Source: Pyrococcus furiosus DSM 3638 (GTDB lineage Archaea > Methanobacteriota_B > Thermococci > Thermococcales > Thermococcaceae). From it: 64,000 nt of DNA. Below the pieces are notes generated by a model. That model was not told where the DNA came from. It saw only the letters and a list, made by a program, of their open reading frames with translations, and did no database searches. This document shows positions 1-64,000 of this stretch, one piece after another. Location of the stretch: assembly GCF_000007305.1 (NCBI RefSeq), contig NC_003413.1:863318-927317 (forward strand), given 5' to 3'. A program made the translations under genes and the position numbers. How positions within the stretch are numbered: position 1 is the stretch's first letter; each line of letters starts with the position of its first letter.

Positions 1-205
1 AAAGGAAATTGCAAAGATCGTGGAAAGGCTAATAAAGGATAGAGCCTTTGAAGTTAAGAGAATTGATGAAGAGAAAGTTCTGAGGGAAGCAAAGGACTTT
101 ATAGAGAAAGAGCTTGGAATTGAGATCATAATAAACCCAAGTGAAGATAAGGGTGGAAAGAAGAAGCAGGCAATGCCCTTGAAGCCTGCGATCTTTATTG
201 AGTGA
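1..205 (+). CDS. leuS: Leucyl-tRNA synthetase, C-terminal end (partial)
   Basis: Only the last 67 codons are present; the reading frame is open from base 2 and the gene starts outside the window. The residues match the lysine-rich C-terminal extension of archaeal leucyl-tRNA synthetase, the domain that contacts the long variable arm of tRNA-Leu. The frame ends in TGA at 203-205, followed by a T-rich stretch at 206-225 that would suit archaeal termination. The internal GTG at 20 is not a start. Placement directly upstream of hydrogenase I matches P. furiosus gene order as I remember it. Identification rests on the tail sequence and this synteny, so it is probable rather than certain. Confidence 0.75.
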   Translation, partial: KEIAKIVERLIKDRAFEVKRIDEEKVLREAKDFIEKELGIEIIINPSEDKGGKKKQAMPLKPAIFIE

Positions 206-294
206 TCTTCTTCTCTTTTTATTATACTGTTGTATAACTATATTCTATCCTACTTCAACTTGTTCATCAAAGTCTAATTTCCAAAAATTTAGGG

Positions 295-334
295 GTTTTT
301 AACCTTTGGTTTTCAATTTTCGGGTTTAAAAAGG
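295..334 (+). promoter_or_regulatory. SurR operator and TATA box of the hydrogenase I operon
   Basis: Positions 295-311 read GTTTTTAACCTTTGGTT, an exact match to the extended SurR consensus GTTn3AACn5GTT. A TATA-like TTTAAAAAGG follows at 325-334, about 14 bases downstream. SurR is the redox-switched regulator of hydrogen and sulfur metabolism in Thermococcales; it activates hydrogenase genes when sulfur is absent and releases DNA when oxidised by sulfur. Spacing upstream of the TATA box fits an activator site. Transcription would begin near 355-365, leaving a leader of roughly 75 bases before hydB. Confidence 0.88.
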
Positions 335-436
335 CTTTTTTATCTCCCTCACCAACTTTAGACTGGGAAACAAAAATGTTCACTAACGAAAATTTGAGGA
401 GTATTGGTCAATTATGCTCATTGGGAGGTGGTTTGT

Positions 437-1540
437 GTGAGGTATGTTAAGTTACCCAAGGAAAACACTTACGAGTTTTTGGAAAGACTTAAAGACTGGG
501 GGAAGCTTTACGCTCCAGTAAAAATTTCGGACAAGTTCTATGACTTCAGGGAGATTGATGATGTTAGAAAGATAGAATTCCACTACAACAGGACAATAAT
601 GCCACCTAAGAAGTTCTTCTTCAAGCCGAGGGAAAAGCTCTTTGAGTTCGACATTTCAAAACCAGAATACAGGGAGGTAATAGAGGAAGTTGAACCATTT
701 ATTATATTTGGAGTCCACGCGTGTGACATATATGGCCTAAAGATCCTAGACACGGTATACCTTGATGAGTTCCCCGACAAGTACTACAAGGTGAGGAGAG
801 AGAAGGGGATAATCATTGGAATAAGCTGTATGCCAGATGAATATTGCTTCTGTAACTTAAGAGAAACAGACTTCGCTGATGATGGTTTTGACTTGTTCTT
901 CCATGAACTGCCCGATGGATGGTTGGTAAGGGTTGGCACTCCAACTGGGCACAGGCTTGTTGACAAGAACATAAAGCTCTTTGAAGAGGTAACGGACAAG
1001 GATATCTGTGCATTTAGAGATTTTGAAAAGAGGAGACAGCAAGCATTCAAATACCACGAAGACTGGGGCAACTTGAGGTATCTTCTCGAGTTGGAAATGG
1101 AACATCCAATGTGGGATGAGGAGGCAGATAAGTGCTTGGCTTGTGGAATATGTAACACCACATGCCCAACGTGTAGATGCTATGAAGTTCAGGATATTGT
1201 AAACCTAGATGGAGTTACTGGATACAGGGAAAGAAGATGGGATTCTTGTCAGTTCAGAAGTCATGGCTTAGTTGCTGGGGGCCACAACTTCAGGCCCACA
1301 AAGAAGGATCGCTTTAGGAACAGATACCTCTGTAAGAACGCATATAACGAAAAGCTTGGATTAAGCTACTGTGTCGGTTGTGGAAGGTGTACTGCATTCT
1401 GTCCAGCCAATATAAGTTTTGTAGGCAATCTTAGAAGGATTTTAGGACTTGAGGAGAACAAATGTCCCCCAACGGTTAGTGAGGAGATTCCAAAGAGAGG
1501 ATTTGCATATTCCTCTAACATTAGAGGTGATGGAGTATGA
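437..1540 (+). CDS. hydB: Soluble hydrogenase I, beta subunit HydB (iron-sulfur)
   Basis: This 367-residue cytoplasmic subunit carries electrons between the NADP-binding HydG and the NiFe module HydD-HydA. Two cysteine clusters are visible: [12 protein letters not shown] near residue 235 and [12 protein letters not shown] near 325, each of ferredoxin type for a 4Fe-4S centre. The N-terminal two thirds resemble the sulfite/anaerobic-reductase subunit A family. I start it at the GTG at 437 because GGAGGTG lies just upstream at 425-431; an open frame extends to a TTG at 404 but lacks a ribosome binding site. It overlaps hydG by four bases (ATGA), so the two are translationally coupled. The SurR site upstream predicts repression by elemental sulfur. 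Confidence 0.93.
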
Positions 1541-2415
1541 TGTTGCCAAAAGAGATTATGATGCCAAATGATAATCCGTATGCCCTTCATAGAGTCAAAG
1601 TTCTAAAGGTTTACTCCTTGACGGAAACGGAAAAGCTTTTCCTCTTTAGATTTGAGGATCCCGAGTTGGCAGAGAAGTGGACGTTCAAACCTGGACAGTT
1701 TGTCCAGCTGACGATACCTGGAGTTGGAGAGGTTCCCATAAGTATATGCTCTTCTCCAATGAGGAAAGGATTCTTTGAGCTCTGTATAAGAAAGGCAGGA
1801 AGGGTCACAACTGTTGTCCATAGACTAAAGCCTGGCGATACTGTTCTTGTGAGAGGGCCTTACGGTAATGGATTCCCAGTGGATGAGTGGGAAGGAATGG
1901 ATCTACTATTAATAGCTGCTGGCCTTGGAACTGCACCTCTTAGGAGCGTCTTTCTCTATGCAATGGACAACAGGTGGAAGTATGGAAACATTACCTTCAT
2001 AAACACCGCACGTTATGGGAAGGATCTCCTCTTCTACAAGGAGCTGGAGGCAATGAAAGACCTAGCTGAGGCTGAAAACGTGAAAATCATCCAGAGCGTC
2101 ACTAGGGATCCAAACTGGCCGGGCCTAAAGGGTAGGCCACAGCAGTTCATCGTTGAGGCCAACACAAATCCAAAGAACACTGCAGTTGCAATCTGTGGGC
2201 CTCCTAGAATGTATAAGTCAGTGTTTGAGGCCCTCATCAACTACGGTTATCGCCCAGAGAACATCTTCGTGACATTGGAGAGAAGAATGAAATGTGGAAT
2301 CGGGAAGTGCGGCCACTGCAACGTCGGAACGAGCACGAGCTGGAAGTACATCTGTAAAGATGGACCAGTCTTCACGTACTTCGACATAGTTTCAACCCCA
2401 GGACTGCTGGACTGA
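1537..2415 (+). CDS. hydG: Soluble hydrogenase I, gamma subunit HydG (FAD/NADP)
   Basis: A 292-residue ferredoxin-NADP-reductase-type subunit that binds FAD and NADP(H), giving the enzyme its NADPH-producing activity. The FAD-binding RGPYGNGFP and the nucleotide-binding [13 protein letters not shown] are clear. A C-terminal cysteine set, CGIGKCGHC, would ligate a 2Fe-2S cluster. The same architecture occurs in dihydroorotate dehydrogenase electron-transfer subunits, but the flanking hydrogenase genes fix the role. It overlaps hydB by four bases and is followed two bases later by a spare GTG and then hydD. The start is the first ATG of an ATG-ATG pair at the overlap. Confidence 0.93.
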
Positions 2416-2425
2416 GGTGAGGAAA

Positions 2426-3211
2426 ATGGGAAAAGTTAGGATTGGATTTTACGCATTAACCTCGTGCTACGGCTGTCAATTGCAGCTAGCTATGATGGAC
2501 GAGTTATTACAACTTATCCCAAATGCTGAAATAGTTTGCTGGTTCATGATTGATAGAGATAGCATTGAGGATGAAAAGGTCGACATAGCTTTTATAGAAG
2601 GAAGCGTTTCAACTGAGGAAGAAGTTGAACTCGTGAAAAAAATTAGGGAGAATGCAAAGATCGTCGTTGCGGTTGGAGCTTGTGCTGTTCAAGGAGGAGT
2701 TCAGAGCTGGAGTGAAAAGCCATTAGAAGAGCTCTGGAAGAAGGTTTATGGAGACGCAAAAGTCAAGTTCCAACCGAAGAAGGCTGAACCAGTTTCAAAA
2801 TACATAAAAGTTGACTACAACATCTACGGTTGCCCACCAGAGAAGAAGGACTTCCTCTACGCCCTGGGAACATTCTTGATTGGTTCATGGCCAGAGGATA
2901 TAGATTATCCAGTTTGTCTAGAATGTAGGCTCAATGGACATCCATGTATCCTTCTTGAGAAAGGAGAACCCTGTCTAGGTCCAGTAACAAGGGCAGGATG
3001 TAACGCGAGATGTCCAGGATTTGGAGTTGCGTGTATAGGATGCAGAGGGGCAATAGGGTACGATGTAGCTTGGTTCGACTCTCTAGCTAAGGTGTTCAAG
3101 GAGAAGGGGATGACAAAAGAGGAGATAATTGAGAGAATGAAAATGTTCAATGGACATGATGAGAGGGTTGAGAAAATGGTTGAAAAAATATTCTCAGGTG
3201 GTGAACAATGA
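2426..3211 (+). CDS. hydD: Soluble hydrogenase I, delta (small) subunit HydD
   Basis: A 261-residue NiFe hydrogenase small subunit. CYGCQ near residue 14, a conserved GACAVQGG region, GCPPEK, and the cysteine-rich segment from about residue 170 to 210 ([28 protein letters not shown]) supply ligands for three iron-sulfur clusters that wire the active site to HydB. No twin-arginine signal is present, consistent with a cytoplasmic enzyme. I use the ATG at 2426, preceded by GAGGTGAGG, rather than the GTG at 2417, which lies inside that ribosome binding site. It overlaps hydA by four bases. Confidence 0.93.
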
Positions 3212-4494
3212 AGAACCTCTATCTTCCAATCACCATTGATCATATAGCAAGAGTTGAGGGGAAGGGTGGTGTGGAGATAATAATTGGGGATGATGGAGTC
3301 AAGGAGGTCAAGCTAAACATAATTGAAGGGCCCAGATTCTTTGAGGCCATAACTATTGGGAAGAAGCTTGAGGAAGCTCTGGCCATTTACCCGAGAATAT
3401 GCTCATTCTGTTCAGCCGCCCACAAGTTAACCGCATTAGAGGCTGCAGAAAAGGCCGTCGGTTTTGTCCCAAGGGAAGAGATACAGGCCCTTAGAGAAGT
3501 ACTATACATCGGAGACATGATAGAGAGTCATGCCCTTCACCTATATCTTCTAGTTCTTCCCGACTACAGGGGCTACTCGAGCCCACTTAAGATGGTGAAT
3601 GAATACAAGAGGGAGATAGAGATAGCCCTTAAGCTGAAGAACCTTGGCACCTGGATGATGGACATTCTAGGGTCAAGAGCCATACACCAAGAAAATGCGG
3701 TTTTGGGCGGATTCGGAAAGCTCCCTGAGAAGAGTGTCCTTGAGAAAATGAAAGCCGAGCTTAGGGAAGCCCTACCACTTGCCGAGTATACTTTTGAGTT
3801 ATTTGCAAAGCTTGAGCAGTACAGCGAAGTTGAAGGGCCAATAACACACTTGGCCGTGAAGCCGAGGGGAGATGCTTATGGAATTTATGGAGATTACATA
3901 AAGGCAAGTGATGGGGAGGAGTTCCCAAGTGAAAAGTACAGAGATTATATAAAGGAGTTCGTCGTTGAACACAGTTTTGCAAAGCACAGTCACTACAAGG
4001 GCAGACCCTTCATGGTTGGGGCTATATCTAGAGTTATTAACAATGCTGACCTCCTATACGGCAAGGCCAAGGAGCTGTATGAGGCAAACAAAGACCTATT
4101 AAAGGGAACAAATCCGTTTGCAAATAACTTAGCCCAGGCCCTCGAAATAGTTTACTTTATAGAGAGGGCAATAGATCTGCTCGACGAGGCTCTCGCCAAG
4201 TGGCCAATTAAGCCCAGGGATGAAGTTGAGATAAAGGACGGCTTTGGTGTCTCAACGACTGAGGCTCCAAGGGGAATCTTAGTCTATGCCCTCAAAGTTG
4301 AGAATGGAAGGGTTTCTTATGCCGACATAATAACACCTACAGCATTCAACTTGGCAATGATGGAAGAACATGTAAGAATGATGGCAGAAAAGCACTACAA
4401 TGACGATCCAGAAAGGTTAAAGATACTGGCTGAGATGGTTGTTAGGGCTTATGATCCATGCATATCTTGCTCAGTCCACGTGGTTAGACTTTAA
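3208..4494 (+). CDS. hydA: Soluble hydrogenase I, alpha (large) subunit HydA
   Basis: A 428-residue catalytic subunit carrying the NiFe site. Both ligand motifs are intact: [10 protein letters not shown] near residue 65 and DPCISCSVH at the C terminus. The ending [13 protein letters not shown] includes the tail normally removed by a maturation endopeptidase after nickel insertion. In P. furiosus the complex reduces protons with NADPH or runs in reverse. It is the last gene of the operon and ends tail-to-tail with the leftward ABC gene, overlapping it by four bases, so no spacer is available for a terminator between the two. Confidence 0.94.
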
Positions 4495-5111
4495 TCCTTT
4501 TTATCTATTTTTGTTGAGTACTTGTGGAGATTCTCATTCACATCACAATAGGAGAGCTCTTCTCTTGAGGAGATGATAACAATGCCCTTCTCTTTGAGAA
4601 TTTCGAGGATAGACTTTAGGACTTTATGTTTTGAGTCCTCATCAATGGCAACAACTGGATCGTCAAGAACATAAATCTCGGCATTCACTAGCAAGGTGGA
4701 TGCCAATTGAACTCTTCTAATTGTTCCCTGGGAAAGCTCTCCCAGCTTCTTCTTTAAATCCAAGACCTCCACGGATTCAAGTGCATCCATAATTTCATTT
4801 TTATTAACTTTAACTCCATAAAGACTGGCCACTGCTTTTAAATAATCCTCAACACTTATTTTCCTGGGCACGATTATTTCTTCAGGAAGGAAAAATATTT
4901 TGCCCTTAACTTTTGTTATAGGGACTCCATTATAAATTATTTCTCCCTTGAGGGGTTTCAAATATGTTGATATTGTTTTTAAAAGTGTGGTTTTTCCTAT
5001 CCCATTTGGACCGTGGAAGTTCACGACATTACCTTTCTCTATGGTCATTGTTATTCTTTCGAGAACTGGTTTATCATAACCAACACTAAGATCTCTAATC
5101 TCAAGTTTCAT
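4491..5111 (-). CDS. ABC transporter ATP-binding protein
   Basis: About 206 residues, short for an ABC ATPase. Walker A is GPNGIGKTT, the signature region is LSQGTIRRVQ, and Walker B reads YVLDDP. The usual catalytic glutamate after the Walker B aspartate is Asp, and the signature is LSQGT rather than LSGGQ, so hydrolysis may be slow. It is the last gene of a leftward operon with three membrane proteins and a Cys-rich peptide, with ATGA overlap to the gene before it. That arrangement suggests export of, or immunity to, the peptide. I prefer the ATG at 5111; in-frame ATG at 5117 is an alternative preceded by GGGAGG. Substrate unknown. Confidence 0.8.
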   Translation of the reverse strand: MKLEIRDLSVGYDKPVLERITMTIEKGNVVNFHGPNGIGKTTLLKTISTYLKPLKGEIIYNGVPITKVKGKIFFLPEEIIVPRKISVEDYLKAVASLYGVKVNKNEIMDALESVEVLDLKKKLGELSQGTIRRVQLASTLLVNAEIYVLDDPVVAIDEDSKHKVLKSILEILKEKGIVIISSREELSYCDVNENLHKYSTKIDKKD

Positions 5112-5536
5112 TCCCATCCCTCCCAAATTCCTATTATTCCAGAAATAGATACTAAAAGGAGGGGGATTGCAGCAATACCATTTCCTTTGCTAACCAATAT
5201 TATTCCTATAATGAAGGGAGCTATGAATCCAAGAATCCAGCCACACAACTTTCTAATTGAACTAACTTCCACTGTCGGTTCCCACACAAACATTAATTTC
5301 TTGAAATCTATAGTTACTTTTACAGGTGTCATTAGGGGAAGATATTGAAGAACTTCATGAACATATACCGCTCCAACTAGTGGCAACACTACATTTTTCA
5401 CTATAGATTTCATATAGCAATTAGTGAATTCCCCTGTTATTTTACCTATAAGAAAACTAATCCAAAGTACTAGAGCTACAAGAAATCCTACATATATGCT
5501 TACCATTTTTATGAAATTTAAAAATTGCCTAGACAT
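5108..5536 (-). CDS. Membrane protein of the ABC/peptide locus (unknown)
   Basis: A 142-residue protein not recognised by sequence. Hydrophobic stretches near residues 10-30, 45-65, 95-115 and 120-138 predict about four membrane spans; the remainder is short polar loops. It overlaps the upstream permease-like gene by eight bases and the downstream ATPase by four, so it is surely cotranslated. A contribution to the membrane part of the ABC system is the simplest reading, but an immunity protein is equally possible. Base composition is AT-rich like the rest of this locus. Confidence 0.6.
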   Translation of the reverse strand: MSRQFLNFIKMVSIYVGFLVALVLWISFLIGKITGEFTNCYMKSIVKNVVLPLVGAVYVHEVLQYLPLMTPVKVTIDFKKLMFVWEPTVEVSSIRKLCGWILGFIAPFIIGIILVSKGNGIAAIPLLLVSISGIIGIWEGWE

Positions 5537-6677
5537 TTCTTATCACCCTTTCTAGCTTTATCCTCACAAAATATGCAAGTGGAGAGATAAGAATTAACAA
5601 GGGAATTACCCACATAGGAATAATTTTCCTTATAATAAATGGAGCACCCAGGATAATTAGATACAGAAATAGGAAGCTGTTTCTTTCAAAACTTGGCAAT
5701 GTTATTGATAATACAACTCTACTTATCGCTAACATGAAAAATAAGATATATAGTGTCCCTAAATACTCCCTTTCAAGAATTGCCAAGGAATAAAATGTCA
5801 ACGGAACAATTAGCGAAATCAAGAAGAGTAGAATTTCCTTTATTAGTCTTCTTAAATAGTTCTCTGGTTTTAGATAGTGGAGATAGGCTATATAAGAATC
5901 AACATAACTATCACCAACCAGGAATAAAGGCCAAATCATAGGGGCAGTTATGCATATAGTAACTAGCGTACTTGCAATCCTCTCTATAATATAGAATTTT
6001 TGCTTATCTACAATGATATGTAATGGTAACAAGGCTTTAAATGCTCCAACTCCACACCCAAATTTCACTCCTTGCATTCTCAGGTGCTGGGCCATAAGTG
6101 TGAAAACTATAGAGAGAATAATAGCGATTCCCCTAATTTCAAAGGAAAGGGTAGAAATATAGATGTTTCTAACTAGATAAACTCTTATCAGCCTATCTTT
6201 TAGAACAGAGGCTACCAAGTATGCAATTACGAGGATGATATAACCTATCAGAGTCATCTTTCTACCACTAATTGCTAGGAGACCAAGAATTGTGGCTATG
6301 CACTTAATTTTAAATGAAACAGACAGTGGAAGTATAGATAAAGCGGCAAATACAATAATATTGGAGGGCAAAAAACCTGGGTAAAGATAGGAGCAACTAA
6401 GGATGGAGGGGAGATTTATAACTACTGAGACAAATAGCACAATGAGATCAGTGTCGGGTCTATATTTGAGGATCACTCCAGTTTTCTTAGGATCAAAGGA
6501 ATTTGAAAAGAGAAGTGGAATTGCACCTAACAAGGCAAAAACTATTATGTCTTCGATAATCTTACCTTTTAAGAAGATTGTTAATGGTATAAGAGAGATC
6601 ATCCCAGCGAGATAATTATAGTTTTTTATAGATACCAAAATATGGTATCTTAATATTTCCACTATTCTCACTTTCAT
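5529..6677 (-). CDS. Large polytopic membrane protein, putative ABC permease
   Basis: A 382-residue protein made almost entirely of hydrophobic segments, with roughly ten predicted membrane spans and short charged turns. No family motif is recognisable. It is the largest membrane partner of the ATPase at 4491-5111 and is joined to both neighbours by overlapping or abutting stop/start codons. By size and position it is the likely permease of an ABC-2-like exporter. The codon composition is rich in ATA and TTA, more AT-biased than the hydrogenase genes next door, which hints at an accessory origin. Confidence 0.6.
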   Translation of the reverse strand: MKVRIVEILRYHILVSIKNYNYLAGMISLIPLTIFLKGKIIEDIIVFALLGAIPLLFSNSFDPKKTGVILKYRPDTDLIVLFVSVVINLPSILSCSYLYPGFLPSNIIVFAALSILPLSVSFKIKCIATILGLLAISGRKMTLIGYIILVIAYLVASVLKDRLIRVYLVRNIYISTLSFEIRGIAIILSIVFTLMAQHLRMQGVKFGCGVGAFKALLPLHIIVDKQKFYIIERIASTLVTICITAPMIWPLFLVGDSYVDSYIAYLHYLKPENYLRRLIKEILLFLISLIVPLTFYSLAILEREYLGTLYILFFMLAISRVVLSITLPSFERNSFLFLYLIILGAPFIIRKIIPMWVIPLLILISPLAYFVRIKLERVIRNV

Positions 6678-6940
6678 TACCTCCTAAATCTTCTAAGGAT
6701 TTTTATTGAGCTCACAACCCCCAAAAGATAACATAGGATTCTTGTTATTGGAGTTACCTTTACTGAGACATAATATGGCTCATTTATTGCATTAAATAGA
6801 ATGCCCTGCCCGGGTGGTATTTTATTTGTAGTCAAAATGAAGATTGCCAACAAATAACTAACTAAAATAGAAAATGAAAGAGCTAAGGGTATTGCCGAAA
6901 CCAAGGCTAGGGCAAAAAATAGTTTTTTAGATCTTACCAC
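6677..6940 (-). CDS. Small membrane protein of the Cys-peptide locus
   Basis: An 87-residue protein with two or three hydrophobic segments (about residues 8-37 and 64-78) and a basic C terminus (RRFRR). Not recognised. It overlaps the Cys-rich peptide gene by seven bases and abuts the permease gene, so it belongs to the same operon. Small basic membrane proteins of this shape often serve as bacteriocin immunity or transport accessory proteins, but nothing in the sequence proves that. Confidence 0.5.
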   Translation of the reverse strand: MVRSKKLFFALALVSAIPLALSFSILVSYLLAIFILTTNKIPPGQGILFNAINEPYYVSVKVTPITRILCYLLGVVSSIKILRRFRR

Positions 6941-7179
6941 ACGAAATCACCTCCTATCGCAGTTGGAAGCGCTGGATCTGTAGGATTATCTGGCATACAT
7001 TCACAGAGGCATTTGATCTCAACTCCTGAAATAGTTGCTTTTGTCTGTGGCCCACAGTCGGACATTATACCTCCACCTGTACTACACAAGATTGGGCACT
7101 CCCTACAATAGCCATAGCACATCTTTGTGTAGTATGTCGCTGTAGCAGCTATTATTACAAATAAAACTATTACCCACAA
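6934..7179 (-). CDS. Short cysteine-rich exported peptide, possible bacteriocin or RiPP precursor
   Basis: An 81-residue product beginning with a hydrophobic segment of about 15 residues (a signal or anchor), then an exported part with eight cysteines: four within twelve residues (CYGYCRECPILC), one in SDC, and a CLCEC group preceded by a lysine-cysteine. The remainder is proline- and glycine-rich and ends GDFVW. No ATG is available: the frame opens with TTG at 7179, and an in-frame stop lies about 12 codons upstream. It leads a leftward operon with ABC components. The dense even-numbered cysteines suggest a disulfide- or thioether-stabilised secreted peptide. The function is inferred from context only. 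Confidence 0.5.
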   Translation of the reverse strand: MWVIVLFVIIAATATYYTKMCYGYCRECPILCSTGGGIMSDCGPQTKATISGVEIKCLCECMPDNPTDPALPTAIGGDFVW

Positions 7180-7322
7180 TCCTACACCATAATACTTTTG
7201 TTTTCTTTAATACATATATAATCACCATTTAAATTATGCTACTATAAATTTTATAAAATTTTCGAGAATATCACTATAACAGAAGCTATTAAAATATAAT
7301 AATTATTCCTAATTTGATCGAC

Positions 7323-8101
7323 GATACTGTCAGGATAACTGGGGTATCACCTCTTGAAGCCATTCAGTCACATCACCAGGCGGTCCACCAAACCGAGAAT
7401 GAATTCTAACAAAATTATACCAGAATGAAAACAGAAAAACAAACCTGTGAACCCTCCTCCAGTCTCTAGCCCTGAAGTTATTCCAGAAACGCTTTGTTCT
7501 CTCTTTAACAGTCCTAAACCAGCGCTCAACACAGTTCCTCGGCCCGAAAGTCACATGCAGATAATCCAGCCCGAGAGATTTAAACGCTGATTTATACCAC
7601 GGCCCTTTGTCAACCAGGAAAATTGGCTGTCCCTCGCAGGATTTCAAAACAACTAGAATGAAGTCCCTGGCAATCCACCAGTTCCTAACGCTTGTAATCC
7701 ATACTGCTAGGATTTCTTTGCTCTCAACGTCGATTGCAGCCCAGAGAAATCTCTTCTGGCCGTTGATCTTTATCACTGTCTCGTCAATTGCGATGAAGTT
7801 TCTCTGTTTTTTGACTGCGAGGATTTTCGGCTGGTAAACTGCTTTCGCGAATTTTTGGACTGTTTCCCAGACTGTTGTGTGGCTGATTTCGAGGATTGTT
7901 CCTACCTGTCTGTAACTTAGTCCGTGCAGGTACAGGTTTATTGCCCTGGTTTTCTTTTTTGCTGGGATTTTGTTCCGGCGAAAGGTTTTTAAGACTGAAA
8001 CCAGTAAGTAGATAATGGTTTCAGTCCTCATTTCTCTCCCCTTTTCTGAAGAGGTATCAGAAACTTAAACCTAACGTCCCACTGCTTATCCTGACAGTGT
8101 C
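7323..8101 (-). mobile_element. IS6-family insertion sequence (ISPfu type), copy A
   Basis: A 779-base element with terminal inverted repeats: the left end reads GATACTGTCAGGATAA and the right end, reversed, GACACTGTCAGGATAA, one mismatch apart. It carries one complete transposase gene. The flanking sequence TTGATCGAC is repeated directly at 7314-7322 and 8102-8110, a target duplication of nine bases by this reading, although IS6 elements typically make eight. The insertion lies between the Cys-peptide locus and the gene at 8151 and destroys nothing visible, but it separates the 8151 gene from any upstream promoter beyond 8102. Confidence 0.92.
7330..8031 (-). CDS. tnpA: IS6-family DDE transposase
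   Basis: A complete 233-residue transposase. An N-terminal helix-turn-helix (about residues 30-60, LSYRQVGTILEISHTTV) precedes the DDE catalytic core with Asp in IAIDETVIKI, Asp in FLVDKGPWYK and Glu in CVERWFR. It is nearly identical in layout to the copy at 46621-47322 but differs at many positions, so the two belong to different subtypes or diverged lineages. It fills almost the whole element. All catalytic residues are present, so activity is plausible. Confidence 0.93.
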   Translation of the reverse strand: MRTETIIYLLVSVLKTFRRNKIPAKKKTRAINLYLHGLSYRQVGTILEISHTTVWETVQKFAKAVYQPKILAVKKQRNFIAIDETVIKINGQKRFLWAAIDVESKEILAVWITSVRNWWIARDFILVVLKSCEGQPIFLVDKGPWYKSAFKSLGLDYLHVTFGPRNCVERWFRTVKERTKRFWNNFRARDWRRVHRFVFLFSFWYNFVRIHSRFGGPPGDVTEWLQEVIPQLS

Positions 8102-8147
8102 TTGATCGACTTTAGAAACATTTTTATTCTTGTTTATGTTCCCTTAG

Positions 8148-8682
<535 letters not shown>

Positions 8683-8751
8683 AAAAAGAAGACTTTAAAA
8701 CCTTCCACTCACAATAAGTAGACGAGTCAACAACAATTTGAGGGAAAAGAC

Positions 8752-9773
8752 ATGGGAAATGAAGGTGTCCACCCCCACCTGCGGAAAAGGTTTTGGAGAG
8801 AGATGGGTATAAATGCAGAATTTGTGATCACAGCTATCTCGATATTCATTACAAGGACGGGAATGTAGAGAACAAGAATTTAGAAAATTTGATAGTTTTG
8901 TGCAAACAATGTCATTATCGACTTCACCAAAAGGAAAGGATGGAAAGCATTAAACAAGCTTTCGAGGATTTCCTCGATGAACTTTCTAAAAATCCTATTG
9001 AAGTTGTTATAGATTTCAGTTTCAAAAAAATTGTAGAGAGTAATGAAGAAAAAATCCGAAGAGAGATTATACAGGGATTTACTCGTCCTTTTGGTGTTAT
9101 ATCAAGGATCCAAGAGAAAGTTAGGGATGCAATAATGAAGGAAATCGAGGAGGAAATAGAAAAAGAGCAAGCAAGTACTCCTGAACATCTCCGAAAGGTT
9201 GTTCTTGAAAGAAATAATTATAGATGTTCAGTGTGCGGATACGGATATTTAGAGGTTCACCATGTGGATGGAAATATTCTAAATAACACCTTGGATAATT
9301 TAGTAACCCTCTGTAGAAGGTGTCATCGTAAAGTCCATTATCATCCAAGTTTTCATACAACACCGGAGGATATGGACAAATGTATTAGAAGTTTTCATCA
9401 TGAGTTTTATAGTACGATCTATGAAATAATGAAGAACAAAAAGGGAAACATTAGAATAAGCATTAAATTCGATCAACTAGGTGTTAAAGGTGTAAAAATT
9501 AGTAGAGCTCAATTTAAAAGAATTAATGGGCTCTTTAATCATGAAGTCATAAATGATGGTATTTTTAAGCAGTGGGAAAGAGAAATTAAGAATTATTTAA
9601 GCCGACTTGAATGGGAACAGCAAAAAGAAATATATAGAAATGTATACTTCTTGCTAGAATGTATTTTGCCTAAAGATTCATTTGAAGCGTTTGTTAACCT
9701 TGCAAGGAAAGGAAAATTTGATAGAAGAACATTAAGGGAAGCAAAGAAAGTACTAAAGAACTCAATTAAATAA
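8752..9773 (+). CDS. Protein with two HNH zinc-finger nuclease modules (probable 5' frameshift)
   Basis: The protein has two copies of an HNH-like module: CRICDHSYLDIHYKDGN with CKQCHYRLH near the start, and CSVCGYGYLEVHHVDGN with CRRCHRKVH near residue 145. The second has the canonical HH of an active HNH endonuclease; the first has HY and may be structural. A long helical linker separates them and a helical domain of about 140 residues follows. The main frame opens only at TTG 8793, in the middle of module one. ATG 8752, after GAGGG, starts a frame that encodes the expected HPHLRK lead-in but is out of phase by one base near 8790. A missing G there would restore one gene. Likely DNA cleavage, target unknown. 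Confidence 0.6.
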
Positions 9774-9895
9774 TTTTTGTAATTTTTCCCTGGAAATACA
9801 GCTCCTATTCTACTATTTTTAAAGTGCTGTCTTCTTCTTTTATAAACCCATATTTTTTGTTACTCTTTAGGAAGTTCTTTATTATTTCACAAAGC

Positions 9896-10697
9896 TCAGG
9901 GTTGAGAGATCTTTTCAGTTACACACTTCTTATTATTCCTAAAGTACGAATAGAACTTAGGACTTCCACTGGAGTGGTATACTCCAAGTATCTTCTTGTT
10001 TCTCAGCTTTTCAGCTATGTCGGGAAAAATCTTCTTGTATATTTTTTTCTTTTTAGCCAACTTTTTCATAATTTCGTAGGACTCTCGCCCCAAACATAAA
10101 ATTAAGTCCCCCGCTATGAAATCAAGTACGCGACCTAAAAACTTCCCTATGCAGTTTTGTAGGGTTTCTGCAGGTAGTGGGACTCTAACATTTTCACTCT
10201 CACAGTATACTAATTCTCCAAACAGAATTGTACTTCCTCCGGTAAATTAAAACAGTCTTTGCTTTCTTTAAGAATTCTAGTGTGTTTGCAAAGTATTTAT
10301 AGTGGAAAGGATAGTTACGGTAGTTCTTGATAAATTCTGAGACCCATGTGTCATGGATTTCTTTAAAAGCTTTGATGGCGTTACTTTTGCTATATTCTGA
10401 AGTAAATAATCCATGCTTTTTCAGGATGTCTGTGTAGTAAAGTCTTTCAAATGGTAAGTGGGGGCCTGGATTTATTCCAAAAATACCAATTTTTGCTTTT
10501 TCTCTGGAAGGCTCGCCTTGAAGTGTAGAAAGGATTAGAACCCTTGGAATAATGCCCTCATCCTTGGAATTCTTTATACCTTCACACTTCTCCTTCTCTG
10601 AGCATAAGATCATCTCACTGCCTAACTCCAAGAATGCCTCAGGCATCATGGTAATGATTTTACACAGAGAATTTAATAATAATTTCGGATTTCTCAA
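9896..10697 (-). pseudogene. Uracil-DNA-glycosylase-superfamily-like protein, frameshifted
   Basis: Two leftward frames join into one product of about 265 residues. The first (10697-10200) contains IGIFGINPGPH, like motif A of the UDG superfamily; the second (to 9896) contains YHSSGSP, like motif B. The frame changes around 10225-10240: the upstream frame hits a stop at 10200 while the other frame reads through STILFGELVYCE into the second half. A single-base indel would repair it. It is divergent from the nuclease-like gene at 10876 and lies tail-to-tail with the HNH gene, forming a cluster of DNA-acting genes. Enzyme activity is a family inference only. Confidence 0.5.
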
Positions 10698-10875
10698 TGC
10701 TTCTTAATTGAGAAGCTACATTTTGAAAATTGAGAAAAATCAAAGGTACCAGTGTGTCTCAGAAAAGTGAATATGTGGAATCATAGCTTTATGAAATATT
10801 AAAAAGACCATATCCCAATTTCATAAGGCAAATTTTAAATTTTTGATTAGGTAAAGCGATTTTGGGTGTTATTAA

Positions 10876-11871
10876 GTGCACCTGAGGTATTATGCCCCGT
10901 GTTATGAGAAAGAAACTCATGAAAAAATACTAAATTATTTGGAAGACATAAAGAAATTACATAACATAAATTATGAGGAAATACCAGTAAGACACTGGGT
11001 TCCGGAGTGGTACTCTAGGAAAGCAGAAATATCTGAAGCCTATGTGTATGACAACCATTTAAAACCATATTCAAGTTTGATTTTGTCTAATTGCAACAAG
11101 CTACTCCAAATGGGTCTCGATTTACATTGTGATACAGTTTCTTCTAAATTTAAGAGTAGATCAGGAAATATTTATGTAGCAGGAACAATAGCTGTCGTTG
11201 AAAATGGTGTAACGTTGCTAGCTTTGGCTGATAAAGATGAGATATTTGAATTCCTAAAAGCTCTATTGAGGGAAGGCTGGAATTTACTAAACATGCTTGA
11301 AAAAACAAAGCCAAAAACTATTGTCGAACCTAGAGAAAGAGAGAAGGAAATAAAGCGCGCGTTAATCTTAGCTCTCTCAAAAAATTTTGACTATGTTTTA
11401 ATGGATGTGAAGTTGAATGCTCTAAGTGGAGATGAATGGGATCCTTTTATCTATTTTTCACCAGACGCCGATATAATAGCAGTAAATGAGAGGGAAAATC
11501 ATATAATAGGAATAGAAGTGAAAGGATACCGCTCCAATAAGGGGATTATCCAAAAGGCAAACATATATGAAGCCATAGGAGAGGCCATGATGTACCTTTT
11601 AAATCCATACATGAAGTACAAAGGGGAGAAGATAGAAGGGAGCATATTTGATGAAGTCTGGCTCTGCTATCCATACAAAAGAGATTTCGAAGACTTTAAG
11701 AGGGTGATAGAAATAACCCCGATAGGATTACTCTCAGCATATGAGGGAGTTGTTAAAAGGCCAGAGAAAAATCCATTTGTCAATGAAAGGGCTAAAGAGA
11801 TATTCTTGGAAAACCTGAGCACATTTAGAAGTTATATACAGGGAGGGAGGAAAATGCACAAAATTGTTTAA
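10876..11871 (+). CDS. Predicted PD-(D/E)XK-type nuclease-like protein
   Basis: A 331-residue protein not named with certainty. A candidate PD-(D/E)XK core occupies residues 195-225: FSPDADIIAVN followed by IIGIEVKGYR, giving the D...ExK arrangement; a helix rich in Ala and Glu follows (ANIYEAIGEAMMYLL), as in that fold. The N-terminal half looks regulatory or substrate-binding. The frame starts at GTG 10876 with no strong ribosome binding site; a T-rich TATA-like element lies at about 10833-10840. Its neighbours are HNH and UDG-like genes, so a defence or repair role is plausible but unproven. Confidence 0.5.
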   Translation: MHLRYYAPCYEKETHEKILNYLEDIKKLHNINYEEIPVRHWVPEWYSRKAEISEAYVYDNHLKPYSSLILSNCNKLLQMGLDLHCDTVSSKFKSRSGNIYVAGTIAVVENGVTLLALADKDEIFEFLKALLREGWNLLNMLEKTKPKTIVEPREREKEIKRALILALSKNFDYVLMDVKLNALSGDEWDPFIYFSPDADIIAVNERENHIIGIEVKGYRSNKGIIQKANIYEAIGEAMMYLLNPYMKYKGEKIEGSIFDEVWLCYPYKRDFEDFKRVIEITPIGLLSAYEGVVKRPEKNPFVNERAKEIFLENLSTFRSYIQGGRKMHKIV

Positions 11872-12051
11872 TTACTTCTTCCAAGTGTTTTATTTATTAT
11901 ATTGAATTCCCTCTTGAATCAGGCTAACATACAATATGTCAAGTTCTAATGTACAAGAAAAAATTTATCAGGCTGACTAGAAAACCACAACTAAAAAGAG
12001 CAAGAAAGGGATCTGGATATCAATTACTAATTATTTGGAAGAAAATATTGC

Positions 12052-12139
12052 TGGTGCGGGGGCGGGGATTTGAACCCCGGAACCCCTACGGGACGGGACC
12101 CTCAATCCCGCGCCTTTGACCAGGCTCGGCAACCCCCGC
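12052..12139 (-). tRNA. tRNA-Leu (anticodon GAG)
   Basis: On the minus strand an 88-base class II tRNA folds cleanly: acceptor GCGGGGG/CCCCCGC, anticodon stem CGGGA/TCCCG around the loop TTGAGGG with anticodon GAG, a long variable arm beginning TCCCGTAGGGG, T stem with GGTTCAAAT, and an encoded CCA at 12052-12054. No intron is seen. A minus-strand TATA box (ACTTTATAAG, 12171-12180) lies about 36 bases upstream. Confidence 0.96.
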
Positions 12140-12170
12140 TCCGTCCCGAAATATCATCCTTATGATGCAA

Positions 12171-12229
12171 CTTATAAAGTTTTCCCTACCCCATACGTTT
12201 TTAATTTCCCGAAATAAATTTTTAGGGGG
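12171..12229. promoter_or_regulatory. Divergent promoters for tRNA-Leu and RFA-P synthase
   Basis: The 96-base space between the two genes holds two TATA boxes facing apart: ACTTTATAAG on the minus strand at 12171-12180 for the tRNA, and GTTTTTAATTT on the plus strand near 12197-12207 for the gene at 12236. A ribosome binding site AGGGGG lies at about 12224-12229. Confidence 0.55.
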
Positions 12230-12235
12230 ATAAGG

Positions 12236-13204
12236 ATGTTAGTAATAACTCCAAGAAGGCTCCATCTGGGAATAATAGATCCAACAGGAAGTTTAGGGAG
12301 GAGATTTGGGAGCTTAGGGGTTGCCTTAGAGGGTGGATATGAAATTAGGATAACTCCTGCGGATAGCTTAAAGATTGAAGCAGAAAAAGAAGACAAGGAA
12401 ACCATTAAGGAGACTATAGAAAAGTTAAACTTTGAATATGACACAGGTTTTGGCTTTTACATTGAGGTCAGAAAATCGATTCCCAGGCACATTGGTTTAG
12501 GCTCCACCACTCAACTAACTCTAGGGATTGCGATGGGAATCTTAAAGCTACTTCACAAAGATGTTCCGGTTGAAGAGGTAGCTAAAATCTTAGGTAGAGG
12601 AAAAAATAGCGGGGTTGGAATTTATGCCTTTAAGTATGGAGGATTTGTAGTTGATGGAGGCGTTAAAGACTCCGTTCCTCCCCTACTCGTAAGGAAAGAC
12701 TTTCCAGAGGATTGGGCGTTCCTACTAGTTATTCCACAGGTTAAGAGGGGATTTGACGAAAAAGAAGAACAGAAAATAATGGAAAAACCTTTTGGTAGTG
12801 CTTCTATTGCAAAAGAGATTTCCTACAGAATACTCCTTGGCCTGCTTCCAGCTCTGGCTGAGAAAAACATTGAGGAATTTGGAAGGTATCTTTCTACAAT
12901 TCAAACTCTTGTAGGCTCGTCCTTCTCCGACTTTCAGGGGGGAGAGTTTAGGGAGGATATAAGGCTGATAGTTGAATTTTTGAATGAGATAACTTATGGG
13001 GCTGGCCAGAGTAGTTGGGGGCCAACGGTTTATGGGCTAATAAAAAGGGCAGAGTATCAAAGGGTTGCCTCCAGAGTTGCCGAATTCTTGGATGAACAAG
13101 GAATTAAGGCAAAGATAGAACTGGGAATTCCCAGGAACAGAGGAGCTGAGGTTAAGGGAGAAAGCCTATTCCTAGAGAGGCTAATAAAGTCAGTGAGCCA
13201 GTAG
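12236..13204 (+). CDS. Beta-ribofuranosylaminobenzene 5'-phosphate synthase (RFA-P synthase)
   Basis: A 322-residue GHMP-kinase-superfamily protein. The opening RRLHLGIIDPTG and the phosphate-binding loop SIPRHIGLGSTTQLTLGIA are typical of archaeal RFA-P synthase, which condenses PRPP with a para-aminobenzoate or para-hydroxybenzoate derivative in the first committed step of tetrahydromethanopterin-type pterin synthesis. GQSSWGPTVYG near residue 260 is the third GHMP motif. The ATG at 12236 follows AGGGGG at optimal spacing. The mptE gene at 30643 belongs to the same cofactor pathway, although it is unlinked. The stop is directly followed by the AGOG gene, so they form an operon. Confidence 0.85.
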   Translation: MLVITPRRLHLGIIDPTGSLGRRFGSLGVALEGGYEIRITPADSLKIEAEKEDKETIKETIEKLNFEYDTGFGFYIEVRKSIPRHIGLGSTTQLTLGIAMGILKLLHKDVPVEEVAKILGRGKNSGVGIYAFKYGGFVVDGGVKDSVPPLLVRKDFPEDWAFLLVIPQVKRGFDEKEEQKIMEKPFGSASIAKEISYRILLGLLPALAEKNIEEFGRYLSTIQTLVGSSFSDFQGGEFREDIRLIVEFLNEITYGAGQSSWGPTVYGLIKRAEYQRVASRVAEFLDEQGIKAKIELGIPRNRGAEVKGESLFLERLIKSVSQ

Positions 13205-13213
13205 GTGATAACT

Positions 13214-13942
13214 ATGAGAGAGTTAGTTGAAATTATAAAGGGCATAGGAATTGAGGGGGCCAAAGAAGTTGAAGAAAAGGTTGACAGGCAGTTTTACGCT
13301 CTCCAATACCTTTTTCGCCATCAAGATCCAGAGATGTTCATAAAGCTGGTTATTGCAAATTCTCTAGTTAGCTATCAGTTAACTGGGAGAGGAGAGGACT
13401 GGTGGTGGGAGTTTGCTAGGTACTTTTCAGGAAGAGAGGTTGATTCTATTTGGAAAGCTTATGGTGAGTTTTTACCCAAATCAAAGAACAACAGAAGACT
13501 TATAGAGGCAAAGTTAAACAGGATTAGGAAGGTTGAGGGCTTTTTATCTACCTTAACTCTCAAAGATCTGGAGGGATATTACAAGAATATGAAAATGCTT
13601 TGGAAGGCATTGATAAAGATTATGGGAAGCAGAGAAGACAGCAAGACTATAGTTTTTACAGTTAAGATGTTTGGCTATGCCTCCAGAATAGCGTTCTCAA
13701 GGTTCATTCCCTACCCAATGGAGATTCCGATTCCTGAAGATTTGAGAATAAAGTCTGTAACATCCAAATTAACTCAAGAGAAGCCGACAAAGTTCTGGAT
13801 GAAGATAGGTCAGGAGAGTGGTGTTCCGCCTCTCCACATTGATTCCCTCATCTGGCCCCTCCTGGGAAATGCAGACTTGACTCCTTTAGATATAGAGTTA
13901 AGAAACAAACTCATGAAGCTTACGGAATTATTGGGATTATAG
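13214..13942 (+). CDS. Archaeal 8-oxoguanine DNA glycosylase/lyase (AGOG)
   Basis: A 242-residue helix-hairpin-helix base-excision repair enzyme. The DNA-binding and catalytic region contains KTIVFTVKM, carrying the Lys that forms the Schiff base, and [11 protein letters not shown], carrying the catalytic Asp. A conserved tryptophan-rich patch (DWWWEF) lies near residue 58. It removes oxidised guanine from DNA, a frequent lesion at high temperature. I choose ATG 13214, nine bases after the ORF's first ATG at 13205, because GTGATAACT gives a weak ribosome site; either start is possible. It follows the RFA-P synthase gene directly. The match to the characterised Pyrobaculum and Pyrococcus family is strong. 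Confidence 0.85.
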
Positions 13943-13956
13943 ATAGAATTTCCTAG

Positions 13957-14214
13957 AGAAGAATTTTTTCCCTAAGAGCTCATCATAGGAACTCCTTTTA
14001 TTCCAATGGAGTATTAGAAAGTTCTTTCAGAACCTTTTACAACCTGGAGGAGTTCAGCGAGGAAGAGAAGCTAAAGGTAGAAGCCTTTGAGAATTTATAT
14101 GGGCAATACAATGTTTTAGCTTTGGCATCCTCAAACTTTAACATTCTTCAAGAGAAAAACTTTTTTAACTTGAAAATTGTTTTAAAGATAGGTGGAAATG
14201 GTGATAGAAGTTGA
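13957..14214 (+). pseudogene. Open frame without start codon between AGOG and ABC genes
   Basis: The 255-base gap after AGOG contains an 85-codon plus-strand frame with protein-like composition (for example NLEEFSEEEKLKVEAF and LALASSNFN) but no ATG or GTG start, and it runs into the ABC gene's start in a different frame. It looks like the 3' remnant of a lost gene. I do not recognise the family. The ABC gene's ribosome binding site lies inside it. Confidence 0.25.
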
Positions 14215-14962
14215 GGGGCTAAAGAAGAGGTTTGGTTTAAACGAAGTCCTTCACGGAATAACGTTCACTGTAAACAATGGGGAAATTTATGGGCTGCTTG
14301 GTCCCAACGGAAGTGGGAAGTCAACGACTATGAAGATTCTTTCTGGAATTATACCTCCCACGGAGGGAAAAGTTGTAGTTGAGGGAATTAATGTTGCTAA
14401 GAACCCTATAGACGTCAAGAAGATTGTTGGCTATGTTCCCGAAACACCGACCCTGTATGAGAGTCTAACTCCTGTAGAATTCTTTAGCTTTGTCGGAAGC
14501 ATTAGAAGAATACCTAAGAACGTACTTCAAGAAAGGATTGAAAAACTAGTCAACGCCTTTGGGATAAAAGAGTATATGAACCAGCTTATTGGGACTTTGA
14601 GTTTTGGAACTAAGCAGAAGATTTCCCTAATTTCTTCCCTTTTGCATGATCCCAAGGTTTTGATTCTTGACGAAGCTATGAACGGTTTAGACCCTAAGAG
14701 TGCCAGAATTTTCAGGGAACTTCTCTTAGAGTTCAAAAAAGAGGGAAAGGTTATAGTGTTCTCAACTCACGTGCTGGCTCTTGCTGAGCTGATATGTGAT
14801 AGGGTAGGTGTAATATATAATGGCAATATAATTGCTGAGGGGAGCATTGATGAGTTAAAAAAGATGGCCAAAGAGGAGACATTGGAGGATGTTTTCCTCA
14901 AGCTCACACAGGCGAGGGAGGAAGTGGCTCACATAGTTTCAGCCCTAAAGGAGGCTCTATGA
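14198..14962 (+). CDS. ABC transporter ATP-binding protein (DrrA/CcmA type)
   Basis: A 254-residue ATPase with Walker A GPNGSGKST (about residue 37), signature LSFGTKQK (about 132) and Walker B VLILDEAMNGLDP with the catalytic Glu. The H-loop is STHVLAL. The type is that of ABC-2 exporters for drugs, lipids or polysaccharides. ATG 14198 is preceded by GGTGG at proper spacing; the GTG at 14192 lies within that site. It overlaps the following permease gene by four bases (ATGA), so the pair forms one exporter. Substrate unknown. Confidence 0.88.
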   Translation: MVIEVEGLKKRFGLNEVLHGITFTVNNGEIYGLLGPNGSGKSTTMKILSGIIPPTEGKVVVEGINVAKNPIDVKKIVGYVPETPTLYESLTPVEFFSFVGSIRRIPKNVLQERIEKLVNAFGIKEYMNQLIGTLSFGTKQKISLISSLLHDPKVLILDEAMNGLDPKSARIFRELLLEFKKEGKVIVFSTHVLALAELICDRVGVIYNGNIIAEGSIDELKKMAKEETLEDVFLKLTQAREEVAHIVSALKEAL

Positions 14963-16425
14963 TGATGTGGGAGATAATAAAGACGATCTATAAGGAAGTT
15001 CACTTCAGCATAATAAAGGAGAATTCTTCCGTAATGAACGATCCCAAGAAACTTAAGAACTCACTAAAATACTCTGCCAACATAATATGGGGAGTGTTTT
15101 TGCAAAGTGTCATGTACTTAGGGCTTGGAGTAATGGTCGCAGTTTCAATTCTCTACTCAGAGAATGAGGTACAGAAGGCGATATTCTTCTCTTCCTATCT
15201 TATTATCCCCTTCATCTTAACCTTATATTCAACCTCCCTTGCAACTGCCTATCTGTTATCAAGTAAAGCTGTGGAGCCTCTAAAACCTCTACCTCTAGGA
15301 AATCTAAACTTCATAGTTTCGCTAACACTACTCATTGAGAATCTTCCAGCTTTTGTATTCCTAATCCCAGCTTCTTTAGCATTAGGAAATTCCATAGCCT
15401 CACTCTTAGGGCTACTTTGGATATGCTCCACAATACTAATGGGACACTCCTTGGCACTTTTCCTCCAGATAAAGTTCAGTGGTATCCATGTGGGGAAGGG
15501 AAGTGTTGTAAAAACTTTGGTAAAAGTTGCTGGATTTTTGATCATTGCCGGTATTTACTTTATAGTCCAAGCTCTTATGAGAATTTTAGAGGATAACATT
15601 GAGGTTATAGCACCAATCTTCAGAAAGTACTTCATAGCTTTCCCTTTTGCGGCCAGCACGATTTATGAACCTTACAAGAGCTTAGTGCTCCTAGCCTTAT
15701 ATACGCTTCCATTTTTGGCCTTATACTTTTACGATCTGAAGAGGCTTGGTGAAGTTTTGGAGGGAATAAAGACTTATGGGAAGGTAGCAACTAAGTACAA
15801 ACTCACGGTAGCAAATCCAGTGACAGCAATGTTTAGGAAAGACTACAGAATTATTTTCAGAAAAAATCCATACTTAGGAACGTTTCTCTCCCCGCTTTTA
15901 ATGAGTATATACTTTATATACAATTTAGCTAAAGAGGGATTCCCCGTAATGATGACGCTCTTTTCAATAATGGGGATTTCAGTGCTTGGCCTAGTCATGC
16001 TTGACCCAGCATTTGCCATGGACAGAGAAGTCTTTCCCTTCCTGTCTTCTTTACCTATTAAGAGGAGAGAATACCTCCTGGGAAAAATGCTCACAGTTTC
16101 TCTAAGCCCCCTGACATTCTCAGCGATATTAGTTTTGTTGAGCTGTGCATTTAACGGAACTGAGGCTCTTTTATTAATTCCCTTCTTGGCATCTCCGTTC
16201 TTAACATCTTCCATCGGGATCCTCTACGTTAAGCATAAGATGGGAAATGAGAGAATTGAGCTTCCAGTACTCAAGTTTTATGATGGAATAGTAATGCTTA
16301 TTCTCTCCATGATCCCCTTTATAATCGTTGCAATACCACTTTTCCTTCTCTCGGTCCCCAAAGGATATTTAGTTTCTGGAGCAATTATATTAGTGGGAGC
16401 ATTAATATTAAGCAAGCTTATTTAA
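14959..16425 (+). CDS. ABC-2-type permease, large membrane protein
   Basis: A 488-residue membrane protein with about twelve hydrophobic segments arranged in two clusters (residues 35-255 and 300-488), separated by a cytoplasmic stretch with [13 protein letters not shown]. This is the layout of duplicated ABC-2 permeases. It partners the ATPase at 14198, with four-base overlap. No substrate clue is present. A possible alternative is an exporter involved in cell-envelope maintenance, but nothing in the neighbours supports a choice. Confidence 0.75.
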
Positions 16426-16436
16426 GGTGGTTAGCT

Positions 16437-16763
16437 ATGGGTTTGTTTGACTTTCTAAAGAGAAAAGAGGTTAAGGAAGAAGAAAAAATTGAGATATTAT
16501 CAAAGAAGCCCGCAGGAAAGGTGGTGGTTGAGGAAGTGGTCAACATTATGGGGAAGGACGTTATTATTGGAACTGTTGAAAGTGGAATGATAGGGGTTGG
16601 CTTTAAGGTTAAGGGCCCCTCTGGAATTGGAGGAATAGTTAGAATTGAGAGGAACAGAGAGAAAGTTGAGTTTGCAATAGCGGGGGATAGAATTGGGATA
16701 AGCATAGAGGGGAAAATTGGAAAGGTCAAGAAGGGGGATGTACTTGAGATATACCAAACTTAG
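16437..16763 (+). CDS. EF-Tu domain-2-like beta-barrel protein
   Basis: A 108-residue protein. After a basic N-terminal helix ([12 protein letters not shown]) the rest reads as a small beta-barrel of the translation-factor domain-2 kind: [31 protein letters not shown], and the ending [11 protein letters not shown], which mirrors the GDVL segment of EF-Tu/IF-2/SelB domain 2. No GTPase domain accompanies it. Such stand-alone barrels occur in Thermococcales and are of unknown function; an RNA- or protein-binding role is likely. It sits eleven bases after the permease and directly before a TatD-like gene, so all are probably cotranscribed. Confidence 0.6.
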
Positions 16764-16772
16764 GTGATGGAG

Positions 16773-17612
16773 ATGATAATCCTAGACAATCACTTCCACG
16801 TTGACCCAAATCATGGACTATTTTTGGAGGCAGTTAAGCAGTTTCAAAGGGCTGGAGGAACTCACCTGATTGTGGTGTATAAGACTGCCCACGATTACGG
16901 CTTTCCTGGGCTTAAAGCGGAAGACTTCATGAAGGCCATGGACTTCCACATAGAGCTAGTGGAGAAGATAAACAGGGAGACCCAGGTGAAGGCTTATGCT
17001 GTGGTGGGGGTTCATCCTGCTGAGTTCGACTACTTGGCGAGGAATAAAGGGCTTGAATTTGCAAGAAATGAGGTAATGAAAGCACTTGAATATGCCCAGA
17101 AGTTGTGCTTAGAGGGGAAAGCAGTGGGAATAGGTGAGGTTGGAAGGCCTCACTATGAAGTTCCTCAACAGATATGGGAGGTAAGCATAGAGATTATGAA
17201 ATATGCCATGGAGTTAGCCAAAGATGCAGATTGTGCAGTTCAGCTTCATACGGAGAGCTTTAACGAGGAGAAGTTTAGAGAACTTGGAGAATATATTAGA
17301 GAAGTCGGAATAAAGCCTTACAAAGTAGTTAAACACTTCTCCCCGCCCCTTGTGAATGTTGCTAAAGAAGTTGGGGTTTTCCCAAGTATAATAGCTAGTA
17401 AGAAGAACATAGAGGAGGCAATAAAGCAGGGAAATAGGTTCCTCATGGAGACTGACTACATAGATGATAAAAGAAGGCCTGGGGCTGTCTTGGGGCCAAA
17501 AACTGTCCCTAAGAGAACAAAGGAGTTCCTCCAAAGGGGGATATTTACTGAGGAAGATGTTTACAAGATTCATGTTGAGAACCCAAAAAAGGTGTATGGT
17601 ATAGAGATTTAG
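16773..17612 (+). CDS. TatD-related metal-dependent hydrolase
   Basis: A 280-residue TIM-barrel amidohydrolase. Metal-binding residues are visible as DNHFHVDP at the N terminus, GEVGRPHYE near 125, QLHTE near 155, and METDYIDD near 230. The set HxH, E, H, D is that of TatD nucleases and relatives. TatD proteins act as 3'-5' exonucleases, but this archaeal branch is diverged and the substrate is open. Candidate starts are GTG 16764, ATG 16767 and ATG 16773; AGGTG at 16762-16766 spaces best with 16773. The gene ends four bases into the convergent ABC gene. Confidence 0.72.
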   Translation: MIILDNHFHVDPNHGLFLEAVKQFQRAGGTHLIVVYKTAHDYGFPGLKAEDFMKAMDFHIELVEKINRETQVKAYAVVGVHPAEFDYLARNKGLEFARNEVMKALEYAQKLCLEGKAVGIGEVGRPHYEVPQQIWEVSIEIMKYAMELAKDADCAVQLHTESFNEEKFRELGEYIREVGIKPYKVVKHFSPPLVNVAKEVGVFPSIIASKKNIEEAIKQGNRFLMETDYIDDKRRPGAVLGPKTVPKRTKEFLQRGIFTEEDVYKIHVENPKKVYGIEI

Positions 17613-18355
17613 TAAAATTGGCAGAACTTGACACCTGAAGGGGTTTCAAAGATCTCAGCCTTTACGTTGAACGTTTCCTCAATTATTTCTGGACTTATCT
17701 TTTTAGTTTCAACTATTCCAACAACTTCCCCATTTTTCATAAACATAAGCTTTTCTGCAAATCTCAAGGCTAGATTAATGTCATGCATAACTGTCACTAT
17801 TGTTTTCCCCGCCTGGGACAACTTCCTCAGCAAGTTCATTAGGTCAACTTGACTCCTTGGATCTAGATTGTTTGTTGGCTCATCTAGCAATATTATTGAC
17901 GATTCTTGGGCTAGAGCTCTAGCTATGGCAACCTTTTGGAGCTCTCCCCCACTCAATGTTTTTGTTAACCTTCCCGCTAAGTGTTCAATTTTAAGAGTTT
18001 TGAGAGCCCTTTCAACAGCTTTTATGTCTTCTTCACTTGGTATAATTCCCATGTAAGGCTTTCTACCCAGGAGAACCATATCAAATACTCTCAGAAAGTT
18101 GGGCTCAACCCTTTGAGGGACATAAGCTATTGTCTTTGACAACTCTCTCCTTGAGTATTCGTGAAGGTTTCTTCCACATATTTCTATCTCACCCTCACAC
18201 TTTAGTATCTTTGCCAAGCACCTTAGCAAAGTCGATTTTCCGGCTCCGTTTGGGCCAAGTATTGCGAGAAACTCTCCTTCTTTAACCTCAAATGCTATGT
18301 CTCTTAATATCGCCCTCCCATTGTAGGAAAATGACAGGTTTCTCACCCTTATCAT
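17609..18355 (-). CDS. Iron/cobalamin-type ABC importer, ATP-binding protein
   Basis: A 248-residue FecE/BtuD-type ATPase. Walker A GPNGAGKST, Q-loop YVPQR, signature LSGGELQKV, Walker B IILLDEPTNNLD and H-loop VMHD are all intact. It is the last gene of a leftward operon fmdE-binding protein-permease-ATPase, overlapping the permease by four bases. The system would import a chelated metal or corrinoid. Pairing with an FmdE-family gene suggests a metal or cofactor connected with molybdenum or tungsten enzymes, but this is inference. Confidence 0.88.
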   Translation of the reverse strand: MIRVRNLSFSYNGRAILRDIAFEVKEGEFLAILGPNGAGKSTLLRCLAKILKCEGEIEICGRNLHEYSRRELSKTIAYVPQRVEPNFLRVFDMVLLGRKPYMGIIPSEEDIKAVERALKTLKIEHLAGRLTKTLSGGELQKVAIARALAQESSIILLDEPTNNLDPRSQVDLMNLLRKLSQAGKTIVTVMHDINLALRFAEKLMFMKNGEVVGIVETKKISPEIIEETFNVKAEIFETPSGVKFCQFY

Positions 18356-19383
18356 CTTCCTCCCTCCATCTTGAGGAGCAGATACAAGAAGAGTGGAGCT
18401 CCCAAAAAGGAAGTAACAACTCCAACGGGCAGTATGGAGGGGGAAATTATGATTCTCGCTAGGGTGTCTGCCGAAAGTAGGACTATACTTCCCAGGAGAG
18501 TTGAAAGTGGGATTAGATATCTATAATCTCCTCCAAAAATTAACCTCACGATATGGGGAGTAATTAGACCAACGAATCCTATTATTCCCACAAAGGCAAC
18601 TGTCACGGCTGTCAGTAGGGCGGAGAGAAACGCTGAGAGGAGACGCACTTTTTCGATCTCAACTCCCACGGACATTGCAATTTCATCCCCTACAGAAGAG
18701 GCATTTAAGTCCCATCTCTTGAGAAGGAAGTACATAAATATCGGGAAAAAAGTGGCAATTAAGATAATATTTTCTTTCCAGTATGGCCTTCCTAAATCTC
18801 CAAAGCTCCAGTAAACCATAGCTGCAAGCTGTATTTCGTTAGCAAAGTATTGTATAAGAGTTGTTAAAGCTGTAAAGAGGGAGCTCATTGCTATTCCAGC
18901 CAAGACCATTGCCTGTGGGCTAAGTCCTCTAATTTTTGCCAGGAGAACTATCACAAGAGTTGATACGATAGCTCCTAGAAATGCTGCAATGACGACTGCA
19001 TAGGGGTTGATTATAGCCACTCTTCCCGTGCTTTCTGAGTAACCCGCTCCTAGAGCTATTGCCAAAGAAGCCCCAAACATTGCTCCGTGAGAGACTCCCA
19101 TTGTGAAAGGCGAAGCTAAGGGATTTCTTAATATCCCTTGCAAAACCGCCCCGCTAACGGCTAAAGATGCTCCCACAAAGACAGCTGCAACGATTCTTGG
19201 TAATCTTATGTTCCATATAGTGAAGATCGCCTCTTCACGCCCTTTGCCTATTAAAGCTAACACAACTTCTCCAGGGGAGAGGGAGTAAGAGCCAACCATT
19301 AGGGAGACAATCATAAGAAGAAACACTAAGAGAGTAAGGAGAAAAATTGAAAGTATTCTTTTTCTCGTGTACTCTTCGTACAT
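18352..19383 (-). CDS. FecCD-family ABC importer permease
   Basis: A 343-residue permease with about ten membrane spans. FecCD hallmarks include RLPRIVAAVFVGASLAVSG, GILRNPLASPFTMG and the GLITPHIVRLIFG coupling segment. I take ATG 19383, which follows GAGGGGAG; the longer frame to 19431 overlaps the upstream gene without a ribosome site. It forms a homodimer in this family and pairs with the ATPase at 17609 and the lipoprotein at 19415. Confidence 0.88.
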   Translation of the reverse strand: MYEEYTRKRILSIFLLTLLVFLLMIVSLMVGSYSLSPGEVVLALIGKGREEAIFTIWNIRLPRIVAAVFVGASLAVSGAVLQGILRNPLASPFTMGVSHGAMFGASLAIALGAGYSESTGRVAIINPYAVVIAAFLGAIVSTLVIVLLAKIRGLSPQAMVLAGIAMSSLFTALTTLIQYFANEIQLAAMVYWSFGDLGRPYWKENIILIATFFPIFMYFLLKRWDLNASSVGDEIAMSVGVEIEKVRLLSAFLSALLTAVTVAFVGIIGFVGLITPHIVRLIFGGDYRYLIPLSTLLGSIVLLSADTLARIIISPSILPVGVVTSFLGAPLFLYLLLKMEGGR

Positions 19384-19414
19384 TTTTCTCCCCTCATGGG
19401 TTTGTAGGAATTTG

Positions 19415-20500
19415 TTATTGAACTGTCCCATTTTCTAGGTTCAATTTACCAAATCCTCCAAATTGTTTGGCCAATTCTTCGTAGACTGGTTTTCCTACCA
19501 AGAATTCGTAAATTTCATTTGCCTTTTTAACTGGATCCACGTCTTCAAACTTCTCTGGATAGAGGACTTTTCCAATGAAGTATGCATCTGCAATTGCAGT
19601 TCCGATGTTAGTTGAGTAGAAGTTGAAAGGTAGAACTCCATAAACGTTTCCGCTTTTAACGGCTTCAAGGGATTCATAGAATTCTGGGTTCTTATTGTAG
19701 TCTTCGAGCACGAGGCTTAGACCACCTTCATCAATAAATATATACTCTGGTTGCCATTCCAATAACTTTTCCTTGTCAATGAACTTGTGGCCCTCTCCTA
19801 GGGAAGAGGCAACATTTATGACGTTAAGAACGTTAAAGGCTGGATAAGTTGCATCCGTGCTTTCTATTCCGTGGGCGCCCCTGTATCCAATCCCACCAAC
19901 GTAAACTCTCTTGGGAGTTACATCTTTTGTTCTTTCCCTTAAGTCCTCTTCGAGTCTTTTGATAAATTCAATAACTTTTCTTGCCCTCTCTTCTTTCCCT
20001 ACAATCTTTCCTGCCAATTCAAGGGAGTAGAACAGTTTTTCATCAGTAAAATTCTTTAGATCTCCATAGCTAAGCACAACCACCGGTATTCCAGTCTTTG
20101 TCTGGATATCATCTGCAGTCTTTGCATCAACGTAGGTTATGAATATCACATCTGGCTTCAGCTTTACTAATTCCTCTAGGTTTGGAAGCTTTCCAGGGCC
20201 ACCTGGGCCTATTGAGGGCAAATCTTTCAGTTCTGGATGGGCTATTATATAGGGCCTTCCGTAGGAGTGCTTCTTCTCGAAGTCTTCAATCCCAATGACC
20301 ATTTCGGTAGCGTTCAGGTAGACTATCAATCTTAGGCATCCTGGGCCGGCCGCAACTATCTTATTGACTTCGGAAGGTACAAATACTTCTCTTCCTAGGG
20401 CATCAACAACCTTTACTTTGCTTTCTTGAGTAGTTGATGGTGAGTTAATACAGCCCAGCGTTATAAAGATTATTAGAAGGGCAATTAGAGATTTTTTCAT
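19415..20500 (-). CDS. Metal-chelate/cobalamin-type substrate-binding lipoprotein
   Basis: A 361-residue FecB/BtuF-type binding protein. The N terminus is a lipoprotein signal, with a hydrophobic core and LGCIN as lipobox; the lipid-anchored Cys is residue 16. A Ser/Thr-rich linker follows, then [10 protein letters not shown], typical of the family, and two lobes. It would capture the ligand outside the membrane for the permease at 18352. It overlaps the end of the fmdE gene by four bases (ATGA). The ligand class cannot be read from sequence: iron-siderophore, corrinoid or a Mo/W-related compound are all possible. Confidence 0.85.
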
Positions 20501-21184
20501 AATATCAACCTCCCCACGTACACTATTCCCCTACCAATAACAGCTGGCACTTCCTTTTCTGCACAAGTCTTACAATAGGGCCTTTCATTGATATATATGA
20601 CCTTTGGGGCCATGACTAATTCATTGCAACTCGAACACCTGATGCTATCAAAAATTGGAGCCTGTTCAATTGGTTTTACTCTTACTCTCTTTATTTCAAA
20701 TAGCTCTTTTGGTAAGTAAAGGAATTTTCTCCCGGTTTCCTCCCATATTTTTGCAAGCTCTTGTTTTCCTCCTCAGTTCCCTTTCTTTCCTTGACAACCT
20801 TGTTAAAGAGTTCTACCGCATTAGGTGGGTAATAGCTTCTCAATTTTTCTGCATCAATATAAACTCTCACTCCCTCCCAACTTCCCCTCTTTACTAAGGT
20901 AAGTGCTGTCTTTCCGGTATCGAGATATACAAGGGAGTTATTTCCTAGAGTGCACCCAGTAGTGATCTGGACGCCATCAGTAAAGCAACTGTTGGTTTCC
21001 ACTATGGCTAAAATCCTCTCATCTACACTTCCAGAGAAGTCCAATCTTCCAACGCCGAGCTCCTCCATTGCTATTATCTAATTCCTAGAGCCAAATATGG
21101 GCATATGTGGCCATGAAATTCTCTTGCATATTCTAGAATCCCCTCGAGATCGTTACTTTTGATAAGTTCGTTGAGTTTACTCAT
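20497..21184 (-). pseudogene. FmdE-family gene interrupted by two frameshifts
   Basis: Three frames form one FmdE-like product of about 228 residues. ATG 21184 begins a frame with EFHGHICPYLALGIR (the HGHxCP metal-binding motif), which stops at once. A second frame (from about 21077) continues IAMEELGVG ... NSCFTDGVQITTGCTLGNNSL, the FmdE core. A third frame (from about 20775) gives EETGRKFLYLPKELFEIKRV and a C-terminal zinc ribbon (CSSC ... CKTC), ending at 20497 with ATGA overlap to the binding protein. Each switch is mended by one added A in an A-rich run, near 21078 and 20773. FmdE proteins accompany Mo/W formylmethanofuran dehydrogenases. Here the gene may be dead, or the sequence may carry two errors. 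Confidence 0.8.
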
Positions 21185-21227
21185 GTTTTCACACCAATTT
21201 TTCAAATAGTAACACGATTTTTAACAA

Positions 21228-21259
21228 TTTTTTAAAAAATGTGTTATTAACCTTTGGTT
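21228..21259 (-). promoter_or_regulatory. SurR operator upstream of the fmdE-importer operon
   Basis: Positions 21243-21259 read GTTATTAACCTTTGGTT on the plus strand, an exact GTTn3AACn5GTT match that shares the core TTAACCTTTGGTTTT with the hydrogenase operator at 295. It sits about 60 bases before the leftward fmdE start. On the minus strand a TATA-like TTTTTTAAAAAATT lies directly downstream at about 21227-21240. The nearest gene on the other side (21306) ends, rather than begins, here, so the site most likely controls fmdE and the importer. Confidence 0.75.
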
Positions 21260-21305
21260 TTGAACGTGGTGATAGTGTTCAATTTTCAAAAAGAGAGCCT
21301 TGAAA

Positions 21306-22019
21306 CTAAACCAATACCCAAAGTCCAATTCCTATAAGCAATATTCCCGCAACTATCGAAAGCTCCCTTGAGTGCCTTACCATGGCCTGAGAGAACTCCT
21401 TGCTCTCCTTTAAGCTCCCCATTGCAAATAGGATCACGAAGAGGGGAAACACAAAGACTAGATTATACAAGCCTAGTAAAACGTATGCCAACGCTTTCAT
21501 CTTCGATATTATAGTTGCGTAAACAATGTAGGGTCCCATTGAGCACGGGAGAAGGGTTGTGGAAACTGTAAGTCCAAGAATTATCCCTCCAATTACTGTA
21601 GCTTCGGTGGAAAATGCCAACTTTCTAAGTTTTCCCTTTCCAACTGTCCTAGACTTTTCTAAGATTCCAGTTACTATCTCATACACTCCAAAGGCTATAG
21701 CAAGGTATCCCGCCCAGGCCACTGGGATTTTTCCAGTTATCACCATTAATCCAACCCCAAGAGTGTAATAGGCGATGTAAACAGCAAAGATAAAGGATAA
21801 CCCAATAACATATACTGCCCTCTTTGATATGTTCTTAACGGAGAGGGCTATCAAGAAAATCGTGTAAACAACGAATGTGCATGGGTTTATCGAATCTACA
21901 ATCGCCAAGGTGAAGAACTGAGGTATAAAGCTAACTAATCCCAGGATGCTAAGGATTAGAGAGCTCAATCCAAAGGATATGAGGACAATTAGGAGGAGAT
22001 ACTTCGCTTCTTTCTTCAT
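21306..22019 (-). CDS. CcdA/DsbD-like membrane thiol-disulfide protein
   Basis: A 237-residue protein with six to seven membrane spans. Two paired motifs hold the redox cysteines expected of CcdA: DSINPCTFVVY (about residue 44) and LLPCSMGPYIVY (about 155). CcdA carries reducing power from cytoplasmic thioredoxin across the membrane to keep exported thiols reduced. Such a role would suit an organism exporting cysteine-rich proteins or handling sulfur. It is transcribed alone with its own start at 22019. No thioredoxin-like partner is adjacent. Confidence 0.82.
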   Translation of the reverse strand: MKKEAKYLLLIVLISFGLSSLILSILGLVSFIPQFFTLAIVDSINPCTFVVYTIFLIALSVKNISKRAVYVIGLSFIFAVYIAYYTLGVGLMVITGKIPVAWAGYLAIAFGVYEIVTGILEKSRTVGKGKLRKLAFSTEATVIGGIILGLTVSTTLLPCSMGPYIVYATIISKMKALAYVLLGLYNLVFVFPLFVILFAMGSLKESKEFSQAMVRHSRELSIVAGILLIGIGLWVLV

Positions 22020-22076
22020 CAGAAAGATAAACGTTAGGGGGAATTTATATGCCTATTCGAAACCTAAGGTTTCTAA

Positions 22077-22472
22077 CTAGATGTTGAGCCTCCTCTCCTT
22101 TGGAACATAATTCTTAACTACACCATTTATCAGTTTCCCTCCACCAAGCCAGAAGTTCCTCCACTTAAGTATCACCCATCTATTTCCCTCCTCAGGAACT
22201 TCTATATCCTCCCCCTTCATCCACCTTCTCGCCCTTTCATCGTCAACTTCAATAACGTTCTTCGTTGCTTTTGGCCCGATTATGAATGCTCCCTCAATGG
22301 TGAGCCGGATTCCATCGCTCTCTATCTTTCCAAAATATACTCCTTCATGACCCTTCTCTTTAAGTCCACAACTTTTGTATGCGTATATCCTCTTCCCCCT
22401 AACTTCAAAGACTATATCTTCTGGAGCGTAGCCGTACTGCTCTATCAAAGCTTTTCTCACGTCCACTTTCAT
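22077..22472 (-). CDS. Conserved RNA-binding-like protein (PUA/NOL1-C-terminal type)
   Basis: A 131-residue protein ending WLGGGKLINGVVKNYVPKERRL, the kind of segment found in the C-terminal RNA-binding domain of archaeal NOL1/Nop2-type methyltransferase relatives. The N-terminal half contains a beta-rich region with YFGKIESDGIRLTIEG. It has no catalytic methyltransferase domain. An RNA-binding role in rRNA or tRNA modification is likely. The ATG at 22472 follows AGGTG; the ORF's first GTG is part of that site. It follows the gene at 22476 directly. Confidence 0.6.
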   Translation of the reverse strand: MKVDVRKALIEQYGYAPEDIVFEVRGKRIYAYKSCGLKEKGHEGVYFGKIESDGIRLTIEGAFIIGPKATKNVIEVDDERARRWMKGEDIEVPEEGNRWVILKWRNFWLGGGKLINGVVKNYVPKERRLNI

Positions 22473-22475
22473 CAC

Positions 22476-22979
22476 CTAAATGTACTTCATTAAAGTGCTC
22501 AATGCCCACTCAAAAGCCTCTCTATCTTCCACATCAACTACATGGTCAAGGTATTGGAGGGATCTTAGATTTATAACAATGTACGCTTCTCCCCTTTCTA
22601 AGCCTAGATCATAGGCGTCGTAGTAAACTCTCTCCTCTCCAAGGCTTTCATTCATGAGGTCAACAAAGTACTTAATATCCTCCACACTCAACTCGTCCCA
22701 CTTGCTCTCCATCTCGTCGAAAAATCTCTCCAGGGTAAATATCTTCTCAACTGGAAGGTTTAGACTTCCCCTTACCATCTGGAACTCTCCAACTCTGAAG
22801 ATCTTAATTCCCTCGTCATCTTGAATTCCAATGGTGTCCCATAGAATTATCCCCTCTATGACGTCTCCTCCTCCATACCTGCTTGAGAGCTCGCTGAAGA
22901 CATCAAACACTGCCTGCATCTCGTCAATAAACTCTTCCTCATTATCAAACCTCACTATCCTACTCACGCTACCCCTCAT
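22476..22979 (-). CDS. Conserved hypothetical protein, Thermococcales
   Basis: A 167-residue acidic, soluble protein without recognised motif. It is about 18% Glu and Asp and contains alternating helices and strands (for example FDNEEEFIDEMQAVFDVFSEL). The ATG at 22979 follows GGAGAG. It forms a tight pair with the RNA-binding-like gene at 22077 and is divergent from truA, with about 48 bases between the two starts. The position suggests an RNA-linked role, but there is no direct evidence. Confidence 0.55.
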   Translation of the reverse strand: MRGSVSRIVRFDNEEEFIDEMQAVFDVFSELSSRYGGGDVIEGIILWDTIGIQDDEGIKIFRVGEFQMVRGSLNLPVEKIFTLERFFDEMESKWDELSVEDIKYFVDLMNESLGEERVYYDAYDLGLERGEAYIVINLRSLQYLDHVVDVEDREAFEWALSTLMKYI

Positions 22980-23027
22980 CTCTCCTCATCCCGTGAAGTT
23001 ATAAAGGGAGCACACTCATTTTTAAAT

Positions 23028-23828
23028 ATGAGGGTTGCCCTTAAAATAGCCTACGATGGAACTAAGTTTCATGGCTTTCAGAGGCAGCCAAATGTAAGGA
23101 CCATAGAGGGGGAAATTTTAAGGGCTTTGAAGGATGCTGGCATTGAATTTGAAAATTTCAAAAGTGCATCAAGGACTGACAGGGGAGTTAGTGCAAGAGG
23201 AAACGTTATTGCCTTATCAACGGAAGATGACAGGATAAAGAATCCTATGGTTTTAAATTCTAGAATGTCTGATGTGTGGATCTGGGGAATAGCTGAGGTT
23301 CCTGAGGACTTCCATCCCAGATTTTGGGCCAATACCAAAGTTTATAGATACTATCTCCCCTCCCTGGGCATGAATATTAAGAAGATGAAAGAATGCTCCC
23401 TTCTCTTCCTGGGAACTCATGACTTCTCCGCATTCTCAAGGGTGGATGGGAGAGACACAATTAGGAGCATAGATAGGATTGAAATCTGGGAGAAATGCAA
23501 TGTTGTTGTAGTGGAGATTGAGGGTAAGAGCTTTCTGTGGGAGATGGTTAGGAGAATAGTTTCAGCCCTAGTTCTTTGTTCCCAGGGGGTATTGGCAGAA
23601 GAAAGAATTGTAGAAATGCTCAATGGAAAGTTTGAAAAAAGCAGAAAGGTTCCGCCTGCACCTCCCGAAGGGTTATTGCTTTGGGATATTAAGTATGAGA
23701 ATGTCGAGTTCCAAATTGACAATGCGTCACTGAAAAAGTTCCAGAGAGAAATTGTAGAGAGATTTAAGCTACACGCTTCTCTTTCCGCACTTTATGAAGA
23801 TTTAATATTAAATGAACAAAAAATATAA
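23028..23828 (+). CDS. truA: tRNA pseudouridine synthase A
   Basis: A 266-residue TruA-family enzyme that isomerises uridines 38-40 in the tRNA anticodon arm. KIAYDGTKFHGFQRQPNVRTIEGEI is the family's opening, split here by normal variation, and SRTDRGVSARGN carries the catalytic Asp. FLWEMVRRIV is the third conserved block. The length is normal for archaea. The start at 23028 lies just after a TATA-like TTTTTAAATATG, so the transcript is probably leaderless or nearly so. Confidence 0.92.
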   Translation: MRVALKIAYDGTKFHGFQRQPNVRTIEGEILRALKDAGIEFENFKSASRTDRGVSARGNVIALSTEDDRIKNPMVLNSRMSDVWIWGIAEVPEDFHPRFWANTKVYRYYLPSLGMNIKKMKECSLLFLGTHDFSAFSRVDGRDTIRSIDRIEIWEKCNVVVVEIEGKSFLWEMVRRIVSALVLCSQGVLAEERIVEMLNGKFEKSRKVPPAPPEGLLLWDIKYENVEFQIDNASLKKFQREIVERFKLHASLSALYEDLILNEQKI

Positions 23829-23846
23829 ACTCCGTAGTCCAGGAAG

Positions 23847-24065
23847 ATGCGGTGGGTAGTGGATGAGAAAAGTAATCTCAAACGGACATTCATATGCGAT
23901 CCCAAAAAGGCTTTCCAAGTCGAAAAGAATCTAATAAACGCCTACTCAATTGCCTATAAAATGCTAGGTGGTATGCATAAAGTTAGAATTGTCAAAAGCA
24001 TGCCCTCCATAAAGTTTCCAGATGGGAGAATGGCTGAGGAAGTTGAGAATCTTCAGACATTTTAA
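23847..24065 (+). CDS. Short open frame of unknown identity, probably a gene fragment
   Basis: A 72-codon frame beginning ATG 23847, 18 bases after truA. The product is basic at the start and includes a region KAFQVEKNLINAYSIAYKMLGG that could form helices. I do not recognise it. It ends where base composition jumps from AT-rich to GC-rich (about 24085), at the same place where the opposing HD-domain gene loses its similarity. It is therefore likely the 5' part of a gene cut by the recombination that brought in the HD fragment. Confidence 0.35.
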   Translation: MRWVVDEKSNLKRTFICDPKKAFQVEKNLINAYSIAYKMLGGMHKVRIVKSMPSIKFPDGRMAEEVENLQTF

Positions 24066-24656
24066 TTTCTTCATATGGCGAGGGCCGAAACCGGCGTGGA
24101 TGTCTACTTTATCCTTCTTGTGGACGAGCCTACTCCTTCCCTCCTCCATGTCGCATCCATCCGCCATGGTTACCAGCGATCCCTCGATGGTCGTGCAGGG
24201 GACGGCCTCGTCGTGGGTGTAGATGGCGCTCAGTGTGAGGGCCTTGAGGAGGAGTGAGTCTTCCTTTTCGAACTCCGAAACAAGCTTTTCTATTATCGGC
24301 TCGGCCAGGAAGACGCTGAACTGGTAGTGCGGGCTTCTGTGTATCATGTTGCCGATGTCGTGGAAGAGCGCGCCAAAGGCGACGATAAACTTACTCCAGC
24401 GGAAGGGCTTTCCGAGCTTTTCAGCGGTCGTCTGGATGCCGAACTTCTTGAGTATCCTGAGGAGCTCAAGGGCCCTCCTCGTCGTCAGAAGAACGTGGAT
24501 AGATCCGTGGTCGTTGAAGTTGTAGACGTTGAGGACGATATAGTTAGTTGTGTCGAAGTAGTAGTGGTACTCCCTAAAGGCTCTCTCGTACATCTCAAAG
24601 AGCTCGCCACCGAGGAGTTCCCTAATCTCACCCATCAGTTCTTCCTCTGCGTACAT
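23964..24656 (-). pseudogene. HD-domain phosphohydrolase, C-terminally truncated
   Basis: Residues 1-190 are a convincing HD hydrolase: FVAFGALFHDIGNMIHR carries the HD metal pair, and HDEAVPCTTIEGSLVTMADGCDM supplies further metal ligands. Homologues continue past VDIHAVSA, but here the family sequence stops at VDIHA (about 24085) and about 38 unrelated codons follow to 23964. The conserved part is visibly GC-rich compared with truA and the next operon. I start it at ATG 24656, after GGGGGTTGG. HD proteins hydrolyse phosphate esters; this one may retain its active site but lacks the C-terminal domain. Confidence 0.7.
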
Positions 24657-24737
24657 TCCAACCCCCCACCGGGTGGAGAAGAGAGGGGTTTTAAATATTT
24701 GGAGGGCTAATATCAACAAAATCTCTATAGAACCTTT

Positions 24738-25607
24738 CTACGGGTGACTCCTTTGCCTTGCCTCGTACACGGTAATATCATGCGTAAGTAGAATCTTTAG
24801 GATTGCAGGAACCTCTTTGTGGTAGTTGGAAACTCTAACTACTACCCCAGACTGTTCAATGCTGACATCATACCCCAGATTGGTGAGCACTTCCATTGCT
24901 CTCGTCTTGTCAGTTACTCTAAACACCACTAGGATGTTATTGACGCTTCCAGCGAGTTCTTCAAGTTCTCTTTCCAATATAATCCTTCCTTCGTTGATAA
25001 ACGCAACCTTACAGTTTACGTCCTCGAAATACTGAAGTTCACTTAAGATATGGGTAGAAAAAAGGATAATTTTATCGTTCTCAATCATTTTCTTTATTTC
25101 GTCCCTCAATCTCAAGACTGTGGACATGTCCAAGTTGCTGAAGGGCTCATCAAAAATGATAACTTCTGGGTCATGGAGAAGTGCCCTGGCAAGCGCAAGT
25201 TTTTTTCTCATTCCTCTACTTAGATAACCCGCTGGACTATTTTTGTATTTTTCAAGTCCAAATTCTTTTAAGACCACATCAATCTTCCCCCTGTCCACAT
25301 CGTAGATCTTCGCAAAGAATAAGAGGTTTTTATACACACTAATATTGGGATATACCCTCTCACCCTCTGGCAAATAACCCAGCTTTCTTTTTGCCAGTTC
25401 TGGCTCCCTGTTCAGGTCAATGCCCTCTATAATGACTCTCCCTTTGGAAAGTGGGATGACACCTGAGACAGCTCTAAAAGTGGTGGTTTTTCCTGAACCA
25501 TTAGGTCCAAGTAGCACATAGAGTTCTCCTTTTTTTACAGTAAAGCTTATGTCATTTATTACATTGTTCTTCCCATATCCTGCAGAGATATTTTCAACTT
25601 CAAGCAT
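24738..25607 (-). CDS. ABC transporter ATP-binding protein of the radical-SAM peptide operon
   Basis: A 289-residue ATPase with Walker A GPNGSGKTT, signature LSRGMRKK, Walker B VIIFDEPFSNLD and H-loop STHILSEL. A C-terminal regulatory extension of about 70 residues is present, as in drug and peptide exporters. It is the last gene of the operon that starts with the small peptide at 28708, so it likely powers export of the modified peptide. ATG 25607 is preceded by GGTGG; the GTG at 25616 lies within that site. Confidence 0.85.
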   Translation of the reverse strand: MLEVENISAGYGKNNVINDISFTVKKGELYVLLGPNGSGKTTTFRAVSGVIPLSKGRVIIEGIDLNREPELAKRKLGYLPEGERVYPNISVYKNLLFFAKIYDVDRGKIDVVLKEFGLEKYKNSPAGYLSRGMRKKLALARALLHDPEVIIFDEPFSNLDMSTVLRLRDEIKKMIENDKIILFSTHILSELQYFEDVNCKVAFINEGRIILERELEELAGSVNNILVVFRVTDKTRAMEVLTNLGYDVSIEQSGVVVRVSNYHKEVPAILKILLTHDITVYEARQRSHP

Positions 25608-25618
25608 AGGAACCACCT

Positions 25619-26425
25619 TTAGTTTATTATGAATGAATAGCGATTTATGAGCCTTCTAGACAGGCACACCAGGATTATTGAAACTACCAAGCTGGTTAGC
25701 CCGATTATCTGCACAATGGAAAAAAACTTCTGCGGTGGAACCTTACTTGCCAATAAAAAGAGCAATAATGGCATAATACCGACTAATCCTCCCAGCTTAA
25801 TCTGAGTTGCGTCTTTAGCCCTTACACTAAGGGTGAGGCCAATAGGTATAGCAAAAAGAAGCATTGATATTGACATAGCGACCGTCAAAAACATATAGCC
25901 CAGTGTAGGCGTCCATAGTCTTCCCACATGCTGTATGAAAACATACTGGATTGAGGCGACATTAATTAAAATCCCTGATAGCATTGTGAGGGTTCCAGCG
26001 ATGATACTTGCAATGATCTTTCCTAGGATTATCTCACTCTCACTTAAGGGAGAAGCAAAAAGCACTTCCATTGTCTTATTTATCCTTTCGAAAGCAAAGG
26101 ATGCTACTATAGCGTTATATGTTGAAATAAACGAAAATATCTGGATAACCATTGGTATTTGGACTATGAGGGTGGCAATTGTTATAGCGTCGTCCCCCAG
26201 AACTTGAAGCAGGCTTTCTGTTATTCCAAACAGCTGGGGATTGGAAGTTATCTGTTTGTATGCAAGGGCCCTTGATTGAGGCGTGATGTACTGTGAGCTA
26301 GTAACAATTACAAAGCTCAGCACAAATACCATTGAAACCGCGGGAAGAATAATGGAGTAGAGGGTCTCTCTGCTTCCAAAATACGTCCAGAACTCTTTTA
26401 ATATTACTGTTTTAATCTTTGTCAT
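25619..26425 (-). CDS. ABC-2-type permease of the radical-SAM peptide operon
   Basis: A 268-residue membrane protein with a cytoplasmic start (TKIKTVILKEFWTYF), a first span near residue 25, a large extracytoplasmic loop (residues 50-95), and five further spans. SFAFERINKTMEVLFASPLSESEIILGK, broken here by normal variation, is the typical ABC-2 coupling helix (NatB/YhaP style). It pairs with the ATPase at 24738. The start at ATG 26425 lies inside the 3' end of the preceding gene, after GGGGGC, so translation is coupled. Confidence 0.8.
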   Translation of the reverse strand: MTKIKTVILKEFWTYFGSRETLYSIILPAVSMVFVLSFVIVTSSQYITPQSRALAYKQITSNPQLFGITESLLQVLGDDAITIATLIVQIPMVIQIFSFISTYNAIVASFAFERINKTMEVLFASPLSESEIILGKIIASIIAGTLTMLSGILINVASIQYVFIQHVGRLWTPTLGYMFLTVAMSISMLLFAIPIGLTLSVRAKDATQIKLGGLVGIMPLLLFLLASKVPPQKFFSIVQIIGLTSLVVSIILVCLSRRLINRYSFIIN

Positions 26426-26894
26426 ACACATGCCCCCGAAGGCTTATTGTACCTCTCACCTCACCAAGTCCCACCAGTATCTTTTTGCCGTTGTTTGTTT
26501 CAATAAGTACTCCTTTTGTACCAACACAACATGCCCAAACGTTATCTCCCCTTACTGTCCTGAAAGTTCCAACTTTGATGTTTTTAGTGTCTATACCAAC
26601 TCCGTATGTCCTTCCGATGAGGAATGCGTTTACATCGACAATGTCCATTTTAGAGGCCCTTACCTTCTTGTTTCCGAGCAAGGTCTTAATTACAATATTA
26701 TGCTCGTCTAGGACATTAACAGATAGGGGACACGAAACAACAACTTTTAACATCCAGAGCACTAGTACTATTAATGCTACAAAAAGCGGAAGATCCAAAG
26801 CCGAAAGGCCCCCATCCAAGACTATCAGAACTCCAACAACGAAGAAAAGACAGGTACCTATAACTATCATCATCACGAGACTTGAAGCCTTCAT
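26412..26894 (-). CDS. Small membrane protein with PH-like domain
   Basis: A 160-residue protein. Two hydrophobic spans (about residues 8-28 and 34-54) are followed by a soluble domain of about 100 residues, with strands LSVNVLDEHNIVIKTLLGNKKVRASKMDI split by turns, and ending KKILVGLGEVRGTISL. This resembles bacterial PH (bPH2) domains attached to membrane hairpins. It lies between the PqqD-like gene and the permease, overlapping by four bases on one side. Immunity or scaffold functions fit; neither is shown. Confidence 0.6.
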   Translation of the reverse strand: MKASSLVMMIVIGTCLFFVVGVLIVLDGGLSALDLPLFVALIVLVLWMLKVVVSCPLSVNVLDEHNIVIKTLLGNKKVRASKMDIVDVNAFLIGRTYGVGIDTKNIKVGTFRTVRGDNVWACCVGTKGVLIETNNGKKILVGLGEVRGTISLRGHVYDKD

Positions 26895-27319
26895 TGGCGC
26901 GGCCCCCTCTTTTGATTAGAGATCTCCATAATAACGTCTACTATATTTATCTTCTTGCTCTTCTTGCTGGTATCTTCAAGGTAAACGAATCCATTTATAA
27001 AAAGCCAGGTCATTGCCCTTAGGATATCACTCTCCAGCTGTTTTTCATCGATAGAGGGGAATCTCTGCTTGAGGGTTCTTATTAAAGTCTCGAAGGTACA
27101 CCCCTTGGGATTTTTGGTCATAACGTATATTTCGGCAAGAGTTGGATTCATTACACATATTTTCCCAGTAATTGGATTGAATGTTATAATCCGTCCGTCA
27201 TTTTCTCTCCTCCACTTCACTCTTTTGTCTTGTTTTACTTTCATTTTTTTGATGTTTTTTAGTATCTCTGTTATATTTTTCACAATTTGAGGATCTACAT
27301 GGATCTCTTCCTCTTTCAT
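26891..27319 (-). CDS. PqqD-like RiPP recognition element protein
   Basis: A 142-residue protein whose middle (about residues 40-120) has the PqqD/RRE pattern: RENDGRIITFNPITGKICVMNP as the winged beta-hairpin strands, then LAEIYVMTKNPKGCTFETLIRTLKQRFP and a terminal helix with WLFINGFVYLE. RRE proteins bind the leader of a ribosomal peptide and present it to the modifying enzyme. Here it sits directly after the radical-SAM gene (ATGA overlap), the usual position for such a partner. The N-terminal 35 residues are lysine-rich and extra to the domain. Confidence 0.75.
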   Translation of the reverse strand: MKEEEIHVDPQIVKNITEILKNIKKMKVKQDKRVKWRRENDGRIITFNPITGKICVMNPTLAEIYVMTKNPKGCTFETLIRTLKQRFPSIDEKQLESDILRAMTWLFINGFVYLEDTSKKSKKINIVDVIMEISNQKRGPRQ

Positions 27320-28475
27320 ATTAACACGCTCCTTATTTTTCTGGAAAGTTCTAATTGTTGATCCGTGGAAATTCTACTCAAATCTATATACTTCCTCCCA
27401 TTTTTTCTAGTCAATCCAACATTATTCAATTTCACGAAGTCTTTCTCCGTCTTTAAATATGAGGATACTGTTAATAGGACTGGATTCTGTTTCCAAATCT
27501 CCCTAAGTTCGGGCCAGAGAGCTTCAATCCCATCAGTTACATGCCCATATGCAAAGTTAAGGTAGGGGGTAGGGAGAATGTATCCTTCAGCGCTTATTGT
27601 TATGACGACAGAATTAAGATATGGCCCAAGGACTATATGCTCTGTTGGATCTCCGAAGTTAACTTTTATTGTGAAGTTCTCTATGTTATCGTAAATCCAC
27701 TGCAATAACTCTTTGTATTGGCTTTCTGAAGGAGCTAATTTAATATGTGCCTCAGTCTCAGGAACAAAGTACATAGATCTAACTTCAAACACTCCCAATT
27801 TTGATGCCAACTCAACTACATTGGGAAAGTCTCGGATGTTAATACGAGTTGCACAAAATGCAACGGATGTATTTATCCCATAGTCTATGAGTCTTTTTAT
27901 TGAATTAATTGCTCTGTGAAATATTCCATTTCCTCTTAGTCTGTCCATGATTTCAGGTTTTGATCCATCCAACGAAACCTGCACACTTCCAATATTTAAC
28001 TCAGAGAGCTTTTTGACGAATTCTTCAGTGATTAAGGTACCATTAGTCACAAAATTAACTGGAATGCCTGCATCATTTGCATATTCTATGATTCTAAAGA
28101 ATTCTGTGTAGGACAGGTTCTCCACCGCACAAACATATTCCGAGAGTTTCCAATTTTGCAAGTTCATCAATCGCTCTCAGGACAATTTCGGTTGGCAGTT
28201 CTGGAGCAGATTTTCTCAAAGGAGCAGATACATAGCAGTATGGACATTTAAGATTGCACTTGTATGTTATGTCGATTGCAGCGAATACGGGACCTTTTAT
28301 CCCATCAAGCCAAGATTTAAGTGCTCTTCTTGCTTTTACATACTTGTCCCATTTTTCAAGGAAACCTGGAAGTTGAGCAGCCCTAAGAGGCTCTTTTAAA
28401 TTTTTTTTTTAGAATTATCTGAAGTAATCCTTCACTGGCCACGTAAAGATCATTAAGGTGAGGTAATGTTTCCAT
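27316..28475 (-). pseudogene. Radical-SAM peptide-modifying enzyme, two frameshifts
   Basis: Three frames combine into a product of about 385 residues. ATG 28475 opens a frame that ends soon after an A10 tract (28401-28410). One A fewer gives LKEPLRAAQLPGFLEKWDKY and then YKCNLKCPYCYV, the CxxxCxxC that binds the catalytic 4Fe-4S cluster, and ICLCGGEPVL, the GGEP SAM-binding motif. Near 28107 the phase changes again (one base extra or two missing) and the rest runs to 27316. The C-terminal half has a SPASM-like turn (SAEGYILPTPYL) but no auxiliary-cluster cysteines. The gene starts five bases after the peptide gene and overlaps the PqqD-like gene. Broken, slippage-expressed and mis-sequenced are all open. 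Confidence 0.8.
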
Positions 28476-28480
28476 AGGCT

Positions 28481-28708
28481 TTAAACCCCCTTCACACCGA
28501 GCTTTCGGGGATCATAAAGCTCAAAGATTTCCTTAGCTACCTTGATGGCCACTAATATAGCGGCCACTGCTACCCAGACTGCCGCAAAATACGCGTATCC
28601 AACGGCATTTAATATAGCCCCCCAGTTAACTCCAAACACATCATTAACTCCAAAAAACGTATCTGCTGGAATCCCAATGTCTCCTCCTACAGGTGGTATA
28701 TATTCCAT
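28481..28708 (-). CDS. Candidate precursor peptide of the radical-SAM system
   Basis: A 75-residue product with strong ribosome site GGAGGTGG six bases before ATG 28708. The N-terminal 30 residues are acidic and Pro/Gly-rich (EYIPPVGGDIGIPAD) and could be the leader. Residues 30-58 form a very hydrophobic Ala/Val/Tyr/Trp-rich segment (VGYAYFAAVWVAVAAILVA), and a short charged tail ends the protein. There is no cysteine, so thioether (sactipeptide) chemistry is excluded. Position first in the operon, five bases before the radical-SAM gene, is typical for RiPP precursors. It could instead be a simple small membrane protein. Confidence 0.6.
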   Translation of the reverse strand: MEYIPPVGGDIGIPADTFFGVNDVFGVNWGAILNAVGYAYFAAVWVAVAAILVAIKVAKEIFELYDPRKLGVKGV

Positions 28709-28895
28709 GATACCACCTCCATAGATTTTTCTACTCAGACTTTGAATTTAATTATAATTTAACTTTTTTTTAAACAATAGGTTCCAAACAATAAGTTTAA
28801 ATTTATAATTAAGACCCGGTGGTTACCTTGGAAAGGGATTATAGTTTATGCACAATTATGGAATCGGCTTAAATTTATAATCCACAAGTTGAGTA
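28709..28895. promoter_or_regulatory. Intergenic promoter region with repeated TATA elements
   Basis: The leftward peptide operon would start from A/T-rich boxes within 28741-28770 (minus strand TTAAATTATAATTAAATTC). In the rightward direction TTTAAATTTATAATTAAG near 28797-28814 and CTTAAATTTATAATCC near 28868-28883 share TTAAATTTATAAT, about 71 bases apart, and look like two plus-strand TATA boxes. The second is correctly placed for a transcript beginning near 28898. Confidence 0.4.
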
Positions 28896-29000
28896 CTGGG
28901 AGACAATGATGAAATTTTGGGTTATCCCTGAACTAGTCGGGGAGCAGCTATATTGCTTACGTTCCAACCTGCCGGGATGCGTGAGTCCGGGGGGCTAAAA
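28896..29000 (+). ncRNA. Candidate GC-rich structured RNA
   Basis: A GC-rich stretch in an otherwise AT-rich spacer, 25 bases downstream of a plus-strand TATA box. It begins GGGAGACAATGATGA and includes a C-box-like ATGATGA (28908-28914), a D-box-like CTGA (about 28928-28931), and a stem-loop CCGG-GATGCGTGAGT-CCGG near 28972-28992 whose loop resembles a K-loop. High-GC islands in AT-rich hyperthermophile genomes commonly mark RNAs. A full C/D architecture is not present and no ACA tail was found, so class and ends are uncertain. The rest of the spacer to 29114 shows nothing. Confidence 0.35.
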
Positions 29001-29114
29001 AAAAGGAACATTAAAAAGACTTTAGAGCTTCACCTTAAAGTTGCGGAGGAGCTGAAACTAAATGAACAATGCTCGAGATAAAGCACCACAACATTGAGCC
29101 GATAAAAGCCCCAA

Positions 29115-29537
29115 CTACTCAACCATCCCCTCAAGTTCCAGAATCTTCTTCGAGCGGAGATGAACAACTGGAATGCCCCTCTCGCGGAGCCTCTTCTTAA
29201 GCCCCTTGTCATTCGTGCAGACGATTACGCGCTCGTTTTTCACCGCGAAATCTAATATATGGTCGTCTATTGGCCTCTCACCGAAGCGGCCGATCTTAAC
29301 GGTCTCGAACCGTTCTGCCAGCTTCTTCGCCATCTTGACGGCCATCAGATCCCTTCTCCACGACTTCCTTTCTATGATGTTCAGCTCGTCCAAAACGACG
29401 TTTGGAACCACTACCTTAAACTTAACGTCGAGAATCCTGTGGAGCTCGTCGATTATGTCAACGCCGAACTGGCCTGGGACGAGGAGAAAGTTCGTGTCCG
29501 GAATGACCAGCCATTCTCGCCTTCGGCTTTCGCTCAT
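29115..29537 (-). CDS. PIN-domain protein (UPF0129/Fcf1-like)
   Basis: A 140-residue PIN-domain ribonuclease-like protein. VIPDTNFLLVPGQFGVDIIDEL holds the first acidic residue (interrupted here only by normal variation), VLDELN the second, and DDHILDFA with CTNDKGLKKRL the remaining acidic set, so the metal site is complete. The opening matches the archaeal UPF0129 group, related to rRNA-processing Fcf1/Utp24. The gene is markedly more GC-rich than its neighbours and abuts an IS607 relic, which suggests arrival by transfer from a higher-GC Thermococcus-type genome. The start is ATG 29537. Confidence 0.78.
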   Translation of the reverse strand: MSESRRREWLVIPDTNFLLVPGQFGVDIIDELHRILDVKFKVVVPNVVLDELNIIERKSWRRDLMAVKMAKKLAERFETVKIGRFGERPIDDHILDFAVKNERVIVCTNDKGLKKRLRERGIPVVHLRSKKILELEGMVE

Positions 29538-29579
29538 AAAAACCACCAAGACTTCAAAATTGAAATCGGGAAAGAAAAG

Positions 29580-29779
29580 TCACTCCCTTATGAAGCCGTA
29601 GCCGATGAGCCTCCATCTGCTTCCGACCTTTTCCTCGCTTATTCCGAGGAGTCTTTTTATTTCACTTTCTGGAATTCTCCTCGTCCACCGGGTGTTCTAA
29701 TGGTTTTGATTTTTCCTCCCTTGTCCCATTTCTGGATTGTTTTTGGGTGGACACCAAGTATTTCACTAGCTTACTTCAT
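29580..29779 (-). pseudogene. IS607-family tnpA relic (N-terminal HTH only)
   Basis: Starting at ATG 29779, the minus strand reads a MerR-like helix-turn-helix, [17 protein letters not shown] and [10 protein letters not shown], then in the next frame [17 protein letters not shown]. This is the DNA-binding N terminus of IS607 serine recombinases. An in-frame TAA occupies codon 3, one base is missing near 29688, and the serine-recombinase catalytic domain is absent: after SEEK the sequence continues with an unrelated short tail. It marks a past insertion next to the PIN gene. Confidence 0.75.
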
Positions 29780-29860
29780 CGTGTAAATCTTCTATTTTAC
29801 TATAATACATTAAATATTTTAAGCTTTCGCTTAGGAAGAACTATTGAGTGAGGCTTTGAT

Positions 29861-30019
29861 GTGAGAGGATACTTCTACTGGTCATTCATAGACAACTACG
29901 AATGGGATAAGGGCTTTGAGCCAAAATTTGGGCTTGTAGCTTACGATCCACACACCTGGAAAAGAATCTCAAAAAGAAGTGCTTTTGCCTATGGAGAAAT
30001 GAAGAAGGAGATTAGCTAG
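29861..30019 (+). pseudogene. Glycoside hydrolase family 1, C-terminal fragment
   Basis: Fifty-two codons ending in TAG match the extreme C terminus of GH1 beta-glycosidases: VRGYFYWSFIDNYEWDKGF, with the substrate-binding W..DN.EW signature, then FGLVAYDP and RSAFAYGEM. The full enzyme has about 480 residues; everything before is absent and replaced by island sequence. It is a decayed remnant that defines the right edge of the island beginning near 23847. Confidence 0.8.
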
Positions 30020-30072
30020 GAAACCTAAAAGCATTTAAATGTCTCTAGCGAGGTTAAGAGGGTGGAAAAGGA

Positions 30073-30543
30073 ATGAAAGTGGAGGGATTTGTTGCCAGTT
30101 TAAGAAATGCTGAGACAATAGATGACTTATTTGCAATTCTAAAGAAAAAAGGAGCTCCAGTTGTTGAATTTGATGGCATGAAAAAGCTTGTGATTGTTGA
30201 AGGAGACTTTGAAGGGGAAAAATTCTGGACTGAAATAAATGGAGCAAAGGCCAACTTAGCCCTTGGGGATGCCATGTTAAATGCCGCTAGCGTTCCATTT
30301 AAGTGTAAGAGGGACTTCACTGGAGGAAACTTGATACTTCTTGACTTTGACTCAATAGAGAGTAATGAATTCCTCATTGCCTATGTTTCAGAAAAATCAG
30401 GCGTTTATTTCCACGTAAAGGCAGAAGAAGTGAAAGAAATAACGAAAGAAGAGTACGATGAGTTAAAAGACAGGATGCCTGAGTTCAAGGCAAAATCTTA
30501 CAGTGAGGAAGAAATGGAAGGAATGGGTGCTTTCTTTGGTTGA
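30073..30543 (+). CDS. Conserved hypothetical protein, Thermococcales
   Basis: A 156-residue soluble protein of unknown function. It has a mixed alpha/beta pattern, strands such as KKLVIVEGDF and NLILLDFDS, and an acidic C-terminal helix (YSEEEMEGMGAFF). The ATG at 30073 follows GGTGGAAAAGG. The gene ends three bases before a C/D box sRNA encoded on the opposite strand. I know of no characterised homologue. Confidence 0.6.
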   Translation: MKVEGFVASLRNAETIDDLFAILKKKGAPVVEFDGMKKLVIVEGDFEGEKFWTEINGAKANLALGDAMLNAASVPFKCKRDFTGGNLILLDFDSIESNEFLIAYVSEKSGVYFHVKAEEVKEITKEEYDELKDRMPEFKAKSYSEEEMEGMGAFFG

Positions 30544-30546
30544 TGA

Positions 30547-30602
30547 CCTCAGAAGTGGTAGCTTTCATCATCTCCTCAGGGCCGGGCTCGCTCTTCATCG
30601 GC
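30547..30602 (-). ncRNA. C/D box sRNA
   Basis: On the minus strand all four boxes appear in order: C (CGATGA, 30600-30595), D' (CTGA, 30579-30576), C' (TGATGA, 30570-30565) and D (CTGA, 30552-30549). The guides are about 14 bases (GAGCGAGCCCGGCC region) and 12 bases (AAGCTACCACTT). The D'-C' spacer is five bases. This is the standard archaeal dual-guide 2'-O-methylation RNA. The bases five upstream of each D or D' box define the target nucleotides; I did not assign rRNA sites. Confidence 0.82.
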
Positions 30603-30642
30603 CCAAACATTTTTCTTTATTGAAGGTTTTAACAGTTATCGT

Positions 30643-31338
30643 ATGAAGTGGGAGGAGTGGAAGCCATTCTATGAAAGGATAGTCAAAGAGATGGGATACT
30701 CCATTGAAGAAGACAGAAGAGCGGCTGAGCTATTGAGGGACATACTTATGGAAAACGATAATTACATAATTAAAGAAGAACTTAATTCCATAATTATGCA
30801 AAAAGTGTATGTGTTTGGAGCTGGGCCCAACTTAGAGGAAGCTTTAAAGAAGGGAGATTTTAAGGACGGCACCAAGATAGCTGCCGACGGCGCTACCTCC
30901 GCACTTCTTGAGTACGGAATAACTCCAGATGTTGTAGTTACAGACTTGGATGGGAGAATAAGAGATCTCCTAGAAGCTTCAAGAAAAGCTGTGATGGTTG
31001 TTCATGCTCACGGGGACAATATGGATAAGCTACCGTTAGTTGTGGAATTTCCCCTCGTCCTGGGAACTTGCCAAACTGAACCTTTAGACATAGTCTACAA
31101 CTTCGGGGGGTTTACTGACGGAGATAGGGCAGCGTTTCTTGCTGAGGAGATGGGGGCGAAGGAGATAGTACTAGTTGGCTTTGATTTCTCTGGGATTGTG
31201 GGGAAGTGGAGCAAGCCGTGGTTAAGGGATCACACCCCCGCATGGGAGAGCAAAATGAAAAAACTTAAATTTGCGAGGGAGCTCCTTGAGTGGTTAAAGA
31301 ATAATGGAAGGGCAAAAATAATAGAGTTCAGCATTTAG
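30643..31338 (+). CDS. mptE: 6-hydroxymethyl-7,8-dihydropterin pyrophosphokinase (MptE type)
   Basis: A 231-residue DUF115-family enzyme. The ATP-binding [38 protein letters not shown] and VHAHGDN match MptE, the archaeal analogue of FolK that activates the pterin for tetrahydromethanopterin or folate-like synthesis. I recall the P. furiosus member as a structure-solved example. It shares a pathway with the RFA-P synthase at 12236. The ATG at 30643 comes about 25 bases after a TTTTTCTTTATTG-type promoter element. It ends convergently with ndk, overlapping by eleven bases. Confidence 0.85.
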
Positions 31339-31813
31339 CCTGCTTCTTTTCCCTGTAAAACCAATCTGCAGCTTTGCAGTATTCATAAATTTCTTCAGGT
31401 TTAAAGTACAGGCTTATTTCCCTCTCCGCACTTTCCTTTGAATCACTGGCATGAATCACGTTGTAGATTGCATCTCCTATGTCAAGTCCATAATCTCCCC
31501 TAATTGTCCCAGGTGCTGCGTCCTTTGGATCAGTAGCTCCAGCCATCTTTCTAACTACTTCTACTGCATACCTTCCCTCAACCACCATAACAACTACTGG
31601 AGCTTTCGTTATGTAATCTATGAGAGCCTCAAAGAAGGGCTTTCCTTTGTGCTCCTCATAGTGCTTCTCAGCCAACTCCCTGTCTATCCAGATCATCTTC
31701 ATTCCAACAATCTTGAGGCCTTTCTTCTCAAACCTGCTTATAATTTCACCTATTAGACCCCTAACTACTGCGTCGGGCTTTATGATTACCAATGTTCTTT
31801 CAACTTCGTTCAT
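31328..31813 (-). CDS. ndk: Nucleoside diphosphate kinase
   Basis: A 161-residue [22 protein letters not shown] begins the fold, and NVIHASDS near residue 120 contains the catalytic histidine that is phosphorylated by ATP and passes the phosphate to NDPs. All standard residues are present. I choose ATG 31813 (NEVERTL...) over the frame's first codon at 31828, which lies inside the upstream gene. The C terminus is a little longer than in bacteria, as is common in Thermococcales. Confidence 0.93.
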
Positions 31814-32054
31814 CCAAAGCACCCCCATTATTTTCCCTCAAAGGTTTAAGTAAATTCCTCCCTTTCCATGCCAAGAATGCCAGGCCTACGAAAATTCCTG
31901 CAAGGACAAAGGGAATTTTTGAAGGTAAGGGCGATCCTCTGTGCCACTTGTAGAGAAGATAGTTTTGGTAGAGGAAAGCGTAGGTAAACCATGAGATAAA
32001 AGCTGTTTCCAATGCCAATATTATCCCATCATTCCATTTTTTGTCCCATTTCAT
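31800..32054 (-). CDS. Small membrane protein upstream of ndk
   Basis: An 84-residue protein with two predicted membrane spans (about residues 9-27 and 44-62) and basic ends. Not recognised. Its stop overlaps the ndk start by 14 bases, so the two are coupled, but no functional tie is evident. The ATG at 32054 lies 24 bases after the helicase gene start on the same strand. Confidence 0.5.
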
Positions 32055-32077
32055 TTAACCTGTCCCTCCAAAATCTC

Positions 32078-33973
32078 CTAAGTTTTATTCTCATAGTGGG
32101 GGAGGGTTACAGGAATCATTGTCTCAACCATCCAGTCAGGAAGATCTTTCTTAACACTTTTCCATAAAACTCTATAGTCTAAAATGACTATGCTTCCCTT
32201 CTCCTCTTCAGACCTATGAACTCTCCCCGCAGCTTGGGTGAGCTTTCTGTGGGCTGGCAAAACGTACCCATAATACCTCCCCTTCCCTGGGAATTTCTTC
32301 TCAAAGTATCTAATTTGGGCCTGGACTCTAGGTGTGGGCCTTGCATAGGGTATCCCAACTAAGACAACACCGTTCATTTCATCTCCGGAGTAGTCTTGCC
32401 CTTCACTGTTCCTTCCCCCCATAACGCCAAATAATACTGCTCCCTTCCCTTTGGATTCTTCTTTGAATGCTCTTATCATTTCGTCATTCTCTCTTGACGG
32501 TGCATCTCTCTTCTCTATAAAGACCTTTTTCCCTATCTCTTCTTCAATTTTTATGTGGACATTGGTGCTTAGAATTCCTTCAAGAACTTCATAGGAAGCT
32601 GTGAAAACTCCAACATTTTTTGGGGTATTTCTTACTGCCTCAAATATGTATTCCGAAATTCTTCTATAAAGGGATGGGCTTCTCTCTATCCCCCTTGTAG
32701 ACACGTCTCTCGCCACAAGAACTATTGCATTTTCTCTCTTTATCATCCTGGGAAACTTCTTTAACTCTGCTTTAACTCCTATTATATCTCTAAATGCCTC
32801 CAAAGGGCTAAGAGTTCCGGACATGAATATTGCAGAGTGAACCTCTTCAAGGAATTCGAGGGCTACTGAGGGATCTAATGCTACTAACTCCAACGCAAGT
32901 CCTCTCTCTTTTGTAAAGAGGTGAAGGTAATCTTCCCTCTCTCGAAGGGCAAGCCAATTCCACAGAAACTCTCCCACCCTTCCAACATAGCTTCTAGGGG
33001 GGAGGTTTCTCTCTATTCTATCCTCCCTAATTGCATCTCCAACTTCAATCATATCTTCCAACATCATGCCGATTTCCCTTCCACTCCATCCCAAAACGGA
33101 AGCTACGTGAAGAAACACTTCTTCTGGCCTTATCGGGACTTCTTCACTTTCATAATTTTCCAGCTTTTCTTTGTATAGAATCTCCAATCCCCTTAGGAGT
33201 ATTGAGAGGAAATTCTCAATGTCCTTTTCTCCGTACTCTTCGGCCTCCTTAATGGCCCTCTCTATGCTCCTTATGCTTAGCCTATCACTAAGTGCAGAAA
33301 TTGCTTGGTCAGGTAAGTTGTGAGCCTCGTCAAATATAACTATCAAATCTGAGTAATCCACACCTAAGTTTTCTAAGAAAGCCTGCCTTATTGGAGGGCT
33401 TATCATATACAGGTAGCTCGCTACAATAACATTAGCTTTCTCTCCAATTTTCTTCGTAATTTCGTAGGGGCAGAGCTCAAGTAATTCGCTGTATTCGAGA
33501 ACCTCATGGGGAAAAGGAGGAGAGTTCAGGAAAAATCTCACTATCTCCTCCACTCTGTCTCTTTTCTCTTTTATATTTTCAAAGAATGGGCACTTTCCCA
33601 ATTTTCTTAGGGTTTTACAGACTATCATACTAGTGTAGGCATCTTGGACAAATGTTTGGATGTAGGAGTGAAGACATAAGTCCCTTCTACTCCTGAATTC
33701 AATTCCGCTAACTTCATTCCTTTCCCTAATTTTTTTGAGCTCCTCTATTACTCTATCCATCTGCTTATGAGTTCTAGCCAGGTACACAACTTTATAGCCT
33801 AAAGAGATTGCATAGGGAAGGACTCCAGCTAAAACGCTTATAGTTTTTCCAAATCCAGTGGGAGCTTCAACAATAAGGTTTTCCCCTCTTTTTACAGCTT
33901 CTTTCACAATTTCTATAAATTCTCGCTGATTTGGCCTTAACCTCTCGTAGGGAAAGTACTGTAGCTCCTCCAT
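32078..33973 (-). CDS. XPD/Rad3-like iron-sulfur DNA helicase
   Basis: A 631-residue superfamily 2 helicase. Walker A is EAPTGFGKTISVL; the DEAH box is VIFDEAHN. Four cysteines between them (RDLCLHS, IVCKTL, GKCPFF, ELCPYE) form the 4Fe-4S cluster characteristic of XPD. Motifs V and VI are ARPTPRVQAQ and AAGRVHRSEEEKGS. It unwinds DNA 5'-3' and in archaea is linked to repair or replication restart; TFIIH partners are absent. The frame starts at ATG 33973. Confidence 0.9.
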   Translation of the reverse strand: MEELQYFPYERLRPNQREFIEIVKEAVKRGENLIVEAPTGFGKTISVLAGVLPYAISLGYKVVYLARTHKQMDRVIEELKKIRERNEVSGIEFRSRRDLCLHSYIQTFVQDAYTSMIVCKTLRKLGKCPFFENIKEKRDRVEEIVRFFLNSPPFPHEVLEYSELLELCPYEITKKIGEKANVIVASYLYMISPPIRQAFLENLGVDYSDLIVIFDEAHNLPDQAISALSDRLSIRSIERAIKEAEEYGEKDIENFLSILLRGLEILYKEKLENYESEEVPIRPEEVFLHVASVLGWSGREIGMMLEDMIEVGDAIREDRIERNLPPRSYVGRVGEFLWNWLALREREDYLHLFTKERGLALELVALDPSVALEFLEEVHSAIFMSGTLSPLEAFRDIIGVKAELKKFPRMIKRENAIVLVARDVSTRGIERSPSLYRRISEYIFEAVRNTPKNVGVFTASYEVLEGILSTNVHIKIEEEIGKKVFIEKRDAPSRENDEMIRAFKEESKGKGAVLFGVMGGRNSEGQDYSGDEMNGVVLVGIPYARPTPRVQAQIRYFEKKFPGKGRYYGYVLPAHRKLTQAAGRVHRSEEEKGSIVILDYRVLWKSVKKDLPDWMVETMIPVTLPHYENKT

Positions 33974-34091
33974 TTTTCTCGTAATTCTAGTCTCCTCGCT
34001 ACCTAAAAACCTACCGTCTATATATTCTATATACCTGAATGTATAAGTTAGGGCACAGATGTGTGCATATGAACCTAAACGAACATAAACG

Positions 34092-34280
34092 AAAAGTTTT
34101 TATATGGGCAAGTATCTTCAATATTTCCGATGATGTATATGAACAAAACAAAGATAAGGAAGAATTTAATGACTATGAAATATTACACTGTTAAGTTACT
34201 TGTCATACTGATTATTATTCTTCTTCTATGAAGTGACAAGTTGGTATTGCGCGCACCCCTAATCTTTTGGGGTGGTTTTG
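34092..34280 (+). promoter_or_regulatory. Leader region 1: promoter, leader peptide and hairpin
   Basis: AAGTTTTTATATGGG at 34093-34107 is a good TATA box. A peptide frame (34130-34231) follows. Then CACCCC (34254-34259) pairs with GGGGTG (34269-34274), followed by a T-rich GGTTTTGTC. A second perfect stem, TTTTGTC/GACAAAA (34277-34283 with 34288-34294), ends at the next possible start codon. CACCC can alternatively pair with GGGTG (34306-34310) in the ribosome binding site of the gene at 34313. The arrangement parallels the ilv leader 700 bases downstream. Confidence 0.5.
34130..34231 (+). CDS. Putative leader peptide 1, Leu/Ile/Val-rich
   Basis: Thirty-three codons from ATG 34130 to TGA. 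The last eleven residues are LLVILIIILLL, an unbroken run of branched-chain residues just before the stop codon. Shorter starts at ATG 34139, 34169 or 34175 keep that run. The hairpin follows 22 bases after the stop. A role as a sensor of charged tRNA-Leu/Ile is inferred from layout; a small membrane peptide is the alternative. Confidence 0.45.
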   Translation: MMYMNKTKIRKNLMTMKYYTVKLLVILIIILLL

Positions 34281-34312
34281 TCTCTACGACAAAAATGCTG
34301 GAGGTGGGTGGT

Positions 34313-34699
34313 ATGGAGTTCGAAGCCATGAAGAAGGTGGTTGTAGAGGCGATGGAGAACGGAGCCCAATGGGTAGCAGTGACAGTGAAGACTAGAGAGT
34401 CCCCCCAGGAGATGGTAGATAAGTTTGAAAGATTCCTAAAGGCCAGCGGTTGGAATGTGAAATTCAAAGCCAATTGGTGGTCTCCAGCAAGATATGGTGT
34501 GGCAGTTGTAGAGGCAGATAAGGATGGAAAGAGTAAGACAGTGATGATAAAGTGGGTCAATTCAAGGGAAGATAAAGTAGTAAGAGTGGAAGGTAAAAAG
34601 GAGAGTGAAGGGAAGAGGGAGTTTTACACAATAGTTGATCTAGTAAGTGATGACTTCCTATATGACAACATATTGAGAAATATGATGAATAGGTACTGA
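34313..34699 (+). CDS. Hypothetical protein behind leader 1
   Basis: A 128-residue soluble, basic protein of unknown family. The middle is tryptophan-containing (SGWNVKFKANWWSPARYG) and the C terminus is acidic (VDLVSDDFLYDNILRNM). The frame is open from TTG 34241, but GGAGGTGGG at 34300-34308 selects ATG 34313. The leader arrangement resembling that of the ilv operon suggests a link with branched-chain amino acids. It ends about 120 bases before the ilv promoter. Confidence 0.55.
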   Translation: MEFEAMKKVVVEAMENGAQWVAVTVKTRESPQEMVDKFERFLKASGWNVKFKANWWSPARYGVAVVEADKDGKSKTVMIKWVNSREDKVVRVEGKKESEGKREFYTIVDLVSDDFLYDNILRNMMNRY

Positions 34700-34849
34700 A
34701 AAGTTTGACATCTTGCTATAAATTTCCCCTTCTTTTGTTTCGAAATATTTTCTGTTAGAACTTTTTTAGTTCGGAGGTTTTTATCTAATATGTCAAAAAT
34801 TCAACAAAATTTTAGAAAACTTTTTATATATGTAACGAACCCTTAGGTG

Positions 34850-34945
34850 ATGATGAAGGTCATAGTAACACTCCAACTATCCAAGTACTTCCTACTTCTT
34901 GATGCCCTTATTCTAGCTATTATTGGGCTTATTATTCTTCTCTGA
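34850..34945 (+). CDS. Putative ilv operon leader peptide
   Basis: Thirty-one codons from the ATG pair at 34850, with GGTG just upstream. Eighteen of 31 residues are Leu, Ile or Val (10 Leu, 6 Ile, 2 Val), and the end is LILAIIGLIILL before TGA. It lies wholly within the operon leader, between TATA box and hairpin, as bacterial ilv and leu leader peptides do. Ribosome stalling on these codons would tie operon expression to leucine and isoleucine supply. This is a prediction from arrangement. Confidence 0.6.
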   Translation: MMKVIVTLQLSKYFLLLDALILAIIGLIILL

Positions 34946-34950
34946 AGGGA

Positions 34951-34972
34951 AAGGGGCAACTTCTGGCCCCTT
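34951..34972 (+). terminator. Hairpin between leader peptide and ilvB
   Basis: A perfect 7-base-pair stem (five G-C pairs) with an 8-base loop, six bases after the leader stop codon. It is not followed by a long T-run; AAAAATTTT comes 12 bases later. It may therefore act on translation of ilvB rather than as a true transcription terminator. Confidence 0.45.
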
Positions 34973-35007
34973 CTAAGCTTGTATAAAAATTTTGGGGGTG
35001 CAACTCC

Positions 35008-36702
35008 ATGGAAATGTCCGGTGCAAAAGCCCTCGTCCGGGCCCTCGAAAAAGAAGGCGTGCAACACACGTTTGGGATAATTGGTGGAAGTATAATGCCA
35101 GTGTTTGATGAACTACTAGATAGCAACATAAGACACATAACCACTAGACACGAGCAGGGAGCAGCCCATGCTGCAGATGGATACGCAAGAGTAAGTGGAA
35201 GGCCTGGGGTGGCAATAACTACCTCAGGCCCAGGGGCCACAAATCTAGTTACTGGAATAGCTACGGCATATATGGACTCATCACCTATAGTAGCATTGAC
35301 AGGGCAGGTTCCAACATACATGGTAGGAAAGATGGCGTTTCAAGAAACGGATATCATAAACATAACTAAGCCAATAACAAAGTGGAATTACCAGGTGAAA
35401 AGACCGAGGGAGATCCCCGAAGCTGTAAAAATGGCATTCACAATCGCCACACTAGGAAGACCTGGCCCTACACTAATTGACCTTCCTAAGGATGCTCAAA
35501 CAGATGTTGAAGATGTAGATTTTGACGTTGATATTTCCCAAAAGGTAACGCCCTGGAGACCACCTAAGCTTGATGCTTGCCCTGAAGAGGTAAAGAAAGC
35601 TGTTGACATGATTCTCTCAGCTGAGAGACCTGTGATCATTGTTGGTGGAGGAGTTGTTTGGTCAGGAGCAACTGATGAAGTTTTGGCTATAGCTGAGTAC
35701 TTGCTAATCCCAATAATGGCCACCTTCATGGGGAAAGGAGCCGTCCCAGAAAATCATCCACTCTACGTGGGAAATCTTGGAATGCACGGAAAAATTGCTG
35801 CAAACAAACTCCTTCCTCAGACTGATTTGATAATAGCTGTAGGAATGAGGTGGAGCGATAGGACAGTTAGCGAATTTGAGAACTTTGCTCCAGAGGCTAA
35901 GATAATACACATTGACATTGACCCGAAGGAAGTTGGGAAGAACGTAAAAGTGGACCTAGGGATTATAGGGGATGCCAAGAGAGTACTCAGGGCTATCTAC
36001 AACGAAATTGTTAGAAGGGCAAAGAAAAGAGAGAGCTGGCCATGGTTAGAGAAAGTTAGGGAATTCAAAGAGAAATATAAAGAAGAGCTAGTCCCAATTG
36101 ATGGGGACTATCTCAGACCCCCTGAGATTTTGAAGGAGTTGAGGAAGCTCCTCCCTCCAGATGCCATAGTTGCAACTGAAGTTGGACAAAATCAAATGTG
36201 GGTAGCGTTGTTCTTCCCAATACTAAAGCCTAGGACTTTCTTGACTTCGGGTGGATTGGGGACAATGGGCTTTGGCTTCCCAGCGGCCATAGGGGCAAAG
36301 GTAGCAAAGCCAGAGAAGGTAGTTGTGGATATTGCGGGTGATGGGAGCTTTATGATGTCCGAAAGAGAATTGGCCACAGCAGTCAACGAAAATCTTCCAG
36401 TAATAGTGATAATTCTCAACAACTCCTCCCTGGGAATGGTCGCCCAATGGCAGAGAATGTTCTACAATAGAAGATACATAGCTACTTATTTCAAAAAGAA
36501 TCCTGATTTTGTCAAGCTGGCTGAGGCTTATGGAGCCAATGGATACAAGGCTGAGACTATGGATGAGTTGCTCAAAGCGGTGAAGGAAGGAATGAACTCT
36601 GATGTTCCCACGGTTATAGACGTCCCAATCCATCCGGAGGATGATGTTCTCCCAATGGTTCCTCCTGGGCAACACATCTCAAACGTTGTGACAAGGTATT
36701 GA
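35008..36702 (+). CDS. ilvB: Acetolactate synthase, catalytic subunit
   Basis: A 564-residue thiamine-diphosphate enzyme that makes acetolactate or acetohydroxybutyrate, the first common step of valine, leucine and isoleucine synthesis. The substrate channel Glu lies in [24 protein letters not shown]; the ThDP motif is [29 protein letters not shown], with normal breaks. No ilvN regulatory subunit gene (ACT domain) follows; ilvC is next, so feedback control by valine may be absent or supplied from elsewhere. ATG 35008 follows GGGGGTG. It is the first structural gene of an eight-gene operon. Confidence 0.93.
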
Positions 36703-36712
36703 GGTGGTTAGA

Positions 36713-37702
36713 GTGGTAAAGGTTTGGTATGACAACGAGGTAAGTATGGATATACTCAAGGACAAGACCGTGGCTGTTATAGGGTATGGAAGCCAGGGTG
36801 AAGCACAGGCAAAGAACATGAGGGATTCCGGAGTCCACGTTATACTTGGCCTAAGGCCAGAAGGGAACTCCTGGAAGAGGGCTCAGAAGGATGGGTTTGA
36901 GGTCTATACTATAGAGGAGGCAACTAAGAGGGCTGATATAGTCCACATACTCATTCCAGACCTTGTTCAGCCGAAGGTCTACAAGGAGAAGATAGCGCCT
37001 TACCTAAGAGAAGGACAGGCTCTTGGGTTCTCCCATGGCTTCAACATCCACTATAAGCAGATTGTTCCTCCAGAGTACGTTGATGTGATAATGGTTGCTC
37101 CAAAAAGCCCAGGGAGGAGAGTTAGAGAGGTTTTCCTTGAGGGCTTTGGCGTTCCAGCCCTTATAGCAGTTTATCAAGACTACACTGGGCATGCAAAGGA
37201 ACTTGCCTTGGCCATGGCTAAGGCAATAGGGGCAACAAGAGCTGGGGTAATTGAGACGACATTCAAGGACGAAACTGAGAGTGATCTAATAGGAGAGCAG
37301 CTTGTCTTAGTTGGGGGCCTTATAGAATTAATCAAGAAGGGCTTTGAAGTTTTAGTTGAGCTGGGGTATCCTCCAGAGCTAGCCTACTTTGAAGCATGTA
37401 ATGAGGCAAAGCTGATAATGGACTTGATCTATGAAAGAGGATTTACAGGAATGCTAAAGGCAGTGTCAGATACGGCAAAGTACGGGGGGCTAACCGTAGG
37501 GCCTAAGGTCATTGACGAGCACGTTAAGGAAAACATGAGGAAATATGCCGAAAGAGTGAGGAGTGGAGAATTTGCGAAAGAGTGGATATCAAAGGCAGAT
37601 AAGGCTGATGAAGTTCTCAAAGAGCTAATGAAAGAGATCGAGGAGCACGAGATCGAAAAAGTTGGAAGGTTCATTAGGAGAATGTCAGGCCTTGAAAAGT
37701 GA
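36713..37702 (+). CDS. ilvC: Ketol-acid reductoisomerase
   Basis: A 329-residue class I enzyme. [16 protein letters not shown] is the NADP-binding fingerprint, [10 protein letters not shown] the substrate loop, and [11 protein letters not shown] the Mg ligands. It isomerises and reduces acetolactate to dihydroxyisovalerate. GAGGTGG, beginning in the ilvB stop codon, is five bases before GTG 36713, which I prefer over GTG 36704. It is followed by leuA after 34 bases. Confidence 0.93.
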
Positions 37703-37736
37703 TTTCTCCCCTTTCCACTTTTTTGGAGGGAAAGTG

Positions 37737-39236
37737 ATGGCGAGGAAGATAAAGATTTTCGACACTACACTAAGGGATGGAGAGCAGACCCCAGGAGTTA
37801 GCTTAACAGTAGAAGAAAAGATAGAGATAGCAAAGCAACTGGCAAGGCTTAATGTAGATGTCATTGAGGCAGGATTCCCAATATCTTCTCCTGGGGAATT
37901 TGAGGCTGTAAAGAGAATAGCTAGGGAGGTTAGAGGCCCAACAATTGCGGCTTTAGCTAGGGCCGTAAAGAAGGATATAGATGCCGCAGGAGAAGCCCTA
38001 AAGGATGCAGAAAGCAAGAGAATACATACATTCATAGCAACCTCACTAATTCACATGAAGTATAAGCTGAGGAAAACTCCAGAAGAAGTTAAAAAGATGG
38101 CCGTAGAGGCCGTGGAGTATGCCACTAAGTACACGGATGACATTGAATTTTCTGCAGAAGATGCCACGAGAAGTGACTGGAACTTTTTGGTTGAGGTCTA
38201 CGAGGCAGTCATAGATGCGGGAGCAACAACAATTAACGTTCCCGATACCGTTGGTTATACAACTCCTGAAGAATTTTATGAGTTGATTAGGTATCTCAAG
38301 CGCAACATAACTAATCTAAATGGCGTAACGATAAGCGTTCACTGTCACAACGATCTAGGCTTAGCGGTTGCAAACTCCCTCTCAGCAGTGAGGGCTGGAG
38401 CTGATCAGGTTGAAGTCACCGTTAATGGAATTGGAGAGAGAGCTGGAAATGCTGCATTAGAAGAAGTTGTCGTGGCATTAGACGTGAGGAAAGACTTCTA
38501 CAATGTTGAGACGGGCATAAATCTAGGGGAGATAGCCAGGACAAGCAAGCTAGTGGCGAGGCTAACTGGAATTGAAGTTCCACCAAATAAAGCAGTGGTA
38601 GGAGCAAATGCCTTTGCCCATGAATCTGGAATTCATCAGGATGGGGTTCTAAAGGAAAGAACGACTTATGAGATAATAGACCCCAGGAAGCTGGGGTTCT
38701 CGGGAAGTAAAATAGTTTTAGGTAAACACTCTGGAAGGCACGCATTTAGGAAAAAGCTCGAGGAGATGGGATATAGACTTAGTGAAGAGGAGATAAATAG
38801 GTTGTTTGCAAAATTCAAGGAGATAGCCGACAGGAAGAAGGGCTTAACTGAGCTCGATATTGAAGCAATAGTCCAGGAAGAGCTAGGGAAAGGGAAAGGC
38901 AAGTATAGCGTTGAGGTTCTCCACGTAATTTCTGGGAAGATTTCCACAGCCACGGTGAGGGTTCAAGGGGATGGTATTGATAAAATTGAGAGTGCTTGGT
39001 CGAGCAATGGCCCCATAGATGCACTCTTTGCTGCTATAAATAGAGCCCTTGGAATTGATTGCAAATTAAAGGAGTACAGAGTTTCTTCTGTTACCTCTGG
39101 AAGAGATGCCTTGGGAGAAGTTTTAGTTAGAGTTGAATATAACGGAGAGATTTACGTTGGAAGAGGTTTGAGCACCGACATTATTGAGGCAAGTGCTCAG
39201 GCGTATCTTTCTGCTCTAAATAGAATTAGGAGGTGA
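37737..39236 (+). CDS. leuA: 2-isopropylmalate synthase
   Basis: A 499-residue enzyme condensing acetyl-CoA with 2-oxoisovalerate. [18 protein letters not shown] opens the TIM barrel, and [14 protein letters not shown] carries the metal-binding histidines. The C-terminal region from about residue 370 is the leucine-sensing regulatory domain, so feedback by leucine is likely. The frame is open from 37662, but ATG 37737 with GGAGGGAAAG upstream is the true start. The paralogue cimA lies 4.3 kb downstream in the same operon. Confidence 0.93.
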
Positions 39237-39240
39237 AATT

Positions 39241-40515
39241 ATGGGCGGAATGACAATAGCTGAAAAAATTTTGGCAACTCATGCCGGAAAGGAAGAGGTA
39301 AAACCTGGAGAGATAGTTTTGGCAAAAGTGGACTTCATGTTTGGGAATGATGTAACAACCCCCTTAGCCATAAAAACGTTTAGAAAGATTGGAGTGGAGA
39401 AGGTTTTTGACCCAGAAAGAATAGCAATAGTTTTAGATCACTTCACTCCAAATAAAGATATCAAAGCTGCGGAGCAATGTAAATTCTCACGAGAATTTGC
39501 CAGAGAACAGGGAATCAAGTGGTTCTTTGAGGGAGGAAACGTTGGTGTCGAGCATTGTTTACTCCCTGAGTTAGGATTAGTTCTCCCAGGAGAGCTAATT
39601 ATTGGAGCAGATTCCCACACTTGCACTTATGGAGCCCTGGGTGCCTTTGCAACTGGAGTTGGTAGTACTGACTTAGCAGTTGCAATGGCAACAGGAGAGG
39701 CGTGGTTCAGGGTTCCCGAAACGATAAAATTCGTTTATGAAGGAGACCTTCAACCCTGGGTAACTAGTAAGGATCTCATACTTTACACAATCGGAGACAT
39801 AGGGGTTAATGGAGCCCTCTACAAAGTCATGGAATTTTCGGGAGAAGTTATAGAGAAGCTTTCCGTGGAACAGAGGATGACGATGACTAATATGGCCATA
39901 GAGGCCGGAGCAAAGACTGGGATAATAGAGCCGGATAAGAAGACTATAGAGTACGTAAAGGGGAGGGCCAAGAGAGAGTACAAGATCTACAAGAGCGATG
40001 AAGATGCAAAGTACTACAAGGTTATTGAGTATGACGTTAGTAAAATTGAACCTCAAGTTGCCTTTCCACACTTACCCGAAAACACGGTTCCCATCAGCAA
40101 GGCCGCAAAGATGAACATAAAGATAGACCAAGTTGTCATTGGCTCATGTACGAATGGTAGGTTGGAAGACCTTAGAATGGCCGCTGAAGTTTTAGAAGGC
40201 CAGAAAGTGGCCCCCTGGGTAAGGCTTATCATTCTTCCATGTTCACCGACTGTGTATTTCAAGGCAATGAAGGAGGGCCTCTTGGAGATTTTCCTGGAGG
40301 CAGGAGCTGTTATAGGGCCTCCAACTTGTGGACCGTGCCTAGGAGGTCACATGGGTATTCTGGCGAGTGGTGAGAGAGCTGTATCTACAACAAACAGGAA
40401 CTTTGTTGGAAGAATGGGTCACCCAAAGAGCGAAGTTTACTTGGCAAGTCCCTATGTAGCTGCAGCTTCGGCTATTCTTGGTAGAATTGCCTCTCCAGAG
40501 GAGGTGGTAAAATGA
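39241..40515 (+). CDS. leuC: 3-isopropylmalate dehydratase, large subunit
   Basis: A 424-residue aconitase-family subunit. Three cysteines for the 4Fe-4S cluster lie in VIGSCTNGR (about residue 300) and [10 protein letters not shown] (about 362). It pairs with LeuD to interconvert 2- and 3-isopropylmalate. This archaeal group of short LeuC proteins also includes dehydratases acting on citramalate, which fits the presence of cimA. ATG 39241 follows GGAGGTG and the gene overlaps leuD by four bases. Confidence 0.92.
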
Positions 40516-41006
40516 AGGCTAGAGGGAGGGCCTGGAAGTATGGGGACAATATAGACACCGACGTTATAATTCCAGCAAGGTACTTGAACACATCAGATCC
40601 AAAAGAGCTGGCCCAGCATGTTCTTGAAGACCTAGACCCTGAGTTTAGGTACAAGATGAAGCCTGGAGATATAATAGTGGCTGGAGAAAACTTCGGATGT
40701 GGGAGCTCAAGAGAACATGCTCCATTGGCAATTAAAGCGGCGGGAGTGTCTGCAGTTATAGCGAAGTCTTTCGCTAGGATATTCTATAGGAATGCAATAA
40801 ACATTGGGCTACCAATTTTGGAGGCTCCTGAGGCTGTTGAAAGGATAGAGACTGGAGATGAGATCGAAATAGACTTCTCAACTGGAGAAATCAGAAATCT
40901 GACAAAGGGGGAAGTATATCACGCCAACCCATTTCCCGAATTTATAATGGAAATCATCAAGGCTGGAGGGCTTGTTGAATGGGCTAAGAGGAGGTTGGCA
41001 AAATGA
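40512..41006 (+). CDS. leuD: 3-isopropylmalate dehydratase, small subunit
   Basis: A 164-residue swivelling-domain subunit. [19 protein letters not shown] is the family start, and [17 protein letters not shown] binds substrate. It completes the LeuCD enzyme and likely serves both isopropylmalate and citramalate substrates. ATGA overlaps at both ends link it to leuC and leuB. Confidence 0.93.
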
Positions 41007-42070
41007 TAAAGATAGCTGTGATCCCAGGTGATGGGATAGGAAAGGAGGTAGTGGCTGAGGGGCTAAAGGTTCTTCGCAAAATAGAGGAGCTGAGCAACGT
41101 TAAGTTCGACTTTCAAGAGTATCCATTCGGAGCAGAACATTACTTGAAAACTGGAGAAACCCTTCCAGACTGGGCTCTTGAGGAGTTTAGACACTTTGAT
41201 GCAATTTACTTTGGAGCAATTGGGGATCCAAGGGTAAAGCCGGGAATTCTAGAACACGGAATTCTACTTAAGCTCAGATTTTCCCTAGACCTTTACGTAA
41301 ACTTAAGACCTGTAAAGTTATACCACCCAAAACTAACTCCGCTAAAGGGAAAGGAAAAGATTGACATGGTGTTCATAAGGGAAAACACTGAGGGCCTATA
41401 TGCAGGAGCGGGTGGTTTTCTTAGGAAGGGGACCCCTCATGAGGTCGCTATTCAAGAAATGATAAATACTAGGTTTGGAGTCGAGAGAACCATTAGGTTT
41501 GCCTTTGAATATGCAAAGACTAAGGGGAGAAAAAAGGTAACTCTAGTAGATAAGGCCAACGTTCTTACCTATGCTCACGATCTCTGGCAGAGAGTGTTTA
41601 AGGAAGTTGCTTCGGAATACCAGGAAATAGAGACTGACCACTACTATGTTGATGCTATGGCAATGAAAATGATCCGTTCTCCAGAGATCTTCGAAGTAGT
41701 TGTAACTCCAAACATGTTTGGAGACATTCTCACTGACTTGGGAGCAGAGATTGTGGGAGGATTAGGATTAGCAGCTTCTGGAAATATCAATCCAAGGGGA
41801 GTTTCCATGTTTGAGCCAGTCCACGGTTCTGCCCCAGACATTGCAGGAAAGGGCATTGCAAATCCACTAGCTGCGATTTTAACAGCAGCTCTAATGCTTG
41901 AGCACCTGGGATTGGACAGGGAAGCCTCACTTGTGGAAAAGGCCGTTGCGAAGACAATAGAAGAAAACAAAGTAACACCAGACTTGGGAGGAGAGTTGAA
42001 GACTAGCGAAGTTGGTAATGAAGTTGTGAAAAATTTAGAGGTGTTATGGGATGAGGGAGAGGAGAGTTGA
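41003..42070 (+). CDS. leuB: 3-isopropylmalate dehydrogenase
   Basis: A 355-residue NAD-dependent beta-decarboxylating dehydrogenase. [23 protein letters not shown], and the metal-binding DxxxD in [16 protein letters not shown] with [14 protein letters not shown] are intact. It oxidises 3-isopropylmalate, and in this pathway also the 2-methylmalate analogue, giving 2-oxobutyrate for isoleucine. The ORF ends 20 bases inside cimA, a longer overlap than the four-base ones elsewhere in the operon. Confidence 0.92.
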
Positions 42071-43628
42071 GCTATATGATACAACACTTAGAGATGGCTC
42101 CCAAATGGAGGGGATAAGCTTTTCCCTTGAGGATAAGCTAAAGATAACTGAAAAGCTCGATGAATTTGGAATTCACTACATAGAAGGAGGATGGCCGGGT
42201 TCCAATCCAAAGGACATTGAATACTTTAGAGCTGTGAAAGATTTGCCCTTAGAAAATGCGGAAATAGCGGCTTTTGGAAGTACAAGGAGGCCTAGGGTGA
42301 GGGCAGAGGAGGATGCAAACTTAAATGCCTTGGTTGACTCTGAGGCCCCAATAGCCACAATCTTTGGCAAGAGCTGGGACCTCCACGTAACTAGAGCTCT
42401 AAAGACAACTCTTGAGAACAACCTCCAGATGATTGCGGAGTCAATAGAATACTTAAGAGAGCACGGAATGAGGGTTTTCTACGATGCAGAGCACTTCTTC
42501 GATGGTTATAGAGCAAATCCTGAATATGCAATAACCACCATAAAGGTAGCGGAAGAAGCTGGGGCCGAGAGAATAGTCTTGGCTGACACAAACGGAGGAT
42601 CTCTTCCCTCCTTTGTTAAAAGCGTAGTGGAGAAAGTAAAGGAAGAAATAAAGACTCCCCTAGGAATTCACGCCCACAATGATTCTGAGTTGGCAGTGGC
42701 AAATTCCTTAATGGCATTTGAGGCCGGAGTAATCCAAATCCAGGGTACTATAAACGGATATGGAGAGAGATGCGGAAATGCTAACTTAATCTCGATAATC
42801 CCAGCTTTGGAGTTAAAGTATGGAGTTGAAGTCGTTGGGAGGGAGAGGCTTAAAAAGTTGAAGGAGTTGGCCCACTTTGTTGCGGAACTAGCTAACATGG
42901 AAATTCCCAGGAACCAACCATACGTTGGTGACAGTGCCTTTGCCCACAAAGGAGGAGTTCACGTTTCGGCAGTTCTCAAGGATCCAAGAACGTACGAGCA
43001 TATTCCCCCAGAGGCAGTTGGGAACAGAAGAAAGGTTGTAGTATCCGAGCTCTCTGGAAGGAGCAATCTGATATACAAGGCTAAAGAGCTTGGCATAGAT
43101 ATCAACGAAAATGATCCAAAGCTTCAAGAGGTTGTTAAGAAGATAAAAGAGCTTGAATTCCTGGGCTATCACTTTGAAGCCGCTGAAGCTTCACTGGAGC
43201 TTCTAATAAAGAAGGTGAAGGGAGAGTATACCCCAACTTTTGAGCTGGAGAGGGCAATGGTCGTTAGTGAGATTCTCCCAGATCACTCTCCAATATCAGA
43301 GGCAACCGTTGTCGTTAAAGTAGGTGATAAAAAGGTTCACACGGCGGCAGAGGGAAATGGGCCGGTAAATGCCCTGGATTTGGCCCTTAGAAAAGCCCTC
43401 TCAGAGTTCTATCCAGAGCTCAAAAAGATTAGTTTGGTGGACTACAAGGTTAGGGTTCTTGGAAGTGAAAAGGGAACAGCTGCAAAGGTTAGAGTCCTCA
43501 TCCAAACCAGCGATGGAAGGAGGACATGGGGCACTGTGGGAGTGTCAACAAACATCATCGAGGCGAGCTTAAACGCAATAATTGACAGTATGGAGTACTG
43601 GCTCATGAAGGGGAGGGAGAACAAATGA
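42051..43628 (+). CDS. cimA: (R)-citramalate synthase
   Basis: A 525-residue member of the LeuA/CimA family. [22 protein letters not shown] is the CimA form of the active-site start (split here by normal variation), [14 protein letters not shown] holds metal ligands, and the C-terminal regulatory domain is complete. It condenses acetyl-CoA with pyruvate to start threonine-independent isoleucine synthesis; no ilvA gene lies in the cluster, in line with this. ATG 42051 lies inside leuB; the stop overlaps ilvD by four bases. Confidence 0.9.
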
Positions 43629-45280
43629 GAAGTGATGTAATCAAGAAGGGAATTGAAAGAGCTCCCCATCGTTCTCTATTTAAGGCCATGGGCTTCACAG
43701 ATGAGGAACTAGAAAGACCATTAATTGGAGTTGCCAATTCATTTAACGAGCTGATCCCTGGGCATATCCATCTAAGAAAGATTGCTGAGGCGGTAAAAGC
43801 TGGAATAAGGATGGCAGGTGGCACTCCTCTAGAGTTTAACACAATAGGAATATGCGATGGAATAGCAATGAACCACCTGGGAATGAAATATTCACTACCC
43901 TCAAGAGAGCTAATAGCGGACAGCGTCGAACTAGTTGCTAGAGTCTACCACTTTGATGGCATAGTGGTCATAGCATCTTGTGACAAAATAATTCCAGGAA
44001 TGCTAATGGCCATAGCAAGGTTGAACATTCCAGCCATATTCGTCTCCGGTGGTCCAATGCTTCCCGGCAGATTTAAGGGAGAATATGTGGATGTAAAAAC
44101 TGTCTTCGAGGCAGTGGGTGCTGTAAAGGCTGGAAAAATGAGTTATGAGGAGCTAAAGCTTCTAGAGAACTTTGCATGCCCAGGGTGTGGAAGCTGTGCC
44201 GGAATGTTTACAGCCAATACCATGAATGCCCTCACAGAGGCTTTGGGAATTTCTCTGCCCTGGAACGGAACAGCTCCTGCTCCCTATGCCCACAGGATAA
44301 GGATAGCTAAGGAAACTGGAATGCAGATAGTTAAGTTAGTGGAGAAAGATGTCAAAGCTAGAGACATCCTTACTAGGGAAGCCTTCGAAGATGCAATAGC
44401 TGTGGATATGGCCCTGGGAGGATCAACAAACACGGTCCTCCACCTAATGGCCATTGCAAATGAAGCTAAGGTTGATTTATCTTTGGAAGACTTTGACAGG
44501 ATTAGCGAGAAGACCCCAACGTTGGCAAAGCTGAGTCCCGCAGGAAAGCACTTTGTAGTTGATCTTTACGAGGCAGGAGGAATACTCGGAGTTATGAAGA
44601 GGTTGAGTGAACTGGGGCTTATTCACGAAGACAGGTTAACAGTATCGTTAAAAACAGTGGGAGAATTGTTGAAGAGCGCTTTTGTCTCAAGAGATGATGT
44701 AATAAGGCCGGTGACAAATCCCTATCATCCAAGGGGAGGAATAATGATTCTTAGAGGAACTTTAGCTCCCAACGGTGCTGTGATAAAGGTTTCCGCCGTG
44801 GAAGGAGTTGAAGTGTTTGAAGGGCCAGCAAAGGTCTTTGATAGCGAAGAGGAAGCAACAGCAGCAATTCTATCCGGAAAGATTGAGAGGGGAGATGTTG
44901 TTGTTATAAGATACGAAGGGCCCAAAGGAGGTCCAGGAATGAGAGAAATGCTGACTCCAACTTCTGCAATAGCGGGAATGGGGCTTGACAAGGATGTTGC
45001 ATTGGTGACGGATGGGAGATTTTCCGGAGCAACAAGGGGACTTTCAGTTGGTCATGTCTCTCCTGAAGCTGCTGAAGGAGGGCCAATAGCACTAGTAAAG
45101 GATGGAGACATTATCAGAATTGATTTGAAAAATAAGAGGATTGATTTACTTGTCGATGAGGAGGAGCTAAGAAAAAGAAGAGAAGAGTGGAAGCCAAAGG
45201 TCAAAGAGCTTACAGGATATCTTAAGAGATACTCAACTCTTGTCACCTCTGCCAACACTGGTGCTATCTTGAGACATTAA
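43625..45280 (+). CDS. ilvD: Dihydroxy-acid dehydratase
   Basis: A 551-residue iron-sulfur dehydratase producing the 2-oxo acids for valine, leucine and isoleucine. Cluster cysteines are [11 protein letters not shown] (about 118) and [14 protein letters not shown] (about 187). The C-terminal [19 protein letters not shown] is typical. Length is normal. It is the last gene of the operon; T-rich sequence (CTTCTCTCTTCTTTCTGTTTT) after the stop may terminate transcription. Confidence 0.94.
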
Positions 45281-45350
45281 CTTCTCTCTTCTTTCTGTTT
45301 TATATCGAAAGAGTTAAGACTCTGTTGGATAGAATGAAAATGGTGGGATA

Positions 45351-45777
45351 ATGCACTATGAAGAAGTCGAAATCCTCTTTCAGCGCTCGAGAGATTATAT
45401 CTCCCTCGCAGACACTGCTTTCCAAGTAAGGAAAGTATGAGGTGGCAATTTTTCTTGCAGAACAAGGGCTTCAGATATACCTAAAGGCCATACTCATTAA
45501 ATATGCCGATCTAAGGTTGAAGACTCACTCACTAAGGGAGCTCCTTATGAGTGTTGGAAAAGTATTTGAGATGGAAGAGAGAGTTGCAGAATTCATTAAG
45601 TCCAATAGAATAATGCTTCGGGAGCTTGAAGATGCATATATTGACGCCAGATACGAGCCAAAGCTATATTCTCGGAAGGATGCTGAAGACATTATCTACT
45701 TTGTTAAGCAGGTAATGACCTTTGTGGAGGAGCTTGAAGATGAATTCGAGAGAAAAGTTGATCAAAGAACTTATTGA
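45351..45777 (+). pseudogene. HEPN-domain protein, frameshifted near 45432
   Basis: ATG 45351 begins a frame with HYEEVEILFQRSRDYISLADTAFQ, the start of a HEPN domain, which meets TGA soon after AAGGAAAG (45429-45436). One base fewer brings in KYEVAIFLAEQGLQIYLKAIL and the remaining 110 residues, including LKTHSLRELL. The combined 141 residues are of normal HEPN length. The HEPN domain is the RNase-toxin partner of the adjacent nucleotidyltransferase. If the frameshift is real, the toxin is dead or begins at GTG 45442. Confidence 0.75.
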
Positions 45778-46108
45778 AAGAGGGAGAAAGCAGTATCTCA
45801 TGATAAAAAACTATCATCTCTACCTACCATCAATAAAGAAAGCTTGTGAGAAAATTTTTGGTAACTGTGAAGTCTATGTATTTGGAAGTGTATTGACGGG
45901 GAAGTTCACGGCAGGAAGTGACGTTGATCTGCTGATAAAAGTTCCTAACCCTCCAAAAAGCTTACGGGCGAAGGCTGAAGTTGAGGCTAAGATAGAGGAA
46001 CTCGCAGGTTTGCCGGACTATCATCCGTTTGAGTTTCACATAGTTGATGAGGAAGGCTTCAAATGGTATGTGGAAAAGCTAAAAATAAAGTTAAAAAGAG
46101 TAAGCTAG
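45740..46108 (+). CDS. MNT-type minimal nucleotidyltransferase (antitoxin)
   Basis: A 122-residue nucleotidyltransferase of the MNT/MJ0435 kind. VFGSVLTGKFTAGSDVDLLIKVP has the GSxxxG and DxD motifs with the later FHIVD strand carrying the third Asp. In HEPN-MNT modules the MNT protein AMPylates the HEPN toxin and so neutralises it. ATG 45740 follows GGAGGAGC and overlaps the HEPN gene by 38 bases, the usual linkage of such pairs. Confidence 0.8.
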   Translation: MNSREKLIKELIERGRKQYLMIKNYHLYLPSIKKACEKIFGNCEVYVFGSVLTGKFTAGSDVDLLIKVPNPPKSLRAKAEVEAKIEELAGLPDYHPFEFHIVDEEGFKWYVEKLKIKLKRVS

Positions 46109-46548
46109 CTACTTCTTTGCAATCCACAAGAGAAAGACTCCAGCTAATATAAATGCCATTAAACTTCCCGAATAAGGTAGTGTCGGATGTATACTGGCCA
46201 GAGCTCCGGCCGTTATTGGGGTTATAAGTCCAAGAACTCTCTGATAACTCGAAAGGGCTGCATGGAATTCAGTTGTTCTCTCCCTTGGAATGAGCTTGAA
46301 AAGCCAAGAGCGATAGAAGGGAAACCATAACGCGTTCCCAAAGTCTCCAATAGCGTAAACAGCCAAGGCAAGCCAGAATGGCGGAGCCAAAGCCATCACG
46401 AAGGCGTAGAGGGCGTTTAGGAACATCCCCAAAGCTATCGCGTGGAAACCCTTATTCTTTGGAACGCGCTCGCTGGCGTAGGTGCCAGCTATTCTCATTA
46501 TGCTACACGCAACCACTATCAGCGTTATCTCGAAAATTGTCTTTTTCA

Positions 46549-47329
46549 GATACTGTTAGGATAAGCTGTGGGGTGTCAGGTTTAAGTTACTGGCAGTACT
46601 TTAGAAAAAGAAGGGGGAACATGAAGTCTGAAACCATTATTTACTGGGTGGTTTCAGCCTTAAAACCCTTTCGTCGCAACAAAATCCCACCAGAAAAGAA
46701 AATCAGGGGAGTAGAATTATACCTGCGAGGCCTCAGTTACCGGCAAACCGCCAGAATACTCAAAATCAGTCACGTAACAGTCTGGGAGGCAGTCCAAAAA
46801 CTCGCAGAAGCAGTTTACAAGCCAAAAATCCTCGCAGTCAAAAAACAGCGAAACTTCATCGCAGTTGACGAAACAGTAATAAAAATCAACGGGAAGAAAA
46901 GATACCTCTGGGCTGCAATTGACGTTGAGAGCAAGGAAGTTTTAGCAGTCTGGATTACGACTGTTAGAAACTGGTGGGTTGCCAGGGATTTCATTCTGGT
47001 TGTTTTAAAGTCGTGTGAAGGGCAGCCTGTCTTTCTGGTTGACAGGGCGAGCTGGTATAAGTCTGCTTTTAAGAGTTTGAGGTTGGGTTATCTGCATGTG
47101 ACTTTCGGGCCGAGGAACAGTGTTGAGCGCTGGTTTAGGACGTTGAAGGAGAGGACGAAGCGTTTCTGGAATAATTTCAGGGGTAAAGACTGGAGGAGGG
47201 TTCATAGGTTTGTTTTTCTGTTTGCCTTCTGGTATAATTTTGTCAGAATTCATTCTAGTTTTGGTGATCCGCCTGGTGATGTTACTGAATGGCTTCAGGA
47301 GGTGATGCCCCAGTTATCCTAACAGTATC
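46549..47329 (+). mobile_element. IS6-family insertion sequence (ISPfu type), copy B
   Basis: A 781-base element with perfect terminal repeats GATACTGTTAGGATAA / reversed GATACTGTTAGGATAA. It is flanked by the 8-base target duplication CTTTTTCA (46541-46548 and 47330-47337). It carries a complete transposase and interrupts an MFS transporter gene. Intact repeats and duplication mean recent insertion. It differs from copy A at 7323 in end sequence (GTTAGG instead of GTCAGG) and at many internal sites. Confidence 0.95.
46621..47322 (+). CDS. tnpA: IS6-family DDE transposase
   Basis: A full 233-residue transposase with HTH (LSYRQTARILKISHVTV) and catalytic Asp in IAVDETVIKI, Asp in FLVDRASWYK and Glu in SVERWFR. 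The true start is ATG 46621 after GGGGGAAC; the open frame reaches back across the element's end into the MFS gene. It is likely functional. Confidence 0.93.
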   Translation: MKSETIIYWVVSALKPFRRNKIPPEKKIRGVELYLRGLSYRQTARILKISHVTVWEAVQKLAEAVYKPKILAVKKQRNFIAVDETVIKINGKKRYLWAAIDVESKEVLAVWITTVRNWWVARDFILVVLKSCEGQPVFLVDRASWYKSAFKSLRLGYLHVTFGPRNSVERWFRTLKERTKRFWNNFRGKDWRRVHRFVFLFAFWYNFVRIHSSFGDPPGDVTEWLQEVMPQLS

Positions 47330-48064
47330 CTTTTTCAACACAAAAACAACATAATTTATGAGAATAAATTCTGGTGCAAGTCCCCAAGCTAGGGTTAAGA
47401 GAGTTTCAAACGCGATGAGGTGCTTGAACTCACCGATCTTGAATTTGAAGCCTTCGGAGCTTATCCTCTCTTCCTTGCCTACTGGAGGTAGGAAAAGCCA
47501 GAGATACGTGACAGTTACAACTGAGAAAAGGCCAAAGAAGAGAAAGGTTAAGCGGTAGTGCTCCGGCTTGTTGTACACATACCCAAGGAGATAGCCCATT
47601 ATGGGAAAGCTCACAAGGGTTGCTATTTCTGGAAGGCGAAGATGCCAGGCAAAAATCTCCTCATACTTATCCTCGGGATAAATTATCTGTTCATAGGCTT
47701 GATAGAGAGGATACAAGAGAGAGGATAACTTCTCTATAATTCTACCTATAAAGAGCATCAGAGGAGCTATCGCACCTTTTGCAAGGCCATACATAACGTA
47801 AGCTATGCCATCAAGTATATCAATTGTTATTAGCCCTTTCTTAATATCCCAGTTGTTGAATAGCCTACCAAATAGATACGTGAGGGGTATTGATGCTATG
47901 TTAATTGCCGTGAAGAATGCTCCAACTTCTAGTACTGAATAACCAGTTTTCATGAGGTAAAGAGGGAAGAGTATCCATACTATGAGCCCAGGAGCTATAA
48001 AGGTGTGGTATAGCATGTAAGCCTTGGCTTCCCTGGGGATCTCACTCCAGCGCATAAAGACCAC

Positions 48065-48655
48065 TATCGAGGCTTGACTTGCATGAAAAACTTTAAATGA
48101 TTTTTGGTGAGAGTAATAGGTATATTCTAATCTTAATTCTCAAAAGTCTATGTTTGATAATTAAGAAAAGGCCAAAGAGCTAGCAAAAATTCTTAATGGG
48201 CTGGAACGTTCAGGAAGACTCAAAATTTCTAGTTGCTAACCAAAGAGAACAGACTAATGTACTTTACTGAGATAGTAAAGCACTAGACAGGGTTCTCTAT
48301 TATTTAGATTATGTAGCAATGGTTTTATCTACAGTAACAATCTGAAAAGGTGGCCCAAACTATTAGGAATAAAGATACTGTAAATAAGATACTATAATTC
48401 CTCATGGTCGCAGGCATTTCTTATTTCGGGGGAGGTGAAATAATAAATTAGACTCCCAGATTTCAAGGAGAAGATAGAGAAGATTGAAAAATTTTAGAGG
48501 AATACTTTACCTTTTCTTCGGAATAGCTCCCTTGGCTTTCTTGAGAATTTCATTCAGGTGCCATAGGAAACCCAATAAAACATGTAAAAAGTTATTATAC
48601 TTCATTTAGTTATAATAAAAATAAACAGATATATTCGTGTTTCTTTTAAGCGAAA
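48065..48655. other. Gene-free, AT-rich, degenerate region
   Basis: About 590 bases without a supportable gene. Short broken frames on both strands show no recognisable domain; several stops interrupt each. A promoter for the secreted precursor at 48710 probably lies at about 48650-48670 (TTATATATAATAAAA). Confidence 0.5.
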
Positions 48656-48709
48656 ATGTTATATATAATAAAATTGTTAAATATTATACAAAGTATATGG
48701 GGGGGACAA

Positions 48710-49441
48710 ATGCAAAGACGTACCTTATTGGCTACGGGCATAGTTTTTCTCTTAGTTGGAACATATGGATTATATGCAGTTGGTTATCCACAATATCCAG
48801 AAGTAAAAGACTGTGTAAACCCATTTGAGGTTGTAAAACATCTTAACAGTGTTCAAGAGAATTGGTCTAGAGTCCACATATTTTTTAAGCTAGTAACAAG
48901 TAGAGACTTCTGGAAGTTAGCAAAACCATGGAACGTAGATTACTCTAATGTTAAAGTCGTAAAACACGTCCTTGAATATAATGGGGAAAATATAACAATG
49001 ATCGCTATAGGAATTCCCCTAAAAGACAAGAAACATGTAGTAGCACTTTATGAGTTTTCAAAGCCCGTTCAGGGGGTGAAAGTGAGAGGGTACTTAATCG
49101 AACTTTCTCAAGGGAAACTAGTCCCTAGATTAATAAGTGTAAATGGGGGTAAACTTACGGCATTAAGTAACTGTAGACACGAATGTAAAAGCAACTCAGA
49201 CTGTTCATATCCCAGGGAGTTTTGTACTAAATATTGTTGTTCCTATGACAGGGATTATGCGATTGACTGTTGCCTTGCCGCTGGGCGGTGTGGAGCGGTA
49301 TGTGGAGTAGGAGCAACTGTATGCTTGGTAAACCCAATAGGGTGTATAGCATGTACTGTTTGTGTAATTGCAAATTGTTATGACTGTATCGAAAAAAGTT
49401 GTCTTGAGTGGGGAAGTGGGTGTGAATATCATGGAGCTTGA
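48710..49441 (+). CDS. Halocin-C8-like cysteine-rich secreted precursor
   Basis: A 243-residue protein with three parts. The N terminus is a signal (QRRTLLATGIVFLLVGTYG; twin Arg before a hydrophobic run). The middle domain of about 120 residues, ending near PRLISVNGG, is soluble. The last 90 residues contain 18 cysteines, including KYCC, DCCLAAGRCGAVCGVGATVC and CIACTVCVIANCYDC. The Cys spacing and small hydrophobic residues between them recall the mature part of halocin C8, whose precursor likewise joins an N-terminal immunity region to a C-terminal Cys-rich peptide. ATG 48710 follows GGGGGG; an earlier frame start at 48656 lacks a ribosome site. Confidence 0.6.
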   Translation: MQRRTLLATGIVFLLVGTYGLYAVGYPQYPEVKDCVNPFEVVKHLNSVQENWSRVHIFFKLVTSRDFWKLAKPWNVDYSNVKVVKHVLEYNGENITMIAIGIPLKDKKHVVALYEFSKPVQGVKVRGYLIELSQGKLVPRLISVNGGKLTALSNCRHECKSNSDCSYPREFCTKYCCSYDRDYAIDCCLAAGRCGAVCGVGATVCLVNPIGCIACTVCVIANCYDCIEKSCLEWGSGCEYHGA

Positions 49442-49447
49442 AGGTGA

Positions 49448-49810
49448 ATGTCCATGAAAAGAAAAGGGCTTGCACTTGGGATGGTCTTTGTCGTTTTTCT
49501 CATGATTTTTACATCTTATGCAGGAATAACAACTGGGGAATTCTGGAATGATCCACTAAGAAACACTGTAAAAGGTCTTTTTATGGGTTTTGGCTTAGTG
49601 ATAATCCCCTTTGCTATAAGTGCAATTTTAATAGGTAGGATTCCTCTCTATGTTGTGTTATTTACAGTTGCTGGCATAGAATTACTATTGGCTTTTATAA
49701 CACGTACACTTGGATATTCTCAATACTCTAGAGTATTTATTGAAGCTACAGCTGTTCTCCTCCCTGCCGGATTAATAATGGGTTGGGTTACTACTAAATC
49801 CAGATTTTAA
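49448..49810 (+). CDS. Four-span membrane protein next to the Cys-rich precursor
   Basis: A 120-residue, strongly hydrophobic protein with about four spans (residues 8-25, 40-60, 67-85 and 95-112) and a basic end. It starts six bases after the precursor gene, with AGGTGAATG in the gap, so it is cotranslated. It is not recognised. Export helper or immunity protein are the obvious ideas from context. Confidence 0.55.
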   Translation: MSMKRKGLALGMVFVVFLMIFTSYAGITTGEFWNDPLRNTVKGLFMGFGLVIIPFAISAILIGRIPLYVVLFTVAGIELLLAFITRTLGYSQYSRVFIEATAVLLPAGLIMGWVTTKSRF

Positions 49811-50016
49811 AAGTTTTATTTTCCTTATTTTCTTTTTTAAGTTTCTCTCTAATCCCACTCATGATCATACCTAGAAGAACAGAGAAAAATAAAATAACTC
49901 CTCCAGCACTTTGTCACAGGCCTGACAGAAATGAAACTTCGATTCCCACATGCCCATCCTCTGACACCTTAATCTATTAAAAGACCAAAGTATAAACATA
50001 TTGAAGGGGGATCAAG

Positions 50017-51686
50017 GTGAAGGAGGCAAGGAAGCTTATTCTCCCCTTGGCCATTCTCCTCATAACTATCCCAATGGCAGTAGCTGAAGGATGGGCAAAG
50101 ACTTACAAAATAGAGAACTCTGATATCATGTACCCTGAAAGTCCATTGATAATGGAGAAGACAATTTACTTACCTGGGATTTATCAAGTTTGACTTTTCC
50201 TCACAATTCTTCTACATAATGTCACTAGATTCCCTAACCGGAGAAGGAGAAATTAAGTGGGTAAAGGAAGTAAGGTTCACTTTCAATGGAACTGAATTGG
50301 GCCCTCAATTTGAATTAGACAATCCTAGGGTGTTTCTTAGGAAAAGTCCAGATGGGAACATTATTGGATTCTTCAGAGTGAAACGTCCAGATGCTCCGAT
50401 ATTCTCTGGAACAGTGGTCTTTAAGATGACTCCAGAGGGAAACATTCTGTGGGCAAGATATTATAGGATGTGGCAATATAATGATAGACTGGACAAAAAC
50501 TATACAAAAGAACTTATCCCAATTGACGCTAGTTCTTTGAGATTATAACCGTACGTTGGGACTTATTACTGAAAACGGAATATACCTTCTTGCCGAGACC
50601 ATAGGTTGGTTTTCATCGATGATGGAAGCGTTTGTAGTTATGAAATTATCTCCAGAAGGAAAGCTTGAATGGGCGAAAGTCTATGGGGCCTATGAGCCCC
50701 CAATGAGACCAGTAGGAATAGAGATTATAGAAGACAGAAAAGTTCTTGTACTTGTGGCCTGGAAAGAACCAACCCTCTATTGGATAGATGAAAACGGGAA
50801 TATAACAAGGGGGCTACTCGTGAAAGTCCCAACGTACGGTTATAATCTCAAAGATCTTGCCATCGATGGAAATGAGATTTATCTGGCTGGAGCAATAAAA
50901 CCAGATCTATATGAGCCCTTTTTGATAAAGCTCTCTGGGGAGGGAAGCTTACTTTGGTCTAAGAAGTTTCCCAATTCAGGTGAGACATTCATACAACTGA
51001 TACCAGCCAGAGATTCCATATACGTTCTCGGATACGCGGGATCTTCATTTCAGGAAGGTAAAGACTATAAAAGGCACGCTTGGATTCTTAACTTTGACAA
51101 AAATGGAAAGCTTAGATGGCATGTTCTCCTAGGAGATACAATGGGATACAACAAGCTTGGAGGGATAGCGGTTGGCGATTATTTGTATCTCTTTTACTTT
51201 AGAAATGTGTTTATGAAGAAGGACATTGTTTCACTAGCCCTTGGAAAAGATGGATCAACCCCTCCTTGTGACGCAGACAGACCAAAGCTTGAAATTGAAA
51301 ATCTTGAAATCTCTTTAAAATTTATAAAACCTCCACAGATGGATACTCCTCTAATAGAAGAGTTTGATGTGAAATCATCAACAAGGGATCTTCACCTAAT
51401 CGTTAGTGAAGCTTGTTCTGGTGACCTTCAGGCAAGTCCAAGCTTAGGGCAAACTAAGAAGACTACAACAACCAACCCTTCCAGCCCTACTTACTCAAAA
51501 ACCACCACAAGCCCTACCCAGACTTCTCCAAAAATCACAATAATAACCTCCCCCCACATCACCTCCACCGCTCAAATTCCAGAAGAAAAGACACCAAAAC
51601 CTACAGAAAGTGAAAAAAAGGGTATTTGTGGCCCAGCAGGATTAGTATTCTTTGTTATAATTCCACTTATTCACAAAAGGTATTAA
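50017..51686 (+). pseudogene. Secreted beta-propeller-like protein with CGP-CTERM anchor, two frameshifts
   Basis: GTG 50017 (after GAAGGGGG) starts a signal peptide (LILPLAILLITIPMAVAEG). The frame stops near 50193, but the next frame continues GFIKFDFSSQFFYI; one extra G at 50176-50178 would join them. Near 50538 a second one-base shift leads into the frame that runs to 51686. Repeated GKLEWAKVYG, GSLLWSKKF, GKLRWHVLLG units mark a PQQ-like propeller. A Thr/Pro/Ser stalk (residues about 470-520) and the ending GICGPAGLVFFVIIPLIHKRY (broken here across normal turns) match the Thermococcales CGP-CTERM sorting signal. About 555 residues if repaired. Confidence 0.7.
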
Positions 51687-52511
51687 ACCCTTTTTATCTT
51701 TTAATTTCTTTCTAAAAACAAGAACATTCGGTTCTTTAGCATCGTCCCATATGTAGACTCCTATCCTCCTAAAAACTGAAAGAACTGGTTTTATTGAGCT
51801 GGACAACATAAGGTTAAATTCTTCTTTATCCTTTTCTCTTGCTACCCAAGCCATTGCTGGTAAAAGTGCCTTCAGGACAGCGGGACCAGGTTCGAGAGGT
51901 GTAAATATTGTTTCCTTTTTTGGCCCTATAAACTTAAGGCCGTTGTACTCATAGACTTCAGCATTTTTTCTTATCCATTCTAATGCTTCCTCACTCCTTT
52001 TTATGAATCTCCATCCAACTGGAATAATCCCTAAAGTTAAGTCCTCAAGCTTTGGCTCTATTCTAATTGGTTCCTCAGGTTTAAAATCGCCAACCCTTAC
52101 GCTGGCAACGAAGAACCGCGCTTTAACCCAGAATCCATTCTTTTCTGCCATGGCTATTATCTTTTTGTTAAGGAAGTAGGGGGAGAACTCAAGGGCATCT
52201 ATTATACCTTCACTTGCCATCATTCTTCCCTTCTCTACAATAAAGTTGTGTAACATTTTACCAAATCCCCTACCGTGGTAGTTGGGATGTACCCTAAGTC
52301 CTTCCATCCAACTAACTCTATTGGGAAGAAGAGTCAACTTAACAGTGCCAATGACCTTCCCATTAAGCTCGAGAACATAGAAGTTCCCATCCTTAATCCA
52401 TTCGTCGAATACGCGCGCAAGGTAGTCCTCACCGTCCCAGGTGAGATGGGCTATTTCCTCGATAAATGGTTTATCCTGAGGTTTAGCCTCGCGGATTATT
52501 GGTTTCATCAT
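51642..52511 (-). CDS. GNAT-family N-acetyltransferase
   Basis: A 289-residue protein with an N-terminal GNAT domain (VHPNYHGRGFGKML, the acetyl-CoA-binding motif A, near residue 77) and a C-terminal domain of about 140 residues with GIIPVGWRFIKRSEEALEWI and FTPLEPGPAVL of unknown role. Substrate unknown; protein or small-molecule acetylation. It overlaps the end of the CGP-CTERM gene by 45 bases tail-to-tail. Confidence 0.8.
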   Translation of the reverse strand: MMKPIIREAKPQDKPFIEEIAHLTWDGEDYLARVFDEWIKDGNFYVLELNGKVIGTVKLTLLPNRVSWMEGLRVHPNYHGRGFGKMLHNFIVEKGRMMASEGIIDALEFSPYFLNKKIIAMAEKNGFWVKARFFVASVRVGDFKPEEPIRIEPKLEDLTLGIIPVGWRFIKRSEEALEWIRKNAEVYEYNGLKFIGPKKETIFTPLEPGPAVLKALLPAMAWVAREKDKEEFNLMLSSSIKPVLSVFRRIGVYIWDDAKEPNVLVFRKKLKDKKGLIPFVNKWNYNKEY

Positions 52512-52615
52512 TAGCCCACCTGATAGTATGTTGGTGCTTTGAAATTCATGCTTTTGTCTCTGAATCTGTCTTCCTTGCCACTTCCTTTAATAGTCAGATG
52601 ATTGGAATTAAAGTC

Positions 52616-53065
52616 TTAAGGGCTTACCGTAATTTTCTTGTTTGTATCTCCCCTGATGTATACTATCACTTTCTCTGCATTAACTTTTGACACAACTCGA
52701 AGGTCGGAAATATAAGCAAGAGGAGTCTGAATTACTCCAGAAGATTCACTATACTGAGACACTCTCTTAGAAGTAAACTTTAGAAAGAGTACTCCATCTT
52801 CATAAGCACATCCAGTGAGGTTAAAGATCCATTTTCCCTCAAGTCTAAGGAGGAGTATTTCAGTAGCATTTTTCCCAGTGGATGAAGGATCCTGTGGAAG
52901 GGGATACTCTACAAATTTTGAGCATTCCTGCGTCCAAGGTATCTGCTCATACCTTCTATCTTCGATTACATTTAGTATATACACTCCTAGAATAGGGATG
53001 TAGATTATGGAAAGCAGTAAAATAATAGCAAGGGTGATGGCAAGAAGATCTTCTTTTTTCTTCAA
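52616..53065 (-). CDS. Secreted or membrane-anchored hypothetical protein
   Basis: A 149-residue protein with a basic start and one hydrophobic anchor (residues 8-32), then an extracytoplasmic beta-rich domain with two Cys. Unknown family. It follows the gene at 53081 by 15 bases on the same strand, so the two are probably cotranscribed. Confidence 0.5.
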   Translation of the reverse strand: MKKKEDLLAITLAIILLLSIIYIPILGVYILNVIEDRRYEQIPWTQECSKFVEYPLPQDPSSTGKNATEILLLRLEGKWIFNLTGCAYEDGVLFLKFTSKRVSQYSESSGVIQTPLAYISDLRVVSKVNAEKVIVYIRGDTNKKITVSP

Positions 53066-53080
53066 TTTTTATTCCCTCCG

Positions 53081-54049
53081 CTAGTTATAAGTTACTGTAA
53101 GACTAATCCCCAGATCTTTTTCAATTCCGTCTATTGGACTATAAATTGAGCCTGAAGAAGGTTTTCCCCAGTTTATTCCATAAAGCTCTGCAGCTGAATT
53201 TCTATATGAACAATAAACTGATCCCTTTATATTTTTGTAATACCCTACATATCCGAGAGTTCCAGTGCCTCTCAATTCTCTATTTTGTTTAATCCCACCA
53301 ATAAGAGGTCTAATAAAATCACTATTTGTGGTTAGCTTTATGTATCCTTCCTCTTCCACTCTTACTGCCTCTTTGGGGATTCCCAGTTTCTCTAATTCCT
53401 TTTCAAGTATTTTTAGAGTTTCTAGAGTTACGTTTGCTAACCCAATTGTCAACGTATTGTGAGCTTCATCGGCATCTATCGTTACAATTCCAAGTTGCTT
53501 AATGACACTTACATTAAGCCTTTCTATCATATGCTTCCATCTCACTAGATCTGCGAAATTGTATTTTCCTTTTAGGAATATTATATTTATTTTTCTTTTG
53601 TATTTTTCTAGTTTTTGTTTGATTTTTTGCTTATCTTCTTCGTTTTTTATGTAAATGAATATTAGTCCTCTTTTTTCATCAATGAACATTCCTCCGTAAG
53701 ATGAGAGGTTTCTAGAGGATTCTCCATTAAGCTCGTCAATCCCCACTAGTTGGCTTAACTCTCTTGCAGCCTGATGTAATATTATTGATTCTGGTTTCTT
53801 GAGTAATCCGTAGGGTTTTTCTTTAAATGCGAATCCTTCAAAATTCTTAATTTTCTCGGGTTCTTGACAATACCACCAGATTCTAGGCTCACTCTTCTCA
53901 ACCCACTGGCCATTCTCAAAAACCCAATATTTTACTGGCTGACAGGCCTTATCATTACCCGCACTCCCAAAAGAACCCAAAACCACAAAACCAAGTAACA
54001 AAACAATAACCCACCTCAAACCCAACACCACCACCACAAATATTTGCAC
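53081..54049 (-). CDS. Secreted protein resembling a truncated streptogrisin-type protease precursor
   Basis: A 322-residue protein with signal peptide (VIVLLLGFVVLGSFGSAG). Residues 160-240 resemble a pro-domain: LGIVTIDADEAHNTLTIGL and LEKELEKLGIPKEAVRVEE. The section after it, FIRPLIGGIKQ..GTGTLGYVGYY, resembles the start of a chymotrypsin-fold serine protease (RPLxGG). The expected catalytic His, Asp and Ser motifs are missing, because the protein ends about 70 residues later. It is either an inactive descendant or a different secreted family. Low to moderate certainty. Confidence 0.45.
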   Translation of the reverse strand: MQIFVVVVLGLRWVIVLLLGFVVLGSFGSAGNDKACQPVKYWVFENGQWVEKSEPRIWWYCQEPEKIKNFEGFAFKEKPYGLLKKPESIILHQAARELSQLVGIDELNGESSRNLSSYGGMFIDEKRGLIFIYIKNEEDKQKIKQKLEKYKRKINIIFLKGKYNFADLVRWKHMIERLNVSVIKQLGIVTIDADEAHNTLTIGLANVTLETLKILEKELEKLGIPKEAVRVEEEGYIKLTTNSDFIRPLIGGIKQNRELRGTGTLGYVGYYKNIKGSVYCSYRNSAAELYGINWGKPSSGSIYSPIDGIEKDLGISLTVTYN

Positions 54050-54222
54050 TATCAGCTATACCTCCAAAAATATTTGTAATTTTTGGTAATATTTATGGTG
54101 ACAGTGTCTAAAGATATTGGTCAATAAAAGTTATTCTTGAAGACCATCCAAACTAGAGCTTAAATACCTTGTCATAAAAATAATTTTTAACGCACAAATC
54201 CAAGATGGGATAGGAGTTGATT

Positions 54223-55086
54223 TCATGTTCTTGAAGAGTTATATATCAATATTACTACCCTATCAAACCCCATCACCTGGGAATACTCAACATAAAAGCG
54301 GGTGTTATCCTTCTTAAACATCTTCCCAGTCGCATTTACTGGGGTGATGTCTTTCCAGCTCTTTGCTAATGCTTTAGTAATCTCAAGGTACACTTCCCTC
54401 CCGCAACCTTTGGGGTAAACATAAACTGCCACATTCAGGTTTGGCTTCACGCTTCCTTCAAATTTGGCCATGTAGCCCTCTATCTTTACCCCTACTTCAG
54501 CTGTCCAGTTTTCTTCCATGATTGGAATATTTTTCTCTAACATAGTTGATATATTTTTCTCAAGCAATGTGTAAAAGATGACTTTTTCTGGTGAAGGCCC
54601 ATAGTACAAAGGAGTCACGGTCTTTGCAAAATCTATTACATCCTCACGCTCTCCTCGAGCAACAACAAGTATATATGCATCTCCCATGAATTTGCAACTA
54701 ATATAATATCCATTCTTATCTTTTACCAATACATTATTTTTGTATATGCTAAATCCCCTCTGCTCTAGTTCATTGGTTATTCTGTTTTTCTCTTTCTCGC
54801 ATGAATCGGATGAATAGTAAGTGTAAAGTCCGAACTCAGTTTCATTGGCCTTTCCAGTGAATTTTTTCAAATAGTTATGAGGTGAAACAATGTTGAGTGG
54901 TGCCTCTTCCACTTTGTATAGGTATCTCGCCCCCTCAAGAAACACTCTTAGGGCTTCAGAACCGTTTGAATAATTGCAGTGTGGAGATAAGCTTATGTTA
55001 AGGTTGATTTGGGATGTATGGATTTTGTATGCATATCCAAATATTGCCAAAATAATAAGTAGAAGAGGAATAATTATTTTTCTCAT
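54223..55086 (-). CDS. Secreted hypothetical protein
   Basis: A 287-residue protein with a signal or anchor (KIIIPLLLIILAIFGYAY) and an extracytoplasmic domain with several cysteines and N-glycosylation-type NxS/T sites. No recognised family. It is transcribed leftward alone. The 170 bases downstream (54050-54222) hold nothing I can identify. Confidence 0.5.
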   Translation of the reverse strand: MRKIIIPLLLIILAIFGYAYKIHTSQINLNISLSPHCNYSNGSEALRVFLEGARYLYKVEEAPLNIVSPHNYLKKFTGKANETEFGLYTYYSSDSCEKEKNRITNELEQRGFSIYKNNVLVKDKNGYYISCKFMGDAYILVVARGEREDVIDFAKTVTPLYYGPSPEKVIFYTLLEKNISTMLEKNIPIMEENWTAEVGVKIEGYMAKFEGSVKPNLNVAVYVYPKGCGREVYLEITKALAKSWKDITPVNATGKMFKKDNTRFYVEYSQVMGFDRVVILIYNSSRT

Positions 55087-55101
55087 TTGACATCACCAAG
55101 T

Positions 55102-55453
55102 TCATGTTGTTCTTATCTTCATGAGATCTGCATCTTGCCAATTTCCATTGGCTATATATTTCACATCATTCCCGTCATGGACTTTAATATAGAGCACAGT
55201 TCCAGTTTTTCGGGAGTATACATACCCAACCCCAGTTACGGCATGTGCACCCTAGTGGGTTCTCCAATAGTGGCATTCTTCCAGTTTTTAAACTCGGGAA
55301 TATTAGTAGCAATCCAATTTACATATGTTTGAGCAATCTGCGAAGCTAGCTGCGGAGGGATTTCCCTACTTTCCATAGCAGTTGTATTTCCTGAATATCC
55401 AAAAACAAATATACAAAGCATTAGTATTGATAATTTTTTAATTAATTTTTCAT
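55102..55453 (-). pseudogene. Small secreted protein, broken by frameshifts
   Basis: An N-terminal signal-like run (KKLSILMLCIFVFGYSG) precedes REIPPQLASQIAQTYVNWI and PEFKNWKNATIGEPTR. Around 55240 the phase changes to a frame giving VTGVGYVYSRKTGTVLYIKV and ending at TGA 55102. The natural start ATG 55453 is out of phase by one base in an A-run (55446-55450). Repaired length is about 115 residues. The ATIGEP segment recalls pro-regions or inhibitor-like domains of secreted proteins in Thermococcales; unproven. Confidence 0.45.
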
Positions 55454-55585
55454 AATTATTCCATCTCTAAAATCATGAGATTACATAATATTTAAATTTT
55501 TTGTTGTTATTATATGTTATCTAAAATTAAATAACAGAAGTCAAATTCAAATGTAATGAAAATACTTTTACTTTGTCCTACTAAG

Positions 55586-55960
55586 TTATCCTAAGAGCCA
55601 CTTCCATAAGGGGACAAATCTAACTCTTTTTCCTTTGTAAACCTCAGTTCCTTCATAATCCCATGTTACAACCGTTAAATTGTTACACTTTAATAGTCTA
55701 GAAGCCCTTAAAAGTGCCCCTACTTCTCGCTGCTTTGTCTCGATGTCATCGATACTATAGCTTACCTGGATCAGTTCTTTTACTTCAAATCCAGTTAAGA
55801 CGACAAAATCTACTTCTCCTTTAGAATCCATCCAGTATCTGATTTCAAGTCTTGGTTCTTGATAGTACTTCCTTCTTAGGAGTTCAAGAGCTACAATGTT
55901 TTCAATTCGATGACCTGTATCTTTAACCCCGTCATTATGCAAAAACGTTAAAGTGAGCAA
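55586..55960 (-). pseudogene. C-terminal fragment of an archaeal AAA ATPase (DUF4143/DUF234 type)
   Basis: Residues 20-124 resemble the C-terminal domain of the Thermococcales ATP-binding proteins that end in a nuclease-like domain: GHRIENIVALELLRRKY, WMDSKGEVDFVV, ELIQVSYSIDD and NLTVVTWDYEG. The complete protein has about 420 residues with a Walker A, which is missing here. The fragment begins in sequence unrelated to the family. Confidence 0.65.
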
Positions 55961-55989
55961 CGTTAGAGGCTAGTTCTTCAATCAGGACT

Positions 55990-56166
55990 ATGGCAAACTT
56001 TATTCAGTCCCTTGAGGATAAAAAGGAGGGCATGGCAAACAAAGACTTATTTAAGGATATGCCATCTAGAACTTCAAACATGAAGTTTCTAAAGAAAGCC
56101 TCACAAAAAACACTAGAGCTTCAAATATCAGAGATTGATTCTTTAATAAAGCACTCTACAAGCTGA
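55990..56166 (+). CDS. Small open frame, repeat partner 1 (NFIQS)
   Basis: A 58-codon frame beginning MANFIQSLEDKKEG. Its start resembles the frame at 56181 (MINFIQSRNDEKGA), so the two may be fragments or duplicates of one gene end. Unknown family; probably non-functional remnant. Confidence 0.3.
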   Translation: MANFIQSLEDKKEGMANKDLFKDMPSRTSNMKFLKKASQKTLELQISEIDSLIKHSTS

Positions 56167-56180
56167 AAGGCGATAAGACA

Positions 56181-56318
56181 ATGATTAACTTCATTCAGTC
56201 GAGAAACGATGAGAAGGGAGCATGGCAAAACTATGTAAACATTAGGCAAGCATTAGAAGGAGCGGTAAAAGAATATAGAAAATTAATGGAAAAAGGCATG
56301 TTCGCCTTTCTCAACTAA
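56181..56318 (+). CDS. Small open frame, repeat partner 2 (NFIQS)
   Basis: A 45-codon frame beginning MINFIQSRNDEKGAWQNY and ending MEKGMFAFLN. It overlaps the vapC stop on the other strand by two to four bases. Probably the 3' remnant of a larger gene also represented at 55990. Confidence 0.3.
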   Translation: MINFIQSRNDEKGAWQNYVNIRQALEGAVKEYRKLMEKGMFAFLN

Positions 56319-56695
56319 CTTCTTTTCTCTTTATAGAGTTTTAACCCAAACTTGGTGAACTTCTGAAAGCCTTTGTCATAGGTGAGGAGGTAGTATCCCT
56401 TATGAATGGCCGTTGAGGCTATGAGAATATCCCCGTCATCCCTGGTGGTGTTCCTTCTTTCTCCAGCCTACGGTATAAGTCGGAAGCGAGGATAGCCGTA
56501 AACTCATCAACCGGGACAACTTTAAAGAGAGTCGTTAAGTCCTTCATTGCTCGCTTAAACCCTCTTTCCGACTTAACACCCCTCAAGAATTCAAAAAGGG
56601 TAACCACCGAGATTTTAGCTCCAGAATACTTAACAAGCTTTTTCAACCTGTCCCTTTTTGACCCAAGTGATTAAAGCGCTCGTGTCAATAATCAA
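56315..56695 (-). pseudogene. VapC-type PIN toxin, frameshifted
   Basis: Pieces in three frames make a PIN toxin of about 127 residues: LIIDTSALITWVKKGQ (first Asp), KISVVTLFEFLRGV (Glu), then TRDDGDILIASTAI (Asp pair) and YYLLTYDKGFQKF. Shifts lie near 56645 and 56440. The active residues are all present if repaired. With two breaks it looks like a true pseudogene. It follows a VapB-like gene. Confidence 0.65.
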
Positions 56696-56866
56696 ACTTT
56701 TCGTATTTACGGAGCTTGAGTGGCTTTTTCTCGATTTCATTCACATCAACCTCTCCAGATTTTACCAGATTGATTAAATCCTTAGCGAGGATCACTTCTC
56801 AATATACTCTTTCGCCTTCTTAGTCTTCCTACTCTTAAAGTTCTCAACCCTAATAACAGCCTTCAT
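56685..56866 (-). pseudogene. VapB-like antitoxin, probable frameshift
   Basis: ATG 56866 overlaps the stop of the preceding gene (ATGA). It gives KAVIRVENFKSRKTKKAKEY and stops; a one-base shift near 56793 joins EVILAKDLINLVKSGEV and a basic tail running into vapC. The combined length of about 59 residues suits an antitoxin. An alternative is a short second start at GTG near 56795. Confidence 0.45.
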
Positions 56867-57048
56867 TCCTCCTCAACCTCGATAGTTATCTTCAGCTTTT
56901 TAACATCCTCCTCACTAAGTCCCTCTTCCTTAATGAGGTACTCTATTATCGCTTCCCTCGCAAGGCGTTTAAACTCTCTTATGCTCATCCCCTCGGGGAC
57001 CGGGATTTTTACCTCAAACACATCCTTTGACTTTGTTTTTACGGCCAT
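56863..57048 (-). CDS. Small DNA-binding-like protein, antitoxin candidate
   Basis: A 61-residue acidic/basic protein with a strand-helix-helix layout (VFEVKIPVPEGMSIREF and LAREAIIEYLIKEEG), resembling ribbon-helix-helix-type antitoxins. It is coupled to the next small gene by ATGA overlap, so three small genes form one toxin-antitoxin-like operon. Confidence 0.5.
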   Translation of the reverse strand: MAVKTKSKDVFEVKIPVPEGMSIREFKRLAREAIIEYLIKEEGLSEEDVKKLKITIEVEEE

Positions 57049-57083
57049 CCTTCACACCTTAAAAAGTTTAGAGTGCATGATTA

Positions 57084-57422
57084 TTAATTTTTCTTCCGCT
57101 TTCTCTTTTGACCTGGGTAGTCAATTTGCTTAATGTCGTAGCGTTCAGGATGTCTCAACCATAACTCCAACTGCTTGAGTGTTGCCTTCTCAAGGTCAAA
57201 AACCTTCCTCGCCTTCTTCGCCTTATCAACCGCATAATCCCGCTTACCGTAGGTTTCCCAATACTCCTTAAACTCCATTATCGCCTTTATGAGCTGATCT
57301 TTAGCCTTCCTCACCTTTTCAGCCTTCCCAATGATTTTAGCAATATTCTTAATGTTCTCTTCAAAGGTTAAGTTAGTGGTCAACAAGAGCATAATAATCA
57401 ATAAGGTCTTCCCCGATCCCAT
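57084..57422 (-). CDS. Hypothetical protein, mobile-element remnant candidate
   Basis: A 112-residue protein beginning GSGKTLLIIMLLLT, which looks like the P-loop of a viral-type ATPase, then a lysine-rich helical domain with a coiled-coil look (AEKVRKAKDQLIKAIMEF) and basic end QKRKRKKN. There is no Walker B. It probably descends from an integrated plasmid or virus gene cut short next to the tRNA genes. Weak. Confidence 0.35.
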   Translation of the reverse strand: MGSGKTLLIIMLLLTTNLTFEENIKNIAKIIGKAEKVRKAKDQLIKAIMEFKEYWETYGKRDYAVDKAKKARKVFDLEKATLKQLELWLRHPERYDIKQIDYPGQKRKRKKN

Positions 57423-57552
57423 ACTTCCTCTTCGCTACTCGTTGAGCCAACTTTTTCTTTCGTATTCCTCATATTTAACTTCTGAAGTCATTTAAAAAGT
57501 TGAGCGTAAAGTTTTTAAAGCTCATTTGAGGATACGTAAATGGTCTTAAGGT

Positions 57553-57630
57553 GGGCCGGTAGCTCAGCCTGGTATGAGCGCCGCCTTGGCAAGGCGGAGG
57601 CCCGGGTTCAAATCCCCGGCCGGTCCACCA
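57553..57630 (+). tRNA. tRNA-Ala (anticodon GGC)
   Basis: Cloverleaf with acceptor GGGCCGG/CCGGTCC, anticodon stem CCGCC/GGCGG around TTGGCAA (anticodon GGC), GGTTCAAAT in the T arm and encoded ACCA. No intron. The tRNA-Val follows 12 bases later, probably on one transcript. Confidence 0.95.
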
Positions 57631-57642
57631 CAAATTTTGGGC

Positions 57643-57720
57643 GGGCCCGTGGTCTAGACTGGTTATGACGCCACCCTGACAAGGTGGAGGTCCGGGGTTC
57701 AAATCCCCGCGGGCCCACCA
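57643..57720 (+). tRNA. tRNA-Val (anticodon GAC)
   Basis: Acceptor GGGCCCG/CGGGCCC, anticodon stem CCACC/GGTGG around CTGACAA (anticodon GAC), T arm with GGTTCAAAT and encoded ACCA. No intron. It is the second of a tRNA pair. Confidence 0.95.
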
Positions 57721-57744
57721 GATTTTCTTAGTAATTCAAAAAAC

Positions 57745-57963
57745 TTACTTTTCTTGGGAATTTTGTTTGCAACTTTCTTTGCAAAGCCTGTAGAAACTTA
57801 TTATTCCTCCAATTGTTGGAGCAATTCTAACAGAGAGAGCTATGAGTATATTTATTGAGTTTGGAAGCCTTTCCATAAGCCACATTATCCAAATTACGAA
57901 TGTAATAGCACTGCCTGCTACTGCTAATAAAAAAGGAAAAAGTATGTAACGCAAGTTTTTCAC
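57745..57963 (-). CDS. Small two-span membrane protein
   Basis: A 72-residue protein with spans near residues 8-30 and 38-58 and a Cys/Lys-rich end (LCKESCKQN). Unknown. It lies 16 bases downstream of the secreted protein gene on the same strand. Confidence 0.45.
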   Translation of the reverse strand: MKNLRYILFPFLLAVAGSAITFVIWIMWLMERLPNSINILIALSVRIAPTIGGIISFYRLCKESCKQNSQEK

Positions 57964-57979
57964 AATTCATCCCTCCTAA

Positions 57980-58643
57980 CTAAGGAAAATCTACATATAT
58001 GTAGTCATATTTCACATTCAGATTTAAGGATGCATAACTATACTTTTCCTCTGAGGACACCTTAGATGTTAGTTTTATGTAGACTACATACCTATGTCCA
58101 CTTTTCAACATATACGCCGGTGTTCTATACAATATTTTGTCTGTTTATATCTTTGATTCCAACAAGCGAGAAGTCTTGGCTATCAGCATTAAAGCATGTT
58201 ACAGAGCCTGTTGTAAGATCCTTTATACAGACATCAACTCTATATGAGGCCTCTCCAAAACTGAGACTTATTGATCCGCTAATCTTTATTGGTACTTCTA
58301 TGGTAGCATATACTGCTCCTTTACCTCCAGTATCAAATTTCTCTCCTATCTCTGCATATGTTACAACATATCCAAAGCCAAGTGATTTAATAGATGCAGA
58401 TACTTTCTGAGAAGTTCCTAGGTAGTACCCATTTTGATCTATATAAAACAATCCACTGTGATCCTCAACTCCCGCGTCCCCATATTCAGAATAGGTCAAC
58501 TTTTTGTCAACTCCAAGATATACAACATCTCCACCACCTGTACCTGGATCTATGTACGTTGGATTAATAATTCCCTTTGTTGCACTTACTGTCCCACTTA
58601 GAATAATAATACAGACTACTAAAGCAAAAACATTTTTCAGCAT
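57980..58643 (-). pseudogene. Secreted beta-rich protein with late frameshift
   Basis: ATG 58643 begins a signal peptide (VFALVVCIIILSGTVSA) and an extracytoplasmic domain of about 150 residues rich in Gly, Tyr and Thr. The frame stops at 58125; one base shift there gives LYRTPAYMLKSGHRYVVYIK and a good strand pattern to TAG 57980, so the full protein would have about 220 residues. Unknown family. The unshifted form of 172 residues may also be functional. Confidence 0.5.
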
Positions 58644-58718
58644 TATATCACCATAATTTAGTAATACATAAAATCCCTATAAAAATTTCTACTAAAAAGT
58701 TAAATAAAAGACAAAAAG

Positions 58719-61232
58719 CTATCCAGTAAAGTAATCTGGCTCTCTTCCCATGGACTCCCCACTAATTCTCTTCCTCGACTCTTCAAATTGCCTGTAATAT
58801 TCCATCATGTATTTATTGACACTTGGCTTGACTTTCTTTAGCGCCTCCTCAAAGTCCTTCCTCGTAACTATTAGCTTATCAAGGAACTCTTCGCTCTCCT
58901 CCTCCAACTCCTCCTTCGGTACACTTTTAACAACTCTCCTTAGAGCGTTTAGTGCTGCTTCTCGGCAGACTGCTGCTATGTCTGCACCAGTGTAACCTTC
59001 AGTCCTCCTGGCCAACTCTTTCAAGTCAACGTCATCAGCCAATGGCATGCCCCTAGTGTGAACCTTGAAAATCTCAAGCCTAGCCTTCTCATCAGGAGCT
59101 GGAACTAAAATAAGCCTATCAAAACGCCCAGGCCTCAACAAAGCCGGATCAATAATATCCGGCCTATTAGTAGCACCAATAACCACAACACCACTATTTT
59201 CCTGTATCCCGTCCATCTCAGTTAGCAACTGGTTTATCAGCCTATCTGTTACTCTCTCTCCCTCGTATCCACCCCTAGCAGGTGCGATTGCGTCGATTTC
59301 GTCTATGAAGATTATTGCTGGGGCTGCTTGTCTGGCTTTTCTGAAGATTTCCCTAATCCTCTTCTCACTCTCACCAACCCACTTACTCAAAACCTCAGGC
59401 CCACGAATGGCAATAAAATTAGCCTGACTCTCAGTAGCAACAGCCTTAGCCAGCAAAGTCTTACCAGTCCCAGGAGGACCATACAACAAAATCCCCTTAG
59501 GCGGAGAAATGCCTAACCTCTTGAAAGCTTTCGGATACTTAAGTGGCCATTCTACTGCTTCTCTTAGTTGTTGTTTTACTTCTTCTAGTCCTCCGATATC
59601 GTCCCAGTGGACGTTTGGAATCTCAATGAGAACCTCCCTAAGAGCAGAAGGCTCCACCATCTTCAAAGCCTCATAGAAATCCCTCCTAGTTACCTTCAAT
59701 TCCTCAAGAACTTCCCTGGGAATGCTCTCAGCTTCTGGGTTTATTTTACCTTCTTTTATTAGCCTCCTCAGCACTACCATCGCTGCCTCTCTTGCCAACG
59801 CAGCCAAATCAGCACCAACGAATCCATGAGTAACCTCAGCCAGCTCATCGAGCAACTTGTCAATTAGCTTTGCCCTAACATCCATGAATATCTTGCCGTG
59901 CTTCTTTAGAATTTCTTTGACTTCCTCTTCGCTTGTTGCCTTGCTGATTTCTTCGATAATCTTTTTGATTTCGCTCTTTTCGTACTTTTCTTCCTTTTCA
60001 AGTTCTTTTAGTGCTTTTATGACACTTTCCTTATCGTAATCAGGCTCTATTGGCATTCCTCTTGTGTGGATCTGGAGGATTTCCTTCCTACCCTGCTTAT
60101 CTGGAACTCCGACTTCTATTTCTCTGTCAAACCTTCCAGGCCTTCTCAAGGCTGGATCAATGGCATCGGGCCTATTTGTGGCTGCAATTACTATTACTTT
60201 CCCTCTACTCTTTAGCCCATCCATTAAGGTTAATAGCTGAGACACTACTCTTTTTTCAACCTCTCCGACAACTTCTTCTCTCTTTGGAGCAATTGCATCA
60301 ATTTCATCAATAAAGATTATTGCCGGTGCATTTTCCTCAGCTTCCTTGAATATCTCTCTCAATCTTTCTTCGCTCTCTCCATAGTACTTGCTCATTATTT
60401 CCGGACCATTAATTGCAATGAAGTAAGCATTAGCCTCATTGGCAACAGCCTTAGCCAGCAAAGTCTTACCAGTCCCAGGAGGACCATACAACAAAACACC
60501 CTTCGGAGGCTCAATACCCAATCTTTCAAACAATTCTGGATGCTTCAAGGGCAATTCAACCATTTCCCTAATCTTCTCTATTGCTTCTTTTAGACCACCA
60601 ATGTCCTCATAGGTGACTTCAGGAACTTTCTCCTCTCTGACCTCAACCGCTTGCGGAAGTACTTCAACTTCAGTATTGTAAGTTATTTGCACTATTCCTC
60701 TGGGAACTGTACTTACAACTACAAACTTCAGCTCTCCAAAGCCCATGGACATCTCAAAGAATCCTCTGAATATCTCGTCAAATGGTGTTCCTGTGTAAAA
60801 TTCACTTCTTCCACTTGCCACTACAATGTCTCCTTTTACCACGGGTCTTCCCAGGAGGTTGTTTTTAACTAGGTCTCCTGGAATCTGGATATATACTCCC
60901 TTTTGGGCAGGAGCTAAAACAACTTTTTTTGCCTCTTTAACTTCAGCTCTCCTAATTGTTACGTAATCTCCAATGCTAACTCCAGCATTCTTTCTAATGT
61001 AGCCGTCCATTCTAACTATATCCAACCCCCTATCGTCTGGGTGGGCGTTTGCCACTATTGCTGCAGTAATTCTATTTCCTTCAATTTCTACAATGTCCCC
61101 AGGTTCGACTCCAAGCATTCTCTGATATTTCTTATCAAATCTTACAATACCTCTTCCAACGTCCCACTTAAGAGCTTCAGCTACTCTAAGCTTAATTTCT
61201 TCTTTTCTCTCTTCTCCCCTTCCAATTATCAT
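58719..61232 (-). CDS. CDC48/VAT AAA+ ATPase
   Basis: An 837-residue double AAA protein. N domains occupy residues 1-190; D1 has Walker A GPPGTGKT and Walker [15 protein letters not shown], and D2 repeats them ([22 protein letters not shown]). It unfolds proteins for degradation, with the archaeal proteasome as a likely partner. An insertion of about 55 charged residues ([19 protein letters not shown] to [13 protein letters not shown]) in the helical part of D1, absent from the usual VAT of about 740-780 residues, enlarges this Pyrococcus protein. It is followed after four bases by the gene at 61237. Confidence 0.95.
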
Positions 61233-61236
61233 GATA

Positions 61237-62007
61237 TCACCCCTTACCCTTTTTCTTCTTTTGAAGCTCTATAGCCTCTTCAATTGTGAGGTTACCAAGA
61301 GCTACTTCTTTAGCAAGTTCAGACGAAATGGTAATTTTACCTCCACTCACAATCCTACTTTGAGCTTTTATATTCTCTATTTCTCCCTTGGTAACTTTGT
61401 CACCCCTTATTAACTCTTTTATTGTCATTTCCCTTCCCTCTCTAAGCCCTATGTTTATTGAAGCTACTATGTCCTGAATAGCCCAAGCTTCAACCCCTCC
61501 GACTCTTGGAGTTGTCCCCCTTTCATTTACAAGTATTATGGGATAATTCTCTCCTAATACCTTCGCCAATGATTTGAGCATTAAGATCCTGTGTCTCTTA
61601 GCCCCATGCCCAATTTTTATCTTTGCTCCTGGGTATTTTTCTAGGAGCTGGATAATGATATCTACATCTTTTGGGCTCTTTAGGTGATATACTTCCAAAA
61701 CCCTATTGTCAGCAACAACACTAACTCCAGGCCGCTCTCCTGGGTCTATGGCTATGAAAACGGATTTGAACCTCTTTTTTCCTTCAAGAAACAGCAAAAG
61801 TTCATCTATGAAAGTCTCATCCCTAACTATTATTTTGTTTGGGAACTTTATCTTGTCAAAGTCTTTCTCTCCTGTTAGAATAACTTCTACGTCGAAGGGT
61901 ATTTCATCTGTGGGGGTTAGACTATAAAATGGTATCTTATGCTCCTTGAGAACCTTTGATGCTAAATAGTACACTCTTGGGTCACTTGTCATTATCGCAA
62001 TTCGCAT
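61237..62007 (-). CDS. Conserved archaeal protein with RNase-H-like motif
   Basis: A 256-residue protein. The middle contains [16 protein letters not shown], which resembles the first strand of RNase-H/RuvC-fold domains, followed by KIGHGAKRH and [11 protein letters not shown]. The C-terminal part is a helical tail ending QKKKKGKG. It is conserved in Thermococcales and other archaea as I recall. Nuclease activity is possible but catalytic acids are incomplete. It is upstream of cdc48 by four bases, so a shared operon is likely. Confidence 0.6.
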
Positions 62008-62056
62008 CAATAAAAGGAAATAATTAATAGGTTAAAAAAGATAATGGAAAAAGAGG

Positions 62057-63052
62057 CTACTCCTCGGGTCTTGGAAGTATTGCTTCAACTCCTAAGACTT
62101 TCCACATTGCTTTTACTTGGTTCCTAAGCTCTTCAATGGCCTCTGGTCTCTTGAAGAGGTGCTTGAATCTTCCTTGGAGCTTGAGGTACTCCTCGATTGG
62201 CTTCTTGAACTCTATTCTAACGACTCTGTTGCCTTCCTTGTAAACCTTAGCTCCTCCTCCTGGGGGCTGTATCTTAATGTTCCAGATGTCACCATTTTCA
62301 ATCTCGAAGAGTGGCCATATACCTGTTTCTATGGCTAGCCTTGCTATCTCAACGCCTTTTTCCAGTGGACTTCTCCATCCTGTCGGACAAGTACAGAGGA
62401 CTTGAACGAATGCTGGCCCGTCAATCTTGCCTGCTTTCTTTATCTTTCTCACGAAGTCAAGTGGATTTCCTATGCTTGCAGTTGCTACATAGGGAATTTG
62501 ATGAGCGGCTGCAATAAGTGCTACCCACTTCTTTGGCTTGTCTTCACCTACTGAATACTTTCCGGGAGGTGAAGTTGTGGTCCATGCTCCATATGGTGTT
62601 GATGAAGACCTCTGAATTCCAGTGTTCATGTAAGCCTCATTGTCATACATAAGGTAGAGAACATTGTGCCATCTTTCGAGCATTCCAGAGAGGGCTTGGA
62701 GTCCTATATCAGCTGTACCACCATCTCCACCTATTGCCAATATCTTACCTTTCCTTCCAAGCTTCTTCCATGCAGCTTCAATACCACTCGCTACGGCTGC
62801 AGCGTTTTCAAAAGCTACGTGAATCCAGGGGGCCTTCCATGCTGTATATGGGAATACAGCTGACACTACTTCCATACAGCCAGTTGCGTGAGCTATTGCG
62901 AAGGCGTTTGGATCTCCATATTTCTCTTCCATAGCTTCACTAAGAGCCTTGGTAGCTAACCTTAGAGCAGTAGCACACCCACAACCTGCACATGCGGCAT
63001 GACCAGGAGCCCAATATTCACGGGTAGTTATTGGGGGCTTTCTAACTGCCAT
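62057..63052 (-). CDS. porB: Pyruvate:ferredoxin oxidoreductase, beta subunit
   Basis: A 331-residue ThDP-binding subunit. [15 protein letters not shown] provides iron-sulfur ligands, [10 protein letters not shown] is the ThDP motif with [10 protein letters not shown], and a later Cys lies in CTCPTGW. The complex oxidises pyruvate to acetyl-CoA and reduces ferredoxin. In P. furiosus the order porG-vorDAB-porDAB puts porB last, as seen here; VOR beta is the paralogue to be excluded. ATG 63052 follows GAGGTGATTG. Confidence 0.88.
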
Positions 63053-63062
63053 CTCAATCACC

Positions 63063-64000
63063 TCACTTCACAAGTTCCCATCTTAATCCAATCCAGTTAA
63101 TTGGATTCTCAACTTTACCTTCCTTGAGTGCCTTCTCTGCAATTTCCAGGGCTTCGTCAAGCTGGTTGAAGGTTACATCTCTTCCACCTAGGCCAACTAT
63201 GAAGTCGACCATTAGTGGCTTTTCGCTCTCGTTGATGAGAGCTGCTGATGCATCCGTAAAGACTGCACCATAAAGGCCGATTGTGATGTTCTTCTCTAGG
63301 AATGCGAGAACCTTTGCCTTCTTTGCTAGTTCTCTTATCTCTTCTACTGGGAATGGCCTATAAACGGTTATCTTTGCTGCACCGACTTTGTAACCTTCCT
63401 CTCTCTTCTTGTCTATCCACTCTTTAAGGGTTCCAGCCAGTGAACCCATTGTTACGAAGATTATGTCTGCATCCTCTGTCTTGTACTCCTCAATCTTCTG
63501 GTACTTTCTTCCGAACTTCTTCTCGAATTCTGCAAATGCTTCGTCTATTACCTTCTTTGCTCTCTCCATAGCCTCCCAAACTGTGTATCTGCTCTCCATA
63601 TAGTGGGCCGGGAATGCAAGGCTTCCTTGAGTTATAGGCCTTGCGGGATCAATATATGCGTGCTTGGGCTCGTATTCTCCTAGGAATTCATCAACAACCT
63701 CTTGGTCTGGGATTTCTACTGGTTCAACTGTATGGGTTAGGATGAATGCATCGAATCCAACCATGGCTGGAAGGAGGACTCTTTCATCTTCTGCAACTTT
63801 GTAAGCTATTAGGATCAAGTCTAGAGCCTCTTGGTTGTTTTCTGCATAGAACTGCATCCATCCAGTATCTCTTTGGCTAATTGTGTCTTGCCAGTCATTC
63901 CAGATGTTAATTGGAGCTGACAAAGCTCTGTTACCAATTGCCATTACAATTGGCAATCTCATGCCAGCAGCAATGAATAGAATTTCGTGCATTAAAGCCA
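63063..64000 (-). CDS. porA: Pyruvate:ferredoxin oxidoreductase, alpha subunit (partial)
   Basis: The C-terminal 312 codons of an alpha subunit; the 5' end is outside the window. [20 protein letters not shown] and the ending [10 protein letters not shown] are typical, and [16 protein letters not shown] begins the C-terminal Rossmann-like domain. It pairs with PorB, PorD and PorG. It ends ten bases before the porB start, with GAGGTG in the gap. Confidence 0.9.

Follow-up and report, generated by a model that had tools for sequence, protein, structure and literature searches.

The DNA upstream of the ilv/leu genes in the window, by which we mean the whole stretch of 64,000 nucleotides of Pyrococcus furiosus DSM 3638 analysed here, raises the question of whether an archaeal biosynthetic operon may be governed by a ribosome that translates a leader peptide. 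Ribosome-mediated transcription attenuators are known from bacteria, where they control ilvGMEDA and leuABCD in Escherichia coli and ilvBNC in Corynebacterium glutamicum, the last being the subject of PMC11857589. An attenuator is expected to comprise a leader frame rich in codons for the end products of the operon, a leader peptide under codon-level selection, a position of this leader between the promoter and the structural genes, a terminator between the leader stop and the first gene, and a mutually exclusive antiterminator pairing. A preliminary description of the locus proposed such an attenuator in front of ilvB, namely a 31-codon Leu/Ile/Val-rich frame downstream of a TATA box, followed by a 7-bp stem whose 3' strand could alternatively pair with GAAGGG over the leader stop codon or with the ilvB ribosome site. 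All of these parts are indeed present, and are listed here for what we call leader A and for the gene behind it.

34821..34830, forward strand: TATA box of leader A, TTTTTATATA, with 19 nt from the end of the box to the first ATG
34850..34945, forward strand: leader frame A from ATG to TGA, 31 aa of which 18 are Leu/Ile/Val, MMKVIVTLQLSKYFLLLDALILAIIGLIILL
34944-34949, forward strand: GAAGGG over the stop of leader A, read from the sequence
34951..34972, forward strand: 7-bp stem AAGGGGC/GCCCCTT (34951-34957 / 34966-34972), 3' of the leader A stop
34994..35000, forward strand: ribosome site of ilvB, GGGGGTG, read from the sequence
35008..36702, forward strand: ilvB, encoding the large subunit of acetolactate synthase, at the head of an ilv/leu run that extends to 45280

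The leader frame is rich in codons for the end products of the operon, and its C-terminal end reads ALILAIIGLIILL, followed by TGA. Scanning the window on both strands for frames that start with ATG, comprise at most 60 codons and hold at least 8 L/I/V among their last 11 codons gave three matches, and the frame in front of ilvB thereby exceeds what chance would give. The two best matches are leader A (9/11) and a further frame of this type (11/11), here called leader B, which is absent from the preliminary description and lies 81 nt 5' of a gene for a protein of 128 residues. The features of this second leader are as follows.

34097..34105, forward strand: TATA box of leader B, TTTTTATAT, with 25 nt from the end of the box to the ATG by scan
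34130..34231, forward strand: leader frame B, 33 aa, MMYMNKTKIRKNLMTMKYYTVKLLVILIIILLL, ending LLVILIIILLL, stop TGA
34254..34274, forward strand: hairpin CACCCC-TAATCTTTT-GGGGTG after leader B
34274..34284, forward strand: weak U-rich stretch GGTTTTGTCTC, 3' of the leader B hairpin
34313..34699, forward strand: conserved 128-aa gene between leaders B and A

Relatives were sought among 94 genomes of the family of a Thermococcaceae MAG (L001) that had been found with IlvB. Full-length ilvB, 82-92% identical, occurs in just 6 of the 94, the closest copy to that of the window being the one of G010 (92%), while G053 holds a partial ilvB at a contig end, and most species of the family thus probably depend on branched-chain amino acids from outside. 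Leaders were found in all six relatives with full-length ilvB, which, once those of the window are counted, brings the total to 13 leaders from 7 species, and the comparison of ilvB upstream regions that the preliminary description had called for finds the peptide frame to be conserved wherever a relative possesses the operon. Leader B has counterparts in 6/6 and leader A in 5/6 of these relatives, the exception being G001, in which ilvB closely follows the 128-aa gene, so that a tandem pair of leaders is found in 6 of the 7 Thermococcaceae. The final 7 codons of leader A differ synonymously only among the three closest species, G010, G006 and that of the window (8 changes in three pairwise comparisons), and the differences within the run of leader B are mainly swaps among L, I and V in addition to one K/R change. 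The N-terminal halves of the leaders are not conserved. To judge from these substitutions and from the lack of in-frame Phe codons described below, the peptide is under codon-level selection.

The 128-aa gene is present in the window and in all six relatives with full-length ilvB, its product being 43-79% identical to the window copy. The protein has no match above cut-off in Pfam or NCBIfam, its AlphaFold model (pLDDT 82.7) predicts an alpha/beta fold, and a Foldseek comparison of this model with the PDB gave nothing at E <=0.001, the best hit (4.4e-3) being a designed protein. Its possession of a branched-chain leader of its own makes the gene a candidate for an as yet unrecognised component of the pathway, and if the leaders work as proposed below, a role in branched-chain amino acid synthesis is predicted for it.

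Leaders of this type are not confined to the Thermococcaceae. When the 700 nt upstream of 78 other IlvB loci were scanned, leaving aside L042, which has no upstream DNA, and L001, seven loci gave a match, and in five of these (L009, L014, L027, L052 and L080, all titled archaea) the match lies 13-65 nt before the ilvB match. The leader of L010 was missed by this first filter and was added by eye, and the filter was relaxed in later scans. In L014 the leader reads NIDVLVVPLLVLLL-stop and is followed by GCGGCC-TCCTCTCTCG-GGCCGC-TTTTTT directly before GAGGTG, and in L052 it ends GVVILVGIIVVLL-stop and is followed by AAAGGCGTTCTGCCTTTTTT. The order of leader, G/C-rich hairpin with T-rich tail and ilvB ribosome site is seen in L122 (L014), L125 (L052) and L121 (L010), with a T6 tail in L122 and L121, and to judge from their sequence these sites look like bacterial intrinsic terminators.

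The search was then widened to the class of the Archaeoglobus genome G096 (59 genomes), the class of G098 (150 genomes drawn), which is probably Nitrososphaeria-like since G099, titled Thaumarchaeota, belongs there, and the order of G097 (DHVE2; 101 genomes). To the first 87 loci 39 further ones were added, those from the class of G098 being 20 that were hand-picked down the list. With at least 8 L/I/V required in the last 12 codons and a stop 5-130 nt before the ilvB match, leaders precede ilvB in 25/50 loci of the Archaeoglobi, 18/50 of the class of G098, 4/19 of the order of G097 and 5/6 of the Thermococcaceae, and these counts, which leave out L124 and L144 (167 nt upstream) and the weaker ilvB relatives L202-L212, do not represent independent events, the species being related, which likewise holds for the counts of boxes and hairpins given below. 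The 25/50, 32/50 and 15/19 loci that failed the criterion did so in some cases through shorter runs, sub-threshold runs being common there. For the first 87 loci the observed numbers are 5/6 in the Thermococcaceae, 15/31 in the Archaeoglobi, 15/30 in the class of G098 and 4/20 in the order of G097, against means of 0.05, 0.13, 0.3 and 0.13 in dinucleotide shuffles, 0.17, 0.33, 0.46 and 0.13 expected from random windows, and no leader at all on the antisense strand. In the Archaeoglobi the gap from the leader stop to ilvB amounts to 18-40 nt, and the shortest of these gaps leave little room for a terminator. The leaders of L128, L130, L131, L135, L136, L143 and their relatives, all from this class, end in short motifs, for instance LVLVE or VLF, followed by TAA, the last residue thus often being other than L, I or V. 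It should also be mentioned that L031 and L044 (Thermoplasmata-type), whose DNA is highly similar, hold a frame ending VLVDLRILRP before ilvB, which was seen by eye and stands outside the counts.

The spacing of archaeal promoters allows transcript starts to be inferred from TATA boxes, and the placement of the leaders is telling in this respect. The best TATA-like 8-mer ends 24-29 nt before the ATG in 6 of the 7 B leaders and 35 nt before it in that of G005, and for the A leaders the distance is 19-34 nt, G023 being without a good box. In the wider archaeal set a TATA-like box is found at the right distance in 32/52 leaders, as compared to 9.1 (sd 2.6) in shuffles, although in none of the four leaders in the order of G097. 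Given this spacing, the leaders would be expected to start at or within some 10 bases of the transcript start, and with start sites so predicted, the leader is located between the promoter and the structural genes.

Turning to RNA structure, the proposed three-way switch finds no such support. The 164-nt leader A region folds no better than its shuffles, 108 of 200 of which equal or surpass it (z 0.16), and the stem AAGGGGC/GCCCCTT, for which conservation in relatives had been named as a test, is missing from G010 and G006, the two closest relatives. Over the 13 leaders, duplex energies between the region before the run and that after the stop, and between the latter and the region downstream, are at shuffle level (Stouffer z 0.37 and -0.34), and no mutually exclusive antiterminator pairing common to them was found. 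The leader peptide of the preliminary description stands, together with its TATA placement and its conservation, but the specific stem switch must be rejected as a conserved feature, as its stem is not shared by the closest relatives and its fold and pairings are at chance. The pairing CTTGTCA/TGACAAG of leader B, convincing by eye, and the long complement of leader B of G005 (z -1.74, p 0.066) were also considered and were set aside, the corresponding classical pairings (1:2 and 2:3) being at chance over the 13 leaders.

Terminator-like hairpins are a different matter. They are found in 6 of the 13 Thermococcaceae gaps against 2.3 (sd 1.5) in shuffles, and in the wider set, after near-identical rows had been collapsed, 18 of 53 leaders are followed by such a hairpin with a T-rich tail, against 5.5 (sd 2.2, at most 12 in 200 shuffles). 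Leader B of the window is among those with a recognisable terminator, whereas leader A belongs to the 35/53 that lack one. The leader B hairpin is kept in G010 and G006, where its outer pair is A-T instead of the C-G of the window, which represents one independent change, but it is not common to the other four relatives; the U-rich stretch behind it is a possible termination region.

We consider it likely, at a probability of about 0.8, that the two frames of the window are leader peptides of ribosome-mediated attenuation that senses the supply of branched-chain amino acids. At the level of sequence this reading is supported by the peptide, its conservation, its operon specificity, its promoter placement and the enrichment of terminator-like hairpins across the set, and from these we infer translation of the leader, stalling, the direction of the response and the type of output, be it termination (intrinsic or by aCPSF1/FttA) or translation. 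A ribosome would start at the AUG at or near the 5' end of the transcript and translate the Leu/Ile/Val run that abuts the stop. With plentiful branched-chain aminoacyl-tRNAs it would clear the run and depart, and the freed RNA, which ahead of the following ribosome site contains a hairpin, a stretch rich in U or CU, or both, would let transcription end or keep the ribosome site closed. With scarce aminoacyl-tRNAs the ribosome would instead stall within the run and hold the RNA by the stop codon, so that the biosynthetic genes would go on being transcribed or translated. Against this reading stand the lack of any classical pairing (1:2, 2:3 or 3:4) that is set apart from chance, the 35/53 leaders with no recognisable terminator, the shortest gaps of the Archaeoglobi and the loci that failed the leader criterion. 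The output may differ by lineage, with a hairpin and T tail in some and unstructured U- or CU-rich RNA in others, the gaps of 18-25 nt in part of the Archaeoglobi favouring control of the next ribosome site. A hairpin-free version is plausible in view of passages in PMC7515710 on aCPSF1/FttA termination at U-rich RNA in archaea and of the proposal, in a passage of PMC8116511, that ribosome coupling and aCPSF1 access may exclude one another. For the broader claim that archaea, namely Thermococcaceae, Archaeoglobi, the Nitrososphaeria-like class and DHVE2 relatives, own ribosome-mediated ilv attenuation with leaders starting at or near the transcript start, many of them hairpin-free and with the stalled ribosome itself controlling U-tract/aCPSF1 termination or ribosome-site access, we regard the odds as even.

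The alternative that fares best is control of translation, in which the leader ribosome would occlude or open the ribosome site that follows, or feed it by re-initiation, and which would still amount to branched-chain sensing. Gaps of 14-25 nt between stop and ilvB, as found in part of the Archaeoglobi and in the class of G098, would put a ribosome beside or over the ilvB ribosome site, and leader A of G023, which lacks a good TATA box and begins 4 nt beyond the stop codon of the gene before it, would have to act inside a transcript. The enrichment of terminator-like hairpins (18/53) and the G/C stems with T tails after the leaders of L014/L122 and L052/L125 speak against such a mechanism, and we regard it as a serious possibility, if on balance a doubtful one.

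Attenuation by leader peptides must also be weighed against the notion that the frames encode small hydrophobic membrane proteins which precede ilvB by chance. The C-terminal run does have the length and hydrophobicity needed to cross a membrane, but its composition makes this quite unlikely. In the last 14 codons of the 13 leaders L, I or V is encoded in 159 of 182 cases (I 80, L 63, V 16, A 7, G 5, S 3, T 2, K 2, D 2, R 2), and there is no Phe, Met, Trp, Tyr or Cys among these 182 tail codons, unlike in the hydrophobic stretches of window ORFs, whose hydrophobic 14-mers hold on average 6.5 L/I/V with 0 of 185 reaching 12, as 11 of the 13 leader tails do. In addition, the run abuts the stop, the N-terminal halves are unconserved as mentioned, and the frames keep their place just 5' of ilvB over wide distances.

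Very unlikely is a U-rich RNA element, a terminator or a protein site, that merely resembles a reading frame. The runs are indeed rich in T, and archaeal terminators, as a passage in PMC7515710 has it, are rich in U, but the composition of the tails is specific to the frame, T occupying codon position 2 in 159/182 and position 1 in 8/182 tail codons, and Phe codons being absent in frame but numbering 31 in frame +1. When first- and third-position bases are exchanged within the tails, a mean of 24.8 Phe results, and never fewer than 14 in 2000 trials, where 0 are observed. Val is furthermore encoded by GTC in 12/16 cases, though GTT is commoner in the genes. This is part of a general preference for NNY codons in the tails, Leu being encoded by CTY in 44/63 cases and Ile by ATT or ATC in 69/80 as compared to 133/265 in the ilv/leu genes (Fisher p 2.6e-9), a comparison in which the tails come from 7 species and the gene baseline from the window alone. 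Such a preference would be in keeping with a leader that senses the tRNAs decoding NNY. The stop is TGA in all 13 leaders, as compared to 20 of 50 mechanical ORFs of at least 150 aa in the window, and this, like the Ile codon preference, speaks for the attenuation reading.

The leaders also appear to be specific to the operon. In the Thermococcaceae no L/I/V leader was found before trpC at 15 loci or before hisG at 30 loci, nor was any Trp leader (0/15) or His leader (0/30) accepted. Candidates that were rejected comprise ORFs with at least 2 Trp at 4 of the 15 trp loci, at distances from the match of 349-603 nt in three cases and of 54 nt in one, inside or beside trpC, and in the Archaeoglobi 2/30 matches at hisG, both antisense to a divergent frame that we take to be metK. 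At trpE of the Archaeoglobi 3/30 weak ORFs were seen, and trpE closely follows another frame in the 8 sequences inspected, which makes this gene uninformative. The absence of leaders with W or H runs at these trp and his loci argues against a device common to archaeal amino acid operons in general, and as far as tested the device belongs to the branched-chain operon. A few distant matches are doubtful (L169, L179) and could singly be chance, and the two hisG matches proved to be antisense, but chance or an antisense artefact can practically be dismissed for the set as a whole, being contradicted by the shuffle, antisense and random-window controls and by codon-level conservation.

The putative archaeal attenuators resemble those of bacterial ilv/leu operons in having a short leader, rich in end-product codons, directly before the operon with the control codons near the stop, and, in part of the set, a hairpin and T-rich tail before the first gene. 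They differ in relying on archaeal machinery, in a leader AUG that should coincide with the transcript start or lie close to it (TATA box ending 19-35 nt before the ATG), in a pure L/I/V run that abuts the stop, in the lack of any common antiterminator pairing among those examined, in the many members that are hairpin-free and in the tandem leaders of most Thermococcaceae. Rho-dependent leader-peptide attenuation of the tnaC type is another relevant model, as archaeal termination after the leader stop could likewise be factor-dependent and hairpin-free, with aCPSF1/FttA replacing Rho. In this case the role of the factor is hypothetical, the archaeal leaders are without an apparent inducer-binding peptide motif, and their run matches the products of the operon. 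Termination by aCPSF1/FttA at U-tracts would supply the step that the attenuation model needs, and the passages concerned with it in PMC7515710, PMC8448881 and PMC8116511 describe no operon-specific leader peptide. The remark in the preliminary description that no archaeal example is established agrees with a statement in PMC8448881 that by 2021 no example of archaeal transcription attenuation or antitermination was known. A passage in PMC13158618 mentions ilv operon attenuation in general, citing bacterial work, and among titles and abstract openings in a largely open-access body of literature we found no report of an archaeal leader-peptide attenuator. If the leaders work as proposed, archaea would use the ribosome on the nascent mRNA to sense the supply of amino acids, and the ilv/leu leaders would constitute a natural, operon-specific readout of archaeal transcription-translation coupling.

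Finally, the covariance models of Rfam 15 give three matches over the gathering score in the window, none of them near 34000-35010. One is the C/D-box RNA sR47 at 30547-30602 on the reverse strand, and the other two are tRNA genes at 57553-57717 on the forward strand.
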